From Planctomycetota bacterium (GTDB lineage Bacteria; Planctomycetota; UBA1135; UBA2386): 32,380 bases of DNA. Both the position numbers and the translations under genes were made by a program. The notes beneath the pieces were generated by a model. The model did not search any database. It was not told the DNA's origin and saw nothing but the letters and a program-made list of their open reading frames with translations. The DNA is taken from assembly GCA_947455805.1 (NCBI GenBank), contig CANGSN010000003.1, positions 1-32,380 on the forward strand, given 5' to 3'. Shown one piece after another: positions 1-32,380 of the stretch (its first letter is position 1; every line of letters starts with the position of its first letter).

Positions 1-345
1 CCGCTCGCCGGCCACTCGCTGCCCGCAGCGGCGCTGCCCGAGTTGCTCGCCCACGCCGCGAGCCTTCGCTTCTTCGTCGCCAACGACGTCGCGGTCGTGC
101 GTTCGCCCGGGCACACCTCGCTCGTCCTCGGCAGCGGCGAAGCCGCCGACATGGTGCTGCACAAGCCGCCGCACGGCGTGCACGACGAGACGCTGGCGCC
201 CGCCCTGCGCACACGCGGCACGGCGATCGAAGCCGGCGTGCCCGACGGCGAACTGCGGCGGCGCTTCGCGGCGTTCGGCGAACGCGAAGCGGTGTTGCCA
301 CCGGCGCTGGCGGCACGGCGCCGAGGCGAACCGGCCGCGCGCTGA
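1..345 (+). CDS. C-terminal fragment of a protein of unknown function (5' end outside window)
   Basis: Frame open from base 1 (PLAGHSLPAAALPELLAHAASLRFFVANDVAVV...) to TGA at 343-345; the ORF track starts only at an internal codon (43). Confidence 0.5.
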   Translation, partial: PLAGHSLPAAALPELLAHAASLRFFVANDVAVVRSPGHTSLVLGSGEAADMVLHKPPHGVHDETLAPALRTRGTAIEAGVPDGELRRRFAAFGEREAVLPPALAARRRGEPAAR

Positions 346-405
346 ACGCCGCCCCGGCACCGCACCCTCGCCCTGCGCGGGCACGGACCTAGACTGCGCG
401 CCCCC

Positions 406-2154
406 ATGCCCGCTGCTCCGGATCGCCGCCTGCTCGCCCTGTTGCTCGCCGCGGCGGCGTTCTGGACGTGGCTCGCGTTCGGCGTGCACACCGTCGAGAT
501 CATCGGCGGCGAACTCGACCAGTACGTCGTGCGCGCGCGCGCGATCCTCGCCGGCAGCGACAACAAGGATCCCTACCACCCAGCCGGCTATCCGCTGTGG
601 ATCGCGGCGCTCGGCTGGTGCGGCGTCGAACCGTTCGCCGCCGCGCGCGCGCTCGGCGTCGGCTTCGGCCTCGTGCTGCTGTGGGCGAGCCACGGCCTGG
701 CGCGACTCTGGCTGCCGCCGTTCGCGTCCCTGCTGGTGGCCGCGATCGTCGCGTTGTCCGAGTTCGTGGTGACCACCACCGTGCAGGCGTGCAGCGACGT
801 GCCGGCGGCGGCGATGGGCACCGTCGCCCTGCTGCACTGGTGCCGCGCCGCGCGCTTGGGCGTCACCACGCGCCAGCTCGTGCTCGGCGGCCTTTGCCTC
901 GGCATCGCCACGTCGTTCCGTTCGCCGGCCCTGTGGCTCGGCGCGGGCTTCCTGCCGCTGCTGTGGAACGTCGCCCCGGCACACCCGCTGCGCGAGCGGC
1001 TGCGCCGCGTCGGCTGGACCGCGCCGGCGCTGGTCGTCGGCCAGCTGCCGCACTTCGTCTGGTTCGCGCACGTGTTCGGCTCGCCGCTGCACAACCTCGC
1101 GTGGCACAGCCTCGTGCTGAAGTTCCATTGCCACTACGACGAACCACAGTGGCTGGCCGCAGCTCCGCGCTACGACGAGATCCTGCGCGCCGAGTGGACC
1201 TCGTGGCTGTGGCCGGCGGCGCGCGATGCGCTGCAATACCTCGGGTCCGGCCTCGCCAACGGCCTCGGCGTCGGCGTCGCGACGGCACCGGCGATCGCCC
1301 TGTCGCTCGCGGTGCTCGCCGGCTTCCTGCACGCGCTCTGGCGCGGCGATCGCGCGCGGGTCGTGCTGGCCCTGGCCACGCTCTGCTACGCCTCGCTGCT
1401 GGCCGCGATGTTCCGGCCGATGGACCGCTTCACGATCCCGCAGCTGCTGCCGGCCGTGCTCGCGCTGGCGGTGCCGTTCGCGCGCCGCGACGAAGCGCGG
1501 CGAGCCACCGCCGTGCTGGTGTTGCTGCTCGCCGTCGTCGCCTTCCGCGCCACCGACGTGCTGCGCGGTTTCCCGCTGCTGCACGCGCACGCCGAACGCG
1601 CCGCCGTCGCCGCACTCGGCGCCGAACGCGGCGAGCCGGCGCGCGCGCTGGTCTGGCCGTTCTTCGCGTTCGTCGGCGACGATCCGTGGACCGAACTGCG
1701 GCGACACCTGCACGCGTACGACCAGGAGTTCGCCGTGCTGTCGCGCACGACGTCGCGCCCCGCCATCGAGGCGCTGCTGGCGCAACCGCTGCCGCCAGAC
1801 TTCGCCATCGTGCGCAACGACGAACTGCTGGTGCTCGACGCGACGCACACGCCGACGCCATGGCTCGCGGCCGCGAGCGCCACGCCGCGCGATGGCGCGC
1901 TGCACCTGCAGCTCGAACGCACGACGACGGCGCCGGGCGACGACCCGATCTTGATGGCGGCGTTCCTGGTCGGCGTGCCACGCGACGGCGCCTTCGCTTG
2001 GCAGCACGTGCCGCTGGTCCCGACCGGCGAACGCAGCTACGCGTTCGACCTGCCCGCCGGTGCCCTGCGCGGCCTGCGCTGTCGCTTGGTGCCGGCCGTG
2101 ATCCACACCTCCGGCATGATCCGCCGCGGCACGCCGTTCGAGGTCACGCCGTGA
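406..2154 (+). CDS. Multi-pass membrane protein, ArnT/PMT-like glycosyltransferase family
   Basis: 582 aa, many hydrophobic segments, acidic GGELDQY motif after TM1 and DPYHPAGYPLW; C-terminal soluble region shared with the next gene. Confidence 0.75.
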   Translation: MPAAPDRRLLALLLAAAAFWTWLAFGVHTVEIIGGELDQYVVRARAILAGSDNKDPYHPAGYPLWIAALGWCGVEPFAAARALGVGFGLVLLWASHGLARLWLPPFASLLVAAIVALSEFVVTTTVQACSDVPAAAMGTVALLHWCRAARLGVTTRQLVLGGLCLGIATSFRSPALWLGAGFLPLLWNVAPAHPLRERLRRVGWTAPALVVGQLPHFVWFAHVFGSPLHNLAWHSLVLKFHCHYDEPQWLAAAPRYDEILRAEWTSWLWPAARDALQYLGSGLANGLGVGVATAPAIALSLAVLAGFLHALWRGDRARVVLALATLCYASLLAAMFRPMDRFTIPQLLPAVLALAVPFARRDEARRATAVLVLLLAVVAFRATDVLRGFPLLHAHAERAAVAALGAERGEPARALVWPFFAFVGDDPWTELRRHLHAYDQEFAVLSRTTSRPAIEALLAQPLPPDFAIVRNDELLVLDATHTPTPWLAAASATPRDGALHLQLERTTTAPGDDPILMAAFLVGVPRDGAFAWQHVPLVPTGERSYAFDLPAGALRGLRCRLVPAVIHTSGMIRRGTPFEVTP

Positions 2155-3971
2155 CCGACACCACGACCAGCGCGGCGACGCACGGCGCGCGCGACCTGCG
2201 CACCGCGCTGCTGCTCGGCGCCGCCACAGCACTGGCGTTCGCGCTGCTCGGCCCGTGGCTGCATCCCGCCGCTGGCGTCGGCGGCGAGATGGACGACTAC
2301 GAAGGGCGCGCCATGCGCATGGCGAACGGTGAAGCCGCCGGCGATCCATACCACCCGTACGGTCCGTCCCTGCTGATGCTCGCCGCGATGCAGTTCGGCC
2401 TCGGGCCCCTGGCGGCCGGCCGGCTGGTCAGCGCCATCGCCGCCGGCGTGCTGGTCGCCGCCAGCCATCGCCTGCTGCGTGCGTTCGTCGGTCCGCGGAC
2501 CGCCGGGCTCGGCGCGCTCGCCGTCGCCACCACCGGCATCACGTTCGCCAACGCCATGCTCGCGAGCTCCGACATGCCGGCGGCGGCCTTCGTGGCGCTC
2601 GCCCTGCTCGGCTGGCAGCGCGCTGCGGCCTCGGCGCGCACGGCACTCGCCGCCAGGGCGACGTTCGCGGCAAGCGTGGCGTTCGGCCTGGCGCTGGCGT
2701 GCCGTTCGTCGTCGATGTTCGTCGCCGCCGGCGCCTTGCCGCTGTTCGTGTTCGTGCCCTGGCGAACGGCGCTCGCACGCATCGCCGTCACCGGCCTCGG
2801 CACGGCGCTCGGGCTCGCACCGCACTGGCTGGCGACGCGCATCTGGGGCGCTGGCCCGCCGCATCCCGGCAACGCCGCCAACCTGGTGCTGAAGTACCGC
2901 CTCGGCTTCGACTACGACCGCATCGGCCAGATGGATGCGGGGGCGATCCAGCAGGACCTGCGCGAGCACTGGTTCGAGTACCTGCAGCGCGGCCTCGGCG
3001 ACGTGTGGACGCTGCTGACGAACGACCTCGCGCGCGCGCTCACCACGAGCGCCCCCGGCCTCGTCACCGCAGCGCTCGCCCTCGTGCTCACGATCGCGCT
3101 GCTGCTCGGGCTCGTGACGCGCGACCGCCGCCAGCACACGCTGGCGCTCGCCGGTCTCGCCTACGCTGCGCTCCTCGGCCTGACGTTCACGCCGATCGAT
3201 CGCATGCTGCTGCCGCTGCTGCCAGCGACGGTGCCGATGCTGCTCGCCGCCGGCGCCCGCGTCGGTCCGCGCGTTGCCACAGCACTCGGCGCGCTGGTGC
3301 TGGCGACCACGCTGGCGTCGCTGCCGCGCGCCGCCGAGGACTTCGCCGGCATGCAGGTCGACGAGCACTTCGCGGCGATGCGCGAACGCGTGCAGCGCGA
3401 CAGCCGGCCGCTGGTGTTCCTGTGCGACTTCGGCCGCACCGGCGACGTGCCCGGTGCGTTGCTGCTCGCGACGTTCGCAGGTTGGCGCGGCCTCGCCCCC
3501 GACGCGCAAGTCGCGTGGTTGCGCGACCAGGTCGAACGCCACCACGCCGACTACGTCGTCTACAGCCGCGGGCGTTCGCACGAACTGCTGGCCACACTGC
3601 GCAGCGCGACCTTGCCGCCGGGCTGGACGATCGAACGCGACGACGCGGTGTTCGTGCTGCGCGTGCCGCCGCCGCCGGTGCTCGGCGACTGGCAGACGCG
3701 CGTCGTCCGCGACGGCAACGAGCACGTGCTGAGCTTCCAGGTGCCGCCGCTGCCGAACGGTGGTGTCGTCGCCTCGGCGGGCTTCGTCGTGCGCAGCCCG
3801 GACGGGTCGACGCAGCTGCTGCCGGCGGCGAAGCGGGAGGACGGTTCCTACGAGCTGCGCGTGCCGGTGGCGCCGACGCTGGTCGGTGCGCACGGCCTGA
3901 CGCCGGTCGTCATCGCCGAGCCGGGCGGCGTGATCCGCGGCACGCCGCTCGAACACACGTTCACGAACTGA
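2151..3971 (+). CDS. Paralogous ArnT/PMT-like multi-pass membrane glycosyltransferase
   Basis: GTG start at 2151 overlaps the previous stop (GTGA, 2151-2154). N-terminus VTDTTTSAATHGARDLRTALLLGAATALAFALLGPWLHPAAGVGGEMDDYEGRA parallels the first gene (GGEMDDY / DPYHPYGPSLL). The 468-3971 ORF extends upstream only as a shadow frame. Confidence 0.75.
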   Translation: MTDTTTSAATHGARDLRTALLLGAATALAFALLGPWLHPAAGVGGEMDDYEGRAMRMANGEAAGDPYHPYGPSLLMLAAMQFGLGPLAAGRLVSAIAAGVLVAASHRLLRAFVGPRTAGLGALAVATTGITFANAMLASSDMPAAAFVALALLGWQRAAASARTALAARATFAASVAFGLALACRSSSMFVAAGALPLFVFVPWRTALARIAVTGLGTALGLAPHWLATRIWGAGPPHPGNAANLVLKYRLGFDYDRIGQMDAGAIQQDLREHWFEYLQRGLGDVWTLLTNDLARALTTSAPGLVTAALALVLTIALLLGLVTRDRRQHTLALAGLAYAALLGLTFTPIDRMLLPLLPATVPMLLAAGARVGPRVATALGALVLATTLASLPRAAEDFAGMQVDEHFAAMRERVQRDSRPLVFLCDFGRTGDVPGALLLATFAGWRGLAPDAQVAWLRDQVERHHADYVVYSRGRSHELLATLRSATLPPGWTIERDDAVFVLRVPPPPVLGDWQTRVVRDGNEHVLSFQVPPLPNGGVVASAGFVVRSPDGSTQLLPAAKREDGSYELRVPVAPTLVGAHGLTPVVIAEPGGVIRGTPLEHTFTN

Positions 3972-4010
3972 CCGGTGGCGGTGTCCCACGCGCGCGACCG
4001 AGGCGACCGC

Positions 4011-5564
4011 TCAGCGCGGAGCCGTGGGCAGTGTCTGGCCATTCAGCACCCGCAGACGCGGCAGCGAGCGCAGGCGCTTGAAGGTCTCCAAGTCGCTGAG
4101 GAACCCATGCTGCAGATCGAGCTCCTCGAGCCCGGTCATGGCGACGAGCGTCTCGAGGCTGGCCGCGGTGAGGCGCATCTGGCGCAGATCGAGGGCGCGC
4201 AGCTTCGGCATCGTCGCCAAGAAGGCGATACCGCGATCGGTGATGCGATCACAGGCCGCGAGCGACAACCGCTGCAGGCCCGGCAGGTGCTCGGCGATCG
4301 CCTGCAACAGGGCATCCGGATAGTCGCCGCACAGTTCCAGCGACTCGAGTCCGCGGGGCAGGCCGGCGACGAAGTCGACGCCGTCCAACTGCCCGCCGAA
4401 GGCGCCGAGCACGCGCAGGCTGCCACCACCCACCGCGTTCGCGCCACCGAGCAGAGCCAGCTGCGAGCTGCGCCAGTGGCCGCTGCCGATGTCGAGCGAA
4501 CGCAGACGCGATGCCGTGCCGAGGGCCAGCAGGGTCGCCTCGCCCGGCCCCATGCCGATCCGATCGGCGTGCCGCTGGGCGCGGGCGCGCACGACGCGGC
4601 CGATGTCGTCGTCGGCCTCGGTGCCGTTGCGCCAGTTCATGCCGTCGATCGCCGACAGGTCGAGTTCCTCGAGCTCCGGCAGTTCGGCGAGACGCGCCAG
4701 CACGCTGTCGTGAAGCTGCTGGCAGCCGCGCAGCGACAGCCGACGAAGCGTGCGACAACCGAGCAAAGCGACGACACCGTCGTCGACGAACCCGTGGTTG
4801 AACGACAGGTCGAGCCTGCGCAGCCACCGCGCGCGTGGCAGCAGGGCCAGCAGCTCGTCGTCGGTGTCCATGCAGCGCATCGTCAGCGACGTCAGCAGCG
4901 GCAGCGCTTCGAGTGCTGCGGCGAACACCGGGCGCTCCGCCGGGCCGAGGCGGCCGAGGCGCACGGTCCCCGACAGCTCGAGGCGACGCAGCTTCGGGAA
5001 GCCGAGCAGCACGGGCCAGCTGGCGGCAGTGACATGACGAGGATCGCTCGGGGCCACGGTCTTCAAGCCGAGCCCGAACGACTCGTTCCACGGTTCGCGC
5101 ACACGCAGGACCTGCAGTTCACGCAGCGGCGCCAGCGCCGCGATCACTTCGTCGTCGCCGCCGACGACCTCCACCGCGCGGGTGTCGTTCGGCAAGGCCT
5201 TGGCGGAGGCCACGTCGTGTACGAACACCACGGCCGGCTCCACGGCGGGGTCCTGTTCTGGGTCGACCGCGTGCGTCGGCTCGAGCTCGACACAGGTCGG
5301 CGTTCGCGCCCACACCGCGACGCCGACCACGACCGACGCGGCGAGCAGCACCGTCGCGGCCGTCAGCCAGTTCGCCGTCCGCGTCCTCGGCGCAGGCTGC
5401 GCCGCGAGCCGCGCCTGCACGCCAGCGAGCAGGTCGGGCGGCTCCGCGCCGCCGAGCCGTTCGGCCAGGGCCCAGTCCATCACCGGGTCGTCCGGTGCGC
5501 GCACCGGCTCTCGATCGCCAGCAGGACCAGAAGGCTGACCGGGCCTGTCGTCGTCGTTCGTCAT
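4011..5564 (-). CDS. Single-TM membrane protein with short cytoplasmic N-terminus and large leucine-rich-repeat domain; putative anti-sigma/sensor
   Basis: 517 aa from ATG at 5564. TM segment WLTAATVLLAASVVVGVAVWA; repeated LxxLxLxxC/N motifs (LRRLDLSFNHGF, LRRLSLRGCQQL, LEELDLSAIDG, LQRLSLAACDRI, LRALDLRQMRL, LEELDLQHGFL). 4-bp overlap with the sigma factor gene. Confidence 0.8.
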   Translation of the reverse strand: MTNDDDRPGQPSGPAGDREPVRAPDDPVMDWALAERLGGAEPPDLLAGVQARLAAQPAPRTRTANWLTAATVLLAASVVVGVAVWARTPTCVELEPTHAVDPEQDPAVEPAVVFVHDVASAKALPNDTRAVEVVGGDDEVIAALAPLRELQVLRVREPWNESFGLGLKTVAPSDPRHVTAASWPVLLGFPKLRRLELSGTVRLGRLGPAERPVFAAALEALPLLTSLTMRCMDTDDELLALLPRARWLRRLDLSFNHGFVDDGVVALLGCRTLRRLSLRGCQQLHDSVLARLAELPELEELDLSAIDGMNWRNGTEADDDIGRVVRARAQRHADRIGMGPGEATLLALGTASRLRSLDIGSGHWRSSQLALLGGANAVGGGSLRVLGAFGGQLDGVDFVAGLPRGLESLELCGDYPDALLQAIAEHLPGLQRLSLAACDRITDRGIAFLATMPKLRALDLRQMRLTAASLETLVAMTGLEELDLQHGFLSDLETFKRLRSLPRLRVLNGQTLPTAPR

Positions 5565-6106
5565 CGTTCTCGCCTCCGTTCGATGCAGCTCCGCAGCACA
5601 GCACGCAGGCGCTGCAGCAGCGTGCGCACGCCGTGTTCGCCGAGGCCGAGCTCGGCGCCGAGTTCGGCACGTCCGAGGCCATCGCGGTAGGTCCGCTCCA
5701 ACGCGATCCGCGAACGCTCCGGCAGTTCGCCAAGGCAGCGGTCGAGCGCCGCCAGCCAGCCGGCACCGTCGAGGTCGCCGCGCCTCAGCAGATCGCGCTG
5801 CCAGGCCTGTTCCGCAGCTTCCGCGTGCAGGGCAGCACGACGTCGCTCGCCGCGCTGCTCGCGCAGCCACAGGTGCTTCGCCGTCTGCCGCAGGAACGCC
5901 GCCGCCTCCGCACCGCTCCACGCGAGCACACCGCGCTGCAGCGCCACCACCAGGGCATCCTGCGCGATCGCCTCGGCTTGCTGGCCCCGGCAACCGAGCA
6001 CGTGCAGGAAGCGCCACACGGCGGCCTGATGGCCACGGACGAAGGCCGCGACGTGCTCGTCGCGATCGGTGGCTGGTTGCGTCGGCGGTTCGCTCAAGCG
6101 GGTCAC
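5561..6106 (-). CDS. ECF-type RNA polymerase sigma factor
   Basis: Sigma2-like (AAVWRFLHVLGCRGQQAEAIAQDALVVALQRG) and sigma4-like HTH (LPERSRIALERTYRDGLGRAELGAELGLGEHGVRTLLQRLRAVLRSCI). ORF opens to 6214 but that start overlaps the upstream gene by 52 bp; GTG at 6106 (VTRLSEPPTQ...) is a likely start. Confidence 0.8.
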   Translation of the reverse strand: MTRLSEPPTQPATDRDEHVAAFVRGHQAAVWRFLHVLGCRGQQAEAIAQDALVVALQRGVLAWSGAEAAAFLRQTAKHLWLREQRGERRRAALHAEAAEQAWQRDLLRRGDLDGAGWLAALDRCLGELPERSRIALERTYRDGLGRAELGAELGLGEHGVRTLLQRLRAVLRSCIERRRER

Positions 6107-6146
6107 GCGCCACAGTCCCCCGTCGAGCACCAGGAGTACGCAGCGA

Positions 6147-6163
6147 ACCCGGAAAACCCGGGT
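6147..6163 (-). terminator. Hairpin at the end of the rlmN-like gene (attenuator or weak terminator)
   Basis: Minus strand ACCCGG-GTTTT-CCGGGT, starting on the last base of the stop codon; no U-tract follows. Confidence 0.3.
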
Positions 6164-7194
6164 CAGGACGTCGGCGCCGCTGGCTGGCGATCGCGCAGGC
6201 GCAGCTGCCCGCACGCCGCCTCGGCATCAGGCCCGCTCGAGTCGCGGATCGTCGCCAGGATGCCGCGGCTCTTCACTGCGCGCACCATGGCGATGATGCG
6301 CTCGCGGCTCGGCGCCGCGAACGGCAGCCCGTCGACCGGGTTGTAGACGATGAAGTTCACGTAGCCGCGCACGCCCTGCAGCAGCGTGCACAGTTCGTCG
6401 ACGTCCTGGTCGGTGTCGTTGATGCCCGCCAGCATCGTCCACTCGATCTGCACCGGCGTGCCGACCTCGCGCGCATAGGCGTCGGCGGCCGCGGCGATCT
6501 CCGGCAGCGGGTCCTTGTGCGCGCGCGGCAGCAGTTCGCGGCGCTTCTGCTCGTTGGCGCTGTGCAGCGACCACGCGAGGCACGGCTTGACCGCGAACTG
6601 GCGCATGCGTTCGAGCGGCTTCACACCGCCGACGGTCGAGAACGTCTGCTTCTTCGCCGAGATCAGCACCTCGTCGCGGATGCGCGCCACCGCGGCCATG
6701 ACGTTGTCGAGGTTGTGCGACGGCTCGCCCATGCCCATGAACACGATGCGGTCGATGCGCATCACGCGCCGCGCGTGCACGATCTGCTCGACGATCTCGT
6801 CGGTCGACAGGTGGCGCTCGACGCCGAACAGGCCCGACGCGCAGAAGCGGCAGCCGACCGCGCAGCCGACCTGCGTCGACACGCAGCAGGCGCCGACCGG
6901 CATCGCCACCGTCTCGACCTTCTTGCCGTCGCGCAGCTCGAGCAGCAGCTTGACGGTGCCGTCCTTGGCGCGCGTCTCCGCGGCGACGCGCGTCACCAGG
7001 CCGGCGTCGAGCCACTGCTGCAGCACGACCTTCTCGTCCGGTGCGAGCCGCATGCCGTGCTTGTCGAAGTCGACCAGCGTCGGCGTGCGACCGGCGGCCA
7101 CGAGGCGGCGCGCCAGCAGCGCCTTGGCCTCGGGCAGGGCCTTCTGCAGGCCGGAGAGGCCGGAGCCGATCAGGGGTGCGGTCGCGTCCGTCAT
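6163..7194 (-). CDS. rlmN: Radical SAM RlmN/Cfr-family rRNA methyltransferase-like protein
   Basis: 343 aa; CxxxCxxC motif CAVGCRFC, FMGMGEPSHNLDNV, SLHSANEQKRRELLP, and C-terminal AACGQL with the methyl-carrier-type Cys. Confidence 0.8.
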   Translation of the reverse strand: MTDATAPLIGSGLSGLQKALPEAKALLARRLVAAGRTPTLVDFDKHGMRLAPDEKVVLQQWLDAGLVTRVAAETRAKDGTVKLLLELRDGKKVETVAMPVGACCVSTQVGCAVGCRFCASGLFGVERHLSTDEIVEQIVHARRVMRIDRIVFMGMGEPSHNLDNVMAAVARIRDEVLISAKKQTFSTVGGVKPLERMRQFAVKPCLAWSLHSANEQKRRELLPRAHKDPLPEIAAAADAYAREVGTPVQIEWTMLAGINDTDQDVDELCTLLQGVRGYVNFIVYNPVDGLPFAAPSRERIIAMVRAVKSRGILATIRDSSGPDAEAACGQLRLRDRQPAAPTS

Positions 7195-7337
7195 GCGGGG
7201 CGCAAAGTGTGCCGCGGTGCGCGCGCGGCGCCATCCCTGGCTCACCGGCTTCGCGACGGCGAACGGCTGCGCGCCGGCACGAGCGCGATACCACCGCCCG
7301 AAGGCGCGCGCCCCCGCACTACGCCCAACGGCGATGC

Positions 7338-7366
7338 TTGTCATGTCAACCATTGCGGTCGATACT
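7338..7366 (+). promoter_or_regulatory. Candidate sigma70-type promoter of the marR gene with palindrome overlapping the -35
   Basis: TTGTCA (7338-7343), 17-nt spacer, GATACT (7361-7366); GTG 7373 lies 6 nt further. Imperfect palindrome TTGTCATGTCAA at 7338-7349. Confidence 0.5.
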
Positions 7367-7372
7367 GATCCG

Positions 7373-7906
7373 GTGAACGCGACCCCGCCGAAGCCCCCGC
7401 CCGACGCACCGCTCGACCCCGACAGCGTGCAGGCGGCGCTCAAGCAGCGGCGGCCGTTCCGTTCGCGCCGGCAGGAGACGTTCCTGTGCCTGCTGCTGAC
7501 CGCGGAAGCGACGCGCTGGCCGCTGCTCGACCTGCTCGCCGGCCACGACGAGCTGACGCCGCAGCAATACAACGTGCTGCGCATCCTGCGCGGGGCCGGC
7601 GCCGACGGGTTGCCGACGCTCGAGATCGGCACGCGCATGATCGAACGCACGCCCGGCGTCACGCGGCTGATCGACCGCATGGAGAAGAAGGCGCTGGTGA
7701 CGCGCCAACGCGACCGCGGCGACCGCCGGCAGGTGATCTGCCGCATCACCGAACGCGGCCTCGCCCTGCTGAAGAAGCTCGACAAGCCGATCGACGGGCT
7801 CGAGGACGCAGCGATGGCGGCGCTGAGCGACGCCGAGGTCGAAGCCCTGCTGCCGCTGCTGAACAAGGTGCGGTTGCAGCTGACGCGAGGTCGCGCCCGT
7901 GGCTGA
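7373..7906 (+). CDS. MarR-family transcriptional regulator
   Basis: LTPQQYNVLRILRGAGADGLPTLEIGTRMIERTPGVTRLIDRMEKKALVTRQRDRGDRRQVICRITERG is a canonical MarR wHTH with a DRGDRRQV wing. Alternative in-frame ATGs at 7334 and 7343; GTG 7373 preferred from the promoter layout. Confidence 0.85.
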   Translation: MNATPPKPPPDAPLDPDSVQAALKQRRPFRSRRQETFLCLLLTAEATRWPLLDLLAGHDELTPQQYNVLRILRGAGADGLPTLEIGTRMIERTPGVTRLIDRMEKKALVTRQRDRGDRRQVICRITERGLALLKKLDKPIDGLEDAAMAALSDAEVEALLPLLNKVRLQLTRGRARG

Positions 7907-8816
7907 ACGCACCGACGCCGGCCTCGATCGACGCGCCTTCGTGCGCACTTCGCTCGGCGCCCTCGCGGCGGCGAGCTGTTCGCCGACACCGCCGATCACC
8001 GCTCCGACGCCCGCTCCCGAATCCGCGATGCCCGACGCAATGACGGCGACCATGCCGGTCGTGTTCGTGTCCCACGGCGCTCCGACGATGGCGCTCGATC
8101 GCGAGGCCGGCGCCGACTTCGCCCGCATGGCACAGGCACTGCCGAAGCCGCGCGCGGTGCTCGTCGTGTCCGCGCACTGGCTCGACGCCCCGGCGACGAT
8201 CGGCACGCGCAGTCGCCGCGAACTGCTGTACGACTTCTCCGGCTTCCCGGCGGAGCTCTACCGCGTGCGCTACGAAGCGCCCGCCGCCGCCGACGTCGCC
8301 GACGAACTGCAGCGCGCGGTGCCGTCGCTGCAGCGCGCCGACGAACGGCCGTGGGACCACGGCGTCTGGGTGCCGCTGGTGCACATGTTCCCCCGCGCCT
8401 CTGTGCCGGTGCTGCAGGTGTCGGTGCCGTACCGCTGGTCGCCGCGGCAACTGTTCGAGCTCGGGCGTTCGCTGGCACCGCTGCGGCAGCAAGGCGTGCT
8501 TGTGCTCGGCAGCGGCGGCATGGTGCACAACCTCGGCCGCCTCGACTGGAAGGGCGGCTCGGTGCCACCGGCGTGGGCCGCGAACTTCGAGGGCTGGGTG
8601 CGCGAACGGCTGCGCACCGGCGACCTGGACGGCCTGCTCGCCTACCGCGAGAAGGCGCCCGACCTGCAGCTCGCGCATCCGACCGACGACCACTTCCTGC
8701 CGCTGCTGGTCGCCGCCGGTGCTGCGGCGGGCGCGGGTGCTTCGGCACCGGTGACGTTCCCGATCGAAGGCTTCGAGTTCGGCTCGCTGAGCCGGCTAGC
8801 GGTCCGCTTCGGTTGA
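7899..8816 (+). CDS. Class III extradiol (LigB/4,5-DOPA-type) dioxygenase with putative Tat/lipoprotein signal
   Basis: VSHGAPTMALD, VSAHW, DHGVWVPLVHMFP and GSGGMVHNLGRLDW motifs; N-terminus DRRAFVRTSLGALAAASCS. GTG start overlaps the marR end by 8 bp. Confidence 0.85.
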   Translation: MAERTDAGLDRRAFVRTSLGALAAASCSPTPPITAPTPAPESAMPDAMTATMPVVFVSHGAPTMALDREAGADFARMAQALPKPRAVLVVSAHWLDAPATIGTRSRRELLYDFSGFPAELYRVRYEAPAAADVADELQRAVPSLQRADERPWDHGVWVPLVHMFPRASVPVLQVSVPYRWSPRQLFELGRSLAPLRQQGVLVLGSGGMVHNLGRLDWKGGSVPPAWAANFEGWVRERLRTGDLDGLLAYREKAPDLQLAHPTDDHFLPLLVAAGAAAGAGASAPVTFPIEGFEFGSLSRLAVRFG

Positions 8817-8830
8817 CGCCGGCGCACGGC
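8799..8830 (+). repeat. Direct repeat copy A (3' end of dioxygenase gene plus flank)
   Basis: gcggtccgcttcggttgacgccggcgcacggc; 30/32 identical to 10646-10677 (20 bp exact, 2 mismatches, 10 bp exact). Confidence 0.9.
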
Positions 8831-8884
8831 AGCACCTTTCGCCCAGCACGCTGGTCGCGACTGGTCGGTCGCTCGCAGCGTCGT

Positions 8885-8896
8885 TAGCCTTCGGCG
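8885..8896 (+). promoter_or_regulatory. Candidate -10 element of the ATPase cassette, leaderless spacing
   Basis: TAGCCT (8885-8890), N6, ATG at 8897; weak -35 TGGTCG at 8862-8867. Confidence 0.35.
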
Positions 8897-10039
8897 ATGC
8901 AGATTCGCCGCCTCCGACTCGAGAACTGGAAGAACTTCCGGTCGGTCGACGTGGCCTTGTCGTCGCGCGTCTTCCTGGTCGGCCCGAACGCCGCGGGAAA
9001 GTCGAATCTGCTCGACGCGGTGCGGTTCCTCGGCGACCTGGCGCGTCCCGGCGCCGGCGGTCTGCAGGCCGCAGTCGCCAACGAGCGGCGCCAAGGCATC
9101 AGCCAGATCCGTTCGCTGCACGCGCGAGCACGCAGCGCCATCGTCGTCGAGGTCGAGATCGGCGACGCCGAGACCACCAACTGGACCTATCGCCTCGAGA
9201 TCGCCGGGGGCAAGCAAGGCGCCGTGGTCGCTCGTGAGCGGGTGGAGCACGACGGCACCACGATGCTCGATCGTCCGAACGCGAACGATCGCGACGACGC
9301 TGCCCTGCTGGGCCAGACGCACCTCGAGCAGTTGAGCGCCAACGGCAGGTTCCGGCCGCTGGCCGAGTTCCTGGCCCGCATCAGCTACCTGCACTTGGTG
9401 CCGCAGCTGCTGCGCGAACCGCAGCGCTTCGATCTGATCGGCAGCGATCCGCTCGGGTCCGATTTCCTGCGCCGCGTGGCCAACACGCCGACCAAGACCC
9501 GCGAATCGCGGCTGCGCGCCATCGAGAAGGCGATGCGTGTCGCAGTCCCGAGCCTGGCCCAGCTCGAGCAGATCCACGACAAGGCGGGCGTTCCCCATCT
9601 GCGTGGACGCTTCGAGCACTGGCGCCCGAACGCCGGCTGGCAGGACGAACGGCAGTTCTCGGACGGCACGCTGCGGCTGATCGCACTGCTGTGGATCCTG
9701 ATGGAGGACCAGGCACCGCTGCTGCTGGAGGAACCGGAACTGTCGCTGAACGGCGCCATCGTGCGCGAGATCCCGCGCATGCTCCACGCGGCGACGCGCA
9801 AGCGACCGCGGCAGATCCTCGTCAGCACCCACAGCGGCGACCTGCTCGCCGATCGCGGCATCGCCCTCGAGGAGATCCTGATGGTGACGCCAGTGCGCCA
9901 AGGCTCGAAGGTCGAGGTCGCCGCCAACCGCAAGGACGTGCGGGCCCTGCTCGAGGCCGGAGTCTCGCCTGCCGAAGCCGTGCTGCCGCACACGGAACCG
10001 GGCGCCATGAAGCAGCAGCCGCTGCCGTTCACGGCCTGA
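8897..10039 (+). CDS. AAA/ABC-type ATPase of the OLD/RecF/AAA_15-AAA_21 group
   Basis: 380 aa; MQIRRLRLENWKNFRSVDV N-terminus, Walker A GPNAAGKS, signature-like FSDGTLRLIAL, Walker B PLLLLEEPELSL, switch His LVSTHSGDLL. Confidence 0.9.
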   Translation: MQIRRLRLENWKNFRSVDVALSSRVFLVGPNAAGKSNLLDAVRFLGDLARPGAGGLQAAVANERRQGISQIRSLHARARSAIVVEVEIGDAETTNWTYRLEIAGGKQGAVVARERVEHDGTTMLDRPNANDRDDAALLGQTHLEQLSANGRFRPLAEFLARISYLHLVPQLLREPQRFDLIGSDPLGSDFLRRVANTPTKTRESRLRAIEKAMRVAVPSLAQLEQIHDKAGVPHLRGRFEHWRPNAGWQDERQFSDGTLRLIALLWILMEDQAPLLLEEPELSLNGAIVREIPRMLHAATRKRPRQILVSTHSGDLLADRGIALEEILMVTPVRQGSKVEVAANRKDVRALLEAGVSPAEAVLPHTEPGAMKQQPLPFTA

Positions 10040-10040
10040 G

Positions 10041-10616
10041 ATGGCGATCTGGACCCTGGCTGTCGAAGGCCCGTCGGACGAGGCCGTGGTCGCCGCAGTG
10101 CTGCGCGCGAACGGACACGACGTGGGAGTGGTGCACGGCAAGCGCGGCAAGCACCACCTCGACGGCAACCTGCGCGGTTATGCGCTCGCCGCGATGCACG
10201 CCCCGTGGCTCATCGTGCGCGACCTCGACCAGGACGCGGCCTGCGCGGCCGAGCTGCTGGCGGCGAAGCAACCCGGGGGACACCCAGGCTGCGTGCGCAT
10301 CGCCGTTCGCGCCATCGAAGCCTGGCTGCTCGCCGACCCCGCGAGCGCCCAATGGCTCGGTGTCGCCGCTTCCTTGCTGCCGCGGGATGTCGAGAGTCTG
10401 GAGGATCCGAAGGATGCCCTGGTCAACCTCGCCCGCCGCTCCCGTTCGGCGACGATCAAGGCGGACATCGTGCCTACCCTCAGCCGCTCGATCGGGCCGG
10501 GCTACGTGGACCAAGTGCGCACGTTCTGTGCTTCGCGTTGGCGGCCCGACGTCGCCGCTCGGCGGAGCGAGAGCCTGTCGCGCCTGATCCGCCACGTCCG
10601 GAGCCGGCAGTCGTGA
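10041..10616 (+). CDS. DUF4276-like / Toprim-fold-like protein paired with the ATPase
   Basis: 191 aa; VEGPSDEAVVAAVL (Toprim-type Glu motif), IVRDLDQDA (DxD), AIEAWLLAD. ATG begins 1 nt after the ATPase stop. Confidence 0.75.
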   Translation: MAIWTLAVEGPSDEAVVAAVLRANGHDVGVVHGKRGKHHLDGNLRGYALAAMHAPWLIVRDLDQDAACAAELLAAKQPGGHPGCVRIAVRAIEAWLLADPASAQWLGVAASLLPRDVESLEDPKDALVNLARRSRSATIKADIVPTLSRSIGPGYVDQVRTFCASRWRPDVAARRSESLSRLIRHVRSRQS

Positions 10617-10645
10617 CTGGCTAGGGCCGGCGCGACGGCTCGCTC

Positions 10646-10677
10646 GCGGTCCGCTTCGGTTGACGGGGGCGCACGGC
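10646..10677 (+). repeat. Direct repeat copy B; residual 3' end of a dioxygenase gene
   Basis: gcggtccgcttcggttgacgggggcgcacggc. Upstream context ggctcgctcgcggtccgcttcggttga reads GSLAVRFG*, compared with GSLSRLAVRFG* at the dioxygenase end. Confidence 0.9.
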
Positions 10678-10692
10678 CGATAGCACCGCGGC

Positions 10693-11217
10693 ATGCGCAT
10701 CCACACCGCCCTGCTCTCGTCCTCGCTGCTGGCCATGCTCACGTCGTGCGCCGGCACTCCCGCCAACGACGACGTGAACATGCCGTTCGGCGCCGCCCCG
10801 ATGGGCGAGGTCGCGACGGCGCAACCGGCGAGCCCGTGCCTCGTGATGTCGCCGCAGACGATGCCGCTGCACTGGCACGACCGCGACGGTTCGGAGTGGG
10901 ACGGCGAACTCGAGATCGTCTGCGAGACCGACACCGCGCACGAGCAGATGGCCTGCGCCTGCATGATCGCGCGCTGGCCGCACGCGATCGAGCAGTGCCA
11001 GAACCTCGCCGAGCAGGCGATGATGGAGAGCGCCGCCGACGTCCAGCACATGACCGAGCACCTGCAGAAGACGCTCGACGAGGCGCTGTTCCCGTGCGAG
11101 ACAATGGGCAACGACCAGAAGCCGGTCGGCCGCGTGCGCGGTCTCAACTGGAAGGTGCTGCGCAAGCGCCGCAGCGGTCACACGTTCGACTACCAGCCCT
11201 TGCTGCGCCGCAACTGA
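10693..11217 (+). CDS. Putative lipoprotein of unknown function
   Basis: 174 aa with lipobox signal MRIHTALLSSSLLAMLTSC|AGTP; Cys-containing and Met-rich mature part. Confidence 0.7.
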   Translation: MRIHTALLSSSLLAMLTSCAGTPANDDVNMPFGAAPMGEVATAQPASPCLVMSPQTMPLHWHDRDGSEWDGELEIVCETDTAHEQMACACMIARWPHAIEQCQNLAEQAMMESAADVQHMTEHLQKTLDEALFPCETMGNDQKPVGRVRGLNWKVLRKRRSGHTFDYQPLLRRN

Positions 11218-11714
11218 GCGATGTGCGCCACGTGGTGGCTGCCGTGCCACGCGTAGAGCGCCACCAGGTCGTCGAGCGTCATCGCACCGCGTTCGCTGTG
11301 CACGCACGTCTTCGCGAACGCAGCAACCGGCAGCGTGCGCAGGCAGTGCACCCAGCGCTCGTGGATCGCCTGCACCAGCAGCAGCGACGTGCCGATCGGG
11401 CCGTTGGCGTCGGCGAGCCTGGCCCACTCGTTCTCGTCGTAGGCCTTGATCGGCGGCGGCGTCTTCTCGGTGATCGTCAGCTTGTGCCGCACGTACGCGT
11501 TGACGTGGCTGTCGGCGATGTGGTGCACGACCTGACGCAGCGTCCAGCCGCCGTCGCGGTAGGGCGTGTCGAGCTGCGCCTGGTCGAGGCCGCGCACGAC
11601 GTCGTGCAGCGCGTGCGGGATGCCGGCGATCGTGCTGATCGCCTGCGCGCGCGCGGCCGGCGTCAGCGTGCCCGGCAGTTCGATCTTGCCGATCGGGTAG
11701 CGCGGGTCGCTCAC
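11190..11714 (-). CDS. DinB/YfiT-like putative metal-dependent hydrolase (bacillithiol transferase-like)
   Basis: PYRDGGWTLRQVVHHIADSHVNAYVRHKL...ALYAWHGSHHVAHIAQL with three-His metal pattern. GTG start 11714 overlaps the upstream stop (GTGA). 3' end overlaps the convergent gene by 28 bp. Confidence 0.85.
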   Translation of the reverse strand: MSDPRYPIGKIELPGTLTPAARAQAISTIAGIPHALHDVVRGLDQAQLDTPYRDGGWTLRQVVHHIADSHVNAYVRHKLTITEKTPPPIKAYDENEWARLADANGPIGTSLLLVQAIHERWVHCLRTLPVAAFAKTCVHSERGAMTLDDLVALYAWHGSHHVAHIAQLRRSKGW

Positions 11715-12238
11715 GACTTCTTCTCCTCGACCTTCTGCGGCTCGACCACGACGAGTTCCGCGCCCTGATCGACGGTGCCGCCCTTCTGCGCCGTGACCTT
11801 GCGCACGACACCGGCGACGCCGGCCGTGAGCTTGTGCTCCATCTTCATCGCCGAGACGACGACCAGCGTCTGCCTGGCTTCGACGACGTCGCCCGGCTTG
11901 CACGCGACCTCGAGCACGGTGCCGGTCATCGGCGCGCGCACGACGCCGTCGCCGCCCGCAGCCCCACCACCGCGCCGCGCCGCCGGCGCTTCGAGCGTCC
12001 ACGTGCGGCCGTCGACGCGCACCATGTAGCCCTTCGCCAGCGACGCGCCGTAGGCGACGAACGCGCGGTCCGCACCTTCGCCGAGCGACTGCAGCTTCAC
12101 GCCGCCGTCGCCGAGCGCCTTCGCTTCGTACTCGTGCACGGTGTCGCCGATGCGCACGCGCCAGCGATCGCCCTCGAGGAACTCGGCGGTGACGGCGACG
12201 GTCTTGCCGTCGCGAACGAACTCGCGGGTGATCTTCAT
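11711..12238 (-). CDS. Biotin/lipoyl-attachment (BCCP-like) carboxylase subunit
   Basis: Biotinylation motif VVSAMKMEHKL within VRAPMTGTVLEVACKPGDVVEARQTL...VDQGAELVVV. Confidence 0.9.
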   Translation of the reverse strand: MKITREFVRDGKTVAVTAEFLEGDRWRVRIGDTVHEYEAKALGDGGVKLQSLGEGADRAFVAYGASLAKGYMVRVDGRTWTLEAPAARRGGGAAGGDGVVRAPMTGTVLEVACKPGDVVEARQTLVVVSAMKMEHKLTAGVAGVVRKVTAQKGGTVDQGAELVVVEPQKVEEKKS

Positions 12239-13773
12239 CGTGCGCCCTCGAACAGGCGGAAGCCGCCCAACGTCTGCCAGACCGCGGTCGAACCGTTCGT
12301 GCCGCCGCCGCCACTCGCCGGCGCACCGCCATTGCCGCCGCTCTTGCCGAGCACCTGGCACAGCACCGCCGCCGCCAGCGTGTAGTCGCCGGGCGCCTGC
12401 TGCGGACCGGCCGCGAGCTCGGGCCGGTGCTTCAGCATGTCGGTCGAGATGTTCGCCGTGCGGAACGCTTCGTCGTCGACGACGCGGCGCAGGAAGTCGA
12501 CGTTGGTCGGGATGCCGAGGTAGACCATCTCGCGCAGCGCCTGGCTCAGGCGCGCACACGCGGTGGCGCGGTCGGGCGCGTGCACGACCAGCTTGGCGAG
12601 CATCGAGTCGTAGTAGGGCGGGACCTCCCAGCCGCTGTAGACGCCGCTGTCGACGCGCACGCCCGGCCCTTCGGCCTCGCGCACGAGCTTCAGCAGGCCG
12701 GCGGCCGGGATGTAGCCGGTCTCCGGCGACTCGGCGCAGATGCGCGCTTCGATCGCGTGGCCGCGCGGCCGCAGGTCGCGACCGGCGAGCAGCTGTTCGA
12801 GCTTGCCGCCGGCGGCGACGTGCAGCTGGAGGTGCACCAGGTCGACGCCGGTCACCAGTTCGGTCACCGGGTGCTCGACCTGCAGGCGCGTATTGACCTC
12901 GAGGAAGTAGAAGTTGCCCTTCGGATCGAGCAGGAACTCGGCCGTGCCGGCGTTGTCGTAGCCGACGCGCTTGGCCAGCGAGACGGCCGCCGCACCCATG
13001 CGCTGCCGCAGCGCTTCGTCGACCACCGCCGACGGCGCTTCCTCGAGCACTTTCTGGTGGCGGCGCTGCACCGAGCACTCGCGTTCGTGCAGCGACACGA
13101 CGTGGCCGTGCTGGTCGCCCATCAGCTGGATCTCGATGTGCCGCGCCGGGAACACCGCGCGCTCGAGGATCATGCGGTCGTCGCCGAACGACGCCTTCGC
13201 CTCGCGGCGACCGGCGGCCAGCGCCTCGGCGAGGTCCTCTTCGCGTTCGACCATGCGCATGCCGCGGCCGCCGCCGCCAGCACTGGCCTTGACCATCACT
13301 GGCATGCCGATCTTCTTGCCGAACTCGATCAGCGACGCATCGCCATGGTCCTTCTCGGTGCCCGGGATCACCGGCACGCCGGCCGCGATCGCCTCCTCGC
13401 GCGCCGCCTTCTTGCCGCCGAGCCGCTCCATCGCCTCGGGGTTGGGGCCGACGAACACGAGCCCCGCGTCGCGCACGGCCCTCGCGAACCCGCTGTTCTC
13501 GCTGAGGAAGCCGTAGCCAGGGTGGATCGCCTCGGCGCCGGTCTTCTTCGCCGCGGCGAGGACCTTTTGGATGTCGAGGTAGCTCTCGGCCGCGGTGTTG
13601 CCGCCGAGCGGCACCGCGTGGTCGGCCGCCTGCACGTGCGCGCAGCGGGCGTCGGCGTCGCTGTGCACCACCACCGACTCGATGCCGAGCTCGCGCAGAC
13701 CGCGGGTGATGCGCACCGCGATCTCGCCGCGGTTGGCGATCAGCACGCGGCGGAAGGGAGGGTTCTTGGCCAT
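12235..13773 (-). CDS. Biotin carboxylase (AccC-like) subunit of an acyl-CoA carboxylase
   Basis: FRRVLIANRGEIAVRITRGLRELGI, IHPGYGFLSENSGFA, KASAGGGGRGMRMV, ERECSVQRRHQKVLEEAPS, FLEVNTRLQVEHPVTE. ATGA overlap with the biotinoyl gene. Confidence 0.95.
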   Translation of the reverse strand: MAKNPPFRRVLIANRGEIAVRITRGLRELGIESVVVHSDADARCAHVQAADHAVPLGGNTAAESYLDIQKVLAAAKKTGAEAIHPGYGFLSENSGFARAVRDAGLVFVGPNPEAMERLGGKKAAREEAIAAGVPVIPGTEKDHGDASLIEFGKKIGMPVMVKASAGGGGRGMRMVEREEDLAEALAAGRREAKASFGDDRMILERAVFPARHIEIQLMGDQHGHVVSLHERECSVQRRHQKVLEEAPSAVVDEALRQRMGAAAVSLAKRVGYDNAGTAEFLLDPKGNFYFLEVNTRLQVEHPVTELVTGVDLVHLQLHVAAGGKLEQLLAGRDLRPRGHAIEARICAESPETGYIPAAGLLKLVREAEGPGVRVDSGVYSGWEVPPYYDSMLAKLVVHAPDRATACARLSQALREMVYLGIPTNVDFLRRVVDDEAFRTANISTDMLKHRPELAAGPQQAPGDYTLAAAVLCQVLGKSGGNGGAPASGGGGTNGSTAVWQTLGGFRLFEGAR

Positions 13774-13808
13774 TTGCAGGCCGCGAACCATAGCGAGCGC
13801 CTCGCCCC

Positions 13809-14264
13809 ATGGCATCCTTGCCTCCCATGGCCTCACCGTCCGAGCCCACCACACCCCGCGAGCCCGAGATCGAAGCCCTGGGCCGCCTCGCACGGCGCTT
13901 CCTCTGGTGCCTCCGCGGCGTGTTCCTGCTCGCCGGCCTCGGCTTCGTCGGCTACGGCCTCATGAACCTGCTGCAGGGCCGCACCGGGCTCAGCGAAGTG
14001 ACCCCCGGCACGATGGTGACCGACCATCACATCGACGTCGTCTGGCTGTGCCTCGGCCTGCCGATGCTGCCGGCCGTCGACTGGACGTTGGGCCGCGGTC
14101 GCTGGCTCGTGCTCGCGGTGCTGGCGGCGCTGGTGGTGACGCCGGTGCTGCTCGGCGGCGACGACGACTACGGCTACATCATCCGCGCGTTCGCAGGAAT
14201 GGTGTCGCTGGCTTCGCTGGCGGTGTGGCGCACGGTGTGGAAGCTGACGACGCCGGTGACCTGA
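13809..14264 (+). CDS. Small multi-pass membrane protein of unknown function
   Basis: 151 aa with several hydrophobic segments (GVFLLAGLGFVGYGLMNLL, WLVLAVLAALVVTPVLL); alternative ATG at 13827. Confidence 0.6.
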   Translation: MASLPPMASPSEPTTPREPEIEALGRLARRFLWCLRGVFLLAGLGFVGYGLMNLLQGRTGLSEVTPGTMVTDHHIDVVWLCLGLPMLPAVDWTLGRGRWLVLAVLAALVVTPVLLGGDDDYGYIIRAFAGMVSLASLAVWRTVWKLTTPVT

Positions 14265-14293
14265 CGACGCCGCCACATCCCGATCGCACGCCG

Positions 14294-14725
14294 ATGGACT
14301 TCGAACCTCCCGCCATCCTCGACCCCACGCTCGTTGGCAGCTACTCCGCAGTGGCGAAGGCGGGCGGCGGCTATGTGTGGGACGCCGTGCTGGAGTATCG
14401 CGTCTGGTGCCACCCGCACGACGGCGCGCCGGACGAAGCGGACGGCAGCGACTACTACCACGCGTTCGCGTCGTACGCCGAGGCCGCGGCCTTCGCCGCC
14501 AAGACGCCGGGCGCGGAGGAACCGTTGGCGCTGATCCGCCAGGACGAGTACCTCGACGAACCCGAGCCCGGTCGATTCGTGCACCGGCGCGAAGTTCGCG
14601 TCGCCGAGTGGCCGGTGGAGTTCCTGCGGCGACCACGGCGGACGGCACGCACGATCCCGGACTTCCTGTCGCCGGACGCGCCGCCGAACCGGCTCGACAT
14701 CCTGCGCGGGCTGGCGAAGCCGTAG
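14294..14725 (+). CDS. Hypothetical protein
   Basis: 143 aa, protein-like composition (MDFEPPAILDPTLVGSYSAVAKAGGGYVWDAVLEYRVWCHP...); start deduced at ATG 14294. Confidence 0.6.
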   Translation: MDFEPPAILDPTLVGSYSAVAKAGGGYVWDAVLEYRVWCHPHDGAPDEADGSDYYHAFASYAEAAAFAAKTPGAEEPLALIRQDEYLDEPEPGRFVHRREVRVAEWPVEFLRRPRRTARTIPDFLSPDAPPNRLDILRGLAKP

Positions 14726-14819
14726 GGAGCTTCCCGCACGGTGAGAACCACACTCTCTGCTCGTGCGCGGCATCCGCGTGTCGTGTCGTCGCGTCCTCCG
14801 TGCCCCCGGGACACGATCG

Positions 14820-14854
14820 GCGCCAGCTGACAAGTGACTTACCGTGGCTGGCGC
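14820..14854. repeat. Dyad GCGCCAGC-N19-GCTGGCGC with near-concentric inner palindrome AAGTGACTT
   Basis: Perfect 8-bp arms 14820-14827 and 14847-14854; AAGTGACTT at 14832-14840; located just upstream of the propeller lipoprotein. Confidence 0.5.
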
Positions 14855-14879
14855 TTCCGAGCGCATCGTGGCGTCGCCT

Positions 14880-15998
14880 ATGATCACGACCAACCCATTC
14901 CAGGAACGCTCGCCGAGGCACTGCCGTGTCTTCGCCGCGCTCGCCCTGGCTGCACTGACGAGCTGCGCAGCGCCCGACCAGGCCGCGACGCCGACCCTGA
15001 CTTCCTCTGCACCGCCCCCGCGACTGCGCTTCGAGACCGTTCGCTCGATCCTGCACGACAGCAAGGGCAACCTCTGGTTCGGCAGCTGGAACGAAGGCGT
15101 CGCGCGCTACGACGGCACGAGCGTGACCTACCTGACGACGAAGGACGGGCTGTGCCACGACCAGATCCGTTCCATCTACGAAGACAAGAACGGCGTCGTC
15201 TGGTTCGAAGGCGGTGCAGGCCTCTCCGGCTTCGACGGCAGCAAGCTCATCGCCCCAGGATCACGCGACTACGCAGCGAAGCAGCGCTGGGCGCTCGGCG
15301 ACGGCGACCTGTGGTTCAAGGACGACGGTGAGATGGGCGCCAACGCGCAGGAAGGCCAACCGGGCGTCTATCGCTACGACGGCACGACCTTCACCTACCA
15401 CGCCTATCCAGTGCCGGTCGAACCGACGCGGAACTCCGCCTATGCGACGACCGGCTTCGCGCGCGGCAAAGGCGGCCGGGTGTGGTTCGCGACCTATGGC
15501 GCCGTCTTCGGCTTCGACGGCACGGCGCTGACGACCCTCGACAACGAACGACTGCAGCGCACCGAAGCGAACGGCCGCATGCACTGCCGCTGCGTGTTCG
15601 AGGATCGCCGCGGCAATGTGTGGATCGGCAACAACGGCATCGGCGTGCTGCTCTGGGACGGCACGAACGTCACCGACTTCACCCAGCTGCACGGACTCGG
15701 CAGGGCCGGCCGGCAAGCCGGACGGATGACGCCAATGCCCGGCGACCTGCTCGGTGACGGCCCGTCGATGCACCGCGTGTTCTCGATCGGCGAGGACCGC
15801 GACGGCAACGTCTGGTTCGGCACCGTCGAGAGTGGCGCATGGCGCTACGACGGCAAGAATGTTCGCCACTTCGGAGCTGCCGAGGGGCTGACGACCAACG
15901 ACGTGTTCGGCATCTATCGCGATCGCAACGACGACCTGTGGCTCGCGGGCCACGGCGTCTTCCGTTGGAACGGGACTTCGTTCGAACGCGTGTTCTGA
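14880..15998 (+). CDS. Lipoprotein with two-component-regulator-type beta-propeller (Reg_prop) repeats
   Basis: Lipobox RVFAALALAALTSC|AAP; repeats GNLWFGSWNEGVARYDGTSVTYLTTKDGL, GNVWIGNNGIGVLLWDGTNVTDFTQLHGL, GNVWFGTVESGAWRYDGKNVRHFGAAEGL. Confidence 0.85.
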   Translation: MITTNPFQERSPRHCRVFAALALAALTSCAAPDQAATPTLTSSAPPPRLRFETVRSILHDSKGNLWFGSWNEGVARYDGTSVTYLTTKDGLCHDQIRSIYEDKNGVVWFEGGAGLSGFDGSKLIAPGSRDYAAKQRWALGDGDLWFKDDGEMGANAQEGQPGVYRYDGTTFTYHAYPVPVEPTRNSAYATTGFARGKGGRVWFATYGAVFGFDGTALTTLDNERLQRTEANGRMHCRCVFEDRRGNVWIGNNGIGVLLWDGTNVTDFTQLHGLGRAGRQAGRMTPMPGDLLGDGPSMHRVFSIGEDRDGNVWFGTVESGAWRYDGKNVRHFGAAEGLTTNDVFGIYRDRNDDLWLAGHGVFRWNGTSFERVF

Positions 15999-16022
15999 CC
16001 TACGCTGCGCGGAGGAGCACCG

Positions 16023-16493
16023 ATGCCCACCCGCGAACCGAGCGCCAGCGCGCAGTTGGCCAAGTCCCTGTCGCGCTTCCCGACCGACATCACGGCGCTG
16101 GCGAAGCGCTGTTTGCCGAAGCTGCGCCGCGCGTTGCCCGGCTGCAACCAGCTCGTCTACGACTATGCCGCGTCGCTGGTCGTGTCGTTCGGCGTCAGTG
16201 ATCGCGGATACGAAGCCATCGTCGCGCTCGCGGTGCAGAAGGACCGGGTTCGCTTGTACGTGGACAAGAACACGCCCGACCCCGATGGCCTGCTCGAAGG
16301 TGCGGGCGGCAAGGTGCGCAGCGTCACGCTGGCGAGTGCGGCCCAGCTCGACCGCGGCGCCGTGCACGATCTGATGCACGCGGCGATCGAACGCGCCGGC
16401 GAAGCGTTGCCACGCAGCGGCAAGCCGCGCACGATCGTGAAGTCGAACGCAAGCAAGCGCGGCAAGCGCAAGGCGAAGAAGCGTTCGTCGTGA
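16023..16493 (+). CDS. DUF1801-like small protein with basic C-terminal tail
   Basis: LPGCNQLVYDYAASLVVSFGVSDRGYEAIVALAV...DPDGLLEGAGGKVRSVTL; GGAGG Shine-Dalgarno upstream; Lys/Arg-rich C-terminus. Confidence 0.7.
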   Translation: MPTREPSASAQLAKSLSRFPTDITALAKRCLPKLRRALPGCNQLVYDYAASLVVSFGVSDRGYEAIVALAVQKDRVRLYVDKNTPDPDGLLEGAGGKVRSVTLASAAQLDRGAVHDLMHAAIERAGEALPRSGKPRTIVKSNASKRGKRKAKKRSS

Positions 16494-16547
16494 ACGACCG
16501 TGCGGCGCTGAGCACGACCGCATCCGCACCCACCTCCACCGCCCGCA

Positions 16548-17231
16548 ATGACGAAGAGCTCCCTGCACGGGTTCGGCGCCATCCTTTGCTCGGCGATCAC
16601 GAGCATCTGCGGCTTCTTCGTCGGCTACTTCACCGCCTTGTGGGGCTGCTACTTCGCGTTCCCGCTCGTCGGCCTGACTCCTGCCTCGCTCAGCGAATAC
16701 GAGCGGGGTAAAGCCCTGATTCTGATCTTCGCCATCAGCCTGGCCGGAGGGATTGCCGGAGCCATGCTGGCCTTCGCGCTCGCCGCCAGCCATTTCCGCA
16801 AGCAGAGGCTACGGTCACGGCCGGGCAGCCAGACTCCTCCGCGCTTGGAGCCAGCAAAGCCGAGCTCCGACCTCGAACTCGACCACATCGTGATCCGCTG
16901 CCGCGATCTCGATCGTTCGCGCGCGTTCCATGAGGCGCTGGGCATGGCGTTCGCGCGCGAACAGCACGGACGCGGGCCGCTGCACTACGCCTTTCGCCTC
17001 GGCACCGTGGTGCTCGAGCTGTATCCCGCCACCGGCGAGGCGAGCGCTCCGATCCGCATCGGCCTGCGGGTGCGCGACGTGCGCACCACCTTGGCAGCCG
17101 CGAGAGCAGCCGGAGGCACCGTCGTGCGCGACCACACAGATGCCGACGAGCCATCGGCCGTCGTTCGCGATCCCGACGGGCACGAGATCGCACTCACGGC
17201 CCTGACCACGAACGGTCCGCCGCCGGCATGA
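16548..17231 (+). CDS. Two-TM N-terminal segment fused to a VOC (glyoxalase/bleomycin-resistance-like) domain
   Basis: N-terminal hydrophobic helices (ILCSAITSICGFFVGYFTALWGC, LILIFAISLAGGIAGAMLAFALA), then LDHIVIRCRDLDRSRAFHEALGMAF...AVVRDPDGHEIALT. Confidence 0.7.
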   Translation: MTKSSLHGFGAILCSAITSICGFFVGYFTALWGCYFAFPLVGLTPASLSEYERGKALILIFAISLAGGIAGAMLAFALAASHFRKQRLRSRPGSQTPPRLEPAKPSSDLELDHIVIRCRDLDRSRAFHEALGMAFAREQHGRGPLHYAFRLGTVVLELYPATGEASAPIRIGLRVRDVRTTLAAARAAGGTVVRDHTDADEPSAVVRDPDGHEIALTALTTNGPPPA

Positions 17232-17265
17232 TGGTGCTGCAGCTCTGCAACTCCCGACGCTTCGC

Positions 17266-17493
17266 ATGCAACGCGCCTTCGCCATCCTGGTCTGCATCGC
17301 AGCCACGTATTCGTTCCTCGTCACCGTGGCTGAGCTGGGCATCTGCTGGTACAGCGGCAGCGAAGACCAGATCACCGCGCACGTGTGGATCAACATCGGT
17401 GTCAGCGCGTTCGTCCACGTGGCAGCACTGGCGATGGCGTGGCAACTCGCGCACCGTCGAAGCAGCACTGCAGCGAAGGCGACGAACGGTTGA
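17266..17493 (+). CDS. Small membrane protein
   Basis: 75 aa, two hydrophobic helices. Confidence 0.5.
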   Translation: MQRAFAILVCIAATYSFLVTVAELGICWYSGSEDQITAHVWINIGVSAFVHVAALAMAWQLAHRRSSTAAKATNG

Positions 17494-17525
17494 CGAGCCG
17501 TGCCTGTCCGGCGATAGGCACGCAC

Positions 17526-18329
17526 ATGACCGACATGGAGGAGAAGTACCGCAGCGTGCTCGAGCACTTCGCCCAGCTGCTGCGCGAAGTCGCCGACGAC
17601 GCACCGCCGCGCAAGCCCTCCGCGGACGGCAAATCGCCGGACCTGTTCGAGGACGGTCGCCAGCTGGGCCTGCACACCGCAGCCTCGCTGCTCGCCGAGA
17701 GCCTGCGCGTCTTCGGCGTGCCAGCGGGCAACGTCGACGCGGTCGGTTTCGAAGGCTTGCTGCTGTCCGATCGTGACCCGCCGAAGGCCGGGCCGCCGCC
17801 GCAGACCGGCAGCGCCGAGGCCGCCGTGCTGTCCGACGCGACCAACGTGGCGGTCGTCCAGTTGCCCGGGAGGCGATTCCCAGCGTCGGCCATTCAGGGC
17901 GACTCGCTCGCGAACCTGCACTCCTTGGCGCTCGACCTCCGTCGGCGCGCGAGCCAAAGCACGGATGAAGAACTGGCGGACACGGCCACCGAGCTGCACG
18001 AACTGCTGCACGCCCGACTGCTGCACTACCAGCAGGTGCTGCTGGCGAACGGCCGAACCCTTCCCTACTCGCCGCGCATCGGCGAGCATTGCGGAGCAAG
18101 AGTCCGGGCCGTCGTGATCCCGCAGCCGCCGCCCCGCAAGAACCCCGCACCCATGACGAAGCTCACCAGGGAACGCGTCGTGATCGTGCTGTTCACCGCA
18201 CTGCTGCTGTGGAGCTGGGGCCCGACCACCCCGCACGTCGCCGCGGCCGTCGTCGCCGTCGCGTTCTTCTGGTGGTTCGTCGGCCCGAACGAACGCGCGC
18301 GCCACGAAGCGAACCGGCCGCCGGCGTGA
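17526..18329 (+). CDS. Hypothetical protein with soluble helical N-terminus and C-terminal two-TM segment
   Basis: 267 aa from ATG 17526 (MTDMEEKYRSVLEHFAQLLREVADDAPPRK...); C-terminus MTKLTRERVVIVLFTALLLWSWGPTTPHVAAAVVAVAFFWWFVG. Confidence 0.6.
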   Translation: MTDMEEKYRSVLEHFAQLLREVADDAPPRKPSADGKSPDLFEDGRQLGLHTAASLLAESLRVFGVPAGNVDAVGFEGLLLSDRDPPKAGPPPQTGSAEAAVLSDATNVAVVQLPGRRFPASAIQGDSLANLHSLALDLRRRASQSTDEELADTATELHELLHARLLHYQQVLLANGRTLPYSPRIGEHCGARVRAVVIPQPPPRKNPAPMTKLTRERVVIVLFTALLLWSWGPTTPHVAAAVVAVAFFWWFVGPNERARHEANRPPA

Positions 18330-18366
18330 GCGCTGCCTGCCGCAACGACGAAGCATCCGAACGCCC

Positions 18367-18630
18367 ATGACCGAAGCCACCGTCCGCACCATCCTCCGCC
18401 TCGTCGCCGTCGTCACGATCCTCGTCGGAGCCATCCTCGTCGCCACGACGCTGGTCGCGATCGTCGGCGCCAATCGCGCAATGAACGCCGCCTCGATGGG
18501 TGGTGTGCTGCGCAGCGCGACGATGGAGGTGACGTTCTACAGCGTGCTCGCACACATCGTGATCGCCGGCGAAGGCTTGCTGCTCTACATGCTGAGTCCC
18601 GCGCTGGCGAAGAAGATCGTCGCCGAGTGA
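18367..18630 (+). CDS. Small membrane protein
   Basis: 87 aa, two hydrophobic helices. Confidence 0.55.
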   Translation: MTEATVRTILRLVAVVTILVGAILVATTLVAIVGANRAMNAASMGGVLRSATMEVTFYSVLAHIVIAGEGLLLYMLSPALAKKIVAE

Positions 18631-18661
18631 ATGCTGCGGGGCGCTGCCGCCACGCGGTCCC

Positions 18662-20221
18662 TCAGTCGGCAGCCGGCACGAAGCCGGCCTGAAAGTCGAG
18701 ATCGGCGAAGCCGGTGATGGGGTCGATGCCGCGAACCCAGGCGTAAACGAAGTAGAGCACTCGTCGACCGTCGACGACGGCCACGGTCGGCTCGCCGATG
18801 GCGACGATCTTGCCGAGGTCGGCGGTGGTGACGCGCAGGCTCGCGATCGAGGTGTCCTTCTGCAGCAGCGTCACCGGCGCCGACCAGTTGCCGCCGTCGC
18901 CGAGCGCCGCGGCGTCGTGGGTGCCGGCATAGGCGGCGAACGCGATGCTGGTGTCCTGCGTGAAGTAGAGCCCCTCGTCTCGGAACGTCGGCTGGATCGC
19001 GGTGGTACCCGGCACGTTGACGACGCCGGGCAACACCACCTTGGTGAAGTCGTTCGAGCTCGGGAACACACCGCTGCCCAGCACATGGACCGTGATGCGG
19101 CCGGTGTCGGCGTCGCCGTCGTACTCGTCGTCGGTCCACACCGAGCGCACGTCGCCACCAACACCGATGTACAGACCCGGATTGCCCTGGGTGCCGGTGT
19201 TGTCGCCGAGGTCCAGCAGCACCGAAGGGAACGGCGTGCTTCGCGCCGGCGGGTTGCCCGGGGTCGTCGCCGCGTAGGTGCCGAGCACGTTGGTGGTGCC
19301 GAACACGACCTCGCAGGTGTAGGCGTCGAAGCCGTTGCCGACGGTCACCGCGTCCTTCAGCGTGAACACCGCGCGATGACTGTCGCCGCCGATCGGTTGG
19401 AACGAGAGTCCGAACGGACCGACGATGCCGTCGCCGAGGTCGTCGAACGCCAGCGAGAACGGCGCCGCGAAGCTGCCGTCGGGCTGCTTGCGAAAACCAT
19501 AGAACATCGTCGTCAGCGCCAGCACCGGCGCACCGTCCGGGCCGATGCCGAACGACGCCGCGTTGTGCAGTTGGGTGGTGCCGCTGAAGCGTCCGGTGAA
19601 GAAGCCCGGTCGCTCGGGGCCGGCGAGCGGCCCGATCGTGGTGTCGAGCCAAGGGTGCGTGCAGCGGTCGGGCACCAGCCGATTGCCACCGCAACCGCCG
19701 TTCGCTCGCGACTCCTGGAACACCAGCAGGCTCGACCAGCGAAACGGTCCGTACTGCACGAACAACGTCTGGCCGTCGGGGGCGATGGTGACGCCGTCCT
19801 CGTAGCCGTCGGTGTTGACGAGGCCGGCGACCGACTGCGGTTGCCCCCAGTCGGCATGCACGTCCTGCAGCACCAACGCGGTGCGCACGATCGAGCTACC
19901 GGCAACCGTCGCCGTCACGCGGTACTCGCCGGTGGTCGTCGGCAGCATGGTGCTGACGAACCTGCCACCGCCGGTCCGGGCGATGGGGCCAAGGCTGCCG
20001 CGGTCGACGGCCAGCGAAGGGGTCGCCTCGCTGCCGCTGACGTCGACCGCGACTTCGACCGCGTCGAGACCGGGGCCTGGCACGCGGGTGAACGACAGCG
20101 TCAACGCCGGTGCCGGCGTGGGTGCCGTAGCGCTGCCACCGCCGCTGCACGCAGCCGCGAGAACGACGAGGGCTTCGGCGGCCAAGAACGCAGGGGCGAG
20201 GCTCCGTGACGAGCGGGGCAT
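18662..20221 (-). CDS. Secreted lipoprotein, hypothetical (exo-sialidase/beta-propeller-like)
   Basis: Signal MPRSSRSLAPAFLAAEALVVLAAAC|SGGG; ~500 aa extracytoplasmic region with repeated beta-type segments and acidic loops (DDEYDGDADTG). Confidence 0.7.
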   Translation of the reverse strand: MPRSSRSLAPAFLAAEALVVLAAACSGGGSATAPTPAPALTLSFTRVPGPGLDAVEVAVDVSGSEATPSLAVDRGSLGPIARTGGGRFVSTMLPTTTGEYRVTATVAGSSIVRTALVLQDVHADWGQPQSVAGLVNTDGYEDGVTIAPDGQTLFVQYGPFRWSSLLVFQESRANGGCGGNRLVPDRCTHPWLDTTIGPLAGPERPGFFTGRFSGTTQLHNAASFGIGPDGAPVLALTTMFYGFRKQPDGSFAAPFSLAFDDLGDGIVGPFGLSFQPIGGDSHRAVFTLKDAVTVGNGFDAYTCEVVFGTTNVLGTYAATTPGNPPARSTPFPSVLLDLGDNTGTQGNPGLYIGVGGDVRSVWTDDEYDGDADTGRITVHVLGSGVFPSSNDFTKVVLPGVVNVPGTTAIQPTFRDEGLYFTQDTSIAFAAYAGTHDAAALGDGGNWSAPVTLLQKDTSIASLRVTTADLGKIVAIGEPTVAVVDGRRVLYFVYAWVRGIDPITGFADLDFQAGFVPAAD

Positions 20222-20361
20222 GCGGCCATCATCGGCAGCTTGCCGTGCAGTTCTCCGTTCGTTCGGCACTGCCTGGTTCCGCTCGGCAGCTCGCTGGTCC
20301 GCGTCATGCTGAGTGCATCGCCGGCGAAGGAGATCGTCGCTCGAGGGAAGGCGCTGCACGA

Positions 20362-22701
20362 CTACACCGACGGCGCGCGCGCTGCGAGCGAACGCCGCCG
20401 CTGCCGCCACGCGATCACCGCGAGGCCCGAGCCGAGCAGCAGCCACGTCGCCGGCTCCGGCACCGGCTGGCCACCGAGCAGCTCCGGCGGTTCGCGGCCG
20501 CTGATGGCGCCCGGCTCGAGCTTGTGCTCGTCGTATTGCTCCCGACGCTCGAGCACGACGGCGCTCGCCCCGGCGGTCACCACGCGATAGCTCGCGGCCA
20601 GGCCCGTCGCCGTCGCATCGCCGCGGTGCCGGCGATCGCGCGCCTCGGTCGCGGCCCACAAGCGCACCAGCTGGTCGTCGACCACGACGGCATCGGCCGG
20701 CGGTGTGCTCGCACGAGCGAACGTGCGCACGAAGCCGTCGGTCGGCACGTTCGCCGCATCGACGTTCACGAACTGCTGCAGCCAGCGCTGCGCCGCGGCG
20801 AGTGGCCGCAGCGGGGCGGTGACGAGCTGCGCGCGGAAGGCCTCGAGCTGGTAGAGCTGCTGCGGCGACCGGCTGAGCGGCACCGCGTAGACCCGCACGT
20901 CCTTCGCCCAGGCGGCATCTTGTCCCGGCAGCAGGTGCACGGAGCCGCCATGGAACCACAGCACCTCGGTGGAGCCGAGCCTCGCCGCTTCGGCGGTCGC
21001 CGCCGCGAGGGCGGGACGCGGATCGGCGCCGCCAAGGAACGGTTGCGAGCGCAGCCACGCGACGAGCGCGTCGTCACCGGCGATCGCTTCGTGGCGCTGC
21101 AGGCCACTGCCGTAGGCGGCATACAGGGACAGCTGCCGACCACGCGGCAGCGACTGCACGAGCGCCACCAGATCGTCGCGCGCCGTCGCCGTCGAGTAGC
21201 TCGCATCGAACACCACGACCAGCGGCTTCGGCACCCGCGGCACGGCGGTTTGCTCCGACGGCGCGAGCGTCTGCACGACGAAGCCGTCGGCATCGCGGGC
21301 GCAGGTGACCCGCACGAACCCACCCGCGATCGGCACCGCCTGCGACAGATCCTTGCCTTCGACGGTGCGCTCGTCGACGGACCCGTCGGCGCGAACCACG
21401 CGCAGCGTGTGCAGGTCGCCGACGAGCGGCGTGCAGGTGTGGTCGACCAGTTCCGGCAACGACAGCACCAGGGAGTCCCCGTCGCGGCGCAGCGGCACCG
21501 TGATGCCGACCCGCACGCGCATCGGCGGCAGGTTGGCCGCCAACGGGAACAGCTGCAGCCACAACCGCCGCGGCCCGACTTCGCGCAGCAGCACCGGATC
21601 GAGCCGTCGCGCCACGACGCTGTCGAACGCCTTCTTGGCGCGGCCGTCGCTGGCGAACGCCGCGGGCCGCTCTTCGCCGTCGATCCACGACGACAGCGAA
21701 CTGGCGACGGCACCCGGCGGCAGCTGCAGTTCGAACCACGCCGTGTCGAGGAAGGAGTTGCGCCCCTCGGCGACGAGCTCCCAGTCGAGTCGCGCCACCG
21801 CGGCGCGCGGTTCCGCCGTGATCGTCCATTCGCTCTGCTTCCACCACGGCCCAAGCCCGCCCGACGACGCTCGCCCGCCCGCCTGCGTCGGCCCGAAGCC
21901 GTGCGCGCGATGGAAGGCCGCGTGCCGCTCGTGCTGGCTGACCTTCTTGTCGCGCAGGAACCAGAACGTCGAGTGCGAGAACAGCTGCCGAGAGCGCCGA
22001 CCGAACGGACCGAAGTCGTCGGAGTCTTCGTACACCACCGAGTCCAGCCACTTACGCTGCTTGTCGATGTCGCCCTGGCGCGCTTCGGCAGCCAGCGCCT
22101 CGACAACGGCCTCGCCCGCAGTCCCCTGGCGCATGGCGAGCGCCAGTCGATCGATCGGCGCACGATCCTGGTTGCGCGGCAAGGCCGCGTAGCAGACGGC
22201 GGCGATCGTCAGCGCCGCCACCACCAGCACGTGACGGCCAGCGCGCCCCGCCGGCCAGCCTGCGTCCGCAGCCTTCGCCCGCACCTCGCGCCAGATCCGG
22301 GGCTGACCGCAGAGCACGAGGTAGGGCGCCCAGGCGAGGAAGCCGACGAGGAAAACGGCACCGAAGATCATCATCGGCACCAGTGGCCCGAGGACGACCC
22401 CGTAGAGCACCGCCATGCCGAGCACGAAGCCGAACACCGTCGCATGGGCACCCGGCGGTAGAAACCCGGCGACGGGAGGCAACCGGAGGCCGATGTTCAG
22501 GACCAGCGAAGCGAGGACCGCGCCGAGCACCACAGCGTTGGGGAAGAGACCGAGCGCCTCCGTCGCGAACCTCCATTCCAGCTCCGCGATCAAGCCGGCC
22601 AGCGGCAGCACGGCCATGAACAGGAAGTCGAAGACCGCGTAGTGGGTCGACGCCGCCGACGGCTGCCTCGCGGCGCTCTCCGCCGTGCGTGGACTCGTCA
22701 T
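20362..22701 (-). CDS. N-terminal multi-TM protein with VIT-like and VWA-like regions and a PEP-CTERM sorting signal
   Basis: N-terminal hydrophobic helices; VIT-like FELQLPPGAVASSLSSWIDGEERPAAFASDGRAKKAFDSVVARRLDPVLLREVGPRRLWLQLFPLAANLPPMRVRVGITVPL; KPLVVVFDASYST; C-terminus PVPEPATWLLLGSGLAVIAWRQRRR. Confidence 0.85.
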   Translation of the reverse strand: MTSPRTAESAARQPSAASTHYAVFDFLFMAVLPLAGLIAELEWRFATEALGLFPNAVVLGAVLASLVLNIGLRLPPVAGFLPPGAHATVFGFVLGMAVLYGVVLGPLVPMMIFGAVFLVGFLAWAPYLVLCGQPRIWREVRAKAADAGWPAGRAGRHVLVVAALTIAAVCYAALPRNQDRAPIDRLALAMRQGTAGEAVVEALAAEARQGDIDKQRKWLDSVVYEDSDDFGPFGRRSRQLFSHSTFWFLRDKKVSQHERHAAFHRAHGFGPTQAGGRASSGGLGPWWKQSEWTITAEPRAAVARLDWELVAEGRNSFLDTAWFELQLPPGAVASSLSSWIDGEERPAAFASDGRAKKAFDSVVARRLDPVLLREVGPRRLWLQLFPLAANLPPMRVRVGITVPLRRDGDSLVLSLPELVDHTCTPLVGDLHTLRVVRADGSVDERTVEGKDLSQAVPIAGGFVRVTCARDADGFVVQTLAPSEQTAVPRVPKPLVVVFDASYSTATARDDLVALVQSLPRGRQLSLYAAYGSGLQRHEAIAGDDALVAWLRSQPFLGGADPRPALAAATAEAARLGSTEVLWFHGGSVHLLPGQDAAWAKDVRVYAVPLSRSPQQLYQLEAFRAQLVTAPLRPLAAAQRWLQQFVNVDAANVPTDGFVRTFARASTPPADAVVVDDQLVRLWAATEARDRRHRGDATATGLAASYRVVTAGASAVVLERREQYDEHKLEPGAISGREPPELLGGQPVPEPATWLLLGSGLAVIAWRQRRRSLAARAPSV

Positions 22702-22725
22702 GGCGCGCAAGGGACCGGGCGGATG

Positions 22726-22756
22726 GCGCCATGGCAAGCCCTGCGGGCCATGGCGC
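22726..22756. repeat. Inverted repeat GCGCCATGGC-N11-GCCATGGCGC in divergent intergenic region
   Basis: 10-bp perfect arms at 22726-22735 and 22747-22756, each containing the palindrome GCCATGGC. Confidence 0.6.
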
Positions 22757-22865
22757 GGCTGCCCAGCGGCCACAAATCCTGGCCCCACGGCACCTTTTCG
22801 CCGCGGCAATCGTCCCAACGCGGGACCACACGTCCGGCGCGCCCCACGCCGACCTCCCTCGCTCC

Positions 22866-25800
22866 ATGCACGATCGTCGATCGCGTCTCCCGCGGCTCGC
22901 TGCCGCCGTCGCCACCGTTCTCTCGCTCTCGCTCTCGCTCGCACCGCCGCTGCTCGCCCAGAAGGGCGACGCCGCCGGCGAACAGCAGGCCGCCTTCCAG
23001 ATGTCGCCGTCGTGGCGCACGTTCCTCGCCGAACGCGGCGGCGAATGGCGCATCGACTGGTGCGCCGCGACCGGCACGCCGCGCGCCATCTACGGCACCG
23101 GCCTCGACCTCGCCGACTGGCGCGGCAACACGCTCGACGAAGCGCGCCGCCAGGCGCACCAGCTGCTGCGCGACCAGGCCGAACTGCTGCGCCTGGGCAC
23201 GTCCGACTTCCGCGAGACCATCGGTAGCCGCATGGGCCGCACGTGGTCGTTCGTGTTCGACCAGTTCCACGCCGGCCTGCCAGTGATCGGCGGCCGCGCC
23301 GACGTGCGCGTCAGCATGCGCGGGCGCATCGCGATGTTCGGCAGCACCGCGTGGCAGATCCCGGCGAACTTCGGCATCACGCCGACCATCGACGGCGACA
23401 CCGCGCTGGCGCTGGCCTGGCAGGCGCTCGGCGAAGTGGCGACCGACGCGCCGCAACCGAAGGCGCCGGCCGCGCCGCGCCTCGTGATCTGGGGCGACGT
23501 GCACCAGGCCACGCCCGGCACCGTGCACCTCGCCTGGGAGTGCGCGATCCGCAACGTCGATCGCAACGGCAACGGCTCGATCGGTCGTTCCTACGTCGAC
23601 GCGACCAACGGCCAGGTGCTGCAGTTCGTCAGCGACAAGCACGAGTGCGGCTTCGCCGGCTGCAGCCTCGGTGAAGCGCCGTCGACGCCGACGGCTGCGG
23701 CCGCGAACACGAACGCCCCGCTCGCCGCGCCGGTGCTGACCACCGTGACCGTGCGCGGTTGGACGCGCACCGGCAACGACGCGTTCGACCCGCTGGTCGA
23801 CACGCCGCTGCCCGGCATCGAACTCAACGTTCCTGGCATCGGCGTCGTCACCACCAACGCCAGCGGCCAGGTGCAGATCAACATCGCCAGCCCGGTGACG
23901 ATCACCATCAATGGCCTCGACGGCCGCCACCACGCCCTGGTCAGCGGCAGCAACCAGCCGAGCGGTTCGTGGAACGTCAATCCCGGCGTCGCCACGACGA
24001 TCACGCTGCTGTCCTCGGGCGCCACGCCGGAGCAGGCAGCACACACGACCGTGTCGTGGTGGACCGACCGCACCAACGAGTTCGTGCGCTCGATCCTCGG
24101 CAACACGCCGCAGATCACCACCGCCAGCGCGATGGCGGTGACGGTCAACATCGCGGACACCTGCAACGCCTACTACACGGGCAACTCGATCAACTTCTTC
24201 TCGACCGGCGGCGGCTGCTCGAACACGGCGTTCTCGACCGTCGTCGCGCACGAATGGGGGCACGGCCTCGACGACCGCTACGGCGGCATCTCGCAGATCA
24301 ACGGCCTCAGTGAAGGCTGGGCCGACACCCTCGCGTTCTACCTCGTCGACAACCCGATCCTCGGCAGCGGCTTCTCGACGCAGGGCCAAGGCATCCGCAA
24401 CGGCAACAACACGCGCCAGTATCCGACCGGCGGCGGCGTGCACGCGCAGGGTGAGTCGTGGATGGGCTTCGCGTGGAACCTGCGCGATCGCCTCGCGACG
24501 ACGCTCGGCAGCCGCCCGGCGGCGATCGCGCTCAGCAACGACATCGTCCTCGGCTCGATCGTCGCCGACGCGACCGACCAGCCGGCGGCGCTGCTCGAAG
24601 TGTTCCTCGCCGACGACAACGACGGCAACCTGACCAACGGTACGCCCAACTCCGTCGACCTGACGTGGGCCGCCAACCAGCACTCGATCCCGGTGCCCGG
24701 CGCGCCGAGCATCGTGCCCAACGACGAATGTGCCGGCGCGATCGCGCTGACGAACGGCATCAACGGGCCGTTCTCGACGGTCGGCGCCTACACCTCGGCT
24801 CCCGCCTGGCCCTGCGCGTCCGGCGGCAACGACGCGTGGTTCACGTTCTACGTCGCCCAGAGCGGCACGCTGACGGTGCAGACCTGCGGCCAGGCCTCGT
24901 GGGACACGGCGCTGCAGATCTTCAGCGGCTCGTGCGCTGCACTGACCAGCCTCGGCTGCAACGACGATGCGTGCTCGAGCCTGCAGTCGTCGCTGGCGGT
25001 GCCGGTCAACCCGGGCCTGCACTTCATCCGCGTCGGCGGCTACAACAGCGCGTCGGGCTCGTTCAGCCTCGACGTCAACGGCCCCGGCGGTGTGCCCGCG
25101 ACGGCCACCAACTACGGCACCGGCTGCTATCGCGCGTCGAAGGCGTTCTACGAGCTCTACCCGAGCACCGGCTTCGACCTCGGCGGCACCTCGATGCGCC
25201 TCGCGCGCCTCGGTGACTACTACCTCGTGCAACCGGGCGGCGCCTATGTCGCCCCCACGGCGGCCGCGACGCAGCTGACGCTCTCCGACGACGCGGTCGC
25301 CACTGTCACGCTCGGCGGCACGCTGCTCTATCCAGGCGGCTCGACCACGTCGCTCGAAGTCTGCTCGAACGGCTTCGTCTCGCCGGTGACCGGCAACGGC
25401 AACTCCTATCAGGTCGCCGCCGCCGCCTGGCTCGCTTCGCCGCAGCCGCGCTGGGGCACGTGGCACGACTTCAATCCGGCCGCCACCGGCTCGGGCAAGG
25501 TGAAGTTCGAGCAGATCGGCAGCACCGCCTATGTCACGTGGGACGGCGTCTACAGCTTCAACACCACGACGCCGAACACCTGGCAGCTGCAGTTCGACCT
25601 GCTGACCGGCTTCGTGACCTTCGTGTGGCCGAACGTGGTCTCGTCGGGCAACGGCTGGCTCGTCGGCTTCGCCGGTGCTCTCCCGAACGACGACCTCGGC
25701 AGCTTCGACCTGTCGACGATGGTGCCGGCGACGTTCCGCACCAGCAGCTACAACGCCCTGCCGCTCGCCCTCGCCAGCACGCTGCCGCAGCTCGGCACGA

Positions 25801-26111
25801 CGCTGACGATGACGACGTCGCAGTTCCCGCCGACGAGCCTGCTCGGCATCCAGCTGGTCAGCTTCACTGCGATCGATCCGGGTGTGGAACTCGGCTTCCT
25901 CGGCATGCCGGGCTGCTACGTGCATGCGGGCACCGACGCGATGTATGCGCTGCTGCCGAGCGGCGGTCAGGCGCAGTGGCAGCTGCCGGTGCCGAACAAC
26001 CCGTCGCTGATGGGTGCGCAGCTCGCCGGCCAGAGTGCGGCGTTCGCACCGGGTGCGAACACGGCCGGGCTGATCACGTCGAACGGCGTGCGGCTGACGA
26101 TCGGCGTGTGA
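22866..26111 (+). CDS. Secreted zinc metalloprotease (gluzincin, fungalysin/M36-M4-like) with PPC-like and lineage-type C-terminal domains
   Basis: Signal peptide LAAAVATVLSLSLSLAPPLLA; FTP-like propeptide; VVAHEWGHGLDDRYGG and GLSEGWADTLAFYL; PPC-like NDECAGAIALTNG...LQIFSGSC...FIRVGGYNSASGSFSLDV; terminal LPVPNNPSLMGAQLAGQSAAFAPGANTAGLITSNGVRLTIGV. Confidence 0.9.
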   Translation: MHDRRSRLPRLAAAVATVLSLSLSLAPPLLAQKGDAAGEQQAAFQMSPSWRTFLAERGGEWRIDWCAATGTPRAIYGTGLDLADWRGNTLDEARRQAHQLLRDQAELLRLGTSDFRETIGSRMGRTWSFVFDQFHAGLPVIGGRADVRVSMRGRIAMFGSTAWQIPANFGITPTIDGDTALALAWQALGEVATDAPQPKAPAAPRLVIWGDVHQATPGTVHLAWECAIRNVDRNGNGSIGRSYVDATNGQVLQFVSDKHECGFAGCSLGEAPSTPTAAAANTNAPLAAPVLTTVTVRGWTRTGNDAFDPLVDTPLPGIELNVPGIGVVTTNASGQVQINIASPVTITINGLDGRHHALVSGSNQPSGSWNVNPGVATTITLLSSGATPEQAAHTTVSWWTDRTNEFVRSILGNTPQITTASAMAVTVNIADTCNAYYTGNSINFFSTGGGCSNTAFSTVVAHEWGHGLDDRYGGISQINGLSEGWADTLAFYLVDNPILGSGFSTQGQGIRNGNNTRQYPTGGGVHAQGESWMGFAWNLRDRLATTLGSRPAAIALSNDIVLGSIVADATDQPAALLEVFLADDNDGNLTNGTPNSVDLTWAANQHSIPVPGAPSIVPNDECAGAIALTNGINGPFSTVGAYTSAPAWPCASGGNDAWFTFYVAQSGTLTVQTCGQASWDTALQIFSGSCAALTSLGCNDDACSSLQSSLAVPVNPGLHFIRVGGYNSASGSFSLDVNGPGGVPATATNYGTGCYRASKAFYELYPSTGFDLGGTSMRLARLGDYYLVQPGGAYVAPTAAATQLTLSDDAVATVTLGGTLLYPGGSTTSLEVCSNGFVSPVTGNGNSYQVAAAAWLASPQPRWGTWHDFNPAATGSGKVKFEQIGSTAYVTWDGVYSFNTTTPNTWQLQFDLLTGFVTFVWPNVVSSGNGWLVGFAGALPNDDLGSFDLSTMVPATFRTSSYNALPLALASTLPQLGTTLTMTTSQFPPTSLLGIQLVSFTAIDPGVELGFLGMPGCYVHAGTDAMYALLPSGGQAQWQLPVPNNPSLMGAQLAGQSAAFAPGANTAGLITSNGVRLTIGV

Positions 26112-26149
26112 GGCTGCACGCCCTTCCGCGGCCTGCGGAGCTGGTCAGC

Positions 26150-26362
26150 ATGTGGTTCGACGACCAGCACCATCCAGCGTCCTCGTCGTTCCGCGCCGCG
26201 TTCACAGCAGCCGAGCTGCAGCTGCTCGCGGAGTTTCACCAGTTCTACGACTCGCGGACGAGCTCCCTGCCCTCGAGCCGCAGAGTTCGGGACCTGCATC
26301 GATGCAGAGCGTGGACCGAGATCATGGCCATGGCCACTTCGGTCCGGTCGCGCATCCGATGA
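26150..26362 (+). CDS. Small hypothetical protein
   Basis: 70 aa from ATG 26150 (MWFDDQHHPASSSFRAAFTAAELQLLAEFHQFYDSRTSSLPSS...), protein-like composition unlike the Arg/Ala-rich shadow ORFs. Confidence 0.4.
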   Translation: MWFDDQHHPASSSFRAAFTAAELQLLAEFHQFYDSRTSSLPSSRRVRDLHRCRAWTEIMAMATSVRSRIR

Positions 26363-26404
26363 CCACTCGCTTCTCGGCCGAGCAGTGAAGCCATCTCTTC
26401 CGCG

Positions 26405-26998
26405 ATGAACAACCCAAACAGGCCACCGCACTTCGGCCGCCACGTTCGCGCGATCCCGGTCGTCGAATGGCCCCGCGACGTACTGACGAGCCTGAGCCTC
26501 GACCACGGCTTCGCGGAGGTCGCCAGCCTTCCTGACGACGAGTTGCCTGCGCTGCTCGAGGCGCACTTCGCACCGCTGCGCGAACGAGGCGAACCGATCC
26601 GCGACTCCGTTCCCCTGTTCGGCGGCCTGATTCTCGAGTTCGACGCGACGCGGCGGATCTACCCACAGTGCTGCGGCGACCTCTCGGACGTCACGTCATG
26701 GCTCGATCCGGACGATTCGCTTTCGGGCAAGGCGTTGGTGGCGACTGCGGGGCACCCGTGCCCGGAGCTCATCCGTGAGGGCAAGATGGTGCGGTTGGTT
26801 TGCTCCGATCGGGACGAGCCGTTCGACCCACGCGTCGATCGCGACGTCGTCGTGCCTGCGGCGAGTCTGCGAGCGGCAGTCGCATCCGCCCTGGAACAGC
26901 TCGAGGCGTTCGCCAGGCGACTCGAACGCACAGGCCACCTTCGGGGTCATCCGGGACTGGCGCAGATCCTGGCCGGCCGATCCGACCTTGCTCACTGA
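26405..26998 (+). CDS. Hypothetical protein
   Basis: 197 aa (MNNPNRPPHFGRHVRAIPVVEWPRDVLTSLSLDHGFAEVASLPDDELPALLEAHF...), balanced composition. Confidence 0.6.
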   Translation: MNNPNRPPHFGRHVRAIPVVEWPRDVLTSLSLDHGFAEVASLPDDELPALLEAHFAPLRERGEPIRDSVPLFGGLILEFDATRRIYPQCCGDLSDVTSWLDPDDSLSGKALVATAGHPCPELIREGKMVRLVCSDRDEPFDPRVDRDVVVPAASLRAAVASALEQLEAFARRLERTGHLRGHPGLAQILAGRSDLAH

Positions 26999-27053
26999 GC
27001 CGGCCGAGGAGGCGAACGGCAGAGGGCAGCGACCGCGGGCGTGCTCGCGGGCG

Positions 27054-27290
27054 CTACGCGGGATCAGGCGGCGCCGCCTTCCACGTCTCAGGCTTCCTCC
27101 GGCGATCGCGCTCGAACGGCTTACCGGCGCACTGGGCAAGGCCTCGTAGCTGCAGCGTGATCAGGTGGGCCTCCACCGCCTGCTTGTCGATCCCGGTCTG
27201 CGCCGCGATCTGGTCCACCGAGAGCATGTTGTGCGCGGCTCGCAGCGCGCTCAGCACACGGGACACGGCATTCTGGTCGCCCTCCTGCAT
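27054..27290 (-). CDS. Small winged-helix/HTH DNA-binding protein
   Basis: 78 aa MQEGDQNAVSRVLSALRAAHNMLSVDQIAAQTGIDKQAVEAHLITLQLRGLAQ..., wHTH pattern; TACGGT-N6-ATG upstream. Confidence 0.65.
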   Translation of the reverse strand: MQEGDQNAVSRVLSALRAAHNMLSVDQIAAQTGIDKQAVEAHLITLQLRGLAQCAGKPFERDRRRKPETWKAAPPDPA

Positions 27291-27493
27291 TCCCCCACCG
27301 TACGCAAGGCCTCACAGCGTTCCAGCCGCTCGTCGCAGGCGCTGGCTCTCGCTGCGGCGCAAGCCGCTCGTGTCCGCTGCTTCCGATGCGCAGCGCACGG
27401 CCAGACGCCGAGGGGCCGTTTGGTGCTTCGCATCACGGTCCGTATCGTGAGCAAGGCGGACGGTCGCCCCCAGCTGAGCGGGCAACCCATCTT

Positions 27494-27533
27494 GACATGC
27501 ATCGATGTCGAGGACCCGCGCGGGCCCCCTCGA
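27494..27533. repeat. Two adjacent dyads upstream of the lipoprotein pair
   Basis: GACAT-gcatcg-ATGTC (27494-27509) followed by TCGAGG-accCGCGCGggccc-CCTCGA hairpin (27508-27533) with internal palindrome CCCGCGCGGG. Confidence 0.5.
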
Positions 27534-27563
27534 CTCGTAGATGGGAACCTGTATCATGCAGAG

Positions 27564-27944
27564 ATGCAGATGCCTCTTTGGTTGTCGAGGTTCGTGAGAA
27601 CGATAGTGATATGCACGCTACCGCTCGCGACTTCGTGCTCTCTCCGCCTTGCGGACTTCAACGCAATATCGACCCGCAACGTCAATCTCGATCAGATCGA
27701 CCTCGACAGTGTGCCCGGCAAGCGCGTTGTCGGCACCTCGACGCGCTTCATCTTCTTGTTCATCCCATTTGGTCTGCCGACACTCGAGGAAGCGGTGGAT
27801 GATGCTCTCGACTCCGGTGGAGGCGACCTGATGACCGACACGGCGGTCTACAGCACTGGATGGTGGTTCCTCGTGGGCACGACTTCGATCGAGGTGCGCG
27901 GCTCGGTGGTAGACACGAAGAAGGCAAGGCGAGGGGGATCTTGA
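27564..27944 (+). CDS. Putative lipoprotein, paralogue 1
   Basis: Signal with LATSC lipobox; PTLEEAVDDALDSGGGDLMTDTAV shared with the next gene. Confidence 0.75.
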   Translation: MQMPLWLSRFVRTIVICTLPLATSCSLRLADFNAISTRNVNLDQIDLDSVPGKRVVGTSTRFIFLFIPFGLPTLEEAVDDALDSGGGDLMTDTAVYSTGWWFLVGTTSIEVRGSVVDTKKARRGGS

Positions 27945-28300
27945 TGTCATACCGACTTTGCACCGCAGTCTTGAGCACATTGCTGCTATCCGGCTGCGTC
28001 GTCCATCACGGCGACTTCACCGTACTCTCCAACAAGCTTGTGCGCCTTTCCGACTTCAACGTGTCGAAGGCTGAACGCCAGAAGGGCGTCGAGGGTACCG
28101 ACCAGCTGCACATCATCATTCTCTTCCCTACCAAGGGCAACACCACCCTGGAAGAGGCTGTAGATGACGCTCTCGCGAAGGGCGGTGGAGATGTGATGAC
28201 GGATGCGACCGTACGGCGATGGTTCTGGTACATTCCATACATCTATGGGCAGGAGGGTTGGTCCGTCACCGGAGACGTCATCAAGACGCGACGCAACTGA
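27944..28300 (+). CDS. Putative lipoprotein, paralogue 2
   Basis: MSYRLCTAVLSTLLLSGC lipobox; TTLEEAVDDALAKGGGDVMTDATV; 1-bp overlap with the preceding stop (TGATG), GGGGGA upstream. Confidence 0.8.
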   Translation: MSYRLCTAVLSTLLLSGCVVHHGDFTVLSNKLVRLSDFNVSKAERQKGVEGTDQLHIIILFPTKGNTTLEEAVDDALAKGGGDVMTDATVRRWFWYIPYIYGQEGWSVTGDVIKTRRN

Positions 28301-28545
28301 CCTGATACGGCTCCAGGAGCGATTTGGCTCAGCGTCTGGCGTGCCGGCAAGCGGCTCGACCGCCTGCGCCAACCAAGTCAGCAATGGCGAAGACGGCGAA
28401 GAGCACGAGGGACGGCGTCTCAACACCAACGCTGTGCGCTCTCCCGACCCGCTCGCTGCGAACACCGCCACAACGCGCCTGAGCCCCCAGTGGAACACCC
28501 CCCCACAACCTCGACGCCACACAGCCCCGCGCGCACGATGGAGCG

Positions 28546-31260
28546 ATGCGCCACCTCGCCCTCCCGCTCGCGGGCCTCGCGTTCGTCGCCTGCCTCGGCT
28601 CGGACCCGCAGCGACCAGCCGCCCCGCGCGAACGCGTTGGGCGCGGCACCGACGGGCGGCAGACCACATCGGTCAACCAGACGCTGACGCCGCGCGGGCA
28701 GCAGCTCGACCTGCCCGGCCTTCGCCCGCAGGTGCTCGCCTCGTCGCCGGACGGCCGCTTCCTCTACACCTCCGGCAAGACCAGCGAACTGCTCGTCGTC
28801 GACGCCGAGAACGGCACCGTGGCCCAGCGTGTGGCGCTGCCGAACGACGCGCAGCAGGCGCCGCTGCCGCCGAACAGCAAGGAGCAGAAGCCCGACAAGG
28901 ACGGCCAGGCCAGCTACACCGGCCTGTGTGTCGCTGCCGACGGCCGCACGCTGTGGCTCGCCAACGTGCGCGGCTCGATCAAGGTGTTCACCGTCGACGA
29001 AGCCGGAGTCGTCAAGCCGTCGCACAGCCTGCCGCTGCCGAAGGCGAACGCGCCGCGGCGCGACGAGGAGATCCCGAGCGGGCTCGCGCTGACCCCCGAC
29101 GGCGAACGGCTGCTCGTCTGCGGCAACCTGAGCAACCGCCTGCTCGAGATCGACGCGAAGACCGGTGTACTGCGCCGCAGCTTCGAGGTCGGCGTGGCGC
29201 CGTACGACGTCGTGCTGGTCGGCGACCGCGCGTTCGTCAGCAACCAGGGCGGTCGGCGGCCGGAGGCAGGCGACCTCACCGGCCCGGCCGGCCGCGGCAC
29301 CGTCGTGCGCGTCGATCCCGTGCGCCACATCGCCAGCGAAGGCAGCGTCACCGTCGTCGATCTGGCGCGCGGCAGCGTGCTGCGCGAGACGCGCACCGGC
29401 CTGCACGCCAGCGACCTCGCCGTGGCGCCGGGCGGCGCGTTCGTCGTCTGCGCCAACGCCGGCAGCGACACCGTTTCCGTGCTCGATCGCGACGGCAACC
29501 TGGTCGAGACCCTGTGGACGCGGCAGAAGCCGAGCGACCTGCTGCAGGCGTCGCCGAACGCGCTCTGCTTCGACGCGGACGGCGAACGCCTCTACGTCGC
29601 CAACGGCACGATGAACGCGATCGCCGTGCTGCACTTCGAACCCGAGGACCGCGGCGACAGCCGCCTGCTCGGCTTCGTACCCGTCGGCTGGTATCCCGGC
29701 GCGATGCTGTTCGACCAGGCGCGCGGGCGCCTCGCCGTCGCCAACGTGAAGGGCCTCGGCCCCGGCCGCCCGCGCAAGGGCAGCGGCATCGCCGAGTGGA
29801 ACAGCCACCAGCACCACGGCTCGCTGTCGCTGGTGCCGCTGCCGGCGGACGACGACGAGCTGCAGCGCCTGTCGCTGCAGGTCGACGCCAACCTGCGCCG
29901 CGACGCGATCGAGCACGCGTTGCTGCCGCCGCGCCCAGGCCAGCCGCCGCGCGCGATCCCCGAGCGCATCGGCGAGCCGAGCCGCATCCGCCACGTCGTC
30001 TACGTCATCAAGGAGAACCGCACCTACGACCAGGTGCTCGGCGACATCACGACCGGCGACGGCGACCCGCAACTGTGCGTGTTCGGCGAGCACTTCACGC
30101 CGAACCAGCACGCGCTGGCGCGGCAGTTCGTGCTGCTCCACAACACGTATTGCAGCGGCATCCTGTCGGCCGACGGCCACCAGTGGAGCACGGCAGCGTT
30201 CGCCAGCGACTACCTCGAGAAGAGCTTCGCCGGCTGGCCGCGCAGCTATCCCGACGGCATGGGCGAGGACGAGAAGGACGCGCTGTCGTACTCGCCGGCC
30301 GGCTTCTTGTGGGACCACGCGCTCGCCCGCGGCATCACGCTGCGCAACTACGGCGAGTTCTGCGGGCCGAAGGTGCGTTGGCGCGACGCCGAGAAGTACG
30401 GCGAGCCCCAGTTCCTCGACTGCTTCCGAGCCTGGCGCGACAAGACCGGCGACGTCGTGTTCGCCAGCGAACCCAGCGTGCCGTCGCTGCTGCCGCACAG
30501 TCCGCCGCACTACGTCGGATGGAGCATGGAGACCCCGGACCAGTATCGCGCCGACGTCGTGATCGACGAGCTGGCGCAGTTCGAGGCGAAGGGCGAGTTC
30601 CCGCAGCTGGTGCTGATCTGCCTGCCGAACGACCACACCAGCGGCACCAAGGCCGGCTGCCCGACGCCGGCGGCGTGCATGGCCGACAACGACCTCGCGT
30701 TCGGCCGCATCGTCGAGGCGCTGTCGAAGTCGCGCTTCTGGCCGCAGATGGCGATCTTCGGCATCGAGGACGATCCGCAGGCCGGCTGGGACCACCGCAG
30801 CGGCTACCGCACGACCTGCTACGTCGCGAGCCCGTTCGCGCGCCGCGGAGTGACGGTGTCGACGCAGTACAACACCACCAGCGTCCTGCGCACGATGGAG
30901 CAGATCCTCGGCATCCCGCCGATGAACGTGTTCGACGCCAGCGCCGAGCCGATGTTCGACTGCTTCACCGAGACGCCCGACCTGACGCCGTTCACGGCGC
31001 TGCCGACCAACGTGCCGCTCGACACGATGAACCCGCAGCCGACGTCGCTGATCGACCGCCAGCTGCGCGACGACGCCGCGGTGTCGGCGACGCTGAACTT
31101 CGCCGAGATCGACCGTGCGCCCGAGGACGTGCTGAACCGCATCCTGTGGCGCGCGATGCGCGGCTCGGTGGCGCCCTATCCGGAGTGGGCGATCACCAGC
31201 GGCGACGACGACGAGGAGGAAGAAGAGGAGGAGCGGCGGCGCGCGGCGGCGACGAAGTGA
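28546..31260 (+). CDS. YncE-like beta-propeller fused to phosphoesterase (alkaline-phosphatase/phospholipase C-like) domain, lipoprotein
   Basis: MRHLALPLAGLAFVAC lipobox; propeller SSPDGRFLYTSGKTSELLVVDAENGTV; phosphoesterase RHVVYVIKENRTYDQVLGDITTGDGDPQL...VLHNTYCSGILSADGHQWST; acidic C-terminal GDDDEEEEEEERRR. Confidence 0.85.
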   Translation: MRHLALPLAGLAFVACLGSDPQRPAAPRERVGRGTDGRQTTSVNQTLTPRGQQLDLPGLRPQVLASSPDGRFLYTSGKTSELLVVDAENGTVAQRVALPNDAQQAPLPPNSKEQKPDKDGQASYTGLCVAADGRTLWLANVRGSIKVFTVDEAGVVKPSHSLPLPKANAPRRDEEIPSGLALTPDGERLLVCGNLSNRLLEIDAKTGVLRRSFEVGVAPYDVVLVGDRAFVSNQGGRRPEAGDLTGPAGRGTVVRVDPVRHIASEGSVTVVDLARGSVLRETRTGLHASDLAVAPGGAFVVCANAGSDTVSVLDRDGNLVETLWTRQKPSDLLQASPNALCFDADGERLYVANGTMNAIAVLHFEPEDRGDSRLLGFVPVGWYPGAMLFDQARGRLAVANVKGLGPGRPRKGSGIAEWNSHQHHGSLSLVPLPADDDELQRLSLQVDANLRRDAIEHALLPPRPGQPPRAIPERIGEPSRIRHVVYVIKENRTYDQVLGDITTGDGDPQLCVFGEHFTPNQHALARQFVLLHNTYCSGILSADGHQWSTAAFASDYLEKSFAGWPRSYPDGMGEDEKDALSYSPAGFLWDHALARGITLRNYGEFCGPKVRWRDAEKYGEPQFLDCFRAWRDKTGDVVFASEPSVPSLLPHSPPHYVGWSMETPDQYRADVVIDELAQFEAKGEFPQLVLICLPNDHTSGTKAGCPTPAACMADNDLAFGRIVEALSKSRFWPQMAIFGIEDDPQAGWDHRSGYRTTCYVASPFARRGVTVSTQYNTTSVLRTMEQILGIPPMNVFDASAEPMFDCFTETPDLTPFTALPTNVPLDTMNPQPTSLIDRQLRDDAAVSATLNFAEIDRAPEDVLNRILWRAMRGSVAPYPEWAITSGDDDEEEEEEERRRAAATK

Positions 31261-31263
31261 TCG

Positions 31264-32380
31264 TCAGCGCCCGTCGTTCGCGCCTGCCGATGGCGGCTTC
31301 ACCTCGACGTCCGGACCGTTGTCGCGTTCGTCGGTGCCCTCGCGCACCAGCAGCAGCTTGCTGTTGGCGACGCGGTTCGTGCGGTTGCCGCGGATGGCGC
31401 CGCGCACGAAGCGGACGGCTTCGTCACCCATGATCCCGAACAAGAAGTCGTCGTCCGCCAGCTTGGCGCCCATGCCGCCGTCGATGCCCCGGACGACGCA
31501 GTCGACGAAGGCCGCCTGCTCGCATTCACGGAAACTGAACGCGGAGTAGTCAGCGCCCGAGTCCCGGAACAACACACCGACCAGATCGACACGCTTGCAC
31601 TTCGTGAAGTAGGCAACGCCGTTGCGGCACGTGTGGATCTCGCCGCGCTCCATGCGGAACCCGTCGACCTGCTCGGCGACGACGCCCTCGGTGCCACAGC
31701 CGAACAGCTCGCAGTCGCGCACGACGACGTTCTTGCAGTCCTTCAGCGTCAGCACCGGCGCCGTGCAGTAGTGCTCGACGCTGGTGTCGTGGCCGAGCAC
31801 GAGCCCTTCGAACGTGACGTCGCTGCAGCCTTCGCAGCGCACGACGTCGACCGGCGACTTGCCGAGCACACGCACCGGCCCGCCGATCGTGCACAGCCGC
31901 AGGTTGCGCACCCCCTTGATCACCAGGAACGGCACCGGATGCGGATCGCGGAACTCGACCGCCGGGTTGGCCGGCAGTTCGCCGTCGTCGTCGCTGCCGG
32001 TCAGCACGAACGGACCGCCGACGAGTTCGATCGTGCGGTCGCTGCCGATCGCCGCGATCAGCTGGCGCTGCGTGTGCACCTGCATGCGCTGGCGCGCCGG
32101 CGGCTTCTGCTTGGCGAGGATCTGCCACTCGCCGCGCAGCTTGCTCGCCATCTCGGCCGGCAGCGCCGAAGCGAACGCGAACTTCGCCGTGCCGACGCGC
32201 ACCTCCTCGCCGGTGATCGACACGCGCAGGCGCACGAAGCCGTCTTCGCCGGCGAGCCGCAGTTCGGCCTGCGTGTCGCGCACGGCGAACGGTTCCTTCG
32301 TCGCCGCATCGGCGGGCAGCGTGGCGCACAGCGCCTTCCGCAGCAGGCCGCCGTCATGGACGATCCCGCTGTACTCCGGC
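31264..32380 (-). CDS. Right-handed parallel beta-helix repeat protein (partial, 5' end outside window)
   Basis: Repeated VRDCELFGCGTEGVVAEQVDGFRMERGEIHTCRNGVAYFTKCKRVDLVGVLFRDSG pattern. The frame stays open upstream of the ORF-track start through window end (EYSGIVHDGGLLRKALCATLPADAATKEPFA...). Confidence 0.75.
   Translation of the reverse strand, partial: PEYSGIVHDGGLLRKALCATLPADAATKEPFAVRDTQAELRLAGEDGFVRLRVSITGEEVRVGTAKFAFASALPAEMASKLRGEWQILAKQKPPARQRMQVHTQRQLIAAIGSDRTIELVGGPFVLTGSDDDGELPANPAVEFRDPHPVPFLVIKGVRNLRLCTIGGPVRVLGKSPVDVVRCEGCSDVTFEGLVLGHDTSVEHYCTAPVLTLKDCKNVVVRDCELFGCGTEGVVAEQVDGFRMERGEIHTCRNGVAYFTKCKRVDLVGVLFRDSGADYSAFSFRECEQAAFVDCVVRGIDGGMGAKLADDDFLFGIMGDEAVRFVRGAIRGNRTNRVANSKLLLVREGTDERDNGPDVEVKPPSAGANDGR

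What the first reader, a model, noticed from the sequence alone, without database searches (positions are those of the whole stretch)
10637..10687. Residual dioxygenase 3' end downstream of the cassette (insertion footprint)
The sequence after the DUF4276-like gene, ggctcgctcgcggtccgcttcggttga, reads GSLAVRFG* and matches the true dioxygenase terminus GSLSRLAVRFG* at 8781-8816, with similarity continuing past the stop (ggcgcacggc, agcacc). Such regeneration of a gene's 3' end is typical of site-specific integration at gene termini, or of repeat-mediated capture. No integrase is present, so the mechanism is unclear. The footprint predicts the pre-insertion junction: dioxygenase stop followed within about 30 bp by the lipoprotein gene at 10693.
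Basis: seen in the sequence. Interest (0 to 1): 0.65.

Follow-up and report, generated by a model that had tools for sequence, protein, structure and literature searches.

The report
Scar of a defence-gene-pair insertion
A leftover copy of the last few dozen bases of a dioxygenase gene marks where a two-gene candidate anti-phage cassette (HEC-01) was inserted into a planctomycete chromosome; the scar is real and relatives without the cassette show the uninterrupted site, but it looks like an ordinary recombination accident rather than a new mobile-element mechanism.

Summary
The repeat is real. Window 8795-8836 (end of a LigB-type dioxygenase) recurs at 10642-10687: 36 nt at 92% identity, then a 4-nt gap and AGCACC; shuffle P about 6e-6; only two copies in the (56% complete) genome. 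The 1.8 kb between the copies holds exactly two genes, an AAA_21 ATPase and a DUF4276-like protein, which match PADLOC's candidate defence pair HEC-01A/HEC-01B strongly (8e-141, 1e-47). Three same-genus species have the dioxygenase next to the same lipoprotein and DinB genes with no cassette; in G003 the dioxygenase stop and the lipoprotein ATG are 30 nt apart, against 29 nt at the window's right copy, and the post-stop sequence matches the right copy, not the left. Site-specific integration is not supported: no recombinase, tRNA or terminal inverted repeat; G005 carries the same pair elsewhere with no repeat; only 3 of 32 HEC-01 loci have flanking repeats, all unrelated in sequence. Most likely: one-sided homologous or illegitimate recombination that left the recipient's old gene end behind. 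A known kind of event, well documented here; modest interest.

The parts
7899..8816 (+). LigB-family (4,5-DOPA extradiol-like) dioxygenase gene, intact; its end is the source of the repeat
   Evidence: Pfam LigB E 2.3e-29; NCBIfam PRK10628 3.5e-57, below its curated cut-off
8795..8836 (+). Left copy of the repeat: last codons and stop of the dioxygenase plus about 20 nt after the stop
8837..10641 (+). Inserted segment between the two copies
   Evidence: absent in G003, G005 and G002 at the same place
8897..10039 (+). HEC-01A-like AAA_21 (SMC/OLD-like) ATPase
   Evidence: PADLOC HEC-01A PDLC04180 E 8.2e-141; Pfam AAA_21 1.7e-29
10041..10616 (+). HEC-01B-like protein with weak DUF4276 similarity; starts 1 nt after the ATPase stop
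   Evidence: PADLOC HEC-01B PDLC04194 E 1.3e-47; DUF4276 E 0.0024, sub-threshold
10642..10687 (+). Right copy of the repeat: orphan dioxygenase gene end, contiguous with the native upstream region of the lipoprotein gene
10693..11217 (+). Small lipoprotein-like gene, native right neighbour
   Evidence: same neighbour in G005, G002 and G003
11190..11716 (-). DinB_2-family gene, next native neighbour (5' end approximate)
   Evidence: Pfam DinB_2 1.8e-20; same order in G005, G002 and G003

Best explanation
Shown: the window carries a two-gene HEC-01 candidate defence cassette between a dioxygenase gene and a lipoprotein gene that are direct neighbours in relatives, and about 42-46 nt of target sequence (dioxygenase end plus the start of the intergenic region) now stands on both sides. 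Inferred: the cassette came in by recombination without its own recombinase. Most likely a linear donor fragment carrying a dioxygenase end plus the cassette paired by homology inside the dioxygenase, while its other end was joined illegitimately a few dozen nt before the recipient's old dioxygenase stop (homology-facilitated illegitimate recombination, HFIR). The old gene end stayed behind as an orphan in front of the lipoprotein gene. Both neighbours therefore kept their full coding sequence, and the lipoprotein gene kept its upstream box.
For: Repeat significant and unique in the genome. Empty sites in three same-genus species with the same gene order. G003's junction equals the left copy up to the stop and the right copy after it: the post-stop match to G003 is P 4.5e-4 for the right copy and 0.42 for the left; the gap is 30 against 29 nt. 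Across the family, the best non-self DNA match to the right junction is that G003 site. Complementary decay: the right copy has lost 9 nt of coding sequence, the left copy has lost the 4 nt CGAT of the lipoprotein gene's upstream box. No recombinase, tRNA or terminal inverted repeat. Differences between the copies suit two related alleles. HFIR is an established route (PMC3240628) and was proposed for cassette insertions that shift an old gene end downstream (PMC5361080).
Against: No donor carrying dioxygenase plus HEC-01 was found. The remnant is too short to show phylogenetically that the two copies come from different lineages; the dioxygenase tree places G000 with other-genus G008 (87/83), but the support is modest and the direction unresolved. 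Divergence after a simple duplication would look the same. Natural competence of this lineage is unknown.
Confidence: 0.6

Rival explanations
1. Target duplication by a staggered break: the cassette was joined into a double-strand break with long overhangs that were filled in, duplicating about 45-58 bp. The two copies were identical at first and decayed since.
For: The duplication ends near AGCACC on both sides and each copy decayed where it was no longer needed; the differences polarise as expected when G003 is used as outgroup.
Against: The length is far above transposon target duplications (general knowledge); there are no terminal inverted repeats and no transposase.
Confidence: 0.2
2. 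Site-specific (tyrosine recombinase, att-like) integration at the dioxygenase gene end, with the recombinase acting in trans or since lost.
For: Regeneration of a gene's end and a direct repeat of tens of bp are the usual signs of such integration; the genome does hold tyrosine recombinases on other contigs.
Against: No recombinase in the interval or on the contig; no tRNA target; the repeat is imperfect with indels; the relative's cassette lies at an unrelated site without repeats; 29 of 32 HEC-01 loci have no flanking repeat; no close ATPase relatives in phages or plasmids.
Confidence: 0.1
3. Assembly chimera: two strains' contigs joined at a dioxygenase end.
For: The source is a fragmented metagenome bin (479 contigs, 56% complete); the G003 and G002 contigs end inside the dioxygenase gene.
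Against: The copies share at most a 20-nt exact block, too short for usual assembly k-mers; cassette GC and GC3 match the neighbours; both flanks align to same-genus relatives.
Confidence: 0.05
4. Chance similarity or a functional intergenic motif unrelated to insertion.
For: GC-rich sequence raises background similarity; some chance hits of 20-30 nt occur in the family.
Against: P about 6e-6, unique in the genome, and contiguous similarity of the right junction to the G003 empty site.
Confidence: 0.02

Closest known systems
Homology-facilitated illegitimate recombination (S. pneumoniae, A. baylyi, P. stutzeri; rare in E. coli), and the proposed T6SS effector-immunity module displacement in V. 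cholerae
   Same: A cassette is placed after a conserved gene portion and the recipient's old gene end is pushed downstream as a remnant; no integrase is needed
   Different: Here the duplicated end is only about 25 nt of coding sequence; the anchor and the donor are not demonstrated
HEC-01 (Hma-embedded candidate 01, PADLOC-DB)
   Same: Both genes, same order, adjacent; E-values 8e-141 and 1e-47
   Different: The cassette stands alone between housekeeping-type genes, not inside an Hma or other defence island
Tyrosine-recombinase integration at gene ends (att duplication)
   Same: Direct repeat that regenerates a gene's end
   Different: No recombinase, imperfect repeat with indels, no shared site among related cassettes

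Membership tests
HEC-01 candidate defence pair | HEC-01A-type ATPase next to an HEC-01B-type protein in the same direction | tested here: met
   the same pair in about 30 further loci
HEC-01 candidate defence pair | Protects cells against phage | not testable with these tools
   needs a plaque assay; the literature library has no paper naming HEC-01 together with PADLOC
Site-specific integrative element at a gene end | Recombinase gene inside the element | tested here: not met
   the interval holds two genes, an ATPase and HEC-01B; no PF00589 match on the window's contig
Site-specific integrative element at a gene end | Same attachment core at independent insertions | tested here: not met
   32 HEC-01 loci: 3 with repeats, all of different sequence
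Transposon or insertion sequence | Terminal inverted repeats and a short target duplication | tested here: not met
   best inverted match at the ends is about 10-20 nt with gaps, low-scoring; repeat of 42-46 nt
Homology-facilitated illegitimate recombination product | Homologous anchor on one side, non-homologous joint on the other | tested here: inconclusive
   structure fits but no donor allele is known; dioxygenase tree suggestive only

The most novel reading that the evidence does not exclude
HEC-01 pairs are moved by an unrecognised mechanism that duplicates 45-90 nt of a neighbouring gene's end or start at the insertion point: three of 32 loci (window; L052 with a duplicated restriction-gene start; L043 with a 53-nt intergenic repeat) show direct repeats around the pair with no recombinase.
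Probability: 0.05. Interest if true: 0.6.

Novelty: new member of a known kind. Interest (0 to 1): 0.3.

Why it matters
It is a clear before-and-after case, with an empty site in sister species, of how a small defence cassette without mobility genes enters a chromosome at a gene boundary while leaving both neighbours intact. Such scars could be used to date and trace transfers of defence genes that no integrase explains. By itself it does not change the known picture.

Tried and rejected
Flanking-repeat test over 32 HEC-01 loci: not a general feature. L102's 19-nt repeat lies inside coding sequence and is taken as chance. G002's possible remnant near its lipoprotein gene (CTTCGGCTG) is not significant (P about 0.06-0.09). 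Terminal inverted repeats and terminator hairpins: none convincing. Compositional foreignness: GC and GC3 ordinary. Dioxygenase tree against biotin carboxylase tree: G008 intrudes next to G000, modest support, direction unresolved; the marker search behind it used a frame that was wrong over part of the gene, and the tree itself used the correct frame. HEC-01B as a TOPRIM nuclease: a good model (pLDDT 88) but no significant PDB match, so not claimed. A TAGC-N8-ATG start box is not enriched in the window. Literature on HEC-01 or DUF4276: nothing held.

Full report
OBSERVATION. The best alignment pairs window 8795-8836 with 10642-10687: 36 nt at 92% identity, extended through a 4-nt gap by AGCACC. 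It scores 58, against a mean of 25 and a maximum of 46 in 3000 shuffles (P about 6e-6). Of 1268 real segment pairs at the same spacing, only three reach 58, and two of these are flanks of other HEC-01 cassettes. In the own genome (3.29 Mb, 479 contigs, 56% complete) no third copy matches at E<=0.001. The five bases 10637-10641 belong to the repeat only if a 9-nt deletion is allowed.

WHAT LIES BETWEEN. The copies enclose two genes on the + strand, one nt apart: an AAA_21 ATPase (8897-10039) and a 191-aa protein (10041-10616). PADLOC models HEC-01A and HEC-01B match at 8e-141 and 1e-47. DUF4276 is only a sub-threshold Pfam match. HEC stands for Hma-embedded candidate; several HECs have shown antiviral activity in assays (PMC12988326), but nothing was found for HEC-01 itself. 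GC and third-position GC are close to the neighbours'. No recombinase was found in the interval, no tyrosine integrase on the contig, and no tRNA or Rfam family in the window.

EMPTY SITES. In three same-genus genomes the dioxygenase is followed directly by the lipoprotein gene and the DinB gene: G005 (147-nt spacer), G002 (326-nt spacer) and G003 (30-nt spacer). G003's junction is nearly the predicted one: stop, 30 nt, ATG, against stop, 29 nt, ATG at the window's right copy. Up to the stop, G003 aligns with the window's true dioxygenase end. After the stop it aligns with the right copy (P 4.5e-4) and not with the left (P 0.42). A DNA search of 34 family genomes with the right junction gives the G003 site as best non-self hit. 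So the right copy is the native junction, and the pre-insertion order is established as well as comparison allows.

IS IT A SITE-SPECIFIC SYSTEM? Probably not. G005 (named in GenBank as Planctomycetota bacterium Prado171, inferred from the identical 22255-base contig length) has an empty site here and a cassette 73% (ATPase) and 58% (HEC-01B) identical at another locus, between a divergent gene and a transporter-like gene, with no significant repeat. Of 32 HEC-01 loci from many phyla, three have significant flanking repeats: this one; L043 (53-nt intergenic repeat); and L052, where 88 nt of the start of a Res-like restriction gene stands on both sides. The three sequences are unrelated. The ATPase has no close relatives in the phage or plasmid collections. 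There are no convincing terminal inverted repeats.

HOW IT MOST LIKELY AROSE. Shown: insertion between native neighbours, with duplication of the gene end. Inferred: one-sided homologous pairing in the dioxygenase with a donor that already carried dioxygenase plus cassette, and an illegitimate joint just inside the recipient's old gene end. HFIR is documented in three competent species and, rarely, in E. coli (PMC3240628), and was proposed for the V. cholerae T6SS module insertions in which an old gene's 3' end is shifted back (PMC5361080). The alternative, break fill-in that duplicated about 45-58 bp, cannot be excluded. Each copy decayed where it had lost its use: the right copy lacks 9 nt of coding sequence, the left copy lacks the CGAT of the conserved GCCGATAG box before the lipoprotein gene. 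The dioxygenase tree places G000 beside G008 of another genus, unlike the biotin carboxylase tree, a hint of exchange at this gene that is too weak to lean on.

VERDICT. Observation confirmed. The insertion-footprint reading is supported by sister-species empty sites; the site-specific reading is not. Known kind of event, known candidate cassette, modest interest.

Noticed in passing
L052:3793-3880 and 5764-5851: Verrucomicrobial HEC-01 pair enclosed by an 85% identical 88-nt copy of the start of a Res-like gene. The upstream fragment runs on into what looks (from memory, not tested) like the end of the partner Mod gene, suggesting recombination between two Mod-Res operons.
   Followed up: partly
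L043:3542-3592 and 5868-5921: HEC-01 pair in a Desulfomonilaceae genome between two copies of a 53-nt, about 90% identical intergenic repeat, possibly a dispersed element.
   Followed up: partly
L102 (G141), reverse strand 7500-3500: HEC-01 pair starts overlapping the stop of a helicase-like gene (ATGA), as in a defence island.
   Followed up: no
L038, dioxygenase-lipoprotein spacer (G002): The 326-nt spacer at the same junction holds a short ORF (MDIDAISSASAAATQSSQSIAVLKMAMNAEKAAG...), possibly YjfB-like: the junction may be a variable spot in the genus.
   Followed up: partly
window 10676-10695 and the same place in G003, G002, G005: Conserved GCCGATAG box about 13-16 nt upstream of the lipoprotein ATG in four species, perhaps a -10 element of a leaderless transcript; a related TAGC-N8-ATG stands before the ATPase (8885-8899). 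Not enriched in the window as a whole.
   Followed up: partly
L112 / L033 (G019:C52): Apparently degraded HEC-01 pair (partial ATPase, in-frame TAG in the second gene) in a related genus.
   Followed up: no
L005 (G008): Dioxygenase of another genus groups next to the window's, although it lies in a different gene context: likely horizontal exchange of this gene.
   Followed up: partly
window 15096-15680: Several diverged 37-50-nt repeats reading ...YDGT.. / ..FDG.., resembling propeller-type protein repeats.
   Followed up: no
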